From Chitinophagaceae bacterium (GTDB taxonomy: Bacteria > Bacteroidota > Bacteroidia > Chitinophagales > Chitinophagaceae): a stretch of DNA of 64,000 bases. The notes under the pieces were generated by a model. That model ran no database searches. It was not told the origin of the DNA and saw only the letters and a program-made list of their open reading frames with translations. Below, piece after piece: positions 1 through 64,000 of the stretch. The translations under genes were made by a program, and so were the position numbers. Within the stretch, counting starts at the first letter, position 1; the number at the start of each line of letters is the position of its first letter. The stretch is taken from positions 1-64,000 of the forward strand of contig CANGBH010000001.1 of NCBI GenBank assembly GCA_947451935.1, in the 5' to 3' direction.

Positions 1-429
1 GGATACAATACGGATTGTCCTACTTGCTTGCCCATCATATTCAAGTTCAACTTGAATAAACTCATCAGGAATAATGGATGGCACTCGTTGAGGCCATTCA
101 ACAAAACACAACTTACCGCTATACAGGCACTCCTCTATTCCGGCTCGCCTAGCCTCATCTTCATCTTCCATCCTATACAAATCAATGTGAAAAAGACTTG
201 CATTTGAGTCTTCAAACAAGTAAGCATATTCATTTACTATTGCGAATGTGGGACTACTAACAGGATCAATTACGCCAAGCTCTTTACATAGCGCACTGAT
301 TAGGGTAGTTTTTCCAGCACCCATTTCGCCCTTAAACGTTATTACCCTAATTTCATTTACAACCTTCAATAACTCGGTGGCAATAGTTGGCAATTGATCC
401 ATTCCATACTGTTTCTCTAGTAGTAACAT
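1..429 (-). CDS. tsaE: tRNA threonylcarbamoyladenosine biosynthesis ATPase TsaE (C-terminus runs off the window)
   Basis: Reverse-strand translation from ATG at 429 gives MLLLEKQYGMDQLPTIATELL...ITFKGEMGAGKTTLISALCKELGV..VSSPTFAIVNEY...HIDLYRMED; Walker A and SPTF motifs typical of TsaE; open to base 1. Confidence 0.9.
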   Translation of the reverse strand, partial: MLLLEKQYGMDQLPTIATELLKVVNEIRVITFKGEMGAGKTTLISALCKELGVIDPVSSPTFAIVNEYAYLFEDSNASLFHIDLYRMEDEDEARRAGIEECLYSGKLCFVEWPQRVPSIIPDEFIQVELEYDGQASRTIRIVS

Positions 430-572
430 AGTACTGCGAAGATAATATGATTAAAGAAGCGGAAAAGCATGCTCAACTTAATAATATAAATTACCTTAAA
501 AAGTATAGGCGAATAGTGCTTTTTCACATTTTCAAGGAGAGGAAATGTGGGTATATTCAGTAAATTTACATT

Positions 573-2690
573 ATGGAGAAGATACAATGGAAAGTTGATG
601 GAATGACCTGCGGTAACTGCGCACTTACCATCAACAAGTACCTTGAAAAACAAGGCATGCAGAACATCAAGGTAAATCCGATTGATGGTGACGTATCCTT
701 TGAAATAGTCGAAAATATTACTCCAAGCACCTTAGTAAAAGGGATTCATGATCTTGGATATGAAGTCATCAAGCAAAATAATATTGAGACACCTAAAAAA
801 AGAAAATTTCTTTCTACACATGTTGAACGATTCTTTTTTTGTTTGCCTTTTACCTTAACCCTTATGCTTCACATGCTGGAACGGTGGATACATATCCATT
901 GGCTTATGAATCCGTGGATTCAACTTGCCATCTGTATCCCTGTGTATGTTGTTGGAATGGCATATTTCGGAAAGAGTGCAATAAAAAGTTTGAAAAATGG
1001 CATCCCAAACATGAATGTGCTGATTACCATTGGAGCCTCAGCAGCATTCATCTATAGCCTTATTGGATCATTCATTGGCCAAGCAGAAGGATTTCTCTTT
1101 TACGAAACTGCTGCTACCATTATTACGCTAGTATTTTTAGGCAACTACCTTGAGGAAGCATCCATCAATTCCACCCAAACTGCCTTAAAAGCATTGGTGC
1201 GCTCGCAGAAAGTCATGGCAAACATGATTGCATTTGATGAAAATCATCAAGAAGTTATCTTCCCCATTGAAAATACTCAACTCAAAGTTGGCGATTTGAT
1301 TTTGATCAGAACAGGTGAACAAGTGCCAATCGATTGTAAAATTTTATGGGGAGAAGGGCATGTAAACGAGGCCTTACTTACAGGAGAAAGTGTTCCAATA
1401 CATAAATTTCAAAAAGACAAACTCATTGGTGGGAGCATCATAGAGTCAGGACAAATCAAAGCTCAAGTCACTGCAGTTGGTGACGATACGGTACTGTCTG
1501 GAATTTTAAATTTAGTTAAACAAGCACAGGGCGAAAAACCACCCATACAAAACTTAGCAGATAAAATTAGCGCCATATTTGTACCAGTGGTGTTAGGCAT
1601 TGGTTTAGTAACATTTATTGCAAACTATATTTACCTCGACCAATTCACCGCTGCTCTGATGAGAAGTATTGCAGTATTGGTAATTGCCTGCCCATGTGCT
1701 ATGGGACTCGCTACACCTGCCGCTATCGCTGTTGGCCTTGGTCGTGCTGCTCGCTCAGGAATACTATTTCGCAACGCGAAGAGCTTAGAAAATTTCCGCA
1801 CAATCAAACAAGTTGTTTTTGATAAGACAGGAACACTTACTACAGGATCATTTACTTTATCAGACCATAAAATATTTGATACCGAAAAAGAGGAATGGAT
1901 TAAAGTTGTTTATTCATTAGAAAAGTATTCTAATCATCCAATCGCACAATGTGTAGCAAAAGCATTTAAGACAAAGGATGAAGTAAAGTGGCAAAGTACC
2001 GAGGAAGTAAAAGGCATAGGAATGAAAGCAACTGATAAGGATGGAAATATCTATTGGGCTGGTTCTTACAAAATAGCCAACGCGCTTACACAAGAAAGCA
2101 GTCACAATGTTTACATCCTAAAAAATGATAAGCTTATAGGATGGATTGATGTGATTGATGAGATAAGGCCTGAAGCAAAAGAAGTCATAGACTACCTAAA
2201 AAGTAAGCAGATAAAAACAATCCTATTGAGTGGAGACCGCAAAGAAAAATGCGATAACCTAGCTGCATTACTTGGAATTGTTGAAGTGAAATCCGAACAG
2301 AGCCCATCTGAAAAACTAGAAACAATAGCCGCTCTAAATGCAAAGGTACCAACTGCGATGGTAGGTGATGGCATTAATGATGCACCAGCCTTAGCTAAAG
2401 CTACAATAGGCATCTCACTAAGCGACGCTTCTCAATTAGCCATACAAAGCGCACAAGTGGTATTAATGAATCAAGGACTCAAAAAGCTACCACTTGCCTT
2501 AGGGTTAGGAAAAAATACATACTTAACCATTAAACAGAATTTATTTTGGGCGTTTTTCTATAATGTGATAGCCATTCCAATTGCCGCTTTTGGATTTCTT
2601 ACTCCAACCTTTGGAGCATTAGTAATGGGTATGAGTGACGTTGTATTAGCTGTTAATTCTGTTAGATTGTTTTTTAAGAAAGTAATTTGA
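573..2690 (+). CDS. copA: Heavy-metal (copper-type) translocating P1B ATPase
   Basis: N-terminal HMA motif GMTCGNCA, TGES, membrane CPC (ACPCAMG), DKTGT, GDGINDAPAL. Confidence 0.93.
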   Translation: MEKIQWKVDGMTCGNCALTINKYLEKQGMQNIKVNPIDGDVSFEIVENITPSTLVKGIHDLGYEVIKQNNIETPKKRKFLSTHVERFFFCLPFTLTLMLHMLERWIHIHWLMNPWIQLAICIPVYVVGMAYFGKSAIKSLKNGIPNMNVLITIGASAAFIYSLIGSFIGQAEGFLFYETAATIITLVFLGNYLEEASINSTQTALKALVRSQKVMANMIAFDENHQEVIFPIENTQLKVGDLILIRTGEQVPIDCKILWGEGHVNEALLTGESVPIHKFQKDKLIGGSIIESGQIKAQVTAVGDDTVLSGILNLVKQAQGEKPPIQNLADKISAIFVPVVLGIGLVTFIANYIYLDQFTAALMRSIAVLVIACPCAMGLATPAAIAVGLGRAARSGILFRNAKSLENFRTIKQVVFDKTGTLTTGSFTLSDHKIFDTEKEEWIKVVYSLEKYSNHPIAQCVAKAFKTKDEVKWQSTEEVKGIGMKATDKDGNIYWAGSYKIANALTQESSHNVYILKNDKLIGWIDVIDEIRPEAKEVIDYLKSKQIKTILLSGDRKEKCDNLAALLGIVEVKSEQSPSEKLETIAALNAKVPTAMVGDGINDAPALAKATIGISLSDASQLAIQSAQVVLMNQGLKKLPLALGLGKNTYLTIKQNLFWAFFYNVIAIPIAAFGFLTPTFGALVMGMSDVVLAVNSVRLFFKKVI

Positions 2691-2705
2691 TGCTAAAAAA
2701 ATAAA

Positions 2706-4601
2706 ATGACCCCAAAGGAAATCCTAAAAACATATTGGGGCCATGATTCATTTAGGCCGCTACAAGAAGAAATTATTAATTCTATCTTAGACGGCAAGGA
2801 TGCATTAGCTGTACTACCTACTGGTGGTGGCAAATCAATTTGCTTTCAAGTACCTGCATTAACTAAGCCGGGCTGCTGCCTAGTTATCTCACCCCTTATT
2901 GCACTCATGGAGGATCAAGTGCAGAATTTAGAAAATCTAAATATCCCAGCAGCAGCAATTGTAGCTGGCATGTCGCACCATGAAATTTCTGAAATACTAA
3001 GAGCGGGTCTTGATGACCAATTAAAATTTATTTATGTTTCACCAGAAAGATTAGAATCTAGATCATTCATTGAACGTATAATTCAATTACCCATTACACT
3101 AATAGCAGTTGATGAGGCACATTGTATTTCCCAATGGGGTTATGACTTCAGACCATCCTACCTAAATATAGCAAACATCAGAGACCACTTTAATGATGTA
3201 CCCCTTATTGCATTAACCGCCTCAGCAACAGAATTGGTTAAAAAAGATATCATTGAAAAACTAAGGATGCAGCAATCCGAAACTTTCATGACTTCTTTTA
3301 ACCGAGAAAACCTGGTGTACAAGGCAGAATTGTGTTTAGATAAAATAAATAGAGTCAGATCCATCCTAGATACAGTACCCGGAAGTGGTATCATCTATTG
3401 TAAAACCAGAAGAAAGACAAAAGAATTATCAGACTTGCTGAATCAGCTAGGCATAAACTGTGATTATTATCATGCAGGGCTAAGTCAAGAAGCAAGAAAA
3501 GAAAAGCAAGAGAAATGGATAATTGGATCAACACGAATAATGATTTGTACTAATGCATTTGGAATGGGAATTGATAAGTCCAATGTACGCATAGTAGTTC
3601 ATGCTGATATTCCAGATTGTTTAGAGAATTATTATCAAGAAGCGGGAAGAGCAGGAAGAGATGGCAATGAATCATATGCAATTTTACTTTACAATGAAAG
3701 TGAATTGAAAGAATTAAAAAATCAACCAACTATCCGATTCCCAGAAATTAAAACCATTCGAATAGTATATCAAGCGTTAGCCAACTATTTACAAATTCCA
3801 ACAGGACTAGGTGCAAATGAGTCATTTGATTTTAACTTAGAAGATTTTATAAAAAAATTCAAACTAACCCTCAATGATGTCTTGTATTCCTTACAGGCGT
3901 TAAAACAAGAGCGGATTATTTCCTATATGGAACAAGTCTTCAAACCTTCCTTAATTCAATTTACTTGTACTAAGTCAGACCTCATTGAATTTGAAAAAAA
4001 TAATCCCATTGGCGACGAAGTTGTTAAATGTCTTCTTAGGACGTATAGTGGAATATTTGATATCCCAGTTCGAATCGATGAAATGCAATTGGCCAGAATA
4101 TTAAAAATGAACTATCCATTTTTAATTACGCAACTTGATTTTTTAGATAAAAATAATATCATCGAGTATTCACCACGAAGAGAAACACCACAAGTTGTTT
4201 ATTTACAAAACAGAATAAAGACAGAGGAGCTTAATCTTAACTACGAAAACTACCTAAAAAGGAAGACCCAATTCGTAGAAAGAATTGATGCTATGATCAA
4301 CTATTGTAATGCACAAACTTGCAGATCTACTTATATTGGAAAGTACTTTGGCGATTTAACCATAGTTGAATGTGGCAAATGCGATAATTGTACTCGTAAA
4401 AATGAGACACCCATTCAACGTGATCAATTCTCAAGAATTTATACTGACATTCAAGACTTACTATTGAATCAACCCCTTCATATCAAGGCCTTAGATGAAA
4501 GATTGGGGATAACAAAAGAAGCACTGCACCAGGTACTCTCAGAAATGAAAAAGGAAGAAAAAATTGGCATAGACCCAAGCGGGAAGTTATTTCTAAAATA
4601 A
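2706..4601 (+). CDS. recQ: RecQ family ATP-dependent DNA helicase
   Basis: LPTGGGKSICFQVPA, DEAHCISQWGYDFRPSY, QEAGRAGRDG, zinc-binding CNAQTCRS...CGKCDNC, C-terminal winged-helix-like segment. Confidence 0.93.
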   Translation: MTPKEILKTYWGHDSFRPLQEEIINSILDGKDALAVLPTGGGKSICFQVPALTKPGCCLVISPLIALMEDQVQNLENLNIPAAAIVAGMSHHEISEILRAGLDDQLKFIYVSPERLESRSFIERIIQLPITLIAVDEAHCISQWGYDFRPSYLNIANIRDHFNDVPLIALTASATELVKKDIIEKLRMQQSETFMTSFNRENLVYKAELCLDKINRVRSILDTVPGSGIIYCKTRRKTKELSDLLNQLGINCDYYHAGLSQEARKEKQEKWIIGSTRIMICTNAFGMGIDKSNVRIVVHADIPDCLENYYQEAGRAGRDGNESYAILLYNESELKELKNQPTIRFPEIKTIRIVYQALANYLQIPTGLGANESFDFNLEDFIKKFKLTLNDVLYSLQALKQERIISYMEQVFKPSLIQFTCTKSDLIEFEKNNPIGDEVVKCLLRTYSGIFDIPVRIDEMQLARILKMNYPFLITQLDFLDKNNIIEYSPRRETPQVVYLQNRIKTEELNLNYENYLKRKTQFVERIDAMINYCNAQTCRSTYIGKYFGDLTIVECGKCDNCTRKNETPIQRDQFSRIYTDIQDLLLNQPLHIKALDERLGITKEALHQVLSEMKKEEKIGIDPSGKLFLK

Positions 4602-4605
4602 AAGA

Positions 4606-4633
4606 GGGCCAGGATAGAAATCCGGCCCGTTTT
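4606..4633 (+). terminator. Rho-independent terminator after recQ
   Basis: GGGCC(A)GGAT-AGAA-ATCCGGCCC stem with one bulge, followed by GTTTT, just after the recQ stop. Confidence 0.6.
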
Positions 4634-4926
4634 AAAATCCAATATCCTATGAAAAACCGCTGTAAAGGTAGATATTTTGATCAATTAGCGCCTAAAATCT
4701 AAAATATCTCTAGATAAAATGCGATTAAATTGAATTTCAAGCAATTGAACATTACATATTTAAATTAATTTATATCAAGCAAGACTTACCTATTCTTTGT
4801 TGAGCAAAGAATCGATGCTACCGAAAAGTAATTTTCATCAAAATCTGACTCGGTTTAACAAAATTTTATTGCAAATAGCTATATAATGTGGGAGTTAATA
4901 ATTTTATTTGTTGAAAATCAATACAC

Positions 4927-5634
4927 ATGAGCACAACCAACCCAAAACATAAAATTCTCCTTTGCGAAGACGACCCTAATCTTGGCTTAGTGTTGAAAAA
5001 TTTTTTAGAACTAAATGACTTCGACGTTATTTTGGAAAGAGATGGCCGACTTGGGCTAGCAGCTTTTCAACGCGAGAAATTTGAACTCTGCCTTTTGGAT
5101 GTAATGATGCCAAAAATGGATGGCTTTATGCTAGCTGAAGAAATTAGGAACACAAATCCTGATGTTCCATTATTTTTTCTTTCCGCAAAATCTATGAAGG
5201 AAGATCAAATTAAAGGATACAAACTTGGAGCAGATGATTATATCACAAAACCATTCGACTCTGAAGTGCTACTTTTCAAGATCAAAGCAATCTTAAAAAG
5301 AAATGAAGAGCAAAATAAAGAAATCGCAAACGTTGAATACGATCTTGGTAAATATCACTTTATTCCAAAACTCAGAGAACTAAGTATTGATGGAAATAAA
5401 ACAACATTATCTCCAAAAGAAAATGAGTTATTGAAGATGCTTAGTGAATATAAAAATGATTTACTTCAACGTGATCTTGCACTAAAGAAAATATGGGGTA
5501 ACGACAATTATTTTAATGGAAGAAGTATGGATGTATATATTGCTAAACTCAGAAAATACTTGAAAGAAGATCCAATGGTAGAGATTGTAAACATTCATGG
5601 AAATGGTTTCCGCCTACTTGTAAAAGAAGATTAA
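4927..5634 (+). CDS. OmpR/PhoB-family DNA-binding response regulator (no adjacent kinase)
   Basis: Receiver domain (CEDD, LLDVMMPKMDG, SAKS, KPFDSEVL) plus C-terminal wHTH (RSMDVYIAKLRKYL..VEIVNIHGNGFRLL). Confidence 0.92.
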   Translation: MSTTNPKHKILLCEDDPNLGLVLKNFLELNDFDVILERDGRLGLAAFQREKFELCLLDVMMPKMDGFMLAEEIRNTNPDVPLFFLSAKSMKEDQIKGYKLGADDYITKPFDSEVLLFKIKAILKRNEEQNKEIANVEYDLGKYHFIPKLRELSIDGNKTTLSPKENELLKMLSEYKNDLLQRDLALKKIWGNDNYFNGRSMDVYIAKLRKYLKEDPMVEIVNIHGNGFRLLVKED

Positions 5635-5654
5635 TCCAATATCAATAAAATAGT

Positions 5655-5687
5655 AAAGCCATGTTATAATAAAACATGGCTTTTTTT
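5655..5687. terminator. Bidirectional Rho-independent terminator between the response regulator and ruvB
   Basis: AAAGCCATGTT-ATAATAA-AACATGGCTTTTTTT: 11-bp perfect stem with T-tract between convergent genes. Confidence 0.85.
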
Positions 5688-5702
5688 ATGCGCGCTCTAA
5701 TG

Positions 5703-6731
5703 CTAGAATAATAAATTATCATTTCGCTTAAACATTGTCCTGCCAAGGTGTTCATATGCCTTAGTAGTAACTTCCCTTCCACGAGGTGTTCTCTGAAGAA
5801 AGCCTTGCTGAATCAGAAATGGCTCATAAACATCTTCAATTGTGCCAGACTCCTCTCCAACTGCCGTGGCAATTGTTCCTAGGCCTACAGGACCACCTTT
5901 GAATTTATCTATGATAGTAGTAAGAATTCTATTATCCATTTCATCAAGTCCATGCTCATCTACGTGCAACGCTTTAAGTGCATGCTTTGTAATATCCATT
6001 GTGATGACACCATTCCCTAGTACCTGTGCAAAATCTCGTACGCGCTTTAATAAGCCGTTTGCAATACGAGGCGTAGCCCTACTTCTTCCTGCTATTTCAC
6101 GGGATGAATCGGAAGTAATTTTGGCTCCTAAAATGGCAGCCGATCGGGTGATGATACGATCCAATACCTCTACAGGATAATACTCTAAACGCGATTTGAT
6201 TGCAAACCTCGATAGTAATGGAGCTGTTAGCAAACCACTGCGGGTTGTTGCACCAATTAAAGTAAATGGATTTAAATTGATTTGGATGGTTTTGGCACTA
6301 GGACCACTGTCAATCATAATATCAATCTTATAGTCTTCCATTGCGGAATACAAATACTCTTCCACCACGTTACTCAATCGGTGTATTTCATCAATAAACA
6401 ACACATCGTTTGCTTCAAGGCTTGTCAATAATCCTGCTAGATCTGCAGGTTTTTCGATAACCGGTCCAGAAGTCTCCTTAATTTGAACCCCCATTTCACG
6501 AGCAACAATTCGAGATAATGTTGTTTTACCTAAGCCTGGAGGACCATGAAAAAGCACGTGATCAAGCGCCTCTGATCTCATCTGAGCTGCCTTGATAAAA
6601 ATTCGAAGATTTTCTATGATATCGGGCTGGCCAGAAAAATCCTCCAAAATACTTGGCCTAATAGTATTTTCAAATTCACCGTCGGTTGATCCAGTAGGAT
6701 CCTCAGCAGGATTCAAATGAGGGTTGATCAT
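5703..6731 (-). CDS. ruvB: Holliday junction branch migration DNA helicase RuvB
   Basis: [12 protein letters not shown]..., [60 protein letters not shown]. Confidence 0.97.
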
Positions 6732-6823
6732 AATGTGAATTTACACCCAATACTCAAGAATCTGAACTATAAATTTATATGCTCTAAACAAGCAACTATT
6801 TTAACTTATTAAATGAAAACAGT

Positions 6824-9598
6824 CTAAATAACAACATTAATCATCTTGTTTTTGACAAATATAATTTTCTTAGGAGGCTTACCTTCTAACCACTTTGCAA
6901 TCATTGGCTCCTTCAATACTAGAGCTTCAACATCCGCTTGAGTTGCGTTCAAATCAATATTCAAAATAATTCTTGTTTTGCCATTTACAGCAACAGGGTA
7001 TTCTTTACTGGTTTCAACTAAATAAGTTTCATCCACTACAGGATATGATGCATCCAAGATAGAACCGACTTCACCAATCTGTTGCCAAATTTCTTCACAA
7101 ATATGTGGGGCATACGGAGTAAGTATAATAAGGAATTTTTTAAGCAACTCAATTGAATGACAGTTCAAGTCAGTCAGCTCATTCACACCAATCATAAATC
7201 CGCTCACTGCAGTATTAAATGAAAAACGTGCAGTATCTTCTTCCACTTTTTTCAACATCTTATAAAAAACCTTCCAGGATGCTGCATCAGCAGGTGTTTG
7301 AGTTGCAACCAATCCTTTTTCTGCATCAAAAAATAAACGCCAAAACTTTCGAATAAACCTATGAACACCTTCAATTCCTTTTGTATCCCAAGGTTTGTCT
7401 TGTTCAACTGGACCAAGAAACATTTCATACATTCTAAATGTATCTGCACCATATTTCTCAACGATATCATCTGGATTAACTACATTAAAATATCGTTTAC
7501 TCATTTTTTCAAGTCGAGCACCACATTTATATTCTCCATCTTCAGTAATGAAAGTAGCATCAGAAAAATCTGGTTTCCACTTTTTGAAACCTTCCATATC
7601 AAGCAAGAATCCATCTACTAAACTTACATCTACATGAATCTCATCAGTTTCATAATCATCCTTTAAACCTGCTGATACAAACTGCTTTGAATTTCGAACA
7701 CGATAGACTAACCTAGAGTCGCCTCCGATTTTTCCTTGATTCACAAGACGTTTGTATGGTTCATCGAAACCAATATGACCTAGATCGAATAACACTTTTG
7801 TCCACATCCTACTATATAAAAGATGTCCTACAGCATGCTCTGTGCCTCCTATATACAAATCAACTTGTCCCCAATAATCACTGGCCGCTCTACTACAAAA
7901 TTCACTGTCATTTTGAGGATCCATATAACGCAAAAAATACCAACTGCTTCCTGCATACCCAGGCATGGTATTCACTTCACGAGCACCCCCATCATAGCTT
8001 AGCCATTCTGGCAAGTTGGCAAGTGGGCCTTGAGCATCCGGACCAGGCTTAAGATCTGATAATTCAGGAAGCTCAATAGGCAATGCGGTTGAAGATAATG
8101 GGATGGCAATATCATTTTTCCAAACAATTGGAAAAGGTTCACCCCAGTAGCGTTGTCTACTGAATGCAGCATCACGCATTTTATAATTCGTTTGTCTTTT
8201 ACCTATTCCCAGTTCCTCGAGTTTGTCTAATGAAAAGGTTATGGCATCAGACATTAACAGCCCATCTAAAAATCCACTGTTTTCTAAGCGAGCTTCTTTT
8301 GTTGGATTAGCCTCATTCCCGTTGAAAAATTGTCCAATAATATTAGTGATAGGAATGCTGAAATGTTGTGCGAATTTAAAATCACGCTCATCGCCACATG
8401 GCACGGCCATGATAGCACCAGTTCCATAACCAGCTAATACATACTCACTAATCCAAATAGGAATTAGGACACCATTAAAAGGATTTTTGCAATACGCCCC
8501 ACTAAAAACACCTGTGATTTTCTTTTCAGCCATCCGTTCACGTTCGCTTCTACTGTTAACATACTCAAGGTATTCCTCAACAGCCTTTTTTTGTTCAGGG
8601 GATGTTATAGTTGTGATGAGCTCATGCTCTGGGGCAATAACCATAAAATCGACTCCAAAAATAGTGTCGGGACGAGTAGTGTATACTTTTAAGTGACTAG
8701 CACTAGCTGATGTATTTGCTGCTGCAATTTCAAAATCAATCTCTGCTCCAAAACTTTTACCAATCCAATTGGTTTGCATATCCTTCATGCTATCACTAAA
8801 GTCTACCGTCTGCAATCCAGCCAAAAGGCGCTCAGCATATTCAGTAATTCGGAGATACCACTGACGAAGTTTTTTCTTTACAACAGGATGTCCGCCTCGT
8901 TCACTAACTCCATTTATCACTTCATCATTAGCAAGTACTGTACCAAGGGCCTCACACCAATTCACCTCACCTACTCCACAAAAAGCTAGTCGATATTTCA
9001 TTAAAATTTCAGACTGCTTACTCGAATCACCACTATTCCATTCGGCCGCAGAAAATACTAACTTTTTATCTCCAGGACATGGTGTATTGGTATTCCCCTC
9101 AGCTTTAAATATTACAATGAGGTCATTGATGCTCCTCGCCTTTTGAGCTTTTCGATCAAACCAAGAATCAAACAATTGCAGAAAAATCCACTGCGTCCAT
9201 TTGTAGTAATTTGGATTTGATGTCCTCACTTCCCTATCCCAATCATAACAAAAACCAATTTTATCCAATTGACTTCTGAAATTATCAATATTACGATCTG
9301 TAGATATCGCGGGAGCAATTCCATGCTCAATAGCATATTGTTCTGCAGGCAACCCGAATGAATCGTACCCCATTGGATGGAGCACATTAAATCCTTTTAA
9401 TCGTTTATACCGACTAAAAATATCGCTGGCGATATAGCCTAAAGGATGGCCTACGTGCAATCCAGCTCCGCTTGGATATGGGAACATATCCAATACATAA
9501 TATTTAGGCTTAGAAGGATCATTACTAACCCTATAAGCATTGTTCATCTTCCATGCTTCCTGCCACTTCTTTTCGATCGCACTAAAGCCATATTCCAT
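6824..9598 (-). CDS. leuS: Leucyl-tRNA synthetase
   Basis: YVLDMFPYPSGAGLHVGHPLGY (HIGH-like), GWGT-type editing domain, KMSKRYFNVVNPDDIVEKYGAD (KMSKS). Confidence 0.97.
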   Translation of the reverse strand: MEYGFSAIEKKWQEAWKMNNAYRVSNDPSKPKYYVLDMFPYPSGAGLHVGHPLGYIASDIFSRYKRLKGFNVLHPMGYDSFGLPAEQYAIEHGIAPAISTDRNIDNFRSQLDKIGFCYDWDREVRTSNPNYYKWTQWIFLQLFDSWFDRKAQKARSINDLIVIFKAEGNTNTPCPGDKKLVFSAAEWNSGDSSKQSEILMKYRLAFCGVGEVNWCEALGTVLANDEVINGVSERGGHPVVKKKLRQWYLRITEYAERLLAGLQTVDFSDSMKDMQTNWIGKSFGAEIDFEIAAANTSASASHLKVYTTRPDTIFGVDFMVIAPEHELITTITSPEQKKAVEEYLEYVNSRSERERMAEKKITGVFSGAYCKNPFNGVLIPIWISEYVLAGYGTGAIMAVPCGDERDFKFAQHFSIPITNIIGQFFNGNEANPTKEARLENSGFLDGLLMSDAITFSLDKLEELGIGKRQTNYKMRDAAFSRQRYWGEPFPIVWKNDIAIPLSSTALPIELPELSDLKPGPDAQGPLANLPEWLSYDGGAREVNTMPGYAGSSWYFLRYMDPQNDSEFCSRAASDYWGQVDLYIGGTEHAVGHLLYSRMWTKVLFDLGHIGFDEPYKRLVNQGKIGGDSRLVYRVRNSKQFVSAGLKDDYETDEIHVDVSLVDGFLLDMEGFKKWKPDFSDATFITEDGEYKCGARLEKMSKRYFNVVNPDDIVEKYGADTFRMYEMFLGPVEQDKPWDTKGIEGVHRFIRKFWRLFFDAEKGLVATQTPADAASWKVFYKMLKKVEEDTARFSFNTAVSGFMIGVNELTDLNCHSIELLKKFLIILTPYAPHICEEIWQQIGEVGSILDASYPVVDETYLVETSKEYPVAVNGKTRIILNIDLNATQADVEALVLKEPMIAKWLEGKPPKKIIFVKNKMINVVI

Positions 9599-9823
9599 CT
9601 TACGTTAATTTTAGTTGGAGTATCAATTTAAAAAGCCAAATATGCCTGAATTGGTCATAAAAGGTCCATCTTTCCATTGTACGTTTAGACCAAACAGACA
9701 ATAAGCCTGTTAAAATTACAACGATTACATACTGAAAGACGCGCAAAAATACATAAACCCTTTAAAATTGTTATTTTTGAATCTAGAAGTCAAAAAACAG
9801 CCCTGCTTCAAATTCTATAAAAT

Positions 9824-10699
9824 ATGACAGCACAGAGTAAAGCATCGATGAAACGGAGTAAACCATCCTATTTTATGGCCATTTTTGGTGTTGCCCTGGT
9901 GCTTTTTATCCTAGGCATGCTTGGTTGGCTAGTCATAAATGCTAGTAAATTACAGGACTATTTCATGGGCAGCGTACAAGTGCATGCTTTTATCCGTGAA
10001 GGAAGCCCTAAAAATGAAATAGATATTGTAAAAAATAAAATATCAACAAAACCTTACGCAAAAAACGTAGAGTTTATCACTAAGGATATGGCAAGAGCAA
10101 AATTCATTGGTGATGGAAATGAAGATTGGAATAAAGTACTTGATTACAATCCACTACCTGCAAGTATAGACTTCTACTTAGATCCTTTATATGTCAATAA
10201 GGATAGTATAAAAATAATCTCGGCTGATTTATCTAAGAATTTTATTGTCAGCGAAGTAAAATATCCTGATGCAGTTGTTAGCAACCTAAATAACATTGTA
10301 CGAAAGATTGGATTTTTTCTATTGGGCTTAGCGCTTGTTTTGGCTATTATCGTAATTATATTAATTGACAATACGATAAAACTAGCTATGTTTTCTAATC
10401 GCTTTTTGATCAAAACCATGCAGATGGTTGGCGCTACTAGATGGTTCATTTCAAAGCCATTTGACAAACGAGCAATCATTAATGGATTAATTAGTGCTGT
10501 GCTTGCAATAGCCTCTATTTCTATAATTATTTACGGAGTTGAAAGTTGGTGGCTACCCGAAATAAAAGCACTAAGAGACAACAGCATGTTAGCCTTACTT
10601 TTCTTAGTTATCACACTGATTGGCATTAGCATTACATTTATCAGCACACATAGAAGTGTAATGAAATACTTAAAAATGAAACTCGACGATCTTTATTAA
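9824..10699 (+). CDS. ftsX: FtsX-like cell-division permease
   Basis: N-terminal TM, extracellular domain (VQVHAFIREG), C-terminal FtsX-like TM region; followed by DUF3098 and uppP as in other Bacteroidota. Confidence 0.85.
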   Translation: MTAQSKASMKRSKPSYFMAIFGVALVLFILGMLGWLVINASKLQDYFMGSVQVHAFIREGSPKNEIDIVKNKISTKPYAKNVEFITKDMARAKFIGDGNEDWNKVLDYNPLPASIDFYLDPLYVNKDSIKIISADLSKNFIVSEVKYPDAVVSNLNNIVRKIGFFLLGLALVLAIIVIILIDNTIKLAMFSNRFLIKTMQMVGATRWFISKPFDKRAIINGLISAVLAIASISIIIYGVESWWLPEIKALRDNSMLALLFLVITLIGISITFISTHRSVMKYLKMKLDDLY

Positions 10700-10715
10700 T
10701 ACAATAAAAGAAATC

Positions 10716-10955
10716 ATGGAAAACAAGAAGAATACAATTTTCGGAAAGGACAACCTCAAGTGGATGTTAGTTGGTGCCGCAGTCATCATCGTAGGACTAT
10801 TTCTAATGTCTGGCGGAAAAGGTGATAATCCAAATGTATTTTCTGAAGAGGAAGTATATAGTAAGACACGCATTACCGTAGCGCCAATCTTGATTATGCT
10901 TGGTTTGGTTATCGAAATATTTGCCATTATGAAAAAAGGCAGTTCAAATTCCTGA
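10716..10955 (+). CDS. DUF3098-type small two-TM membrane protein
   Basis: 79 aa: FGKDNLKWMLVGAAVIIVGLFLMSGGKGDNPNVFSEEEVYSKTRITVAPILIMLGLVIEIFAIM; between ftsX and uppP. Confidence 0.8.
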   Translation: MENKKNTIFGKDNLKWMLVGAAVIIVGLFLMSGGKGDNPNVFSEEEVYSKTRITVAPILIMLGLVIEIFAIMKKGSSNS

Positions 10956-10974
10956 TTTCACTTTATACCTCTTC

Positions 10975-11769
10975 ATGGATACATTTCATGCCTTAACCCT
11001 TGCAATCATTGAAGGCATCACAGAATTTCTTCCTGTTTCATCAACAGGACATATGGCAATCGCATCAGCGTTTTTCAATATAGAGCAAGATGCGTACACC
11101 AAATTATTTGAAATAGTTATTCAGTTTGGCGCCATACTATCTGTTGTAGTGCTCTATTGGAAGAAATTTCTAAATTTCAGAAATCCTTCATTCTATGCAA
11201 AATTATTTATTGCAATTTTGCCTGCTATTGCAATTGGCGGATTATTAAAAACCCATATTGAAGAAGTACTAGAAAAACCCTTATTCATTGCATTTGTAAT
11301 ACTAGGAGGTGGAATAATCTTACTCTTCGCAGACAACTGGTTTAAGCAAAGCAATATTAACGATGAAGCAGATATAACACCTAAAAAAGCTTTTTTAATA
11401 GGCTGCTATCAAGTGCTTGCCATCATATTTCCTGGACTTAGCCGAAGTGCTGCTACCATTATAGGGGGAATGCAACTTAAATTAACAAGATCCCTTGCTG
11501 CAGAATTCTCATTCTTCCTGGCAGTCCCTACTATGCTTGCTGCCACCGTTAAAAGTTTATATGACATTTGGAAAGAACAACCAGGCGTACTTAGTCATGA
11601 AGGCATCAGTTATTTACTCATTGGGAGTGGCACTGCATTTTTTGCAGCCTTAATTGCAATCAAATTTTTTATTAAATTTCTTAAACAAAATGGCTTTAAA
11701 TGGTTCGGTGTTTATCGTATTATTTTGGGAAGCCTGCTAATCGTATTGATTTTAACTGGAAAACTTTAA
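10975..11769 (+). CDS. uppP: Undecaprenyl-diphosphate phosphatase (BacA/UppP)
   Basis: IIEGITEFLPVSSTGHM and PGLSRSAATIIGG signatures. Confidence 0.96.
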   Translation: MDTFHALTLAIIEGITEFLPVSSTGHMAIASAFFNIEQDAYTKLFEIVIQFGAILSVVVLYWKKFLNFRNPSFYAKLFIAILPAIAIGGLLKTHIEEVLEKPLFIAFVILGGGIILLFADNWFKQSNINDEADITPKKAFLIGCYQVLAIIFPGLSRSAATIIGGMQLKLTRSLAAEFSFFLAVPTMLAATVKSLYDIWKEQPGVLSHEGISYLLIGSGTAFFAALIAIKFFIKFLKQNGFKWFGVYRIILGSLLIVLILTGKL

Positions 11770-11840
11770 GTTCTTACCTCACTGCCTCATAACTACATTC
11801 ATTTTTTTTCTTATCTTACTCATAGACTTTAAAAAATTCT

Positions 11841-13172
11841 ATGATAAAAGGATCAAAAAAAATAGAAAATGCATGGGCAATGTATGATTGGGCAAATAGC
11901 TCCTACAACCTAGTGATTACCTCAACCATTTTCCCTGCCTACTATGTTGCCGTAACAAGCAATAAGGTTGCTTCAGAATTATCCTATGTGAAATTTTTTG
12001 GATTGGAAATCATCAATACAGCACTTGAAAACTATGCTTTAGGTATTGTATTTCTAATAGTGGCCTGCACTTCACCCATACTTTCATCTATTGCAGATTA
12101 TAGAGGCAACAAAAAAGCCTTTATGCGATTCTTTACAACACTAGGAGCTCTTTCATGTTCGATGCTATTCTTTTTCACACCTGATCGTGTTGAATTGGGC
12201 ATTATATTTTTTGCAACCGCCGCACTAGGCTTTTGGAGTAGCTGGGTATTTTATAATGCCTACCTACCTGACATTGCATACCCTCAAGATAGAGATAGAG
12301 TCAGTGCAAAAGGATATGCTATGGGATACATAGGTAGTGTGATTTTACAAATCATTTGCTTTGTCATTTTGCTGAAACCAGGTTGGTTTGGACTTGATGA
12401 ATCAGACAAAACCATTGGGGCAAGAATTTCATTTTTGTTGGTTGGACTATGGTGGTTTGGATTTGCACAAATCACGTTTAAAAATCTTCCATCCAATACT
12501 GCTGTAAATAAAAAATTGAAGAAAAATATCCTCATTAATGGATATCATGAATTAAAATTGGTTTGGAATCAAGCAAAAGAACTTCCAACGCTGAAACGAT
12601 ACCTTCTTTCATTTTTCTTATTTAGTGTAGGGGTTCAAACAGTGATGCTGGTTGCTGCAAGTTTTGCAAAAAAGGAAATTTTCCCAAAAGCAGAGGATGA
12701 GCCGAAACTATTGCTGACTATCATTTTGATTCAACTAGTTGCCATTTTTGGAGCTATACTCATGAGCAAACTTTCCAGCAAAATTGGAAATATACCGACA
12801 CTGATCGTGGCTGTCTCTATTTGGATTGGCATATGCATTGTTGGATATAACGTCTATTCGCAAGGCCAATTTTACATACTAGCTGTATTTGTAGGACTTG
12901 TGATGGGAGGTATTCAGTCTATGAGCAGAAGTACATATTCAAAACTCCTGCCAAAAACAGAAGACACTACTTCGTTTTTTAGCTTCTATGATGTTACTGA
13001 AAAAATTGCTCTTACTATAGGCTTATTTCTATTCGCTAGGAACGAAGAGCTAACTGGAAACATGAGAAATTCAATACTAGTACTCATGTGTTTCTTCATC
13101 CTAAGTTTCTTTGCACTATTTTATACTCGTTCTTCTATCACAAAAGAAAATAATGCAGATCTACTCAATTGA
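11841..13172 (+). CDS. MFS transporter, UMF1 family
   Basis: AWAMYDWANSSYNLVITSTIFPAYY start and multi-TM pattern typical of UMF1 proteins. Confidence 0.85.
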   Translation: MIKGSKKIENAWAMYDWANSSYNLVITSTIFPAYYVAVTSNKVASELSYVKFFGLEIINTALENYALGIVFLIVACTSPILSSIADYRGNKKAFMRFFTTLGALSCSMLFFFTPDRVELGIIFFATAALGFWSSWVFYNAYLPDIAYPQDRDRVSAKGYAMGYIGSVILQIICFVILLKPGWFGLDESDKTIGARISFLLVGLWWFGFAQITFKNLPSNTAVNKKLKKNILINGYHELKLVWNQAKELPTLKRYLLSFFLFSVGVQTVMLVAASFAKKEIFPKAEDEPKLLLTIILIQLVAIFGAILMSKLSSKIGNIPTLIVAVSIWIGICIVGYNVYSQGQFYILAVFVGLVMGGIQSMSRSTYSKLLPKTEDTTSFFSFYDVTEKIALTIGLFLFARNEELTGNMRNSILVLMCFFILSFFALFYTRSSITKENNADLLN

Positions 13173-14010
13173 TACAGGACTCTTTAAACTAGATGGAGGA
13201 GCTATGTTTGGGGTAGTGCCTAAAACGTTATGGCAAAAAGAAAACCCAGCCGATGAGAACAATATGTGTACTTGGGCCATGAGATGCATGCTCATTGTTG
13301 ATGAAGACAGAAAGATTTTAATCGATACTGGGATGGGAAATAAACAATCTGAAAAATTTTTTAGTCACTATTACCCACACGGAGAAGACTCATTATTGAG
13401 TTCATTATTAAAATTAAACATTGAGCCGACCGATATAACAGATGTCATACTTACTCATCTGCATTTTGATCATTGCGGTGGTGCAGTAAAAATGGATAAC
13501 AATGAGCTTTCATTGACATTTCCCAATGCAACTTACTGGAGCAATGAAACACATTGGAATGATGCGCTTAATCCAAATGCTAGAGAAAAAGCTTCATTCT
13601 TGAAAGAAAATATCTTATCCATCCAAGAATCAGGAAAACTAAAATTCATTTCTGAAACTCAACATAGCAGAACTCCTTTTTCCGAAAACATCTCAATACA
13701 ATTTGTACATGGTCACACCAGCTCAATGATGATTCCATTTATAGAACTACACAACAGAACGATAGTCTATATGGCAGATCTCATTCCATCTGCAGCACAC
13801 ATACCCCTTCCTTATATTATGGGATATGATATGTTCCCCATGACCACACTAAAAGAAAAAGAAATTTTTTTAAGTGAAGCCGCTGAAAAAAATTATATAC
13901 TATTTTTCGAACACGACCCCTTGATCTCAGCCTGTACTATAAAAAAAACAGACAAGGGATATCGCAGAGATGAACTAATAGCATTAGATAAGTTTAATTT
14001 ATCGATTTAA
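13153..14010 (+). CDS. MBL-fold metallo-hydrolase
   Basis: LTHLHFDHCGG (HxHxDH); preferred start MQIYSIDTG at 13153 rather than 13111. Confidence 0.88.
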   Translation: MQIYSIDTGLFKLDGGAMFGVVPKTLWQKENPADENNMCTWAMRCMLIVDEDRKILIDTGMGNKQSEKFFSHYYPHGEDSLLSSLLKLNIEPTDITDVILTHLHFDHCGGAVKMDNNELSLTFPNATYWSNETHWNDALNPNAREKASFLKENILSIQESGKLKFISETQHSRTPFSENISIQFVHGHTSSMMIPFIELHNRTIVYMADLIPSAAHIPLPYIMGYDMFPMTTLKEKEIFLSEAAEKNYILFFEHDPLISACTIKKTDKGYRRDELIALDKFNLSI

Positions 14011-14823
14011 ACTAATCAATGCCTGCATTGGATTTCTTAAATTTTTATAGCCCATCATATCTACTTTAACACTACCAACCGTAATTGGACTTTCGATTCT
14101 TAACGGAAGATGATTGGCATCATCAGTAACCCATACTGTCATTAATTCCCCACCCTGAAAGATTGTCCCTTTAATCAACATGGGCTTAAACTTAATGGCC
14201 CTGAATTGACCGTACTTGGTCTTTATAACCTCCTTACCCAAATATCGTATGTAGATACTATGCACTTCATCATCTAAAAACATAGATATTGGAATCTTAT
14301 CGCCTACTTGATACTTCAAGAAATCGATGTTTCGGGCATAATAGATTGAACTAAGCACATCTTGTATGCAGTCTGGAATAGAATATGTGCCTCGTGTAGA
14401 AACTGCTTGTTTTTCTGTGTGGTTGAAAACAACAGCCTCGTCCTTTCGATAACCGCCTTCTTCCACATGTCGTAAAAATTTTTGGGTCTTTAATGAAGAC
14501 GTATCAATAAAACTTTCATACCGATCCCTCACTTTAAAAATCCAATCGTATGAAGGATTTGAAAATCCTAGTCCTTTAACATGATAAACTGGACGATTAT
14601 TCAATTGCATATTTTCAATAGTAAAAACAGCTGAACCGGCATCAACATACAAGCCAATTACATTATAGAATATTTTGAAGCGAATTTCTTCACCTGAAGC
14701 GTATGATGTATTGGTAAGACGACAAGTATCAATTGCTGCATTAAGCTTGGTAAATGAAAGGCTACAACTCAGAAATAAAATAAACTTTATTTTTCCATGC
14801 ATATACAAATATAAAAACAACAA
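13999..14823 (-). CDS. DUF3108 domain-containing secreted protein
   Basis: Signal peptide plus YxASGEEIRFKIFYNVIGLYVDAGSAVFTIE and LPLRIESPITVGSVKVDMMGYKNLR, typical of DUF3108. Confidence 0.75.
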   Translation of the reverse strand: MLFLYLYMHGKIKFILFLSCSLSFTKLNAAIDTCRLTNTSYASGEEIRFKIFYNVIGLYVDAGSAVFTIENMQLNNRPVYHVKGLGFSNPSYDWIFKVRDRYESFIDTSSLKTQKFLRHVEEGGYRKDEAVVFNHTEKQAVSTRGTYSIPDCIQDVLSSIYYARNIDFLKYQVGDKIPISMFLDDEVHSIYIRYLGKEVIKTKYGQFRAIKFKPMLIKGTIFQGGELMTVWVTDDANHLPLRIESPITVGSVKVDMMGYKNLRNPMQALISLNR

Positions 14824-14865
14824 ATGGCCTTTTTAGTTCAAACCCGTCTCTTTAAAATAAAGTTT

Positions 14866-15867
14866 TCATAATTTTTCATCGTAAGTCGAAGGATTTTCTC
14901 CATTCAGTCGAAAAACTGAAAAAACGCCCAACAATGCAGGAACAATTAAATTGATGAACCAAATAGCTGTCACTGCAATGGAAATACCTAGTCGATTGGA
15001 AGAGAGTCCTCCTAATAAAATCAAGGCAAACTGCCACCTCACTCCCAATTCAAGAAATGCAATCGTAGGAAGAATGGCAAGCCATAGAAACATAACAGAT
15101 ATAGATACTGTGGTATCATATAATGAAATAGAAACTTTAGTGAGCTGAAAAAACAAGAAGTATTGAACTATAAAGATGCAAAAACGCAGTATGGATAAAA
15201 ATAAAACACGTAGAAGAATATGAGCTGGAAGTTGCTCTAATAACATCAAGCGAGATTTTACTTTTTTCATGATTGAAAATGAAAAAAGATATTCAAATGC
15301 AGATCCAAGCTTGAAATAAATTACTAAGCAGATGAGCGTAAGAAATGGAACTGTACACTGAAATAAAAATGTCAACTTCAAAAATATAGCAGAAGAATTA
15401 GTTGCTATAAAAAATGGCTGAATCAAAAAAAGAGAGGCACTAGCAAACAGGAGTGTTACTATTAATTGAGCAAAATTTCCGATGAATGTTAGTGATGTGC
15501 CAGCCAAGCGCTTGCCATTTGGTAAGTATATAATTCGACCCGCAAACTCTCCCAGCCGATTAGGTGTTGCCATTGAAAAAGAGATGCCCCGAAAAATAGC
15601 GGAAAGGGCAGTAAACATTGAAATAGGTGCAATAGGCTTCACCAATAACTGCCATTTTTTAGCTTCAAGCGTCCATTGCAAAAGCATCAAACAAACAACT
15701 AATATGAAAAGAAAGATCCCCTTTGCCTGAATACTCTGCTTTAGCAACAGAACATATGATGGTAAATCTGGCTGGCTACTGATTTGATGAATAACGCTAT
15801 ACGAAAGCCAAATGAATAGAATTGGCCCAACTAAATAGTTGAGTAATATTTTGATACTTTTGTTCAG
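14866..15867 (-). CDS. YbhN/LPG-synthase-TM-like flippase-type membrane protein (proposed CTG start at 15867; ORF track starts at TTG 15747)
   Basis: Polytopic protein with RGISFSMATPNRLGEFAGRIIYL typical of the family; frame is open upstream of 15747 and encodes a plausible first TM helix (NKSIKILLNYLVGPILFIWLSYSVIHQI). Confidence 0.7.
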   Translation of the reverse strand: MNKSIKILLNYLVGPILFIWLSYSVIHQISSQPDLPSYVLLLKQSIQAKGIFLFILVVCLMLLQWTLEAKKWQLLVKPIAPISMFTALSAIFRGISFSMATPNRLGEFAGRIIYLPNGKRLAGTSLTFIGNFAQLIVTLLFASASLFLIQPFFIATNSSAIFLKLTFLFQCTVPFLTLICLVIYFKLGSAFEYLFSFSIMKKVKSRLMLLEQLPAHILLRVLFLSILRFCIFIVQYFLFFQLTKVSISLYDTTVSISVMFLWLAILPTIAFLELGVRWQFALILLGGLSSNRLGISIAVTAIWFINLIVPALLGVFSVFRLNGENPSTYDEKL

Positions 15868-15899
15868 TGTTTTAGAATATCAGTCAAAATTAACCCCCA

Positions 15900-16484
15900 T
15901 TGAATAAGAAAGGCAAAATAATTTTAGGAATCGACCCTGGCACCGTTATCATGGGATATAGTGTAATTTCAGTTGACGGTAATGCTATTGAATTACTTGA
16001 AATGGATGTTGTTAAACTGAATGGCAAAAAAGATATGTTCGAACGACTTGGAGAAATCAATCAAGTAATACATAAGTTGATTATCCAATATAAACCAAGT
16101 GAAATGGCTATTGAAGCTCCTTTCTTTGGCAAGAATGTACAAAGCATGCTTAAACTAGGCCGTGCACAAGGTATAGCTATTGGAGTAGCCATGACTCATC
16201 AACTCAACGTATCAGAATATTCGCCTAAAAAAGTGAAACAATCAATTAGTGGAAATGGAAACGCTAATAAGGAACAGATCTGGAAAATGCTTAATAATAT
16301 CATTGTAATTAAACAAGCTATCAAATACTATGATGCCTCTGACGCACTTGCCGTAGCAATTTGCCATCACTTCTCATTACAGGGCATCAAACTAACTTCA
16401 CTCCCCAAGAAATCAAGTAAAAAATCAAAATCATCAAGCTGGGACTCTTTCATCAAAGAGAACCCTGATCGAATAAAGAAATAG
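15900..16484 (+). CDS. ruvC: Crossover junction endodeoxyribonuclease RuvC (TTG start)
   Basis: ILGIDPGTVIMGYSVI, AIEAPFFGKNVQSMLKLGRAQGIAI, DASDALAVAICHH. Confidence 0.95.
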   Translation: MNKKGKIILGIDPGTVIMGYSVISVDGNAIELLEMDVVKLNGKKDMFERLGEINQVIHKLIIQYKPSEMAIEAPFFGKNVQSMLKLGRAQGIAIGVAMTHQLNVSEYSPKKVKQSISGNGNANKEQIWKMLNNIIVIKQAIKYYDASDALAVAICHHFSLQGIKLTSLPKKSSKKSKSSSWDSFIKENPDRIKK

Positions 16485-16489
16485 GATGA

Positions 16490-16828
16490 TTATTTCTTAC
16501 TACCCCAAAGAAATATAAAAAGGACAAGAGGAACAAACAACAAAAGTTTTACAGCTTGAAATGCACCGGCATATAAGTCGAGTAAGAGATGAAGAATAAC
16601 TATTGCGGCAAAAAGGTACAAAGCCCATTTTTCTTTTGACCAAATAAAGGAAAGCGAAAGAAATAAAATGATATGCAACAACACATGTGCGGCAGGATAA
16701 AGCAACCCATAAATGGCGTAAGCCCCCGTAAACGAGAATAGCAAATCAAATAGACCAAGTCCAAATAATACAGCAATCAATACTTTAAAAAAAAGCTCTC
16801 TTGTAAACGTAACGTTGAGGTTATTCAT
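16490..16828 (-). CDS. Small integral membrane protein of unknown function
   Basis: 112 aa, about four hydrophobic segments; overlaps the HIT gene by 8 bp. Confidence 0.6.
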   Translation of the reverse strand: MNNLNVTFTRELFFKVLIAVLFGLGLFDLLFSFTGAYAIYGLLYPAAHVLLHIILFLSLSFIWSKEKWALYLFAAIVILHLLLDLYAGAFQAVKLLLFVPLVLFIFLWGSKK

Positions 16829-17225
16829 GACTTTTCAATTGAGCAAGTATTTTTTGTTGAACTTCTAAAAGCTCATCTGGAGTAGGCTTGAGTTTTACTC
16901 TTGTAAAATTAAGGTCGTCTGCTGTATTAATAGGTACAACATGCAAATGTGCATGTGCCACTTCAAGTCCGATCACAGATATTCCACATCGCTTGCATTG
17001 AAATGCTGATTCAATCGCTTTAGCAATGGGTTTTGCAAAATTCAAAATTGCAGACAATTGATCTACATCTAAATCAAAGAAATAATCTATTTCTTTTTTG
17101 GGAACCACTAATGTATGGCCAGGCACTAATGGGAAAACATCTAAAAAAGCATAGAATAATTCATTCTCAGCTATTTTATAAGAAGGGATTTCACCTGCAA
17201 TGATTTTTGAAAAAATTGTTGACAT
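16821..17225 (-). CDS. HIT family protein
   Basis: IFSKIIAGEIPSYKIAE...PGHTLVVPK...HAHLHVVPI (HxHxH). Confidence 0.93.
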   Translation of the reverse strand: MSTIFSKIIAGEIPSYKIAENELFYAFLDVFPLVPGHTLVVPKKEIDYFFDLDVDQLSAILNFAKPIAKAIESAFQCKRCGISVIGLEVAHAHLHVVPINTADDLNFTRVKLKPTPDELLEVQQKILAQLKSHE

Positions 17226-17240
17226 GAATTTTGCTCTTCT

Positions 17241-17714
17241 TTAAACTGAAATCTTATCTATTGAAAAAATAATTTTACCATTAGGTGCTATGATCTCAGC
17301 TTCGTCCCCTTCTCTCTTTCCAAGCAACCCTTTTCCAATAGGTGAGGTAACAGAAATCTTGAACAACTTTAAATCAGCCTCTTTCTCTGAAACAAGTTGA
17401 TAGGTCATTGACTTTTTTGTTGCTTTGTTGGTAATTGTCACTTTCGTAAGAATAGACACCTTACTTGTGTCAATTGTTGATACATCCAAAATACGGGCAT
17501 TAGCAAGCTCTGCCTCCATCCTATTTATTCTTGCTTCAAGTAATCCCTGTGCTTCTTTGGCGGCATCATATTCTGCGTTTTCTTTAAGGTCACCCTTTTC
17601 CCTAGCCTCAGCAATAGCTCTGGATGCGGCTGGTCTTTCAACCCCTTTAAGATGCTGCAATTCAATTTTCATTTGTTCCAGCGTCTCTTTGGTTACATAG
17701 ATTATATCGCTCAT
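17241..17714 (-). CDS. greA: Transcription elongation factor GreA
   Basis: AIAEAREKGDLKENAEYDAAKEAQ and SPIGKGLLGKREGDEAEI. Confidence 0.96.
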   Translation of the reverse strand: MSDIIYVTKETLEQMKIELQHLKGVERPAASRAIAEAREKGDLKENAEYDAAKEAQGLLEARINRMEAELANARILDVSTIDTSKVSILTKVTITNKATKKSMTYQLVSEKEADLKLFKISVTSPIGKGLLGKREGDEAEIIAPNGKIIFSIDKISV

Positions 17715-17741
17715 AAACTAATTTTTACATGCTTAACTTGA

Positions 17742-17780
17742 AAAAAATAGCAACGCCTCAGAAAAATCTGAAGCGTTGCT
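17742..17780 (-). terminator. Rho-independent terminator for the rsmA/dehydrogenase transcript
   Basis: Reverse strand: AGCAACGCTTCAG-ATTTTT-CTGAGGCGTTGCT followed by ATTTTTTTC; lies between the dehydrogenase stop and greA. Confidence 0.8.
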
Positions 17781-17810
17781 GTAGTGCAAAAGTAATAAAA
17801 AAAATTAAAA

Positions 17811-18749
17811 TCAATACCTAGGCGGAAGTTCGAGCTTCCCCAACACCACATTAGCCATCTTCTCAAGCGCTTCATGGCTATACCCCCCAATATGAGGGGT
17901 TATGATTACGTTAGGCCGTTGAGTTAAGTTAGTGAGCATAGATAACTCTTCTGCGCCATAGGACTTAACATTTTCATTTTCAAGAACATCTAATCCAGCT
18001 GCACGAATCAACCCAGTATCAAGTGCTTCCACTAAATCAACGGTGTTCACTACTTTACCCCTACTCAGATTTAGAAAATAAGGGGCCTTTTTACATTTTC
18101 TAAAAAAAACCTGATTGGCAAAATACTGTGTTTCCGCAGTTAACGGAACATGAAAACTAATTACATCTGCATGATTCACTATATCATCTAACGTAGATTC
18201 TTGAACACACCCTTCACTAAATCCTGTTTTATATTTATCGTACACTAATATGCTAACATCAAAAACAGACAATAATTGAGCAAACCGAGTACCTGTATTT
18301 CCATAACCTATAATGCCAATTGTTTTTCCTTTCAGTTCAGTACCTCTGTTTTCATCTCGCAACCAAACAAATTTTTTCACTTGCTCATTAGACAAGGAAA
18401 TTTTATGCATCAACGATAAAAGAATTCCTAGTGCATGTTCAGCAACAGCATCTCTATTTCCTTCTGGACTTGCTACGCATTTTATACCTAGCGAAGAAGC
18501 ATAATCAACATCAATTAATTCCATGCCACTACCAAGTCTACCAATCCATTTAAGCAGTTTAGCCTTGTCTAATATAGCCTTGTCAATTTTTAATCTAGTG
18601 GTAACAATCATTCCAGTATACTCACCAACTATATTCATCAATCCTGCGTAGTCAATAGTATACTCTTCATGCACCTCGAACCCATAGGATTCTAAACGCT
18701 CTCGGAGTAGCGGGTGAGCATAAGCAGTAACAATCACCTTAGGCCTCAT
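17811..18749 (-). CDS. D-2-hydroxyacid / phosphoglycerate dehydrogenase family protein
   Basis: GIIGYGNTGTRFAQLL NAD-binding motif, HVPLTAET, NLSRGKVVN, TPHIGGYSHEA. Confidence 0.88.
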   Translation of the reverse strand: MRPKVIVTAYAHPLLRERLESYGFEVHEEYTIDYAGLMNIVGEYTGMIVTTRLKIDKAILDKAKLLKWIGRLGSGMELIDVDYASSLGIKCVASPEGNRDAVAEHALGILLSLMHKISLSNEQVKKFVWLRDENRGTELKGKTIGIIGYGNTGTRFAQLLSVFDVSILVYDKYKTGFSEGCVQESTLDDIVNHADVISFHVPLTAETQYFANQVFFRKCKKAPYFLNLSRGKVVNTVDLVEALDTGLIRAAGLDVLENENVKSYGAEELSMLTNLTQRPNVIITPHIGGYSHEALEKMANVVLGKLELPPRY

Positions 18750-19498
18750 TGCATTTTATTCAGAAGGTTAACAAAATCTTGAACAGATAATTGTTCTGCC
18801 CGTTTAGTAAATATTTCCTCTTGCAAAATTTCTTTTTTAAAATAGGGTTTCAACGGATTCCTCAACTGCTTTCGTCGTTGTCCAAATGCAGTCTTAACAA
18901 GCATAAGAAATTTTTTAAAATTTTTGATCTCATATGGATTTCCAATTCCGGTAAGGCGAATGACTCCACTTTTAACTTTTGGAGGAGGATCGAAACAACC
19001 CTCGCTTACATCAAACAAATATTCCGCTTTGAAAAAGGCTTGGGTAAGGACACTTAAAATTCCATAATCCTTTGACCCAGGCAAGGCACAAATTCGAATA
19101 GCCACTTCTTTTTGAAACATTCCCACCATTACTTCAACCGATTCTCTCCAATCAATTACTTTAAACACAATTTGAGTAGAAATATTATAAGGGAAATTGC
19201 CTATCATGGTAAAGGGCTGATCAAAGGGTAATTCTGCATCTAAAATGCTGGCTTCAATAAGCATACCTTTTATTTCAGGAAACCGATTTTCTAAATAAAC
19301 CACTTTCTCTTTATCAATCTCAATGGCTTTAAAGTCCACGCCCTTTATGTTCAACAGGTGCGTTGTTAAGGCCCCTCCACCCGGACCAACCTCTAATAAA
19401 CGAGTGAATGGATGTGCTTGTAGTGAGTCAACTATGCTGACACAAACCGTTTCATCCTTTAAAAAGTGCTGTCCAAGTGATTTTTTGAGTGTATACAT
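18746..19498 (-). CDS. rsmA: 16S rRNA (adenine1518/1519-N6)-dimethyltransferase RsmA/KsgA
   Basis: MYTLKKSLGQHFLKDE, LLEVGPGGGALT, GNFPYNISTQIVFK; start placed at 19498 (ORF track 19579). Confidence 0.95.
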   Translation of the reverse strand: MYTLKKSLGQHFLKDETVCVSIVDSLQAHPFTRLLEVGPGGGALTTHLLNIKGVDFKAIEIDKEKVVYLENRFPEIKGMLIEASILDAELPFDQPFTMIGNFPYNISTQIVFKVIDWRESVEVMVGMFQKEVAIRICALPGSKDYGILSVLTQAFFKAEYLFDVSEGCFDPPPKVKSGVIRLTGIGNPYEIKNFKKFLMLVKTAFGQRRKQLRNPLKPYFKKEILQEEIFTKRAEQLSVQDFVNLLNKMQ

Positions 19499-19567
19499 AC
19501 TATCCAAAATTAAGACAAAGATCCCCGTTTTCATTGTACCTTTATGGAACATTAGAAAAGAACGAAA

Positions 19568-20653
19568 ATGAGTGGACAAAAAAGACCTGTGATAGGCATT
19601 TCTGTGGGTGATTTAAATGGAATCGGTATTGAACTAATTATCAAGACCTTTTCTGATGGTCGTCTAATGGATTTCTGTACACCAGTAGTTTTTGCGTCAA
19701 GCAAAGTGTTGAACTACTATAGAAAATTGTTACCTGAGATAAACATTAATTATACAAGCATTAAAGAGGTATCTAAGGCTATTCCTAAACAATTGAACCT
19801 CTTTAACGTATGGGAAGAGGAAGTGGCTATTCAGCCTGGTCAGATGAACGAAATAGGCGGTAAATATGGCGTACTCTCCCTACAAGCTGCTGTAAAAGCA
19901 TTAAAAGATAAAACCATTGATGGATTGGTCACTGCACCACTTCATAAATTTACAATGCAAAGCAGTGATTTCAATTTCACTGGACATACTCCCTATCTCC
20001 AAGAAGCCTTTCAAGCCGACGATGTATTGATGCTCATGATTGCTGAAAATATGCGAGTTGGTTTACTTACAGAACATATTGCTATTGGAGAAGTAGCAAA
20101 ACATATTTCCAAAGAAAAAATCATCAAAAAAATAAACCTGCTAAAAACAAGTTTGAAAAAAGATTTTGGTGTAGATAAACCTAAAATAGCCGTTCTAGGA
20201 TTAAATCCGCATGCTGGAGATGAAGGATTAGTGGGAAAGGAAGAAAAAGAAATTATTCGCCCAGCCGTATTGGAGGCTAAAAAACCGGACTGCATTGTAA
20301 TGGGTCCATATAGTGCGGATGCTTTTTTTGCAAGAGGCAATCACGAAAAATTTGATGCTATTCTAGCCATGTATCATGACCAAGGTTTAATTCCCTTCAA
20401 GTCATTAGCACTTGGTGAAGGAACTAATTTTACAGCAGGATTAAGCGCTATCAGAACATCGCCTGATCATGGAACAGCCTTTGATATTGCTGGCAAGGGC
20501 ATAGCTGATGAATCTTCATTTAGGGGAGCTGTATTTGCAGCCATTGATATTTTTGACACCCGAATGGGATATGCTGAGTTAAGAAAAAATCCAATGCGAA
20601 AAATGTCTGCACAAGTGGTTGCCAATGTGGAAGATGAAAGAATAGAAGAATAA
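19568..20653 (+). CDS. pdxA: 4-hydroxythreonine-4-phosphate dehydrogenase PdxA
   Basis: ISVGDLNGIGIELI, GHTPYLQEAF, LGLNPHAGDEGLVGKEE, AMYHDQGLIPFK, TSPDHGTAFDIAGKG. Confidence 0.96.
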   Translation: MSGQKRPVIGISVGDLNGIGIELIIKTFSDGRLMDFCTPVVFASSKVLNYYRKLLPEININYTSIKEVSKAIPKQLNLFNVWEEEVAIQPGQMNEIGGKYGVLSLQAAVKALKDKTIDGLVTAPLHKFTMQSSDFNFTGHTPYLQEAFQADDVLMLMIAENMRVGLLTEHIAIGEVAKHISKEKIIKKINLLKTSLKKDFGVDKPKIAVLGLNPHAGDEGLVGKEEKEIIRPAVLEAKKPDCIVMGPYSADAFFARGNHEKFDAILAMYHDQGLIPFKSLALGEGTNFTAGLSAIRTSPDHGTAFDIAGKGIADESSFRGAVFAAIDIFDTRMGYAELRKNPMRKMSAQVVANVEDERIEE

Positions 20654-20684
20654 CCTTTTTTTCTTATACACTAAATCCAATTCA

Positions 20685-21464
20685 ATGAAAAGAATTTACT
20701 CAACCCTGGTTTTCTTCTCATTACTTTTCGCTTCCCCAAATTTGCTAACAGCACAAGATCAAACGTCAACGCGAAGTGAAAAACCAATTTTCAAAAGGCA
20801 TCTACTAAAAGTAAATTTGACTGGACTTGCTTTACATAATTATGGACTTCAATTTGAGGAAGTATTAAGTAAAAGAATGTCGGTTGCGTTGTCCTACAGA
20901 ATCATGCCTAGTGGTAATATACCATTCAAAACGTTCATTACTAGCCAAAGCAATAATTCTCAATCTGCAGAAGATGCGTTAAATGCAATCAAACTGGGAG
21001 GCTCCGCAATAACAGCAGATCTCAGATTCTACCTTGGCAAAAAAGGATACGGACGTGGATTTTATGTTTCCCCTTTTTATAGGCATGCAACATTCAATGC
21101 TAAAGGATTAAATTTTAACTATACTGATATTAATAATCAAACTGCATCAATTGACCTTTCTGGAAATCTCACAGGAAACACAGTAGGATTAATGCTTGGA
21201 TCACAATGGTTTATTGGAAAAAACTTTTGTTTAGATTGGTGGATCATTGGTCCTCATTTTGGAACTGCAAATGGTGTATTCTCTGCACATACAAACGTTT
21301 CACTAGATCAGCTTGAGCAAGAAAGTATCAGGTCGTCGCTCTCAACGTTTGATATTCCATTCACAAAGGAAAGTTATACCGTATCTGCCAATGAAATTAA
21401 ATTATCTCTAGATGGGCCTTGGGCAGGCATCAGAGCAGGTATACAATTAGGCTTTAGATTTTAG
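20685..21464 (+). CDS. Secreted / outer-membrane beta-barrel-like protein
   Basis: Signal peptide; alternating amphipathic strands; terminal aromatic residue (GIQLGFRF). Confidence 0.6.
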   Translation: MKRIYSTLVFFSLLFASPNLLTAQDQTSTRSEKPIFKRHLLKVNLTGLALHNYGLQFEEVLSKRMSVALSYRIMPSGNIPFKTFITSQSNNSQSAEDALNAIKLGGSAITADLRFYLGKKGYGRGFYVSPFYRHATFNAKGLNFNYTDINNQTASIDLSGNLTGNTVGLMLGSQWFIGKNFCLDWWIIGPHFGTANGVFSAHTNVSLDQLEQESIRSSLSTFDIPFTKESYTVSANEIKLSLDGPWAGIRAGIQLGFRF

Positions 21465-21478
21465 TAATATAAAATGTA

Positions 21479-22150
21479 TTACCCTTTATTGATTAAATAA
21501 GAAGAATAAATAAGTTCTATTCTTCCTTTATTACCTAATGCTTTTTTAACTTCTTTTTTGCCGCCAAAGCCTGATTCATATTCAAGAGTCACTGCCTTCG
21601 GTAAGCTAAACTCTTTGGTATTAAAAATCATTTTTACCCTATCAGGAAGTCCCCATTCGCTGTATTTCCCATACTCAAGCTCAAGCTCATAGGTTCCATT
21701 TTGCTTAGTAGTAGCAAGCGCTTTTTTGATTAAGAGTTCCTTCTCATTAACATAAAGGGTTAAGATAATTAAGTCTGATGATTCTGCATTTGGAACAAGC
21801 TTAAGAACAACCAATGATGCTTCTTTCCAATTAATATTACCGCTTGGGATAACAGTATAATTGCCTTCTAGAATGAGTGAATTTAAATTAACACTCATTC
21901 CTCCTTTGGGGAGAATAGATACCCCACCTTCCTTTTTTATCTGAAATTGATCAGGGTATTTATAGAAAATATTTACTTTAGAAATTGGCAGCTTCAAAAA
22001 CGCAACATCCGTTTTTAATTGGGCTACTGCAGAATAGTCTTTCACCTTAGCTAACTTTTCCTTTAGCTTTCCCATGAGCACATCAGTAGATTGTGCGCTC
22101 AACTTGGCGAACAATAGACTTGTCATTAAAAACAAAAAAATCTTCTTCAT
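21479..22150 (-). CDS. LolA-like outer-membrane lipoprotein-sorting protein
   Basis: Signal peptide MKKIFLFLMTSLLFAKLSAQ, LKEKLAKVKDYSAVAQLKTDVAFLKLPISKVNIFYKYPDQFQIKKEGG; LolA-like pattern, not diagnostic. Confidence 0.55.
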   Translation of the reverse strand: MKKIFLFLMTSLLFAKLSAQSTDVLMGKLKEKLAKVKDYSAVAQLKTDVAFLKLPISKVNIFYKYPDQFQIKKEGGVSILPKGGMSVNLNSLILEGNYTVIPSGNINWKEASLVVLKLVPNAESSDLIILTLYVNEKELLIKKALATTKQNGTYELELEYGKYSEWGLPDRVKMIFNTKEFSLPKAVTLEYESGFGGKKEVKKALGNKGRIELIYSSYLINKG

Positions 22151-22166
22151 GAGCCTCTTTATGCCA

Positions 22167-22174
22167 CAAAGTTA
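22167..22174 (-). promoter_or_regulatory. Bacteroidota-type -7 box (TAnnTTTG) upstream of the LolA-like gene
   Basis: Reverse strand TAACTTTG, 17 nt upstream of the start codon at 22150. Confidence 0.5.
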
Positions 22175-22216
22175 CGCAAATGAAAACCGATTTAGAAATG
22201 TTCCCCTTTGATTGAA

Positions 22217-23137
22217 TTATGGAAGAAATGAATCAGCTTCTCTGTATGCTTTGATTAGTGCCAATTCACCTTCCTTACCATTGATAGAATTTCCATGTTC
22301 CATACCAAGAATGCCTTTATACCCTTTATTGTATAAATGCTTGAAGATGTTTTTATAATTCACTTCGCCTGTACCTGGTTCATTTCTATTTGGATTATCT
22401 CCAATTTGCATATAGCCAATCTCACTCCAACACTTATCAATATTGGCAATCATATCGCCTTCATTTCGCTGCATATGGTACATATCAAACAATATCTTAC
22501 ATGCACTGCTATTTACTGCTTTGCAAATCATATACGTTTGAGTAGAATGACGAAGAAAAAGATCTGGATTATCGCTCAATGGCTCAAGAACCATAACCAA
22601 TCCATTGCGCTCGAGTATTTCTGCACCTGGCCTAAGAGCTTCGATCACATTACCAGTTTGAATATCAAAAGGCAAAGAACGATCTACATTGCCTGGAACA
22701 ACTGTCATCCATTTAGCATTGCAACGCTTGGCCACTTCAACAGCCGTTTTACAATCACGAACAACGACATCTTTAAACTCTTGCTTCCCGGTAGTTAAGC
22801 TCAAACTCCAATGCCAATTGTTTGTTGTCACAACAAATACCCCCATTTGCATCCCAAGTTTTGCTAACGTATTACCAATACGAGTTTGTTCAGCAACACT
22901 TCTTCCCATCATTCCATTATCTTCGATAGAACGAAACCCTTGATCATAGGCGAACTGAATTTGATCTACAAAATCTTTACCTCCATGAGATCTAAAAGAA
23001 CCATCATGAAAAGCATAATTAAGATTAAATGGTTTTTGTGTATCAATTGTAGTTGAATTAGCTGAATAACCCGTCATACCTGGAATTAGTGCTGCACCTG
23101 CAAGTGTTGTATTTTTGAGAAATCCTCTGCGTTGCAT
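22217..23137 (-). CDS. Sugar phosphate isomerase/epimerase-type TIM-barrel protein with Tat-like signal
   Basis: MQRRGFLKNTTLAGAAL Tat-like signal; hydroxypyruvate-isomerase-like core (LFDMYHMQRNEGD, GYMQIGDNPNRNEPGTGEVNYKNIF). Confidence 0.88.
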   Translation of the reverse strand: MQRRGFLKNTTLAGAALIPGMTGYSANSTTIDTQKPFNLNYAFHDGSFRSHGGKDFVDQIQFAYDQGFRSIEDNGMMGRSVAEQTRIGNTLAKLGMQMGVFVVTTNNWHWSLSLTTGKQEFKDVVVRDCKTAVEVAKRCNAKWMTVVPGNVDRSLPFDIQTGNVIEALRPGAEILERNGLVMVLEPLSDNPDLFLRHSTQTYMICKAVNSSACKILFDMYHMQRNEGDMIANIDKCWSEIGYMQIGDNPNRNEPGTGEVNYKNIFKHLYNKGYKGILGMEHGNSINGKEGELALIKAYREADSFLP

Positions 23138-23211
23138 TATCTTGAAATTTAGTTGATGAATAATTTGTTGCGTTGTACAATTTACTTAAAATTGCATTAA
23201 ATAAAATAGTA

Positions 23212-24165
23212 TTGAAAAAATTAATTCCTGCAACGTTACTCTGTCTTTCTTTTTTTGGATCAATAAAGACAAGCGCACAAGCTAATCCAATTCAAAAAAA
23301 TGAGATTGCTATTCCGAATTCAGATAAAAAAATCACATTAGTATCTATTCCAGAAGGTACTTTTATGATGGGTAACAATGCATCTAAAAACACAAATGAG
23401 AAACCAGCAACTAATGTGCATGTTTCTGCATTTGAAATGAGTGCGTTTGAAATCACACATGATCAGTTCAATATTTTTTACAGAGACGACAATACCTCAC
23501 AAGGTTCAAAAGTTGATGCCGTGACAAGACCTACAGCACAATACATTGACTTAAGCTGGAATATGGGCAAAGATGGTGGCTACCCTGTCAACAGTATGAG
23601 CGTGGATGGCGCCATGATGTTTTGCCGGTGGTTGTACAGTAAAACGGGAATATTTTTCAGGCTACCCACTGAAGCAGAATGGGAGTATGCCTGCCGGGCA
23701 GGAAGCAAAACAACCTATTTTTTCGGGAACGATCCTGCACAGCTTGGTCAATATGCCTGGTTTAAGACCAACAGTAAGTTGAAATACCAAAAAGTTGGAC
23801 AAAAAAAACCAAATGCTTGGGGATTATACGATATGCTAGGGAATGTAGCTGAATGGACACTTGATCAATATGACCCTGCTTATTTTACTAAACTAGGCGA
23901 TAATGCTAGTGACCCCCTCATTAACCCCACTGCTAGATACCCTAGGAGTGTGCGAGGTGGCTCTTATATTGATGATGCTCAAAAACTTAGCGTAAGCAAT
24001 CGACAATTTTCAGAAGTAACCTGGAATAAAAGAGATCCACAGATTCCAAAAAGTAGGTGGTGGTTAACAGATGGCGCTTTTGCTGGTTTTCGAATTGTGA
24101 AGCCAGCTGTGCAACCTTCTGCTGAAGATGCCGAAAAATTTTATAAATTGTATCTCGGTAACTAA
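23212..24165 (+). CDS. SUMF1/formylglycine-generating-enzyme-fold secreted protein (FGE-like)
   Basis: PEGTFMMGNN, AFEITHDQFNIF, FRLPTEAEWEYACRAG, NAWGLYDMLGNVAEW, RSVRGGSY, FAGFRIV; TTG start at 23212 precedes a signal peptide. Confidence 0.88.
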   Translation: MKKLIPATLLCLSFFGSIKTSAQANPIQKNEIAIPNSDKKITLVSIPEGTFMMGNNASKNTNEKPATNVHVSAFEMSAFEITHDQFNIFYRDDNTSQGSKVDAVTRPTAQYIDLSWNMGKDGGYPVNSMSVDGAMMFCRWLYSKTGIFFRLPTEAEWEYACRAGSKTTYFFGNDPAQLGQYAWFKTNSKLKYQKVGQKKPNAWGLYDMLGNVAEWTLDQYDPAYFTKLGDNASDPLINPTARYPRSVRGGSYIDDAQKLSVSNRQFSEVTWNKRDPQIPKSRWWLTDGAFAGFRIVKPAVQPSAEDAEKFYKLYLGN

Positions 24166-24181
24166 TCATAAAAAAACAACG

Positions 24182-25525
24182 ATGGCAAACAAACCTAAAA
24201 CATCCCAGGCAACACGTAGGGATTTCGTAAAACAATCTAGTCTTCTTGCAGGTGGTGCAATGGCAACTCCTATGCTTAGCAATCTTAATTTTTATTCCGG
24301 TTCTAGCGATGCTATCAAAATTGCATTGATTGGTTGCGGAGGAAGAGGCACTGGTGCTGCATTACAAGCCCTTCAGAGCAAACAAAACGTAAAGATTGTT
24401 GCTATGGCCGATGCGTTCAAAGATCGCCTAGACAGCTGCTACAAAAGTCTTACTGCAGAAGATCTTTCTGATGCAGGAATTAAAGGAAACTTCAAAGCAG
24501 TAGTAGATGTTCCTGAAGAAAGAAAATTTGTTGGCTTTGACGCATACAAAAATGCAATGGCTCTTGCTGATGTAGTAATTCTTGCAACACCTCCAGGCTT
24601 TAGACCTATCCATTTTGAAGAAGCCGTAAAACAAGGCAAACACATCTTCATGGAAAAACCCGTTGCAACAGACCCAGAAGGTGTTAAACGAGTACTTGCC
24701 GCTGCAGAAATAGCCAAAACGAAAAAATTAAATGTTGTGGTAGGTCTACAAAGACATTATCAAAATTCTTATCGTGAGCTGTATAAAAGAAAAGATATGA
24801 TTGGCGACATCACTTCTGCTCAAGCATGGTGGAATAATGATGGTGTTTGGGTTAGACCTAGACAAGCTGGTCAAACTGAAATGGAATACCAAATGCGTAA
24901 CTGGTATTATTTCAACTGGCTTTGTGGAGATCACATCAATGAGCAACACATTCACAATATTGATGTCATCAACTGGTTCAAAGGTGGACATCCTGTGAAA
25001 GCACAAGGTATGGGTGGCAGAGAAGTTAGAAAAGGAAAAGACTTTGGTGAAATATTTGACCACCACTATGTAGAATTTCAATATGCTGATGGCTCAATTT
25101 TAAATAGTCAGTGTCGTCACATCAAGAACACTTCCGCAAAGGTTGATGAACTTATTATTGGAACTAAAGGAAAAATTTATTGTGGTGCAGCAAATATTAG
25201 AGACCACAAAGGAAAGGTTATGTATCAATTTGACCTCAAAGGAGAAAACAATGGTTATCAAACAGAACATGATGAACTATTTGAAGCTATTGCTAAAGGG
25301 ATCTATAAATTTGCCAATGCAGAATATGGCGCCCATAGCACCATGACATCAATACTTGGAAGAATGGCAACATATAGTGGACAAGTAGTAGAATGGGATA
25401 AGGCGCTAAATAGTGGACTAAATCTTCAACCATCTGCTTATACTTGGGATACTCTTCCACAATCATTACCAGATGAAAATGGGCTCTATAAAATTGCAGT
25501 GCCAGGTGTTACTAAATTTTACTAA
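24182..25525 (+). CDS. Gfo/Idh/MocA family oxidoreductase with Tat-like signal
   Basis: TRRDFVKQSSLLAGGAM; IALIGCGGRGTGAAL Rossmann motif; GKHIFMEKPVATDPEG. Confidence 0.92.
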   Translation: MANKPKTSQATRRDFVKQSSLLAGGAMATPMLSNLNFYSGSSDAIKIALIGCGGRGTGAALQALQSKQNVKIVAMADAFKDRLDSCYKSLTAEDLSDAGIKGNFKAVVDVPEERKFVGFDAYKNAMALADVVILATPPGFRPIHFEEAVKQGKHIFMEKPVATDPEGVKRVLAAAEIAKTKKLNVVVGLQRHYQNSYRELYKRKDMIGDITSAQAWWNNDGVWVRPRQAGQTEMEYQMRNWYYFNWLCGDHINEQHIHNIDVINWFKGGHPVKAQGMGGREVRKGKDFGEIFDHHYVEFQYADGSILNSQCRHIKNTSAKVDELIIGTKGKIYCGAANIRDHKGKVMYQFDLKGENNGYQTEHDELFEAIAKGIYKFANAEYGAHSTMTSILGRMATYSGQVVEWDKALNSGLNLQPSAYTWDTLPQSLPDENGLYKIAVPGVTKFY

Positions 25526-25555
25526 TCCCCATTTTAGTTGATTTAAAAAATAAGT

Positions 25556-25585
25556 AAAAGGCCCGGAGTGAACTCCGGGCCTTTT
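25556..25585. terminator. Bidirectional Rho-independent terminator between convergent genes
   Basis: AAAAGGCCCGGAGT-GA-ACTCCGGGCCTTTT near-perfect palindrome with A/T flanks. Confidence 0.92.
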
Positions 25586-25622
25586 AAAATTTATAAATGA
25601 CTCAATTAAATACAGGCCATTA

Positions 25623-27005
25623 TTATTTATCTGTTCTAAATAGATTTACTGGCAAACCCTCACTGCTATATAAATTTGGGATAGCTGTATTGGTAAATCC
25701 AAATCGAACAGCAACAGGATCCTTTACTTCTTTATTCGATACTACAACTGTATTGCCCTCAATTTTAGCTTTTGCAGGTAAAAACTTTAAGTCAGAACCA
25801 GCAATATAAAATTCAGTAGCGTCGCCGCCTTTTGTCACTAATCCTGTTGGTACATTTTCAAAACTTATTCTAATCTTTCCTTTTTCTATGGCATGAGACT
25901 TATACATTGGATTTTTATAGCTCAATCCCTTCATGCCATATGTTTCTGCAAGTGCCAAATTAGCCAAGCGCTCTGATACTTTTATTTTTTCAACAGGATG
26001 TATATTTTTAACATCATCGACTAAATCACTAATTACCACCATGCCTGTATTCAGATATGAAGAAGCCTTAGTTTGTGCCTCCCTTAGCAGTGCTCCATTG
26101 ATGTGATCATCACCATAACTATAAGGAGCTATTTGCACAAAATAAAATGGAAAATCATTGCCCCATGACTTTCTCCAACTTGCAATCATTGAGGTTAATA
26201 ATTTTTGATACCCATAATGAGTTCCCACATTACTTTCTCCCTGATACCAAATTGCACCTGCAATTTTATAATTCACAATTGGATAAATCATTGCATTGTA
26301 TATAAGTCCAGGCTTATTTGGCCACCACGCCAATTCACCTAATTTATCTGAAGCCGCCTTTAACTCTTTATCAGACTCAACAATTTCTTTAGGGGTCCAT
26401 ACTTCTGCAGGAGTTCCACCCCAATTGCTATTGATCAAACCAACAGGAAACTTCGTTTTAGCATTCAATTGCTTTCCAAAAAAATAACCTACAGCACTAA
26501 AGTGCAACATATCTTCTGGGTTACACACTACCCATTTGCCACTTAAATCATTTTGAGGTGTTTCCGAAGTAGACTTAGCAACATAAAAAAAACGAATGCT
26601 AGTATTCGTAGCATTGGGAGACTCTGATTTAGACTGAGGAAGATTTTGATCGCCAGACCATTCCATATTGCTCTGTCCACTACAAACCCAAACCTCACCA
26701 ATTAATACATCTTCAATAAGGACTTCATTATTCGCCTTAATTTTTATTGTATAAGGGCCTCCAGCTTTTGGAGTGCTTATTTCCGTAAGCCAACGTGCCC
26801 CATTATCACCGTTAGTTTCATAAGTGGTTGTATCCCAACTTGTAGAAATGACAATTTTTTCAGCAGGCGAGCACCATCCCCAAAGTTTAACTTTTGAATT
26901 TTGTTGTAACACCATGTGATTTCCAATGATAGCTGGAAGTCTAACATCTGCAAATACGGAAATGAGAGAAAAAACAAACGAGAGTAATAAAATAGATTTT
27001 TTCAT
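25623..27005 (-). CDS. Sialate O-acetylesterase family (SGNH/SASA) secreted protein
   Basis: Signal peptide, VWVCSGQSNMEWSG, INSNWGGTPAEVW, IWYQGESNV. Confidence 0.9.
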   Translation of the reverse strand: MKKSILLLSFVFSLISVFADVRLPAIIGNHMVLQQNSKVKLWGWCSPAEKIVISTSWDTTTYETNGDNGARWLTEISTPKAGGPYTIKIKANNEVLIEDVLIGEVWVCSGQSNMEWSGDQNLPQSKSESPNATNTSIRFFYVAKSTSETPQNDLSGKWVVCNPEDMLHFSAVGYFFGKQLNAKTKFPVGLINSNWGGTPAEVWTPKEIVESDKELKAASDKLGELAWWPNKPGLIYNAMIYPIVNYKIAGAIWYQGESNVGTHYGYQKLLTSMIASWRKSWGNDFPFYFVQIAPYSYGDDHINGALLREAQTKASSYLNTGMVVISDLVDDVKNIHPVEKIKVSERLANLALAETYGMKGLSYKNPMYKSHAIEKGKIRISFENVPTGLVTKGGDATEFYIAGSDLKFLPAKAKIEGNTVVVSNKEVKDPVAVRFGFTNTAIPNLYSSEGLPVNLFRTDK

Positions 27006-27071
27006 GTGGAGAGTTTTACTAGTTCAATTTACTCCTTTTCAACAAATGAGGAACACCTATCCAATAGTATT

Positions 27072-27953
27072 TTAAGAAAGAATATCCTTTCTTTTGAAAA
27101 CGGCTATAGATGCCCAAAGGAATCCGAGAATATGCAGAATCAGTATTCCAGCAGAAGTAAGCACACCTGGTAAATTTTCTATTGATCCAATAATTTGTTC
27201 ATTATTTTCATTCACCCGTATGTCAAAAAATCCTTTCCATCCTAACATATGACTCGTGAAGAGATATGGCTTTATGTGATTAAAAATGGGGAGATCCAGT
27301 GTATTGATAATAGTAAAAACAATAATAATACTCATACTTGTCATGATTGGTCCAATTGAATTCTCAGCAAAAACACTTAGAAAAAAAGAAAGGGAGGCAA
27401 CAGTGAGCATCGCAATAATGGCGAACCCAAATGCCGCTACGTACCTCCATAATACATCACTAGATAAGATTTGTGTAATCATATCACTCTTTAAAATCAA
27501 CATATCATCAGCTCCAAAAATCAAAACAGAAATGCCAAGTGACCAAAATGCCATCCAAAGTAACAATACCAAAGTATAGATACTTGCAGCAGTAAATTTT
27601 GCCATAACCAATGTATTACGACTGACCGGCTTTGTCAAGATCAACCTCAATGTTCCAATGCCTGCTTCGCCAGAAATCATATCACCTGCAACCAAAGAAA
27701 CCAACAAAGGAAGGTTTACAAGTAATGTTTGCAAGATTATATAAGCCATCAAATATCCGTTCAAAATCTTACCATGCAAATCAAATGTGTCCGTTAAAGA
27801 GCGCAAACCAAACTCCAAATATGTTTCACCATCTGTATAAAAACCTAACTGAATTAAGCCGACTACAAGGGCTACTACACTGAAGGCAATGTAGGTCCTA
27901 GGGTTCCTAAAAATCTTATAAAGTTCTATGTATGTAATTCTACTATACTGCAT
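27072..27953 (-). CDS. ABC-2 type transporter permease
   Basis: Six-TM pattern, GEAGIGTLRLILTKPVSR; overlaps its ATPase gene by 11 bp. Confidence 0.9.
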   Translation of the reverse strand: MQYSRITYIELYKIFRNPRTYIAFSVVALVVGLIQLGFYTDGETYLEFGLRSLTDTFDLHGKILNGYLMAYIILQTLLVNLPLLVSLVAGDMISGEAGIGTLRLILTKPVSRNTLVMAKFTAASIYTLVLLLWMAFWSLGISVLIFGADDMLILKSDMITQILSSDVLWRYVAAFGFAIIAMLTVASLSFFLSVFAENSIGPIMTSMSIIIVFTIINTLDLPIFNHIKPYLFTSHMLGWKGFFDIRVNENNEQIIGSIENLPGVLTSAGILILHILGFLWASIAVFKRKDILS

Positions 27954-28854
27954 GTTCAGATGTTAAGGATAGGAAATAAGCTTCGAGCGAATTCACGGAT
28001 TTGATTCCGACCAACCCTACGCCATGGTCGACTAAGTACTTAGTTAGGTCTTGAATAGTTGCCCGATCGACTTCAACAATCAGTTTTTCTGATAAATCAC
28101 TTTTAAGAGAGCTCCCCCAGGTTGATGAACTTAAAATCAATTTAGCCTCTTCATTATTTAAGGTATCTATTTCAAGTTGAACTTTTCCAGGATTAAGTAA
28201 ATCATTCACTCTACCTTCTACAATCTTTTTCCCCTTATTAATAATTAGCATGCTATCTGCGATCTGTTCTACTTCAGATAGTAAGTGTGAGGAAACAACA
28301 ACCGTTTTTTTCTTATCTCGACTCAACATTAAAATAAGATTTCGAATATCGGTTATCCCTTGTGGATCAAGCCCATTCGTTGGTTCATCCAAAATAATTA
28401 AATCAGGATTATTTACCATGGCAATAGCAATGCCCAATCGCTGCTTCATTCCCTGTGAATATTTCTTGACTTTGTCGAGGGCACGCGACTCAAGTCCAAC
28501 AACAGCCAATTGATTCAGGATTTCATCACGACTCAATGATAGACCACCATACTTAGAAAATATCTTCATGTTATCGATGGCGTTCAAATATTTATACAAA
28601 TCAGGCTTCTCAACCATTGCACCTGTCCTACTGAGTATATATTCTCTATCGTCTTGTATTGATTTACCGAAAAGCTTAATCTTACCCTGTGTTGGCTTTA
28701 TCAAAGACAAGATCATTCTAATGGTGGTTGACTTACCAGCTCCATTTTGACCAAGAAATCCATATACCTCTCCTGCCTTTACAGAAAAAGATAAATTGTC
28801 GACAGAAGTAAAACTTCCGAACTGCTTACTGAGATGATCGACTTGAATATGCAA
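27943..28854 (-). CDS. ABC transporter ATP-binding protein
   Basis: GQNGAGKSTTIRMI, YSQGMKQRLGIAIAM, LIILDEPTNGLDP. Confidence 0.95.
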   Translation of the reverse strand: MHIQVDHLSKQFGSFTSVDNLSFSVKAGEVYGFLGQNGAGKSTTIRMILSLIKPTQGKIKLFGKSIQDDREYILSRTGAMVEKPDLYKYLNAIDNMKIFSKYGGLSLSRDEILNQLAVVGLESRALDKVKKYSQGMKQRLGIAIAMVNNPDLIILDEPTNGLDPQGITDIRNLILMLSRDKKKTVVVSSHLLSEVEQIADSMLIINKGKKIVEGRVNDLLNPGKVQLEIDTLNNEEAKLILSSSTWGSSLKSDLSEKLIVEVDRATIQDLTKYLVDHGVGLVGIKSVNSLEAYFLSLTSEHAV

Positions 28855-28925
28855 GTTTGTTTGATTTAAGGTGATAATTAAACATTCAATTTCTCCCTAA
28901 TGATTTTATCAACTGTATCAACCTG

Positions 28926-28966
28926 AAAAAATAAATCCGGATTAAAATAATCCGGATTTATTTTTT
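28926..28966. terminator. Rho-independent terminator downstream of atpA
   Basis: AAATAAATCCGGATT-AAAAT-AATCCGGATTTATTTTTT perfect stem; T-rich on both strands. Confidence 0.85.
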
Positions 28967-28996
28967 CTTTTTAGACTTTTAATATTGATTGACTAA

Positions 28997-30574
28997 TTAT
29001 TTATAGTCAGCCATCAATCCTTTTGCTAAATCAGTCATTATTTTAAGCCCATCTTCAGGTAGATTTCCTTTTTTGAATTCAGCAAGAATCTCAGGATGCT
29101 TTGCTTCCATCTCTATGAGGAAATTTTCTTCGAATTCTTTAACTGATCTAACTGGAATATCTTTTAATAAACCTTGTGTTCCAAGATAAATAATAGCAAC
29201 TTGCTTTTCAACGGATACTGGTTGAAATTGTCCTTGCTTAAGAATCTCCACGTTACGTGCTCCTTTGTCAATTACGGACTTTGTTGCAGCATCTAGATCA
29301 CCACCAAATTTAGAGAACGCTTCAAGTTCACGATATAATGCTTGGTCAAGCTTAAGTGTTCCGGAAACTTTTTTCATTGACTTAATCTGAGCGTTACCAC
29401 CAACACGACTTACAGAAATACCCACGTTGATAGCAGGTCTAATACCGGCATTAAACAAATTTGACTCTAGGAATATTTGTCCGTCAGTAATTGAAATTAC
29501 GTTTGTTGGAATATATGCAGAAACGTCACCAGCTTGCGTTTCGATGATTGGCAATGCGGTAAGCGAACCTCCGCCTTTTACTAAATGTTTTATTGAATCT
29601 GGCAGATCATTCATTTTTGCAGCTACATCATCTTTGCTGATCACCTTTGCAGCTCTTTCTAGCAAACGGCTATGCAAATAAAATACGTCACCAGGATATG
29701 CCTCACGGCCTGGTGGACGACGAAGTAGAAGTGATACTTCACGATATGCAACTGCCTGTTTTGATAGGTCATCATAAACAATCAAGGCTGCGTTTCCTGT
29801 ATCACGAAGGAATTCACCAATTGCAGCACCAGCAAATGGCGCAAAGAATTGAAGTGGTGCAGGATCTGCTGCAGGAGCAGCAACTATAATAGTATAAGCC
29901 ATAGCACCATTATCTTCCAAACTTTTCATTACACCTGCTATAGTAGATGCTTTTTGTCCAATGGCCACATAAATACAGTATACAGGTTTTCCTGCTTTAT
30001 AAAATTCTTTTTGGTTGATGATGGTATCAATTGCGATGGCAGTCTTTCCTGTTTGACGGTCACCGATAATCAACTCCCTTTGTCCACGTCCAATTGGAAT
30101 CATCGCATCGATTGCTTTCAATCCAGTTTGCAATGGTTCCTTAACAGGTTCACGGAAAATAACACCAGGTGCTTTACGTTCAAGTGGCATTTCATAAAGA
30201 TCCCCAGCAATTGGGCCCTTACCATCTATTGGCTCACCAAGAGTATTAATAACGCGTCCAACCAAGCCCATACCAGCCTTAATTGATGCGATCATACCTG
30301 TACGCTTTACTTTTGAACCTTCTTTAATGCCAGCACCAGAACCCATCAATACAACACCAACATTATCTTCTTCAAGGTTAAGTGCGATAGCTTTTACTCC
30401 AGTTTCAAACTCTACAAGTTCTCCTGATTTCACTTTATTTAATCCATAGATACGTGCGATTCCATCACCAACTTGCAATACAGTACCAACTTCCTCTAAC
30501 TCAGCAGAGGTATTGAAATTGCTTAATTGCTGACGTAAAATGGCTGATATTTCATCCGGCTTAATGTCTATCAT
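28997..30574 (-). CDS. atpA: F0F1 ATP synthase subunit alpha
   Basis: [44 protein letters not shown]. Confidence 0.97.
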
Positions 30575-30609
30575 AAATGCGTATTTAAATTGTATTCGAT
30601 TTTTTGTTA

Positions 30610-31173
30610 TTAAATGATTTGCTTAACGTACATATTTTTGATGAACTGTCTCTTAATGTTTTGCAAGTCGTGTTGAATGCTAGCATCAAAAAGTTTATCA
30701 TCCACTTGTACAATCAAACCACCAAGTATGGAAGCATCAATGTGTTCCTGTAGTTCAATTTTTTTATCTTTCAACATGACATTTTCCTGCAAAATCTTAA
30801 CTAATTCAGATTTCATATCATCTGAGATAGAAACAGCAGTAGTAAGCTCAACAATTTGAATTCCTTTGTAATTGCGATACATTGCTAAAAATGCATCAAG
30901 GATTTCTTTAATGGCAACTGATCTACCTTTAGAAAAGATAAGCTTAAAAAAAGAAGAAGTAAGTGGTTGTATGTGACTTGCAAATAAAGCATCAAAGACA
31001 CTATTTTTTTTATCACCTGTTATAACAGGTGAAAGAAAAAAAGTGTTGAGTTCAGAATGATTTACATTAGTAATCGTATCCAAATCACTCATTACCTCTG
31101 CTACCTTCCCTGTTTCTAGGGCTAGATCGAAGAGCGCTTTTGCGTATCGTTGTGCAACTTTAGTTTGACGCAT
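30610..31173 (-). CDS. atpH: F0F1 ATP synthase subunit delta
   Basis: [14 protein letters not shown]-terminal [17 protein letters not shown]; operon context. Confidence 0.93.
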
Positions 31174-31178
31174 GTTGA

Positions 31179-31679
31179 TTATTTTCCAAACTGATGAAGT
31201 TCACCAGCCATCTGCTGAATATATTTTTCTTGCTCTGCTTTATTATCAAGCTGCTTACGAATAACCTTTTCGGAAATTTCAATAACCATGTTACCAATCT
31301 GATTTTTAACATCAGTTAGAGCCGCCATTTTTTTAGTTTCAATAGCAGCATAAGCATCAGCTATTACTTTTGCTGCTTCCGCTTTAGCCTGCTCCTTAGC
31401 ATCGTTAATCAATTTGTCTTTGGTCTCCTTTGCTTCTTTAAGCATTTTGGTTCTTTCTTCTCTTGCTTGCACCATCAATGCCTCATTCTCACTTTTCAAT
31501 TGTCCCATTTCAGCTTTTAATTTCTGAGCGGTTTCCAATGAGTCAGCAATCCCTTTTTCACGATCGTTTAGAGATTGAATGATAATTTTCCAAGCAAATT
31601 TCTTCAAAATGAAGAAAACCAATAAGAACGCTACTAGCGTCCAAATCAATAAGCCAATACCGGGTAATAACAAATCCAT
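31179..31679 (-). CDS. atpF: F0F1 ATP synthase subunit b
   Basis: MDLLLPGIGLLIWTLVAFLLVFFILKKFAW then long charged helix. Confidence 0.93.
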   Translation of the reverse strand: MDLLLPGIGLLIWTLVAFLLVFFILKKFAWKIIIQSLNDREKGIADSLETAQKLKAEMGQLKSENEALMVQAREERTKMLKEAKETKDKLINDAKEQAKAEAAKVIADAYAAIETKKMAALTDVKNQIGNMVIEISEKVIRKQLDNKAEQEKYIQQMAGELHQFGK

Positions 31680-31709
31680 AGTCAGTATTTTGAATCAAAT
31701 TTTTCAAAG

Positions 31710-31782
31710 AACTGCATCCTCCGCCCTGTGCATTGGATGCAGTTTAATTTTTCGATAATTCTGCATTGCTACATAATTATCG
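31710..31782 (-). promoter_or_regulatory. Tandem hairpins in the atpE-atpF intergenic region
   Basis: Stems CGATAATT/AATTATCG (31753-31760 / 31775-31782) and AACTGCATCC/GGATGCAGTT (31710-31719 / 31735-31744), both perfect. Confidence 0.6.
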
Positions 31783-31797
31783 CGTGCACTGTACTGA

Positions 31798-33146
<1,349 letters not shown>

Positions 33147-33166
33147 AAATTTCTCCAAATTTTTCG

Positions 33167-33174
33167 CAAAGATA
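33167..33174 (-). promoter_or_regulatory. Candidate -7 box of the atp operon promoter
   Basis: Reverse strand TATCTTTG, exact match to TAnnTTTG. Confidence 0.55.
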
Positions 33175-33219
33175 GGGATGCCTAGAGTAAAAACCTCGCA
33201 ATCCTAAAAAAACTCATTT

Positions 33220-35016
33220 TTAACCCTTTTGATCCTGCAAAATTTGTAGAAAAGCATACGCCCCTTTGGATTTAATCAGCTCATCGTGGGTACCTGATTC
33301 CACTATTTCCCCTTTGTCCAGCAAGAGGATTTGAGAAGCTTTCCTAATTGTAGACAATCTATGCGCTATTATTATGGATGTTCTACCTGCGGTCAACACC
33401 TCAATAGCATGCTGAATCAGTTTTTCAGTATGACTATCAACCGAAGAAGTGGCTTCATCCAATACCAAAATAGCAGGTTTAAACAATAAAGCACGCATAA
33501 AAGATAGCAATTGGCGTTGCCCCATAGATAAGGTACCCCCTCTCTCCATAACATTATAATGATATCCCTCTGGCAATTGCTCGATAAAGTCGTGAATCCC
33601 AATCAGTTTTGCAGCCTCCTTTACCTCATCTAACCTAATAGCAGGATCACGAAGACTTACATTTTCATAAACAGACCCCGAAAAAAGATAAACATCCTGC
33701 AGTACCACCCCAATTTGACGCCTCAATGTATTAATGTGAAAATCCTCTATATTCAAGTCATCAATTAGGATTCTTCCATTAGTATGCTGATACAAACGAT
33801 TAATTAAGCTGATGATGGTAGATTTGCCACTACCCGTATGCCCGACTATCGCCAGGGTCTCTCCCGGCTTAACACAAAAAGAAATATTGGTCAATACAGG
33901 CGTTCCTTCTACATAGCTGAATCCTACATGCTGGAACTCGATTTTCCCTTCAATCTTATGATCCACTGACTTTGGATTATCTTCAATGAGATCTTCGTTT
34001 GATAAAACTACCAATACCCGCTCTCCAGCAACCATACCCATTTGCAGAACATTAAACTTATCCGCGATGACCCTTAATGGTCGAAAAAGTAGATTCAATA
34101 AGAGTATAAAGGAGACAATATTACCTGTTACACTAGCCGCTTCAAGTGGGCTCAATTGATACGCGTTCCTGGCGGCAAACCAGACCAATAATCCCATAGA
34201 AAATGCAAGTATTATTTCTACCACTGGGAAAAAGACAGAATAGGCAAAAATGGCACTGATATTTGCATCACGGTGATGTCGATTGATTTTTTCAAATTGA
34301 TGTTGCTCCTTTTTTTCAGCATTAAATGCCTGGATTACTTGCATACCCGATATATGCTCCTGCACAAACGCATTCAACGAGGCAATGGCATTACGAACGC
34401 TAACAAACGATTTATTTACACTCTCTTTAAAAAAATAGGTGGCTATTAATAAAAAGGGGAAAGGGATGATACAAATAATAGTCAATTGCCAATTCGTGTA
34501 AAACATAGCTGCCAAGATTGCCAATATAGAAAGCAGGTCTGCTACTATCGGTATGAAGCCTTCAGAAAATATATCATTGATGGCCTCAATATCATTAATT
34601 GTTCTTGTAGTCAACGTACCAATCGGCGTCTTATCAAATTGACGTAAATTCAAGGATAGAATTTTTTCGTACACATTCAATCGTATGTCCTTTACAACAC
34701 GATGACCCAACCAAGACGTTATGTAGGTAAAGAAAAAACGAAGTACGCTTTCAACTACCAATACTACAATTTGAATCAGCGTAATAGACAACAAAAAATG
34801 CATAATGAGCTCTCCACTTGAATTTGGATCAGCGCTAATACGATGAAGTGTTTTATTGATTAATAGTGGCCTAAGCGGTGCTAATAATGCAAGCACAATG
34901 GCTAAGAGAACCGATAAATAAAATTTTCCAGCGTATGGCTTTGCAAATGAATAAATCCTTCGCAATAATGTTAAATCAAATACCTTTTTTTTCTGGCTTG
35001 CCTTTTCATTACTCAT
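33220..35016 (-). CDS. MsbA-like ABC transporter (fused TM-ATPase exporter)
   Basis: Six-TM N-terminal domain; VGHTGSGKSTIISLI, LSMGQRQLLSFMRALL, ILVLDEATSSVD. Confidence 0.94.
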   Translation of the reverse strand: MSNEKASQKKKVFDLTLLRRIYSFAKPYAGKFYLSVLLAIVLALLAPLRPLLINKTLHRISADPNSSGELIMHFLLSITLIQIVVLVVESVLRFFFTYITSWLGHRVVKDIRLNVYEKILSLNLRQFDKTPIGTLTTRTINDIEAINDIFSEGFIPIVADLLSILAILAAMFYTNWQLTIICIIPFPFLLIATYFFKESVNKSFVSVRNAIASLNAFVQEHISGMQVIQAFNAEKKEQHQFEKINRHHRDANISAIFAYSVFFPVVEIILAFSMGLLVWFAARNAYQLSPLEAASVTGNIVSFILLLNLLFRPLRVIADKFNVLQMGMVAGERVLVVLSNEDLIEDNPKSVDHKIEGKIEFQHVGFSYVEGTPVLTNISFCVKPGETLAIVGHTGSGKSTIISLINRLYQHTNGRILIDDLNIEDFHINTLRRQIGVVLQDVYLFSGSVYENVSLRDPAIRLDEVKEAAKLIGIHDFIEQLPEGYHYNVMERGGTLSMGQRQLLSFMRALLFKPAILVLDEATSSVDSHTEKLIQHAIEVLTAGRTSIIIAHRLSTIRKASQILLLDKGEIVESGTHDELIKSKGAYAFLQILQDQKG

Positions 35017-35033
35017 ACCAACTTCATTTCTAA

Positions 35034-37220
35034 CTAACGCATATTATTTGAATACGCTTTAATAAATAGAGCACCTAAATTTTTATGTGGAGGGATATAA
35101 TTATCAAATCGCTCCTTTCCAAGTCCGGAAGAAAATTGCTTTTCTAGCTGACTCCACATGGCCACCCAATCAACTCGCTCACCTTTTCTTAACGATTCAT
35201 TAATCAACTTCAAAATGGGCTCGTTAACTAGTTTTGTTCCAACTTCTTTTGATGATACAATATGAGCTTGTGGACAAACTTCTAAAATTGCATTCAGATT
35301 TTGAAAGCCCCCGCAAGACCCTAAAACAATGATTTTAGCAGTTGAGGGCAATTGACTAATGGTAGACTTCAAATGATAACTATGCCCTCGGTGAATAACT
35401 ATAGTTGGGTAAAGCTTCATCTCAGTAAGGTAGGAAGATAATGCAGCCTGTGCCTTAGCGTCTGGATCATCCTCTTTGGAATTATCAAGAGGAAGATTAG
35501 CAAAAATCCAAACCGGCTCCCCTAATAAAGACCTTATTTCAACCCATTGATCTTTCTCAGTAATTTTCCATTCGTTCTTACCAACAAACATCCCCATAAA
35601 ATTATTAAACGACTCTTTCCCATCTTTGTCCCCATAAAAAAATACTTGTTGAACAACTCTCCCATTTGAATCAGATAGGTCGTTATAATTCATTGTATAA
35701 ACAGGCGGGATATGATACCGTTCAGAAAGCAACCCGGTTTTATCGTTCGCAGATTTAGTTAATAAATCCAAAATATCATAAATTAAAAGACCTCGCTTAT
35801 TATTGTTTTTTGTTTGCAACAAAAGATTTCGTTCAACCTCAGCAATCACTAATTGTTTAGTAAGTGGGTCATTTATGCTACTATAAGAGTCGGCAACATC
35901 AACAGCATCTTCAAGATCAAATGTTTTTTCAAGCCCTCTGACAAATGACTTCATCAAAAGATTAGCGGATGGATCTGGCATAGTTGACAAAAATTCATTC
36001 AGCTTATTATAACCAGCTGCCATTTTAATAAATTTCCTAAATCGATCAAATCGAACCTGAAGCAGCAACGTATCCCCTGCCCCATTTCGAACTTTCTCCA
36101 TCATCCGATTATAGACTCCCGTATAACTTGAAGTATATAGAATATCCTCTCCAGTTACTATGATATAATAGAGCTCCTCAGCAGTCAAAGGCTGAAGCAC
36201 TCGAAATCGAACAGCATCTACCTCATCATGCAAAGCATTTATTTCATTAATATAAAGTTCCTCTGCTTTTTTAGCTATCATTTCTATGACTTCATGGTAT
36301 AACACAGGGGTATCCTTTTTACGCAAGGCATCCATGTATTCCAGTTCAGTTTTAACCAACAATTGATAATACTTCTGTCCATCTTCAGCAATTGAGCTGA
36401 TTTTGTCATATCGAATATTTCCCTTCAGTATTGAATGCATAAAAGGGAATATCAATCGTCCAGATTTATCATCTGAAAGCCTAACCAATAATTGAACTAC
36501 CGAGTCATCAATTTGTCTCATTTTAATGCCTAACGTTGAATTTCGGGCAGAAGCGTAATTATAAAACTGCTGAGGATTTGTTCTTGAGGCAGATATGATT
36601 AGGCTATCCGCATAAGGTTGCCCTAAGTATGGATCAATAGTAAGCAAGATTTTATCAGGATATTTTGATGCAAATTGCTTGTACGTGTAGGCTTTTACAT
36701 CAGCTAAGCCTTTTGAATCAAAGAAAATCGTATTAATGCCAAACAGAATATCATTTACTTCATAAGGGTAATTAATAGCTATAGACAGCATAGAGCCTGA
36801 TAATTCATCATACAACATTGCCTCCTTAAAGGCATCGTATAATAAAATCCCATAGCTTAAATCAATTGTGGCGGAATTAATTGCGGCCTTATATTTTTCG
36901 AGCCAAATACGTATTCCAGTTAAATATTTAACCTTGCTTCGATGGTCTAATCCCTCATCAACTTCTATTGAATGTTGAAGTTCATCTACCTGCCTAAAAT
37001 AAATATCGGTCAGAAGAAGCCCCAATTCTGTATCTAGTTTTAAAGTCAAGAATTTATTATGCAAAGGGGCCGGACCGCATAACAATTCTTGCTGTGCATC
37101 AATATCCTCATGCAATTTCAGCCTTTTAATGTCTATCGATACCTTTCCCGTATCCTGAGCAGCGTGAACTGAGGATAAGAAAAAAAGTAAAAAAAGAGTG
37201 GATAACAGGATAAAACGCAT
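35034..37220 (-). CDS. Secreted 728-aa protein with C-terminal clan-CD/caspase-hemoglobinase-like domain
   Basis: Signal peptide MRFILLSTLFLLFFLSSVHA; C-terminal beta segments VVQQVFFYGD, PVWIFANLPL, PTIVIHRGHSYH, AKIIVLGSCGG with His and Cys at strand ends. Confidence 0.6.
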   Translation of the reverse strand: MRFILLSTLFLLFFLSSVHAAQDTGKVSIDIKRLKLHEDIDAQQELLCGPAPLHNKFLTLKLDTELGLLLTDIYFRQVDELQHSIEVDEGLDHRSKVKYLTGIRIWLEKYKAAINSATIDLSYGILLYDAFKEAMLYDELSGSMLSIAINYPYEVNDILFGINTIFFDSKGLADVKAYTYKQFASKYPDKILLTIDPYLGQPYADSLIISASRTNPQQFYNYASARNSTLGIKMRQIDDSVVQLLVRLSDDKSGRLIFPFMHSILKGNIRYDKISSIAEDGQKYYQLLVKTELEYMDALRKKDTPVLYHEVIEMIAKKAEELYINEINALHDEVDAVRFRVLQPLTAEELYYIIVTGEDILYTSSYTGVYNRMMEKVRNGAGDTLLLQVRFDRFRKFIKMAAGYNKLNEFLSTMPDPSANLLMKSFVRGLEKTFDLEDAVDVADSYSSINDPLTKQLVIAEVERNLLLQTKNNNKRGLLIYDILDLLTKSANDKTGLLSERYHIPPVYTMNYNDLSDSNGRVVQQVFFYGDKDGKESFNNFMGMFVGKNEWKITEKDQWVEIRSLLGEPVWIFANLPLDNSKEDDPDAKAQAALSSYLTEMKLYPTIVIHRGHSYHLKSTISQLPSTAKIIVLGSCGGFQNLNAILEVCPQAHIVSSKEVGTKLVNEPILKLINESLRKGERVDWVAMWSQLEKQFSSGLGKERFDNYIPPHKNLGALFIKAYSNNMR

Positions 37221-37375
37221 AATCTTGCTTAAGCAAAATTAGGATTAAATAAATAACCAAATGGCCAAACTGTTGAGTTGAGACACTAGGCTTGAGTTTA
37301 GTTAACAATTTCATAATCAAGGATGGCCGGCTTATTCAATAAGCTAGATTAATTTTACTTTACTAAATTGTATCC

Positions 37376-38056
37376 ATGGGATCTGACAGTAAACGTATTT
37401 TGATTGCAGATGACGAACAGGATATTCTGGAGATCATGACCTATAATCTCCAACTTCATGGCTATGAAGTGGCCAATGCAAAAGACGGCGATGAAGCAAT
37501 ACAAAAGGCCAAAGACTTCAAACCTGAACTGATTATTCTAGACATCATGATGCCCAAAAAAAATGGGATTGAAGTATGTAAAATACTTCGATCACAGGCA
37601 ATCTTTAATGATACGATCATCATATTTCTTACTGCCCTAAATGATGAATTGTCGCATGTTAAAGGCTTAGAATTTGGGGCAGACGATTACATCAGCAAAC
37701 CCATTTCCCCTAAAATACTGGTCTCCAAAGTAAATTCACTATTTAGACGACTTACAAAATCAGATACGGGTAAAATAATTGAAATTGGGGATATAAAAAT
37801 AGATTCAGACCAATACTTGGTATACTATAAAGAAGAGCCAATAAGTTTGGCAAAAAAAGAATTTGAGCTCATCTCTTATCTTGCCTCGAAACCAGGAAGG
37901 GTCTTTCTTAGAAATGAAATTCTCAATCAAATTTGGGGGAGTGAAGTGATTGTTGGCGATCGTACCATTGACGTCCACGTTAGAAAAATAAGACAAAAGT
38001 TAGGCGTTGACTGTATCACAACGGTAAAGGGAGTTGGGTACAAATTTGAACTTTAA
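37376..38056 (+). CDS. PhoB-like OmpR-family response regulator
   Basis: ILIADDEQDILEIM, IILDIMMPKKNGIEVC, DDYISKPI, wHTH DRTIDVHVRKIRQKLG..ITTVKGVGYKFEL. Confidence 0.93.
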   Translation: MGSDSKRILIADDEQDILEIMTYNLQLHGYEVANAKDGDEAIQKAKDFKPELIILDIMMPKKNGIEVCKILRSQAIFNDTIIIFLTALNDELSHVKGLEFGADDYISKPISPKILVSKVNSLFRRLTKSDTGKIIEIGDIKIDSDQYLVYYKEEPISLAKKEFELISYLASKPGRVFLRNEILNQIWGSEVIVGDRTIDVHVRKIRQKLGVDCITTVKGVGYKFEL

Positions 38057-38101
38057 TTCGGCTGACCCTTTTTCGAGCAGAAGCATTTTGTACATTGCAG
38101 T

Positions 38102-39154
38102 ATGTTCGAAACTAAAAATTACACACCAGTTCAGCTTGCATTACTGAATGCACTTGTTATTACCTTATGTGGATTTTTAATCACCCTCCTTTTTTCAGAA
38201 AACGTAGTTTTCACAATTATACTATCCATTGTCTTATTTGGAGTAAGTTTTTTACTTACTCGATTTCTAGTCGACAAATTTGTAAATAGAAAGATTAAAT
38301 TAATTTATAAGTTCATCCACCAAACCAAAGCATCGAAAAGGGAAGAGTTTTTCAAAAAAACAATACTCCCACAACAAAGTCTGGAAGAAGTTGGCGAAGA
38401 TGTATTGCTCTGGGCCGACCAACGAAAAGCTGAGATGGAAATGCTTGAAAAAAATGAAATATTCAGAAAGGAATTTTTACAAAACCTTTCACATGAGTTC
38501 AAAACCCCTGCATTTGCTATTCAGGGCTATCTTGAAACATTAATTGCTGGCGCAATTGATGTTCCTGAAGTGAGCAAGAAATTTCTTGGCAAAGCTTTTC
38601 AAAATACAGAGCGACTCATTCACCTAATATCAGATTTGGACGAAATCACGAAATTAGAAAGTGGCAAACAGGAATTATTTATTCAACGATTTATAGTACA
38701 AGATTTAATTCATGAAGTGTTTGATTCACTCAGCTTCAAAGCTGAAGCAAAAAGCATAAAATGTTTTATAAAGAAAGGTTGCGAACAGCCATTAACAGTT
38801 GAAGCTGACAAAGAAAAGATTAGGCAAGTACTTACCAACCTAGTTGACAATGCTATTAAATATGGTAATCCTGAAGGGAAAGTAGAAGCAAGTATTTACC
38901 AAACAGATGACAGGAACTCACTGATAGAAATCAGTGATGATGGAATTGGAATTGAAGAAGAGCATCTTTCAAGAATCTTTGAGCGATTCTATAGAACTGA
39001 TTACGGAAGGAGCAGAAACATTGGGGGCACAGGGCTCGGACTAGCCATTTGTAAACATATCATAGAAGCGCATGGACAAATCATTCATGTAAGGAGCAAA
39101 ACTAGTGTTGGCACCACATTTGGATTTACCTTAAAAACAAAATTAGACAACTAA
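38102..39154 (+). CDS. PhoR-like sensor histidine kinase
   Basis: Two N-terminal TMs, FLQNLSHEFKTPAFAIQGYLETL (H-box), NLVDNAIKYG, GGTGLGLAICKHIIEAHGG-like HATPase. Confidence 0.93.
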   Translation: MFETKNYTPVQLALLNALVITLCGFLITLLFSENVVFTIILSIVLFGVSFLLTRFLVDKFVNRKIKLIYKFIHQTKASKREEFFKKTILPQQSLEEVGEDVLLWADQRKAEMEMLEKNEIFRKEFLQNLSHEFKTPAFAIQGYLETLIAGAIDVPEVSKKFLGKAFQNTERLIHLISDLDEITKLESGKQELFIQRFIVQDLIHEVFDSLSFKAEAKSIKCFIKKGCEQPLTVEADKEKIRQVLTNLVDNAIKYGNPEGKVEASIYQTDDRNSLIEISDDGIGIEEEHLSRIFERFYRTDYGRSRNIGGTGLGLAICKHIIEAHGQIIHVRSKTSVGTTFGFTLKTKLDN

Positions 39155-39233
39155 CATATCTTCAATTTGATCATACATCATTTGGAGTATTTTCAATTTA
39201 GTGCTAACTTATAAATTGAACACTTAATTATAC

Positions 39234-40445
39234 ATGGCCTTAAAGTACATTATATGTGTTATTTGCTTTCTATGTAGCCAACTTATTGAGGCCAGATCCA
39301 AAACAACTTTCACAGACGACTCTATTCACATTGATTTTTTAGGAAAGGCATATTCACTTCCTCCAATAGGAGGATTAGAACAATTTTCTGGAGATATTAA
39401 TGAGACTAAAATATCTGAATATGCAAACCACCTACCATCAAATCAATTAAACGAGGTATGTCTATCCCTTTTATCTATTCAAAAAAAAGAAAACCTTGAC
39501 GATTGGTTATACTATCAATTAGTTCGCAGAACCGCACAGGAGTGCATTCATAAGAAGGAAGATTATATTGGATATACCATGTTGAAATGGTATATCTTAA
39601 GCTATACAGGATATGAACCACTCTTAAGCGTTTCTGAAAACAAATTACTGCTTTACATAAAGAGTGATGACGTCATATATAATCAACCACTAAAAAAAAT
39701 TGAGGATAAACAATATGTCTGCCTGAACTACCATGACTATGGATTCAACGTAGACTTTAATCACGAAAAGTTTATCAATATAACAAGCTTACTAAAAGAG
39801 GGGGGGGCGTTTACTTTCTTAGTTAAAACACTTCCAGATTTTGCAGAATCCACTTATAAAACCAAGGAGTTAAAATTTCAATATAAAAAAAAGGCTGATC
39901 AAGTAAATATAAAATTAAATACAAATCTGAGTAGTTATTTTACCAACTACCCTGTAACTGAATATAAGAATCAATTTAATATTCCATTATCTAAAGAAAC
40001 GTACCAATCACTTATTCCTGCGCTAAAAGAAAAGCTAATCAATTTTGATAAAAACAAAGGAGTTGAATACCTTATGTATTTCACAAGGCATGCTTTTATC
40101 TTTGAAAGCGACACTGAAATATTTGGAAGAGAAAAAAGACTTTCACCCGAAGAAACACTCTTCTATGAGAAAAGTGATTGTGAAGACAGATCGGCACTTT
40201 TCTTTTTACTTGTAAAGGAAATATATGACCTCCCAATGATTGTTTTATCCTCACCACAACATGTTACAGTAGCTGTAAAACTAGATAAGCCATCCAAACA
40301 TTCTATACTTTACGAAGGCAACCAATATACTATATGCGAACCAACACCACAAGGTAGGGAATTAAAAGTAGGTGAGGAAACATCAACTATTCGGAAGCAA
40401 CATTTTACAGTTGAATTTGCATATGATCCTACAGAAAACAAATAA
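39234..40445 (+). CDS. Secreted protein with transglutaminase-like Cys/His motifs
   Basis: Signal peptide; FYEKSDCEDRSALFFLLVKEIYDLPMIVLSSPQHVTVAVKL resembles the TGase-like Cys and His motif arrangement. Confidence 0.55.
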   Translation: MALKYIICVICFLCSQLIEARSKTTFTDDSIHIDFLGKAYSLPPIGGLEQFSGDINETKISEYANHLPSNQLNEVCLSLLSIQKKENLDDWLYYQLVRRTAQECIHKKEDYIGYTMLKWYILSYTGYEPLLSVSENKLLLYIKSDDVIYNQPLKKIEDKQYVCLNYHDYGFNVDFNHEKFINITSLLKEGGAFTFLVKTLPDFAESTYKTKELKFQYKKKADQVNIKLNTNLSSYFTNYPVTEYKNQFNIPLSKETYQSLIPALKEKLINFDKNKGVEYLMYFTRHAFIFESDTEIFGREKRLSPEETLFYEKSDCEDRSALFFLLVKEIYDLPMIVLSSPQHVTVAVKLDKPSKHSILYEGNQYTICEPTPQGRELKVGEETSTIRKQHFTVEFAYDPTENK

Positions 40446-40467
40446 CTTATTTTATAAAGCACAGTAA

Positions 40468-40497
40468 AAAAGAGACCGCCCCAAGAATGGGGCGGTC
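40468..40497 (-). terminator. Rho-independent terminator downstream of the IPT/TIG gene
   Basis: Reverse strand GACCGCCCC-ATTCTT-GGGGCGGTC followed by TCTTTTTTAC. Confidence 0.85.
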
Positions 40498-40606
40498 GTT
40501 GAACTACTCTCTGATTTAAGTAAAAATCATTAGTTTAAATTATTTGAATTGTATTACTAAAATGTTACGTCAAGATGAATAATTAATGTACAATTCTCTA
40601 CTCAGA

Positions 40607-42235
40607 TTAAAAGCCCCATCGAGTCCATCCACTTGTCCAATCTGTAGTTCCAATTGCACCCACAAAAGATACCTTTTCAAAAAATGCATCAGTAAGTTTT
40701 GTAGGAGCGAAATCAGCTCCGGATAATAAAATGGATCCTCCACCAGGATTTAAATTAGGTGCAAGGTTGTTGAATGGATCAGTTAAACCTAAAGTAGATA
40801 CATCAGACACTTCAACAGTTCCTGTGGCCGCATAGGTACTTTTAATTGTAGATAGGTCGTATACGGCAAAATTTGGAATAGTATATTTAGCATCCGCACT
40901 ATAAAAATCGGCAACAGCAAATGTTGGCGTTTGATCATTAATATAACAATGCTGTAACAAGCTTGAACCGTTCAAGAAATAAGATATAGTAGAATCTTCT
41001 TGAACTCGGAACGCTGCTTTTTTTGCACCAAGTACAACGGAATTAGCCAATATAAATTGAGCACCTCTTCTCCAACGCATACCATACCCATAATCAGCAG
41101 ACATTCCAGCTGCATTATTTGGACCAATAGCGGTAAAATTAGACATAACAGGTGACGTAATAGGCGTTCTTGAGTAAGCTAATCCATTAGATGGATTCAC
41201 ATTATCAACTTCGAAATTGTTAGAGATATCACCTGTTGATCCTTTAGGATCTGTGAATGTTGGGTCTTTAATAGAAATAGCAAATTGAATTTTACCACGG
41301 TATCCATCATCAAAGTCAAAATCATCATCCGCACTATTATATGCAACTAGGTGCTTACAGTTAACAGCTCCACCAAATATTTCAAATGCATCGTCATATC
41401 CTCTTGCCACCTGAACATAATCAATCTCAGTTCCACTACCTACTCCATATAAAGAAAGACCATTTACTTCATCACCAGGATTAACTGCTTTCCCAGCATA
41501 TTCAATACGAACATACCTCAGAATTCCAGAATTGTCTGCATCATTATTACCTCCAAATGATTGGTAGTTTACATCAAGTCCGCCTTCAATTACTTTGTGG
41601 TTTCCATTAACTTTAGCATTACCAGCAATAACTACACCACCAAAATCACCCGGTGCAGGAGATGCGTCATTTGATGTGAATACAATCGGATTCGCAGCAG
41701 TACCTTCAGCCATTATTTTTGAACCTGGAGTGATAACTAGCACACCAGCTGAATCTTTATCAGAAACAATTTTAGTTCCTGCTTCTATAGTTAGTACTGA
41801 GTTTGTGGTTACATATACATATCCACGTATTCTGTATACAAAATCTTTTTTCCATGTTGTACTGGCATTGATTATACCTCTAACATCAAACTGAGTTCCA
41901 GCTCCGAAAAATGTAAATCCTGCTAACTTTGCAGTGCCCCCTGGGGTTGTTACAGTAACGTCACCTGAAGCTCCATTACCAAGAGTTGCAGTAATTGAAG
42001 TTGAATTAACCACCGTATATGAAGATGCTGCTGTTCCACCAAACTTCACTGAAGTGACATTAGCAAAATTAGCACCCATAATAGTAATTACATCGCCACT
42101 AGCTCCAGATGTAGCAGAAACACTAGTAATAGTAGGTGCTGGTACAATTTCTGGAGGCGTGACTTCTTCTGTTTTTTTACAAGCAAAAGCGCTGAATAGT
42201 AGCACTGCAATACTTAGACCCCTTAAATTTTTCAT
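40607..42235 (-). CDS. IPT/TIG-domain lipoprotein with parallel-beta-like surface domain
   Basis: Lipobox LLFSAFACKK; PTITSVSATSGASGDVITIMGANFANVTSVKFGG (IPT/TIG); LTIEAGTKIVSD..NPIVFTSND repeats. Confidence 0.85.
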   Translation of the reverse strand: MKNLRGLSIAVLLFSAFACKKTEEVTPPEIVPAPTITSVSATSGASGDVITIMGANFANVTSVKFGGTAASSYTVVNSTSITATLGNGASGDVTVTTPGGTAKLAGFTFFGAGTQFDVRGIINASTTWKKDFVYRIRGYVYVTTNSVLTIEAGTKIVSDKDSAGVLVITPGSKIMAEGTAANPIVFTSNDASPAPGDFGGVVIAGNAKVNGNHKVIEGGLDVNYQSFGGNNDADNSGILRYVRIEYAGKAVNPGDEVNGLSLYGVGSGTEIDYVQVARGYDDAFEIFGGAVNCKHLVAYNSADDDFDFDDGYRGKIQFAISIKDPTFTDPKGSTGDISNNFEVDNVNPSNGLAYSRTPITSPVMSNFTAIGPNNAAGMSADYGYGMRWRRGAQFILANSVVLGAKKAAFRVQEDSTISYFLNGSSLLQHCYINDQTPTFAVADFYSADAKYTIPNFAVYDLSTIKSTYAATGTVEVSDVSTLGLTDPFNNLAPNLNPGGGSILLSGADFAPTKLTDAFFEKVSFVGAIGTTDWTSGWTRWGF

Positions 42236-42268
42236 TTGACGTTTTTTTTGGTTGTTTTTTATATTGAT

Positions 42269-45130
42269 TTATAAATTGACTTTAACTCCAACATTTACGC
42301 CAGTCCCGAACTTCTGCGAATTGATGTACTTGTCCTTTGATGAATTGAAATAATTATTTGATGGCTGTGCATCAAACTTATAAAACCACCGATACGGTTG
42401 AGCCAACAAATCAACAACCGCAAATTTTAATTCAGCCTTCCCTTTAAATATCTTTTGTGTCAACTGAAAATCAATAAGATCTCTAGACATTTCATAGATA
42501 TTGAGTGCTCCGCCTTCCACTGCACGATACTTTAATCTTGGACCGACTCTATTATAAAGGATACTTAAAGAAAGATTTTTTGGAGTACTATAACTCACAC
42601 TAGAATTGATTATGTAAGGTGATTGTCCTTGCAGCGGTGTGTTCACCTGATTTCCGTTAAAAGTTACTGAGCCCATCATATAGGATAGGTTTGTATAGAA
42701 TGAAATGTTTTTGAAAAAACTTCCTCCTATGAAATCTAGTTTCTTTCTTAACTCAAATTCAGCACCATAGGTTGTTGCTTTCCCCGCATTTTGGAAAGAC
42801 AAGACATCATTTCCAGCATTAATTTGCTCTATTGGATTTTTGAATGCCTTGTAAAACAAACTGAACGACATGATTTCACCAGACGACGGGAAACGTTCAA
42901 TACGTATATCAGCATTGTTGACTATGGCCCTTTTTAAACCAGGATTACCACGAACCACAACAAAATTATCATAGTCGAATACACTATAACTTGCCAACTC
43001 ACGGAATTCAGGTCTATTCACTGATTTAGAAACAGCAAACCTTAAGTTAGTAGACTTCCCAATAGAATAGGTAAGCAATGCCGAAGGAAGTACATCTAAG
43101 TTGTCGTTGTTAACCGTAGCCTGATTCTTCGCCGTCAATTGCTGCTTATATTTTTCAGCCCTAACGCCAGTTGTAATTTTAAATTTATCAGAAAACTTAC
43201 CATCATACAACAGGTACCCTGCATTAAGTAATGCGTTAGCATCATAAGAAGTGGAGTTATTACCAATTGTAGCTAAGGTTATACCAAACGCATCAATATT
43301 TGCATCACTGAAAATAGTAGAGAAGGAGGTTGCTTTTGATTCTAAAATCGATACACCCCTAAAATTCAATGAAGCATAGCCAAGTGCATCTACCGAGGCA
43401 ACCCTATCTCGATAAAAGTTCATTGATCCGAACTTTAGTTTTTGCTGAAATCCTTTATAGTTAAAATTATATACGAGGTTAAATGCCGCATTATAAATCT
43501 TTTCATCTAAGCTTGAAAAAATTCGACCTGCATTTCTAACTTCCGGCGAATTCTCATTACCAAGTTTCAAGTAGTATCCCCCCTTCTCGTCATCCGGAGT
43601 GCGAAAGGAAACAATCTTTTGATCAGGTTGATTTTTATATGCATCAGACACTGAAGTAGACCAATCAAAATTCACTCTATTGTTCAATGAGTGTGTACCA
43701 TCAAGAACAACACTTGCCAAGCCAGAAGAAGTGACTTCTGCATTATAACTCTTCGTCTCAAAACGAGAAGGCACATTGCTTACATCATATCCTGAACGAA
43801 GTCCTAGTGAGTTGGTATAATCGTTATTGAATAACCCTTTTACCGTGTATTTATTTTTACCTTTTGAATAGGCTACATTCACTAGCCCTGCAAGATTATT
43901 TTTTTGATCATATACTTTTGTGATGTTGTCGTATAGCAACTCACCATCAAGCATATAATCCGATCGATCTTTATCCGAAACTTTTCTTCCATTACCATAG
44001 CTTAACATATAAAGAACTCCAAGCTTAGCGTTATTCTTTAACATGTAAGAGTTACCTCCACTAATACCAACACTAACACTTGGCATAGATTGGATAAGGC
44101 CTCCATACTTATAGGAGTTTGGAAATTGCTTTGTAATCTGTTGTTTGGTTGGACTGGGTAAAGAGATAAATGCCGCTCCCCTATTCTTCACATAATCTGA
44201 AGGTAAATTTCTCATGCCGTCAAAAAATCCGAAATTATCATACTGCCCATTAAAAGTTGATCCGTAAAAATCTTTACCTGTAGTAAGTGAATTAGCGGTA
44301 GTAGAAACAGAAATCTCGGTAAATGCTTTTGATGGATAATCTTTTGTTACCACTTTAACCAATCCTCCTGAAAAGTCTCCAGGTAAATCAGCTGTTGGTG
44401 TCTTATAGATAATCACATTATCAATTGCAGAGGCAGGAATAATATCAAATGAGAACGCTTTTTTATCAAGTTCTGTACTGGGAAGTATATTATTATTCAA
44501 CATCGCTACATTATAGCGTTCATTTAATCCCCTAATTACAACAAACTTATTATCCTGCACTGAAACGCCAGATACTCTTCTGATCACTTCACCTGTGTTT
44601 TTATCTGGAGATTTACGTATAGTCTCTGCAGAAATACCATCTTGAATACTAGAGCTGTTTCGCTGCATCAAATACAACGAAGCAACAGATTCCTTTTTTC
44701 CAGATGACTTAACCACCACCTCCTGCATGTCCTTCATCTTAGGAGATAATGAAATGGTTATTCCATTATCCGAATCAGGATTTACATCAGTAAGCAGCTT
44801 TTTATCAAATCCAGTAGATGATACTTCAATTTGATACGTTTCATTTTGTTTTAATTCAATAAGAAATTTCCCTTCTACATCAGTAAGGATATTTCGGCCC
44901 CCAGGGATTAATTTAATGGTGGCTCCTACTAAGGCAGATCGCGACTTACCGTCTATTACAGTTCCGGAAAATTTTACAGCCTTCTGTGCAAAAACTGATG
45001 TTGATAAACAGAAGAGGGAAAAGGCAATAAGAGTAGTTCGAGATCCGCCACGCACCAATGATAGCAGCTTCGCTACATTGGCTTTGTTTGATCTTTTAAT
45101 GAACATGTTCGTGGCAGTTTGTTTCGGCAA
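42269..45130 (-). CDS. TonB-dependent outer-membrane receptor with N-terminal carboxypeptidase-regulatory-like domain
   Basis: KFSGTVIDGKSRSALVGATIKLIPGG..., plug region IRRVSGVSVQDNKFVVIRGLNERYNVAMLNN, long beta-barrel. Confidence 0.92.
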   Translation of the reverse strand: MPKQTATNMFIKRSNKANVAKLLSLVRGGSRTTLIAFSLFCLSTSVFAQKAVKFSGTVIDGKSRSALVGATIKLIPGGRNILTDVEGKFLIELKQNETYQIEVSSTGFDKKLLTDVNPDSDNGITISLSPKMKDMQEVVVKSSGKKESVASLYLMQRNSSSIQDGISAETIRKSPDKNTGEVIRRVSGVSVQDNKFVVIRGLNERYNVAMLNNNILPSTELDKKAFSFDIIPASAIDNVIIYKTPTADLPGDFSGGLVKVVTKDYPSKAFTEISVSTTANSLTTGKDFYGSTFNGQYDNFGFFDGMRNLPSDYVKNRGAAFISLPSPTKQQITKQFPNSYKYGGLIQSMPSVSVGISGGNSYMLKNNAKLGVLYMLSYGNGRKVSDKDRSDYMLDGELLYDNITKVYDQKNNLAGLVNVAYSKGKNKYTVKGLFNNDYTNSLGLRSGYDVSNVPSRFETKSYNAEVTSSGLASVVLDGTHSLNNRVNFDWSTSVSDAYKNQPDQKIVSFRTPDDEKGGYYLKLGNENSPEVRNAGRIFSSLDEKIYNAAFNLVYNFNYKGFQQKLKFGSMNFYRDRVASVDALGYASLNFRGVSILESKATSFSTIFSDANIDAFGITLATIGNNSTSYDANALLNAGYLLYDGKFSDKFKITTGVRAEKYKQQLTAKNQATVNNDNLDVLPSALLTYSIGKSTNLRFAVSKSVNRPEFRELASYSVFDYDNFVVVRGNPGLKRAIVNNADIRIERFPSSGEIMSFSLFYKAFKNPIEQINAGNDVLSFQNAGKATTYGAEFELRKKLDFIGGSFFKNISFYTNLSYMMGSVTFNGNQVNTPLQGQSPYIINSSVSYSTPKNLSLSILYNRVGPRLKYRAVEGGALNIYEMSRDLIDFQLTQKIFKGKAELKFAVVDLLAQPYRWFYKFDAQPSNNYFNSSKDKYINSQKFGTGVNVGVKVNL

Positions 45131-45370
45131 AACTATCAGCCCAATATTAACAGAAGGTTACCTTTGAATAACTTAAATGCTTTCTTGAAAATTTGTTGAA
45201 AAACACAAGTGTGCTTAACATAATCTTAATATTGCGGGTCATTTTTCTTAACAAATGAAATGGATAGAAAACTCTCGAAATTGGGAAACCACCGAAATTA
45301 CTATAGCATACAATGCCTCGATTTAGGCTAGCTCAATTACCAATCATGCCATTCACTGAGAAATTATGGC

Positions 45371-45378
45371 TAAATTTG
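45371..45378 (+). promoter_or_regulatory. Candidate -7 box for rfbA-galE
   Basis: TAAATTTG, exact TAnnTTTG, 17 nt before ATG 45396. Confidence 0.5.
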
Positions 45379-45395
45379 CCACAAATATAGAGAAT

Positions 45396-46265
45396 ATGAA
45401 AGGCATCATTTTAGCGGGAGGATCTGGAACAAGGTTATACCCAATCACTTATGCTATAAGCAAACAGATCATGCCCGTTTACGATAAGCCGATGATTTAC
45501 TACCCTCTTTCAACCTTAATGTTGGCAGGGATTAAAGACATCCTAATTATTTCAACACCACACGACCTTCCCCAATTTGAAAAATTATTTGGTGATGGGC
45601 ATCATTTAGGATTGAATTTCAGCTACAAAGTGCAGGAAGTACCTAATGGACTAGCACAAGCATTTGTTATAGGCGAAGAATTCATTGGAGATGATAGTTG
45701 TGCGCTCGTCTTAGGTGATAATATATTTTATGGGATGGGACTTGGCAGTACACTTGAAAAAAATAACAATCCAAATGGAGGAATAGTTTATGCCTATCAC
45801 GTAAGTGATCCAGAACGGTACGGTGTAGTAGAATTCGATGCAAATAAAAAAGCAATTTCGATCGAAGAGAAACCAACACATCCTAAAAGCCGATATGCTG
45901 TACCAGGACTATATTTTTATGATAATGAAGTAGTTCAAATTGCAAAAAACATCAAGCCTTCACCAAGAGGAGAATATGAAATAACTGACATCAACTTAGA
46001 ATATTTAAAACGTGATAAACTAAGCGTTTCTGTATTAGATCGAGGAACAGCTTGGCTTGATACAGGCACCTTTGACTCATTAATGCAGGCATCCCAATTT
46101 ATACAGGTACTAGAACAACGCCAAGGAATCAAAGTTGCCTGTATTGAAGAAATTGCCTGGAGAAAGGGATTTATTGATAAAGCACAATTGGTTAAACTTG
46201 CAGAACCCTTGTTGAAAAGTGGGTATGGTACGTATATCATGAATATGCTAGAATCATCAATTTAA
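45396..46265 (+). CDS. rfbA: Glucose-1-phosphate thymidylyltransferase
   Basis: [46 protein letters not shown]; start 45396 preferred over 45366. Confidence 0.96.
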
Positions 46266-46277
46266 ATGGTTAACCAC

Positions 46278-47336
46278 ATGAAAAAAATTCTTGTTACAGG
46301 TGGATCAGGGTATATTGGATCTCATACATTAGTAGACTTAATTGAACATGGATTTGACGTACTTTCAGTAGATAATAATTCTAGATCAACCCCAACCATG
46401 CTCGAAGGAGTTGAAAAAATTACAGGGAAGAAAATAAAAAATTACAAGGTAGATCTCTGCAACTATGATGAGACCCGTGCGATTTTTGAAGAAAATACCG
46501 ATATTTCTGGAGTCATTCACTTTGCAGCATATAAAGCTGTAGGCGAATCGGTTCAAAAACCAATACTCTATTTTCAGAACAACCTAGGCTCCCTTATAAA
46601 CATCATGCGATGCATTGAAGAATTCAAGACTCCTTATTTTGTATTTTCCTCTTCTTGCACAGTTTATGGAAATCCCGACAGTATCCCAGTAACGGAACAG
46701 ACACCTCGAAAAAATGCTGAATCACCCTATGGCCTTACAAAGCAAATGGGAGAACAAATGATTGAAGCATTTGCTGCCGCTACACAATATACCAAATCCG
46801 TCATGCTTAGATATTTCAATCCAGCAGGCGCACACCCAACAGCACTTATTGGAGAGCTTCCTATTGATAGACCGCAAAACCTTACACCAATTCTAACGCA
46901 AACAGCAATAGGTAAAATGGCTGGATTTACTGTATTCGGGAACGACTATGATACCCGTGATGGTTCATGCATTCGTGATTTTATTCATGTATGCGATTTA
47001 GCCAATGCCCATACAAAAGCACTCGAATTTCTTATTGCCAACAAAAATAAAACCCCTTGCGAAGTCTTCAATTTGGGATCAGGCAATGGCATATCCGTTT
47101 TAGAAACGATTAAGGCTTTTGAAAAAAGCACCGGCATAACGCTTAATTATAAAATTGGTGACAGAAGACCTGGAGACGTTATTGCTATCTATGCCAATAA
47201 TGACAAAGCAAAAGAACAATTACAGTGGATTCCCAAGAACTCTTTGGAAGATATTATGACATCAGCATGGAAATGGGAACAAGTAATTGAAAAACTTCCA
47301 GTCCATCTCGAACTCAGAAGCCATAAATTAAATTAA
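46278..47336 (+). CDS. galE: UDP-glucose 4-epimerase GalE
   Basis: MKKILVTGGSGYIGSHTLVDLIEHG, YGLTKQMGEQM, RYFNPAGAHPTALIGE. Confidence 0.95.
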   Translation: MKKILVTGGSGYIGSHTLVDLIEHGFDVLSVDNNSRSTPTMLEGVEKITGKKIKNYKVDLCNYDETRAIFEENTDISGVIHFAAYKAVGESVQKPILYFQNNLGSLINIMRCIEEFKTPYFVFSSSCTVYGNPDSIPVTEQTPRKNAESPYGLTKQMGEQMIEAFAAATQYTKSVMLRYFNPAGAHPTALIGELPIDRPQNLTPILTQTAIGKMAGFTVFGNDYDTRDGSCIRDFIHVCDLANAHTKALEFLIANKNKTPCEVFNLGSGNGISVLETIKAFEKSTGITLNYKIGDRRPGDVIAIYANNDKAKEQLQWIPKNSLEDIMTSAWKWEQVIEKLPVHLELRSHKLN

Positions 47337-47410
47337 TAAACGTTAAAAAAGTCGCGCTAGAGTTTAAAATAAGGGCCGATTGATGTTACTTTGTAAAAAA
47401 CAACCTTATC

Positions 47411-48373
47411 ATGCTTGATGCGATACAAGTAACTGGCCAAAAAGATACACGTAGTGGATTTGGAGACGGGATATTCGAACTTGGACAAAAAAATCCTAAT
47501 GTAGTGGCCCTTACTGCTGACTTAGCAGGTTCTTTAAAACTAAACGCATTTATAAAAGCTTTCCCAGAACGATTTATACAAGTAGGTATAGCGGAAGCAA
47601 ACATGATTGGCATTGCTGCAGGACTTACCATTGGAGGAAAAATTCCTTACACTACCACATTTGCCAATTTTTCAACTGGACGGGTATACGACCAGATAAG
47701 ACAATCTGTTGCATACTCCAATAAGAACGTCAAAATTTGTGCATCGCATGCAGGCCTTACATTGGGTGAAGATGGTGCTACCCATCAAATCCTAGAAGAT
47801 ATAGGGCTAATGAAGATGCTTCCGGGTATGACAGTGATTGTGCCTTGTGACTATAATCAAACCAAAGCTGCAACTATTGCCATTGCAGAATATGAAGGCC
47901 CAGTTTATTTACGATTTGGCAGACCTGTATGGCCAATTTTTACTAACCCAGATGAACCATTTATCGTTGGTAAGGCTCAACATTTTTCAAGGGGAAATGA
48001 CATCAGCATTTTCGCATGCGGACACCTAGTTTGGAAAGCAATTGAAGCTGGAAAAATTCTAAAAGAAAAAGGTATCCATGCTGAAATTATCAATATTCAT
48101 ACCATCAAACCATTAGATGTAGCCGCTGTTGTGGCCTCAATTCAAAAAACCGGCTGTGCCGTAACGGCAGAAGAACATAATGTGATTGGCGGATTAGGCG
48201 ATAGCATTGCCCAGGTGGCATCTAAAGAATATCCTATTCCAATTGAAATGATTGGTACTCAGGATACGTTTGGAGAAAGCGGGAAACCAACCGAATTGCT
48301 AAAAAAGTACGGCTTGGATACAGAATTCATTGTAGCCGCAGCTGAAAAAGCAATCTTGAGAAAAAAGGCATAA
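47411..48373 (+). CDS. Transketolase C-terminal subunit (Pyr + C-terminal domains)
   Basis: DTRSGFGDGIFELGQKNPNVVALTADLAGSLK, FIQVGIAEANMIGIAAG, HAGLTLGEDGATHQ. Confidence 0.92.
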   Translation: MLDAIQVTGQKDTRSGFGDGIFELGQKNPNVVALTADLAGSLKLNAFIKAFPERFIQVGIAEANMIGIAAGLTIGGKIPYTTTFANFSTGRVYDQIRQSVAYSNKNVKICASHAGLTLGEDGATHQILEDIGLMKMLPGMTVIVPCDYNQTKAATIAIAEYEGPVYLRFGRPVWPIFTNPDEPFIVGKAQHFSRGNDISIFACGHLVWKAIEAGKILKEKGIHAEIINIHTIKPLDVAAVVASIQKTGCAVTAEEHNVIGGLGDSIAQVASKEYPIPIEMIGTQDTFGESGKPTELLKKYGLDTEFIVAAAEKAILRKKA

Positions 48374-48408
48374 TCTTTCCTGCCTTTGCTACATAGAATG
48401 CAGTTAAT

Positions 48409-48963
48409 ATGACTCAACACTATTCAGAAGACGAAGAATTAGTTGCTAGCTTCAAAGAGCCTAAAACCAAGGAATCTGCGTTCACCTCTATTGTAAAAAA
48501 GTACCAAGAACGGATTTATTGGCAAATACGAAGATTAGTCATCAACCATGAAGATGCCAATGATGTCATGCAAAATGTATTCATTAAGGCTTGGAATGGA
48601 CTTGATAATTTCAGAGCAGAATCACAGCTCTTTACATGGCTTTACAGAATCGCTGTAAATGAAAGCCTATCCTATTTGGATCAACAAAAAAAGAGAAGCA
48701 ATATTTCGATAGAAGATACTGGACTTCATCTCGAGGAAAAACTACACAGTGAAAAAGATTTCGATTCCAATAAGGCTGTTTGGAAACTGCAGTTGGCAAT
48801 ACAACAACTTCCTGAAAAACAACGTATTGTATTCAATTTAAGGTATTTTGAGGAGATGGGCTATGAGGAAATGAGCCAGATATTGGAGACCTCTGTTGGA
48901 GCCCTCAAGGCTAGTTATCATCATGCCGTCAAAAAAATAGAGGATTACATTTTAAACCATTAA
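48409..48963 (+). CDS. RNA polymerase sigma factor, ECF/sigma-70 family
   Basis: Region 2 (DANDVMQNVFIKAWNGLDNFRAESQLFTWLYRIAVNESLSYL) and region 4 (LPEKQRIVFNLRYFEEMGYEEMSQILETSVGALKASYHHAVKKI). Confidence 0.95.
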   Translation: MTQHYSEDEELVASFKEPKTKESAFTSIVKKYQERIYWQIRRLVINHEDANDVMQNVFIKAWNGLDNFRAESQLFTWLYRIAVNESLSYLDQQKKRSNISIEDTGLHLEEKLHSEKDFDSNKAVWKLQLAIQQLPEKQRIVFNLRYFEEMGYEEMSQILETSVGALKASYHHAVKKIEDYILNH

Positions 48964-48994
48964 ACCAATTGGTCTGGTAGCGGTCAAACTGAGG

Positions 48995-49696
48995 ATGAAT
49001 TCATCAAAAACGATATTTTCAGAAACTCAAGCAATAAGTCAGACCGTTGCTAACCTCCCAACAACGAATCCGTTTAACCTATCAACAGAGTATTTTGAGC
49101 TTTTCCCCATTACCCTCCTAAGAACTATCCAAAAATCCGAACTAAAAACCCTGAGTATACCAGAAAATTACTTTTCCAGCTTCCCAATCAAGATGTTAGA
49201 GAAAATTAAACAGGAGGATGTTAATCTAGAATTAGAGGAATTAGCTCCAAGTCTGGTTGGAATGCAAAAGCAAAACCCATTCCATGTTCCTGAAAACTAC
49301 TTCACATCATTTCATGCCATCCCTAAGAAAGAACAAGCCGTAACCCGTTCACTATTTAGCTATAAAAAAATTATACGCTATGCTGCAGCTGCATGCATTA
49401 CAGGACTTCTCCTTATGACCTATACCATTACTAAAAATAACTCGGCAAGTCAACTAGCCTCAGTTCAAACAAGTTCGGCCTCCGATCTTTCACTCGAATC
49501 AATAGTAGGATACCTCGATGAGGTGGATGGCATTAAAGATGGTAATGAAAATGATACCCCTATTACAGCAGAAAACAATTTGCTGGTAGATATAAATCAA
49601 GAAACAATTAGCCAAGTACTTCAAGAAATACCAGAAAACGATATCAAACAATTTATTGATCAAACAGGTTCAACAGAATATAAATCATTTAACTAA
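48995..49696 (+). CDS. Single-TM protein downstream of the ECF sigma factor (candidate anti-sigma) with YF-motif repeats
   Basis: Three copies of NPF..(S/P)xxYFxxF-like motif then TM RYAAAACITGLLLMTYTI. Confidence 0.6.
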   Translation: MNSSKTIFSETQAISQTVANLPTTNPFNLSTEYFELFPITLLRTIQKSELKTLSIPENYFSSFPIKMLEKIKQEDVNLELEELAPSLVGMQKQNPFHVPENYFTSFHAIPKKEQAVTRSLFSYKKIIRYAAAACITGLLLMTYTITKNNSASQLASVQTSSASDLSLESIVGYLDEVDGIKDGNENDTPITAENNLLVDINQETISQVLQEIPENDIKQFIDQTGSTEYKSFN

Positions 49697-49714
49697 TCAT
49701 AATATATTTATAGC

Positions 49715-50173
49715 ATGGCAAAGATGGCTGAAATGAGATTAAAACTTTTACTGATGTTGCTAGTAGGTCTTGGCCTAGGGATATCAAGCCAGGCCCAACC
49801 AAACCGGATTGAAAGAGGTGAAAACAGGTCAGCCGACTTGCGCAAAATACAAGCCATGGAAATGGCTTTTATTACTAAAGAGTTGAATCTCAGTCCTGAT
49901 GAAGCCCAAAAGTTTTGGCCAATATTCAATATGTACAGAAATGACATGAGGGAAATTGCTTTAGACAAAAACAGCAATGACCGACTTGAAAAACAGCAGA
50001 GACTATTGGATATCAAGAAGAAATACAGAGATGATTTCACCAAAGTGATGACTCAAGATAGAGCAAATAAGGTTTTTGGAGCAGAAGATGAATTCAAATC
50101 CTTGGTTAGGCGTGAATTTCAGAAAAGACAATCTGAAAGAGGACAATTTGAAGGTAGGAAAAAAGGATTTTGA
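49715..50173 (+). CDS. Spy/CpxP-like secreted helical protein
   Basis: Signal peptide; MEMAFITKELNLSPDEAQKFWPIFNMYRNDMREI...LLDIKKKYRDDFTKVM, helical periplasmic-protein pattern. Confidence 0.6.
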   Translation: MAKMAEMRLKLLLMLLVGLGLGISSQAQPNRIERGENRSADLRKIQAMEMAFITKELNLSPDEAQKFWPIFNMYRNDMREIALDKNSNDRLEKQQRLLDIKKKYRDDFTKVMTQDRANKVFGAEDEFKSLVRREFQKRQSERGQFEGRKKGF

Positions 50174-50227
50174 TAAAATTTTAAAAAAAATGTACTTTTA
50201 ACTCGGTGTTTTTCATAGGTTAGCAAC

Positions 50228-50261
50228 GGCTGGCTCTGTTTAGAGCTGGCCTCTTTTTTTT
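50228..50261 (+). terminator. Rho-independent terminator after the sigma module
   Basis: GGCTGGCTCT-GTTT-AGAGCTGGCC (two G:U pairs) followed by TCTTTTTTTT. Confidence 0.75.
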
Positions 50262-50331
50262 ATAGCCAGCATTAAAAGGAAAAATTAATAAGTATAAACA
50301 CTTACTAACGTTCAGTATTTACACTTAATTT

Positions 50332-51108
50332 TCAATTAGTCATAATTAATCCAATCTCTCCCATAGCGCCAAATGAAGGAGTTTTTATATCATGATAGAA
50401 TAAAAAAACCCATCCTTCTTTGATACCTAACTCCCACCATACTGACCTCAGCTCCATTGCTTTTTTTCCATCTGCATCATATTTTGCTACAAATTTTGTT
50501 TTCATTTGTTGGAGTTGAGGAGCCTCATCACCACCAAAAAAAACAATTCTATTTTTTTCAAGAATGGAAAATACTTGATGAAATGGAGAATGCCCTGCAG
50601 TTATTTCAAATTCGATATAACCATCAATCAACCCCTTCTCATCTTCTAATAAAATCACCTGCTCATTCTCTAATAATAATTCAAATGAGGTCGTATCATA
50701 AGAAGCACCTTGACTACTTAATGCAAATTCAATTTCCTTTCGATGGATATAATAGATAGCATTAGGGAATGCGAGCTTATCTTCACTTGTCAACGAATCA
50801 TGCATAAACAGTCCCCCAGCATGGTCTTTATGAAGATGACTCATCAATACCTTAGTAACATCAGAAGGATAATATCCATGCAATGCTAAGTTTTGGTGCA
50901 ATTGTAAAATGCCCTGCCCATCCGTAAAACCCAATCCAGTATCCAACAACAATACATCTTTATCAGTGACAACAAGAAAAGGTTGAATTTCTACCAATAA
51001 ACTTCCCCTGGAACGACTTTGCAAATCATCAACACTCGGTTGAAATGGTACAAATTCCTTTGTTTGATCTATGGTAAATGAACCCTCAGAAAGTGGTATA
51101 ATTTTCAT
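50332..51108 (-). CDS. MBL-fold metallo-hydrolase
   Basis: LMSHLHKDHAGGLF (HxHxDH); 19 bp downstream of rodA. Confidence 0.88.
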   Translation of the reverse strand: MKIIPLSEGSFTIDQTKEFVPFQPSVDDLQSRSRGSLLVEIQPFLVVTDKDVLLLDTGLGFTDGQGILQLHQNLALHGYYPSDVTKVLMSHLHKDHAGGLFMHDSLTSEDKLAFPNAIYYIHRKEIEFALSSQGASYDTTSFELLLENEQVILLEDEKGLIDGYIEFEITAGHSPFHQVFSILEKNRIVFFGGDEAPQLQQMKTKFVAKYDADGKKAMELRSVWWELGIKEGWVFLFYHDIKTPSFGAMGEIGLIMTN

Positions 51109-51127
51109 TTTAAATTGTTGTGTAGAG

Positions 51128-52465
51128 TTACCGCAGAATCATTTGTCGATCTGCATCAAGTCGAATCAAAATAAATAATAACACCGTAAATGTTATTTGT
51201 GCTGTTCCTCCATAACTCATGAAGGGCAATGGAATTCCAATAACTGGAACTATCCCAATAGTCATTCCAACATTTATAAATACATGAAAAAATAAGACTG
51301 AAGCAACCCCGTAGGCATAACAACGACTAAAAGAGCTGCGTTGCCTTTCGGCTATTCTAATCACACGAAAAATCATAAATAAATATAACCCCAGCAATAA
51401 GAGACTCCCCATAAAACCATACCCCTCGCCAATAGTGCAAAAAATAAAATCCGTTCTTTGCTCAGGCACAAAATCATAACGAGTTTGCGTTCCCTTTAAG
51501 AGGCCCTTACCAAAGAAACCTCCAGACCCAATGGCAATTTTACTTTGTTTCACATTATAATTTCCTGCTTTCTTTTTTTCCTCTATTTTTTTTAAATCTT
51601 CCTCACTGATTGTTTTAGTGTCAACTTGAAAATCTTTACCCACGGTAGAATAGATGCGTTGCACCTGATATGGCTTAAGCACATGATTAAAAAAATAAGG
51701 TACGGCAAACCGTTGAACACCTACACAAAAAGCCCAGATAGCAAACACAACAAAAAATAATGATTTTCTTCTACTGATTTGTCGTTTGAATAAAAACAGC
51801 ACAAGGCCGGCAAGCAATGTCAATCCAACCGCTAATATATTTTGATCAATTAATAATGTTAACACAACCAATACCGCGATTGAAAATCCAATTGATAAGA
51901 ATGCAGAAGGTAGCCCTTCTCTATACATTACCAGAAAAAAAGAAAAGTACACCAAGGCTAACCCTGTTTCACTTTGCATAATTGTAAGAATAGCAGGAAT
52001 CAATACCAAAGAAGCAGCAATAAGCATTGTCTTTAGCTTAGATAGGGCAATATCCCTAGACGAGAGGTATTTAGCCAATGCAAGATTTACAAAAATCTTA
52101 CATAATTCTGCAGGCTGTAATTGAAATGAAGAAAATCTAATGATAGACTTTGTTCCTTTTACATCAGTATGAAAGGGGAATACTAAAATCAGCAAGATGA
52201 TTCCAAAAACATAAAAAATATTTGCTGTAGCTGTGTAGAATTTGCTATCAGTTAATAAAATAAAAATAGCCAATACAGCACTTATTAGAAAATATAAAGA
52301 TTGTCTGCTATAATCGGTTGTGAGCGACAAAAATCCATTCAAAATATTTTCATCTCGATAAGTGGCTGCAAAAATACTAGTTATACCTGTCATAACTAGT
52401 ATAACATAAACCAGAACCAACGTCCAATCAACGCCCTTTGATATCTCAAATGAATTGTTCTTCAT
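51128..52465 (-). CDS. rodA: Rod shape-determining protein RodA (SEDS)
   Basis: SEDS TM pattern; LQPAELCKIFVNLALAKYL, QRTDFIFCTIGEGYGFMGS, GIPLPFMSYGGTAQIT. Confidence 0.95.
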   Translation of the reverse strand: MKNNSFEISKGVDWTLVLVYVILVMTGITSIFAATYRDENILNGFLSLTTDYSRQSLYFLISAVLAIFILLTDSKFYTATANIFYVFGIILLILVFPFHTDVKGTKSIIRFSSFQLQPAELCKIFVNLALAKYLSSRDIALSKLKTMLIAASLVLIPAILTIMQSETGLALVYFSFFLVMYREGLPSAFLSIGFSIAVLVVLTLLIDQNILAVGLTLLAGLVLFLFKRQISRRKSLFFVVFAIWAFCVGVQRFAVPYFFNHVLKPYQVQRIYSTVGKDFQVDTKTISEEDLKKIEEKKKAGNYNVKQSKIAIGSGGFFGKGLLKGTQTRYDFVPEQRTDFIFCTIGEGYGFMGSLLLLGLYLFMIFRVIRIAERQRSSFSRCYAYGVASVLFFHVFINVGMTIGIVPVIGIPLPFMSYGGTAQITFTVLLFILIRLDADRQMILR

Positions 52466-54491
52466 GTTCTGGTTTTAGTGCGTTTAAATGAAACGCTAAG
52501 ATTATGCGTTCAGGAGTCTTTCTATCCAAGGGATTTAGAGGAAGAAAAGCCTGTCGCCTTAGTTGTTCTTTCCTTAACCGTTGGATTCGAAGTGAATCCA
52601 ATGCTGTTCTCTTTGCCTTTACAATAGGGAGAATAATCTCCTTGCTCTCAATTCGTTCTACTTCTTTCCATCGGGCTTGAGATAATGTATCCCTGAGGTA
52701 TTTTTCTACCATCAATGATGCCATAGGCCCAGCCCATGTTGCACCAAATCCAGCATTCTCTACGACTACTGCAATGGCAATTTTAGGATTCTCCCTCGGT
52801 GCAAAACAAACAAACCAAGAATGGTTAGCTAATTTCTCTCGCTTACCATAAATTATACCATAGTTTTCCGCAGTACCTGTTTTACCTGAAATGGCAACAC
52901 CTTCAATTCTTGCACCGCGGGCTGTTCCGCTTTCAACAACATCTTGCATTGCCATCTGCACAATGTTATAAATGGTATCGGGAATGTTTGTAACGCTGTG
53001 TTTAATTTTAAAGCGATTGAGTATCGTATCAGAGTCCTGTGGATCATCAATTGATTTTACAAAATGAGGCGTATAATAATACCCTTTATTGGCTATGATT
53101 GACATCAAATTAGCCATCTGTAATGGAGTAGCTTGCATTTCACCCTGACCAATACCAAGAAACACATTGGTACAAGAGCTCCACGATTTATTATAAATTC
53201 TATTATAAAAACTTGTATCAGGAATATATCCCCGGTCCTCACTTGGAAGATCTACTCCAAGCTTTACCCCAAGCCCGAATGAATTCATATACCTCTTCCA
53301 ACGCAAGTATCCATTAACGGTAGTTCTCTCACGTGGGTTATCGATGGCTAAACGATAAATATGAGAAAAATAACTATTGCAAGAATGGGCAAGTGCTAGT
53401 CGAAGATTTGCAGCATGTCCAGCAAATTTTTCTTCACAGGAAATGGGTCTTCTACATCCAAGGTATACACCACGACAATTAAGTCCAAAATTAGGTGTTA
53501 TAACACCTTCATCCAAAGCAATCAATGCTTGAATCGGCTTTATGGTAGACCCAGGAGGATATTGCCCTTTTATTGCTCTATTAAATAAAGGCCTTGAGGT
53601 ATCCCTTAGCAGCCAAGAGAAATTATTTCTACGTTGACTTCCGGTTAATTGATTGGGATCGTATGTTGGTCCACTTGCCAAAGCCAAAATCCCACCAGTT
53701 TTCGGCTCAATGGCAACAATTGCACCCAGTTTATTTTTCAAAAGCCGTTCAGCTAGGACTTGCAAATCAATATCCATGAATGTTCTTAAGTTACGGCCAG
53801 CTATCGCTATAGAATCAAATCGACCTTGTTCATACGGACCAACAATTCTATTCTTATTATCTTTTACCTGATACCGAACACCGCGTTGCCCCATAAGTAT
53901 TGGCTCATAAAATCTTTCCAATCCACTCAGTCCCATGTAATCACCAATCTGATAAAAATAGTTTGTGCGTCTTAATACGTTTGAATCAACCTCTCCAACA
54001 TAGCCAAGTACTTGCGCTGCTGCTTTGTATGGATATGACCTAATGGGGCGTTCCTGAAGAAAAAAACCAGGTTCAAATCGGTAAATATTTTCTTGAAGTT
54101 GAACAAAGGTTTCAGTAGAAAGTGATGCCTCAAAGATTGAGGGCCTATACCTTCCATTTTTTATGATCGCAGTTAGCAGACGATCTTTAAATTCAGGCAT
54201 ATCAATCTTCAAAATTGTACATACCCCTTGCGTGTCTAATCCTTTGAGCTGTGTTGGCAAAATCATCAGATCGTATGTCTGTGTATTTTCTAGGATTGAT
54301 CTGCCTTTCCGATCGAAAACAATTCCTCTCTCAGGGAAGATCACCTTTTTACTTACTGCATTATCGATAGCAAGAAGATCATATTTGGAGGAGGCCAGCT
54401 GAAGAAAAAGCAATCGAACGATAAGTATAGAAAAAGAAATGCCGATTATCAAACGTATTACATTTTGTCTTGATTGATTGGCTGCTGACAT
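52446..54491 (-). CDS. mrdA: Penicillin-binding protein 2
   Basis: YPPGSTIKPIQALIAL (SxxK), SCNSYF (SxN), SGKTGTAEN (KTG). Confidence 0.95.
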   Translation of the reverse strand: MSAANQSRQNVIRLIIGISFSILIVRLLFLQLASSKYDLLAIDNAVSKKVIFPERGIVFDRKGRSILENTQTYDLMILPTQLKGLDTQGVCTILKIDMPEFKDRLLTAIIKNGRYRPSIFEASLSTETFVQLQENIYRFEPGFFLQERPIRSYPYKAAAQVLGYVGEVDSNVLRRTNYFYQIGDYMGLSGLERFYEPILMGQRGVRYQVKDNKNRIVGPYEQGRFDSIAIAGRNLRTFMDIDLQVLAERLLKNKLGAIVAIEPKTGGILALASGPTYDPNQLTGSQRRNNFSWLLRDTSRPLFNRAIKGQYPPGSTIKPIQALIALDEGVITPNFGLNCRGVYLGCRRPISCEEKFAGHAANLRLALAHSCNSYFSHIYRLAIDNPRERTTVNGYLRWKRYMNSFGLGVKLGVDLPSEDRGYIPDTSFYNRIYNKSWSSCTNVFLGIGQGEMQATPLQMANLMSIIANKGYYYTPHFVKSIDDPQDSDTILNRFKIKHSVTNIPDTIYNIVQMAMQDVVESGTARGARIEGVAISGKTGTAENYGIIYGKREKLANHSWFVCFAPRENPKIAIAVVVENAGFGATWAGPMASLMVEKYLRDTLSQARWKEVERIESKEIILPIVKAKRTALDSLRIQRLRKEQLRRQAFLPLNPLDRKTPERIILAFHLNALKPEHEEQFI

Positions 54492-54533
54492 AGAATTAAA
54501 AGGGGTTTCTGTGCAAATCTACATCATGCAATG

Positions 54534-55055
54534 TTAACGGCTTCGTGTTTTTCTATGAACAAAAAGCTCTGTAATCAAGATGAGCAATAAACTAACTACT
54601 GATGTTCCAATTAATTTTCCAATAAAATATAAAAAACTACCGAATTGAATCCACTCTAAAAGGATTAAGTATCCATTATGGAGTAAAGTTAAAAAAAGAA
54701 TATAAGTTGAATAAGGGAGAGCTCCCATAGAGAATCTACTGGGCTCATCATCTCCCCATTCTGTAACTTCCTTAGGCAAAAGTAAGTTGATTATATAGGG
54801 ACGCATGAAAGCAATTAAAAGGGAAGCTGCAGTATGCAATCCAGGTGTTTTATAAAACATATCTACAATCATCCCTAATACAAATCCATAAAAAAGCAAT
54901 GAAGTTCTTGATGTTCTAAATGGAAGCCAAAGAATGAGTATAAAATAAAAATAAGGAACAATAAACTGATGCAATGGTGGCACCTTGCTCAGGATAAAGA
55001 CCTGAATAAAGAAGATAATGAAAAAGCGAAAGCTATTTTTTAGTATGAATCTCAC
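54534..55055 (-). CDS. mreD: Rod shape-determining protein MreD
   Basis: Polytopic 173-aa protein (FVLGMIVDMFYKTPGLHTAASLLIAFMRPYIINLLLP) between mreC and mrdA. Confidence 0.85.
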   Translation of the reverse strand: MRFILKNSFRFFIIFFIQVFILSKVPPLHQFIVPYFYFILILWLPFRTSRTSLLFYGFVLGMIVDMFYKTPGLHTAASLLIAFMRPYIINLLLPKEVTEWGDDEPSRFSMGALPYSTYILFLTLLHNGYLILLEWIQFGSFLYFIGKLIGTSVVSLLLILITELFVHRKTRSR

Positions 55056-55900
55056 TCTTTTATTATTTTTCGTTTAAGCTCTTGCATTTCATCCTCTAAG
55101 ATATTTTTAACAACATATGCATGCTGAATGGAATAAAAATCTGTAGATGTTCTAACTTTTAAAATATAGGTATTTGTTTCTTGATCTTGATCAACCTCTT
55201 CAATATAACCGATGGTCATCCCAGGTGGAAAACGATCTGAATAAGGACTGGTGATAACTGTATCCCCTTTTTTAACATTAACAGTTTGGGGTATTTTATT
55301 TAAACTCAGGATGGCAGGATCCTTCCCATCCCAACTTACCTCTCCAAGTCCACTACCTTTTTTCATCACTGCAATCAATTTAGACTGACGATGAAGTAGA
55401 CTCATAACAATGGACATGTTTTTACTTGTTCCAACAACAGTACCAATGACGCCATCAGGGCCAACCACAGCCATATTATTTAATACTCCTTGATCACTTC
55501 CTCGGTGGAGCATGATATAATTCTGTTGGAGAAATACAGAATTACTGAGCACTTTTGCTGGCATATATTCGAATTGTCTTACAACAGAAATTGAATCGTT
55601 TTTTAATGTGTCTGCAACAAGAGAAAAAGAAGAATCAGCAACAATTAAGCCAGATGGAAGCCTTGACAAAAGAGCCGCATTTTGTAATCGCAAAGATTGG
55701 TTTTCCTTCTTTAGAGAAAAATATTCCTCAACATTATTTACTCTATCAAATACTTTTCCAGAAAGTTCACTGGAGAAAATAGTATAAATTGAATGGTGGA
55801 AGTTATTATAGGTAAATAGCATGTAAAGTGAAGTTCCCTGTAACAACAGAAAAAAAATCAACACTGAATACCTTTTTAAAAAAAGAAAAACGTTACGCAT
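55052..55900 (-). CDS. mreC: Rod shape-determining protein MreC
   Basis: N-terminal TM, coiled coil, VVGPDGVIGTVVGTSKNMSIVMSLLHRQSKL, GDTVITSPYSDRFPPGMTIGYI. Confidence 0.93.
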   Translation of the reverse strand: MRNVFLFLKRYSVLIFFLLLQGTSLYMLFTYNNFHHSIYTIFSSELSGKVFDRVNNVEEYFSLKKENQSLRLQNAALLSRLPSGLIVADSSFSLVADTLKNDSISVVRQFEYMPAKVLSNSVFLQQNYIMLHRGSDQGVLNNMAVVGPDGVIGTVVGTSKNMSIVMSLLHRQSKLIAVMKKGSGLGEVSWDGKDPAILSLNKIPQTVNVKKGDTVITSPYSDRFPPGMTIGYIEEVDQDQETNTYILKVRTSTDFYSIQHAYVVKNILEDEMQELKRKIIKE

Positions 55901-55937
55901 GAATGGCCTACTCCTTAATTGTTTTAGGTGAGGCTAA

Positions 55938-56963
55938 TTATCGCATGATGAATGGAAAATTCTGATAGTTCTTCAAAGCCAAACCTGTTCCACGCACTAC
56001 ACTTTTTAGAGGATCATCTGCAACATGAACAGGTAATTTAATCTTCATTGAAAGACGCTTATCCAATCCCTTTAGCAATGACCCTCCACCAGTAATATAT
56101 AATCCTCTTCTATAAATATCTGCAGCCAATTCTGGTGGAGTAGTCTCCAATGCCTTAAGAATAGCTTCCTCAATTTTGAAAATTGATTTGTCTAATGCCT
56201 CGGCAATTTCTTGGTAACTAACCATGATTTGCTTTGGTATACCTGTAACAAGATCTCTTCCATTTACAGCCATATCATCGGGTGGATTATCCAAATCCTT
56301 CATAGCAGCACCAACGTGAATTTTTATTTGTTCAGCTGTTCTCTCACCAATCAACAAACTATGATACCTTCTTAAGGCTTCCATTATGTCTGCTGTAAAT
56401 TCATCACCGGCAATACGAATAGACTGATCACACACAATTCCTGCTAGAGCGATAACGGTTATACCAGTGGTACCGCCTCCAATATCAATAATCATATTAC
56501 CAATAGGTTCAGTAACATCAATACCTATACCTAGGGCGGCGGCCATTGGTTCATGTATAAGATAAACTTCCTTTGCGCCCGCTTGTTCAGCACTATCTCT
56601 AACAGCTCTTTTTTCAACTTCAGTAATACTAGAAGGAATACAAATCATCATTTTCCAGCTAGGTGGGAAAAGGGGCTTCTTAGGATAAATAAGTTTTATC
56701 ATTTCCCTAATCATCAATTCTGCAGCATTGAAATCTGCAATTACTCCATCTTTCAATGGACGGACTGTCCTAATACTTTCATGTGTTTTCTCATGCATTA
56801 ACAACGCTTTCTTACCTACAGCTAACAGTATTTTTGGGTTATTTCGATCCAATGCCACAATAGAAGGCTCATTCACAACAATTTCATCGTTATGAATAAT
56901 AAGGGTGTTTGCTGTACCCAAATCAATTGCTATATCTTGTGTAAACCATGTGAAAAGTCCCAT
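55938..56963 (-). CDS. mreB: Rod shape-determining protein MreB
   Basis: DIAIDLGTANTLI, VRPLKDGVIADF, LIHEPMAAALGIGIDV, MIIDIGGGTTGITVIAL. Confidence 0.97.
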   Translation of the reverse strand: MGLFTWFTQDIAIDLGTANTLIIHNDEIVVNEPSIVALDRNNPKILLAVGKKALLMHEKTHESIRTVRPLKDGVIADFNAAELMIREMIKLIYPKKPLFPPSWKMMICIPSSITEVEKRAVRDSAEQAGAKEVYLIHEPMAAALGIGIDVTEPIGNMIIDIGGGTTGITVIALAGIVCDQSIRIAGDEFTADIMEALRRYHSLLIGERTAEQIKIHVGAAMKDLDNPPDDMAVNGRDLVTGIPKQIMVSYQEIAEALDKSIFKIEEAILKALETTPPELAADIYRRGLYITGGGSLLKGLDKRLSMKIKLPVHVADDPLKSVVRGTGLALKNYQNFPFIMR

Positions 56964-57072
56964 TAGTTCTGAATTTTTTAGATGCTACAAAGTTGAAATA
57001 AAAAAAGGGATAAACAATCAATAATTTTAATAAGGATCTAGATAATAATGTTAAAGTGCTTTTATTAGAAAA

Positions 57073-58356
57073 CTATCCAGGAAACTCATAGCCAATATCT
57101 TCTCTAAAGTCCATTTTTTCGAAGTGGATGCTTTTGATCTTAGCCAGCGATGATGAAACTGCCTTCTGTATAGTGGTTCCGTAGGATGTAATTGCAGCAA
57201 CACGCCCCCCATTGGTGTAGTAATTGCCGTCCTTTTCCATGGTTCCGGCATGAAAAGCCATAGTTTGAGCTCCTGAAGCCTCATCTAGTCCTGATATTAG
57301 CTTCCCCTTTTCAAAATCACCTGGATACCCCCCACTAACTAACACTATAGTAGCTGCAGCACGGGTATCTGTTTCAATTAATCCATTCTCCAGTTTCCCT
57401 TGTGCCATAGCTAAAAATAATTCGACCAAATCAGAAGCCAATCGTGGCAGCACCACTTCTGTCTCCGGATCGCCCATTCTACAATTGTATTCAATGACAA
57501 AAGGTTCTCCCTCTACCTTGATTAAACCAAAGAAAACAAAGCCATGATAAACTAATCCTTCATCCGCTATGCCTTTTATAGTTGGCTCTACGACTTGTTT
57601 AATAACCTTATCCATGAATACTTTGTCAGCAAAAGGAACTGGACTAATAGCACCCATACCTCCGGTGTTTGGACCGGTATCTCCCTTTCCGATTCGTTTG
57701 TAATCCTTAGCCTCGGGGAGCAGTACATACTTCTCGCCATTAGTTAGGGCAAAGACACTTAGTTCTACCCCTGTCAGGAAAGATTCCACCACAACCCTTT
57801 CTCCTGCTTTACCAAAGCGGGAAAGCTGGATCATCTCCTCAAAAGTATGCAACGCCTCTTCATGCGTTTGTGCAATGACTACTCCTTTCCCCGCTGCGAG
57901 TCCATCTGCTTTTAAAACAATAGGTAAACTATGATTACGCAAATAATTAAGCCCTTCTTCAAAAGTAGATTGCGAAAACTCACGGTAAAATGCAGTAGGA
58001 ATCGCATGTCTCTCCATAAAGGCTTTCGCAAAAGCCTTACTTCCCTCAAGTTGAGCACCAGCTGCGGAAGGACCAACAACAATGATGCTGCTTAATTCAA
58101 TATCCGATTTAAAATAATCAAAAATGCCATTTACAAGGGGGTCTTCAGGACCTACCACAAGCATTTGAATATGTTGATTCTTGCAAAAGGTTCCAATTGC
58201 GTCAAAATCATTAACTCCTATAGCAATATTCTCTCCAAATTGAGCAGTTCCGGGGTTTCCTGGAGCAATAAATAGCTTTTCACAGTGGCTGCTTTTGCTG
58301 ATTTTTTGGGCAAAAGCATGTTCTCTTCCTCCTGCACCTAATAGAAGTATATTCAT
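57073..58356 (-). CDS. purD: Phosphoribosylamine--glycine ligase
   Basis: MNILLLGAGGREHAFAQKI, LKADGLAAGKGVVIAQT, GPNTGGMGAISP, EYNCRMGDPETEVVLPRL. Confidence 0.97.
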   Translation of the reverse strand: MNILLLGAGGREHAFAQKISKSSHCEKLFIAPGNPGTAQFGENIAIGVNDFDAIGTFCKNQHIQMLVVGPEDPLVNGIFDYFKSDIELSSIIVVGPSAAGAQLEGSKAFAKAFMERHAIPTAFYREFSQSTFEEGLNYLRNHSLPIVLKADGLAAGKGVVIAQTHEEALHTFEEMIQLSRFGKAGERVVVESFLTGVELSVFALTNGEKYVLLPEAKDYKRIGKGDTGPNTGGMGAISPVPFADKVFMDKVIKQVVEPTIKGIADEGLVYHGFVFFGLIKVEGEPFVIEYNCRMGDPETEVVLPRLASDLVELFLAMAQGKLENGLIETDTRAAATIVLVSGGYPGDFEKGKLISGLDEASGAQTMAFHAGTMEKDGNYYTNGGRVAAITSYGTTIQKAVSSSLAKIKSIHFEKMDFREDIGYEFPG

Positions 58357-58496
58357 AAAATAAAAAATTCAAATAAATAGGCTAATTGCTTCTCTGCGAA
58401 GATACAGATGCAGAAAAGAATAGAGAATTCTTTTGACAAGAAAACCTCGTTGAACTAAATTCCTTATTTTAGGTTCCATATCACAAAACTGAGCAC

Positions 58497-60203
58497 ATGA
58501 GCCATCAACAGAGCACCTCGCATCCAAAAGGATTATATATTTTGTTTACCACAGAAATGTGGGAAAGATTCAACTACTATGGAATGCGAGCCATATTTGT
58601 TCTTTTCATGACCAAAGCCATGCTTTTTGACAAAACATTCGCCTCAAATTTATATGGTAGCTACACCAGTCTTAGCTACCTGACTCCACTCATTGGTGGT
58701 TTCATGGCAGATCGATATTTGGGTAACAAGAGATCAATTATCATGGGCGGTTTAACCATGGCTATTGGTGAATTCATTTTGTTTTTTAGTGGGTCAACCT
58801 ATGAAAGCAATCCTTCCCTTTCCATGATGCTCTTTTTCTGTGGACTTGGATTCATGATAGCCGGTAATGGATTCTTCAAGCCAAATATTTCCTCTATGGT
58901 AGGACAATTATATCCTCCAGGAGATAGAAGAATCGATCCAGCCTACACCATATTTTATATGGGCATTAATGTTGGAGGCGCTTTGGGACCCTTGCTTTGT
59001 GGTTTTTTTGGAGATACTGGAAATCCAGCAGATTTCAAATGGGCCTTCTTAGTAGCCGGCATAGGAATGTTGCTAAGTGTAATTATTCAAAAAGTATTTC
59101 AAGATAAATACCTGCTGGATCATACAGGCAAGGAAATTGGAAACGCTCCTGAAAAAACAACTAACAGTAACATAAAGCCATTCATAATTGTTATTGGAAT
59201 GGCATTGTTTGCCGGACTTATGATTGCCTTAGTATATGTAGATGCAAAAGTTTTTTCCTTTTTATTCTACTTACTCATTGCTTCTCTTTTGTTAATCTTA
59301 TTTATCATTTTTAGTGACAAAACACTTTCTATTCTTGAAAAGAAAAAAATCAGCGTATTGTTCATCGTCTCATTTTTTGTAATCTTTTTCTGGAGTGCAT
59401 TTGAACAAGGCGGTGCATCATTAACCTTTTTTGCTGATGAACAAACTGATCGCTATGTTGGCTTACATATTCCTGTTTGGATAGTTTATATCTTATCCCT
59501 TGCACTGCTAGCATTCACGTATAAACTATACAAAAAAGCTACATTTAATCTAAGTGCAAATGATGTTAAGCTTAGAAATACAGTTTATTTTTTATTAGCC
59601 CTAATGGGACTAGGCATTTTATACCTTAATTATTCTTTACTCACCAAGGGAAATCAAGACATCCTATTTGATGAGGTTCCAGCCAGTTTTTTCCAATCAT
59701 TAAATTCATTATTCGTAGTTAGTTTTGCGCCGGTTTTTGCATGGATTTGGCTTAAGCTAGGAAAATATGAACCTTCATCCCCAACAAAAATGGCACTGGG
59801 ATTACTATTGCTTGCACTAGGGTATTTGTGGATTGCCACCGGCGTTAAAGATGTACAACCTGGTATCAAAGTGGGAATGATATGGCTTACTGGACTATAC
59901 ATCCTACACACTTGGGGTGAACTTTGTCTTTCCCCAATTGGTATGTCTTTATTCAACAAACTATCTCCATTGAAATTATCATCATTACTCATGGCTGTAT
60001 GGTTTCTTGCTAACGCATTTGCAAACAAACTTGCTGGCAAGTTAAGCGCCTTGTATCCAGACCAAGGAACAACTACTTCATTCTTGGGCTTTGAAATGCA
60101 TAACATGTATGACTTCTTTCTACTCTTTGTTATACTTGCAGGACTAGCTTCACTCATTTTATTTTCATTGACTAGCTGGTTACAAAAGATGATGAAGTCT
60201 TAA
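58497..60203 (+). CDS. POT/PTR2 family peptide MFS transporter
   Basis: GLYILFTTEMWERFNYYGMRAIFVLFM, GGFMADRYLGNKRSI, FYMGINVGGALGPLLCGF. Confidence 0.93.
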   Translation: MSHQQSTSHPKGLYILFTTEMWERFNYYGMRAIFVLFMTKAMLFDKTFASNLYGSYTSLSYLTPLIGGFMADRYLGNKRSIIMGGLTMAIGEFILFFSGSTYESNPSLSMMLFFCGLGFMIAGNGFFKPNISSMVGQLYPPGDRRIDPAYTIFYMGINVGGALGPLLCGFFGDTGNPADFKWAFLVAGIGMLLSVIIQKVFQDKYLLDHTGKEIGNAPEKTTNSNIKPFIIVIGMALFAGLMIALVYVDAKVFSFLFYLLIASLLLILFIIFSDKTLSILEKKKISVLFIVSFFVIFFWSAFEQGGASLTFFADEQTDRYVGLHIPVWIVYILSLALLAFTYKLYKKATFNLSANDVKLRNTVYFLLALMGLGILYLNYSLLTKGNQDILFDEVPASFFQSLNSLFVVSFAPVFAWIWLKLGKYEPSSPTKMALGLLLLALGYLWIATGVKDVQPGIKVGMIWLTGLYILHTWGELCLSPIGMSLFNKLSPLKLSSLLMAVWFLANAFANKLAGKLSALYPDQGTTTSFLGFEMHNMYDFFLLFVILAGLASLILFSLTSWLQKMMKS

Positions 60204-60249
60204 TTTTATAAAACAGCAGTAGATATGTTTCTAATTTAATGCTACAACT

Positions 60250-61323
60250 ATGAAACTTAGAGCAATCAAATTTGGTGCCCCGCTAAGTATTTTCATCCTT
60301 GCTTATTTTGCATTCACCAACACTGGATGGATTATAGCAACACCTATGTTATATGCTTTTGCATTTATTCCATTGGTAGAATTAATAATACCCGCTAAAA
60401 CAAATAATCTTAGCACAGCTGAGGAAGAAATGGCAAAGCAAGACAGGCTTTATGATTATTGGCTTTACTTAATAGTACCAATACAATATTGTTCGCTTTA
60501 TTTTTTCTTAGAATCTACTCAAGTAGCATCATTAACATCTATTGAATTGATAGGTAGAATTTTCGTTATGGGATTGCTATGTGGAACATTTGGGATCAAT
60601 GTAGGCCATGAGCTAGGACATAGAAAAAATCTATACGAAAGAAACTTAGCTAAAGCTTTACTACTCTCTTCATTATACATGCATTTCTATATAGAGCATA
60701 ATCAGGGGCACCACAAAAATGTTTCAACAAAAGAAGACCCAAGCAGCGCCAGACGTGGAGAGCCTATTTATTTATTCTATTTCAGAACAATCATTCTTGG
60801 TTATTTTTCTGCATGGAGAATAGCAGCTGCAGACCAACGCAAGAAAAGAAAGCCAATCTTACATTTCTCAAATCAAATGATTCAATTTCAATTCCTACAA
60901 CTTGCATTGATCACTATCATATTTTTTCTATTTGGCATAAACACTATGCTTTACTTTGTATCTGCTGCAACAATCGGATTTCTATTACTTGAAACCGTTA
61001 ACTACATCGAGCATTATGGATTAGAAAGAGAAAAAAATAGTTCAGGTAATTATGAACGTACGCTGCCTATTCACAGTTGGAACAGCAATCATATTCTTGG
61101 AAGACTAATGCTTTTTGAATTATCAAGACATAGCGACCATCATTACATGGCCAGCAGAAAATATCAATTGCTAAGACATCATGAACATGCTCCTCAAATG
61201 CCAACAGGGTATCCAGGAATGATGATTCTATCACTATTCCCACCCATTTGGTTTAGCATTATGAACAAAAGGATTGATGCATTTCAATTAGCGAATCAGG
61301 AAATTTTATCAGCCCCAAAGTAA
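60250..61323 (+). CDS. alkB: AlkB-like integral-membrane alkane monooxygenase
   Basis: His boxes GHELGHRK, EHNQGHHKN, SRHSDHH plus NYIEHYGLxR signature in a polytopic protein. Confidence 0.88.
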   Translation: MKLRAIKFGAPLSIFILAYFAFTNTGWIIATPMLYAFAFIPLVELIIPAKTNNLSTAEEEMAKQDRLYDYWLYLIVPIQYCSLYFFLESTQVASLTSIELIGRIFVMGLLCGTFGINVGHELGHRKNLYERNLAKALLLSSLYMHFYIEHNQGHHKNVSTKEDPSSARRGEPIYLFYFRTIILGYFSAWRIAAADQRKKRKPILHFSNQMIQFQFLQLALITIIFFLFGINTMLYFVSAATIGFLLLETVNYIEHYGLEREKNSSGNYERTLPIHSWNSNHILGRLMLFELSRHSDHHYMASRKYQLLRHHEHAPQMPTGYPGMMILSLFPPIWFSIMNKRIDAFQLANQEILSAPK

Positions 61324-62567
61324 TGCCTTAACACTAAAGGAATTTCAATTCCATCTTCAACTTGGTTGTTCTCTAAAATACTTGCTAATATTCTAGGTAA
61401 TGCCAAAGAACTTCCATTCAGGGAATGCAGCAACTCTGGTTTTCCTTGTTTATCCTTTGATCTAATTTTTAGTCGATTGGTTTGAAATGCTTCAAAATTA
61501 GACACTGAGCTAACCTCTAGCCATCGTTGTTGTGCTGTGCTGTATACTTCAAAATCATAGGTAAGTGCAGATGCAAAACTCATATCACCTCCGCATAAGC
61601 GTAATATCCTATAAGGCAAGCCTAGGGACTGAATTAACTTCTCTACGTGCTCAACCATTTCATCAAGTACTACATAACTATATTCTGCCTCTGTTAAATA
61701 AACAATCTCCACTTTATCAAACTGATGCACTCTATTCAATCCACGAACATCTTTCCCAAAACTTCCTGCTTCCCTTCTAAAACAAGGTGTATAGGCAGTC
61801 ATCTTTATGGGTAAATCAGTCTGAGCAATTATTTCGTCGCGGTAAATATTTGTAATGGGGACTTCCGCTGTGGGAATAAGATAGAAATTATCTGCGGGCA
61901 TGTAATACATCTGTCCCTCTTTATCCGGAAGTTGACCAGTTCCGTATGCAGAGGCCTCATTAACCATCAAAGGGGGAAGATATTCAATATAGCCAGCAGC
62001 AGTATTGTAATCGAGGAAATATTGAATCAATGCACGTTGGAGCTTTGCACCACGGCCTTTATACAAAGGGAATCCACTTCCTGTAATTTTTACGCCAGTC
62101 TGAAAATCAACCAAGTCGTATTTTGTAATCAAATCCCAATGTGGCAAGGCAGCTGCGTGTAAGGTAGGGATAGCGCCTGATGTCCGAACAACTTCATTAT
62201 CCTCAGGACTCTTACCAGTTGGAACTATCTCTGCTGGAAGGTTTGGCAAACGAACAAGATTAGCATTGACTAGTTGTTCGCAGTTAGCCAGTTCCGCAGC
62301 AATCTTTTCAATGCTTTCCTTCAATGCAGAAACTTCGGACTTCTTCGCCTCAGCTTCATCTTTAAGACCTTGCCCAACTAACATTCCAATTGCTTTTGAA
62401 GCTGCATTTCGTTGAGCTAATAAATCATCTGACTGGATCTGAAGTTTGCGACGCTGTTCATCCAAGGATATGATTTGATCTACCAATTCAAATTCTGAAA
62501 AGTTCTTCTTTTTCAAACCAGCAATTACTATGTCTCTGTTGTTTCGAATAAAGCCTAGCTGAAGCAT
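61296..62567 (-). CDS. serS: Seryl-tRNA synthetase
   Basis: MLQLGFIRNNRDIVIAGLKKKNF, PTAEVPITNIYRDEI, TPCFRREAGSFGKDVRGLNRVHQFDKVE; start 62567 preferred over 62585. Confidence 0.96.
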   Translation of the reverse strand: MLQLGFIRNNRDIVIAGLKKKNFSEFELVDQIISLDEQRRKLQIQSDDLLAQRNAASKAIGMLVGQGLKDEAEAKKSEVSALKESIEKIAAELANCEQLVNANLVRLPNLPAEIVPTGKSPEDNEVVRTSGAIPTLHAAALPHWDLITKYDLVDFQTGVKITGSGFPLYKGRGAKLQRALIQYFLDYNTAAGYIEYLPPLMVNEASAYGTGQLPDKEGQMYYMPADNFYLIPTAEVPITNIYRDEIIAQTDLPIKMTAYTPCFRREAGSFGKDVRGLNRVHQFDKVEIVYLTEAEYSYVVLDEMVEHVEKLIQSLGLPYRILRLCGGDMSFASALTYDFEVYSTAQQRWLEVSSVSNFEAFQTNRLKIRSKDKQGKPELLHSLNGSSLALPRILASILENNQVEDGIEIPLVLRHYFGADKIS

Positions 62568-62582
62568 ACTCCCTTTTTTTTG

Positions 62583-62590
62583 CAAAGATA
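62583..62590 (-). promoter_or_regulatory. Candidate serS -7 box
   Basis: Reverse strand TATCTTTG, exact TAnnTTTG, 15 nt before ATG 62567. Confidence 0.55.
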
Positions 62591-62661
62591 GGCAAAGGAC
62601 GTGAGTGAATTGAATAGCCGGAATCTAGCTTTGGATGAAATATCTTAATTAGCTTTGCGCT

Positions 62662-63006
62662 ATGATGACGTCTGATGATTTGCAAGTAAGGTGGTGGAAG
62701 CTAGAACAAAAGCTCATGGATAAATTTGGCAAAAAGCCAGACCTAGAATCCATTCTTTTTTTAATTGGCGTTCAAGAGGTTGGAGGTGCTGGACATGCCT
62801 TCACTAAGGAGCAAAAACAAGACCTAATGCATGTTGCGGTATGCACCATTCTTTCGGCAAGTGGATATTATGAACATGAAGGTTGGGATGAAGATGGATG
62901 GCCACATTTTAAACAGCTCAAAGAAATAAGTCAGATGGACCTTATCCAGCAGGAAAATTTTATGAAAGACCACGTTCTTTTGTATTTTTCGAATCAGGAA
63001 TTCTAA
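62662..63006 (+). CDS. Conserved hypothetical protein, 114 aa
   Basis: Intact ORF MMTSDDLQVRWWKLEQKLMDKFGKKPDLESILFLIGVQEVGGAG..., plausible codon usage, no clear family. Confidence 0.65.
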   Translation: MMTSDDLQVRWWKLEQKLMDKFGKKPDLESILFLIGVQEVGGAGHAFTKEQKQDLMHVAVCTILSASGYYEHEGWDEDGWPHFKQLKEISQMDLIQQENFMKDHVLLYFSNQEF

Positions 63007-63068
63007 CCTCCGTAATTCAGCTCGACAAAAAATAGCCTTCTATTTAACTAATTGATTTAGGCAAGAGA

Positions 63069-64000
63069 TTAGCTTAATTCCTGCAAGGCATTATCGATTA
63101 TATTCACAGCCCTTTGTAATTCCTCACGATTTATAATTAATGCAGGAGAAAGTTGAATAACATTCCCTCCAGAAACTTTGAAGTTCATTCCATGCTTTAA
63201 TGCATAGTACATCACTTTCTCTGCAAGATCACAATCCTTCTCCATCGTTGTTCTGTCGGTTACTAGTTCAATTGCCCATAATAAACCAATGCCTCTAACA
63301 TCGCCAATGGCTGAATGAGCACTATACAACTTCAACAATTGTTCGTTCATGAACTCTTGATCAGAGACTACTTTTTCAATTATCTTATTGTCCTCTAAAA
63401 ACTCCAACATAGCAAGTCCTGCAGCCGCACCTAAAGGATTTTTCTCAAAGGTATAATGGCCAAGTGCAATATCTGAAGCGATATTATATTCCTCCTTGGT
63501 TACGATACCCGCCATCGGGATTATCCCGGCACCCATTCCTTTACCTAAGCAAACAATATCTGGCACAATACCGAAATGTTCAAAGGCAAACATAGCCCCA
63601 GTTCTTCCGAATGCAATTGGAATTTCATCCAAAATCAATAGCACTCCATATTGAGTACATATCTCCCTAATCCGCTTCCAGTATGATTTAGAAGAAACAA
63701 TAACATCTGTATTTCTGACTGTCTCAGCAATAAACGCACCAATACTCTTGTCATTTTTTAGAACTTCCTCTAGCTCATTAGCTTCGGCAAGACTATCCTG
63801 ATTAGCGTTTACACCTAGCGCAGTTTTAGGCTGAGAAATATTTATGGTATCGGGAAATTCTCCCATGTACTTTTTAAATTGTTCTTCTCCTCCTGCTGCA
63901 ATTGCATCTATTGAAGCGCCGTGAAATGAATCATGCAATGAAACGATTTTTTGCTTCCCTGTAACCACCCTAGCCAACTTAAGTGCCATACCAATTGCAC
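63069..64000 (-). CDS. Class-III (PLP-dependent) aminotransferase family protein, 5' part outside the window
   Basis: LILDEIPIAFGRTGAMFAFEHFGIVPDIVCLGKGMGAGIIPMAGIV, HYTFEKNPLGAAAGLAMLEFL; reading frame open to the window end. Confidence 0.88.
   Translation of the reverse strand, partial: AIGMALKLARVVTGKQKIVSLHDSFHGASIDAIAAGGEEQFKKYMGEFPDTINISQPKTALGVNANQDSLAEANELEEVLKNDKSIGAFIAETVRNTDVIVSSKSYWKRIREICTQYGVLLILDEIPIAFGRTGAMFAFEHFGIVPDIVCLGKGMGAGIIPMAGIVTKEEYNIASDIALGHYTFEKNPLGAAAGLAMLEFLEDNKIIEKVVSDQEFMNEQLLKLYSAHSAIGDVRGIGLLWAIELVTDRTTMEKDCDLAEKVMYYALKHGMNFKVSGGNVIQLSPALIINREELQRAVNIIDNALQELS

Follow-up and report, generated by a model that had tools for sequence, protein, structure and literature searches.

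The window (the whole stretch of DNA analysed, 64,000 nucleotides of a Chitinophagaceae bacterium) carries on its minus strand a 728-aa open reading frame with an ATG start (37220..35034), itself a member of the protein family described here. Residues 1-20 of its product, MRFILLSTLFLLFFLSSVHA (37161..37220, minus strand), resemble a signal peptide, with cleavage predicted between SSVHA and AQ on the basis of the sequence and a count of the hydrophobic core. A hydrophobic N-terminal core was detected in all of the homologues with a chosen Met start (76/76), and a lipobox in 1 of these 76, such that the secreted 728-aa protein proposed by an earlier note on this DNA is borne out as a sequence-based prediction. 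AlphaFold2 placed an all-helical N-terminal region after the signal peptide (residues 31 to about 503; 35712..37130, minus strand), in which N328, H331, R338, Y351, T363 and S364 are conserved, and a C-terminal alpha/beta domain, the putative catalytic domain, at residues 515-728 (35037..35678, minus strand). The long helical region claimed by the earlier note was thus recovered as helix throughout, from residue 31 to about 502, and all four hydrophobic strands that it quoted from the C-terminus are among the strands of the model. We conclude that the open reading frame is genuine, and likewise the three parts of its product: the signal peptide, the long stretch of helices and the alpha/beta domain at the C-terminus.

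A gene for an MsbA-like ABC transporter with permease and ATPase (33220..35016, minus strand) lies 17 bp downstream on the same strand; its product scored 451 bits against TIGR02203, below the cut-off of 602. When synteny was counted over loci with enough flank, an MsbA-like transporter was found directly downstream and on the same strand in 50 of 73 family loci, often with a gap of a few bases or an overlap. The divergent neighbour is an OmpR/PhoB-type response regulator (37376..38056, plus strand), which was adjacent and divergent in 71 of 74 loci, and beyond it is a PhoR/PnpS-like histidine kinase with two close N-terminal hydrophobic segments (38102..39154, plus strand). This kinase, which is conserved beside the putative protease, has scant space for a periplasmic sensor domain. 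ATP synthase genes come next in many genomes. The neighbourhood suggests a regulated envelope function, without naming a substrate. Two further exported proteins are encoded nearby. The first, a 403-aa secreted protein (39234-40445, plus strand) with no Pfam or NCBIfam match, recurs close to the gene in several relatives, and its C-terminus (SDCEDRSALFF...SSPQHVTVAV) resembles a transglutaminase-like Cys-His motif. The second, of 542 aa (40607-42235, minus strand), has an IPT/TIG-like repeat and scored slightly below the cut-off of NCBIfam NF058597.

The 728-aa protein and its family had no significant match in Pfam, NCBIfam, PHROGs, PADLOC or PDB sequences, whether searched as single proteins or as profiles, and for these libraries the family is undescribed, as the earlier note had thought possible. 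No description of the family was found in a literature search that covered few subscription journals. Homologues were identified in 68 of 101 related genomes, in 182 of 399 genomes sampled from the order, and in 8/198 and 11/297 genomes of the class and phylum, respectively. Nearly every Chitinophagaceae genome carries one copy; the complete genomes G676 and G747 are without the gene. Some other families of the order have two copies of about 700 and about 1000 aa, often in tandem (L053:3141-8704, L055:3381-8699, L056:3345-8708, L057:4980-10098, L058:883-6213 and L066:3732-8538), and in several of these pairs the helical part of the query matched the ~1000-aa paralogue twice. By use of tblastn, homologues annotated only as hypothetical protein were also found on plasmids of Azospirillum, an alphaproteobacterium (L434:5368-7263, L435:5434-7209, L436:4585-6609 and L437:4393-6609). 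These are ~21% identical and keep HRGHS, GSCGG, DxDG, W551, W685, W689, Y708 and P711; three of the four adjoin DUF1194, LysE and GGDEF genes. No homologue was found in phage genomes or viral contigs, and thus the gene does not appear to be phage cargo.

Conservation was counted over 254 distinct homologues. Two motifs of the C-terminal domain stood out: HRGHS (residues 610-614; 35379..35393, minus strand), at the end of strand 3, and GSCGG (residues 634-638; 35307..35321, minus strand), at the end of strand 4. R611, G612, S614, G634, C636 and G637 were identical in 254/254 homologues, and H610 and H613 were each kept in 252. The invariance of HRGH and SCGG was a check set out by the earlier note, which had located the two motifs at about 35382-35402 and 35306-35321; the codons of H610 (35391-35393), H613 (35382-35384) and C636 (35313-35315) fall inside these intervals. 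C636, the proposed nucleophile, is the sole invariant Cys of the family, which argues against a conserved disulfide, and no His other than H610 and H613 is kept in 99% of homologues. A DxDG motif (D531-K-D533-G534; 35619..35630, minus strand), proposed as a P1-binding acid, lies at the junction of strand 1 and helix 1, with D531 and D533 each present in 252/254 homologues. N575 (250/254) and N666 (253/254) are nearly as constant, and four residues are identical throughout (254/254 each): W685 and W689, on the helix after strand 5 and helix 5 (35154..35168, minus strand), together with Y708 and P711 (35088..35099, minus strand). The pattern of conservation in HRGHS and GSCGG lies far beyond chance. 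Such near-absolute conservation, clustered at strand ends, indicates an enzyme active site, and support for the His and Cys sites is strong.

The few exceptions bear on what kind of site this is. H613 is replaced by Leu in L057:7090-10098 and by Tyr in L066:3732-6536, both ~1000-aa tandem paralogues that lack H613 only, and two other homologues lack H610 only. The loss of H613 counts against a cysteine peptidase, and would be consistent with a non-enzymatic binding protein whose domain is related to an enzyme but has lost catalysis and been retained to bind; a pocket kept almost without exception in 254 homologues from two phyla is, however, typical of an active enzyme, and we regard a dead enzyme as quite improbable for the family. 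The long copies at L057 and L066 may themselves be inactive, to judge by the residue that they have lost. The same invariant residues could instead form a metal site, in which H610, H613, C636 and D531/D533 bind Zn2+, Ca2+ or another ion in a hydrolytic or structural role, since the His, Cys and Asp are all found along one edge of the sheet and residues 531-534 resemble an EF-hand loop. The EF-hand matches are weak, at chance level (E 0.4-1.6 in PDB), H613 and H610 are each lost alone in two paralogues, and a dependence on Ca2+ would be equally compatible with clan CD; a metal site is thus considered improbable, though less so than a dead enzyme. H610 is conserved equally with H613, and so the assignment of H613 as the general base of a cysteine hydrolase remains a proposal.

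The structure of the domain was predicted with AlphaFold2. The full-length model, built with 77 sequences, had a mean pLDDT of 88.7 and a pTM of 0.77, and the model of residues 503-728 alone had a pLDDT of 91.4 and a pTM of 0.91. Strands were predicted at residues 522-528, 551-555, 559-564, 570-575, 607-611, 630-633 and 653-657, and helices of the domain at 532-543, 586-600, 614-622, 638-648 and 663-678, giving the order beta1-a1-beta2-a2-beta3(H)-a3-beta4(C)-a4-beta5. H613 comes just after strand 3 (607-611) and C636 just after strand 4 (630-633). The earlier note had put His and Cys at the ends of consecutive strands; in the model the strands are consecutive and the dyad is at their ends, although a helix (614-622) joins them. 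The core of the caspase/haemoglobinase fold has been defined by the same order of elements, with its dyad after strands 3 and 4 (PMC4357240); unlike this minimal core, the domain has an extra hairpin at 551-564.

Coevolution within the domain was analyzed with 254 sequences (Neff 140), which are the same homologues as the AlphaFold2 input; an earlier DCA with 157 sequences was excessively noisy. V608-A628, joining strand 3 to strand 4, was the second strongest coevolving pair, and strand 3-strand 4 was among the top strand pairs. In-register parallel signals were found for strands 2c-1 (521-571 and 525-575) and 1-3 (526-609 and 528-610). In a ladder test, the 3-4 pair exceeded the 95th percentile of random segments with an ambiguous orientation, and the 2c-1 and 1-3 pairs reached only about the 90th. 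Coevolution is therefore weakly supportive of a sheet order of 2-1-3-4 and is not proof of it.

We compared the models with known structures by Foldseek. The best matches of the domain model in PDB were G domains and small GTPases at TM 0.35-0.45, with the best E value (9.8e-4) at TM 0.35 and FeoB and Ran at TM about 0.45. The earlier note had named a comparison with C11, C14, C25 and CHAT as a check; here, no clan CD or caspase-fold chain was present among the best 50 of 1704 PDB matches of the domain model. The full-length model returned HflX, HEAT and G-domain noise only, and against a viral library the domain model again matched G domains, together with an unnamed protein at TM 0.45. G domains have a 2-1-3-4-5-like parallel core, and thus these matches fit the proposed strand order without supporting clan CD. 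A GTPase-like or HAD-like domain, for which the G-domain matches at E about 1e-3 and the likeness of D531-x-D533-G534, just where strand 1 ends, to HAD motif I could be cited, is nonetheless hardly credible. Strand 1 is followed by GDxDGx, with a variable position 535, rather than a Walker A GxxxxGK[ST], and the protein is exported to where GTP is not expected; GSCGG occupies the place where HAD enzymes need the acidic motif IV, helix 1 begins at 532 and would in the predicted model leave no room for a squiggle/flap, and there is no Pfam match to either superfamily.

Profile comparison by hhalign was performed against Bacteroidota-derived alignments of CHAT, C14, C25, C11 and DUF4347, with GATase and MMR_HSR1 as controls. 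P values were 0.011-0.015 for CHAT, 0.041-0.047 for C14 and 0.25-0.29 for C25, compared to 0.008-0.019 for the GATase control (0.008 with the wider alignment), and no score against CHAT, C14, C25, C11 or DUF4347 rose above the two controls. In unconstrained alignments, C636 fell, weakly, on the catalytic Cys of CHAT and C14. As a yardstick, the known clan CD families were compared with one another, and only CHAT-C14 was clear (2e-6). Since these families mostly miss each other in hhalign with such small alignments, the negative result is a weak one.

These comparisons also bear on whether the domain is a cysteine hydrolase or transferase on another Rossmann-like fold, for example with a nucleophile elbow like that of glutamine amidotransferases, its likeness to clan CD being convergent. 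GSCGG is compatible with a GxCxG elbow, hhalign gave a marginally better alignment to the GATase elbow (P 0.008) than to CHAT, and clan CD chains were missing from the best 50 of the 1704 Foldseek matches. Class I GATases, however, require a His after the Cys, and no invariant His follows C636 in the 254 homologues: H653 is His in 198/254 and is lost in Azospirillum. The invariant His residues are found instead 23-26 residues before the Cys and, as in clan CD, on the strand beside it. We consider a convergent fold of this type unlikely, if still the weightiest of the alternatives. In their specific forms, the HAD, P-loop GTPase and GATase readings were rejected by their motifs.

Two features of clan CD are present in the family, the His-then-Cys order (H613 in 252/254, then C636 in 254/254) and the Gly before the catalytic His (G612, 254/254), the latter a known clan CD trait (PMC12445089). 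Taken together, the inference of the earlier note is upheld by the order of the dyad, its position on the strands and its conservation across two phyla, but clan CD chains were absent from the best 50 of the 1704 Foldseek matches, and clan CD profiles did not exceed the controls in hhalign. Membership of the C-terminal domain in this clan is not proven; a clan-CD-like mode of working is the best-supported reading.

Among known systems, separase (MEROPS C50) is similar in its large helical N-terminal region, in a His-Cys domain at the extreme C-terminus, and in strands 3 and 4 that end in His and Cys. It prefers Arg at P1 (PMC4626109), and Arg/Lys is predicted for the 728-aa protein; by contrast, separase is eukaryotic, is not exported and has no sequence match to this protein, in which His-Ser and not His-Gly follows the catalytic position. 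CHAT/TPR-CHAT proteins (PF12770) likewise combine a helical N-terminus with a C-terminal domain whose catalytic Cys aligns, if weakly, with C636, but there is no Pfam match and the hhalign P values of 0.011-0.015 are not above controls. Gingipains (C25, PF01364) are exported Bacteroidota His-Cys peptidases with a P1-binding Asp where helix 1 begins, yet show no profile similarity (P 0.25-0.29). Metacaspases and paracaspases (C14B, PF00656) share the order of secondary structure, the dyad and an acidic residue for P1 Arg/Lys where helix 1 begins, but not a Pfam match (hhalign P 0.041-0.047) or the caspase HG...[AS]C spacing. The source genome encodes no CHAT, C14 or C11 protein and has two C25 genes elsewhere. 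YabG, a bacterial His-Cys protease proposed as a clan CD family from its dyad order and specificity, likewise shows no sequence similarity to the other families of the clan (PMC12445089); it differs, in a comparison made by description only, as a cytoplasmic sporulation protein of Firmicutes.

Based on the export signal, conservation, predicted layout and synteny, we favor, with somewhat better than even confidence, a cysteine hydrolase that is exported to the periplasm or the cell surface, acts in a clan-CD-like manner and is most likely an endopeptidase. In this enzyme, the carbonyl of a peptide substrate would be attacked by C636, where strand 4 ends, and H613, where strand 3 ends, would serve as general base; the S1 pocket would be lined by the acidic residues D531 and D533, located where strand 1 meets helix 1. 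In RgpB (D163), MALT1 (D365) and probably TbMCA2 (D95), P1 Arg is bound by an Asp located where helix 1 begins (PMC4357240). Since D531/D533 are at the equivalent position, cleavage after Arg or Lys is predicted, and by this analogy the peptidase is probably Arg/Lys-directed. The helical N-terminal half may serve as an arm that regulates the enzyme or docks its substrates, by analogy to separase and TPR-CHAT proteins. A link between expression and the divergent PhoB/PhoR-like pair is probable; the protein itself would act in the envelope, with or beside the MsbA-like exporter.

We put at about even the prospect that the 728-aa protein is the founding member of a new family of cysteine peptidases of Bacteroidota and Azospirillum, exported and separase-like, that either belongs to clan CD as a new family or has a His-Cys fold that arose by convergence. 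The family would be controlled by a two-component system of the envelope and present in nearly all Chitinophagaceae. Should this hold, an envelope protein that almost every member of the Chitinophagaceae has, at most 'hypothetical' in annotation, would be a protease of a new family, and an exported, separase-like layout would join the known His-Cys peptidases. The fixed place of the gene beside a two-component pair and an MsbA-like exporter leads to the hypothesis of regulated proteolysis in the envelope.
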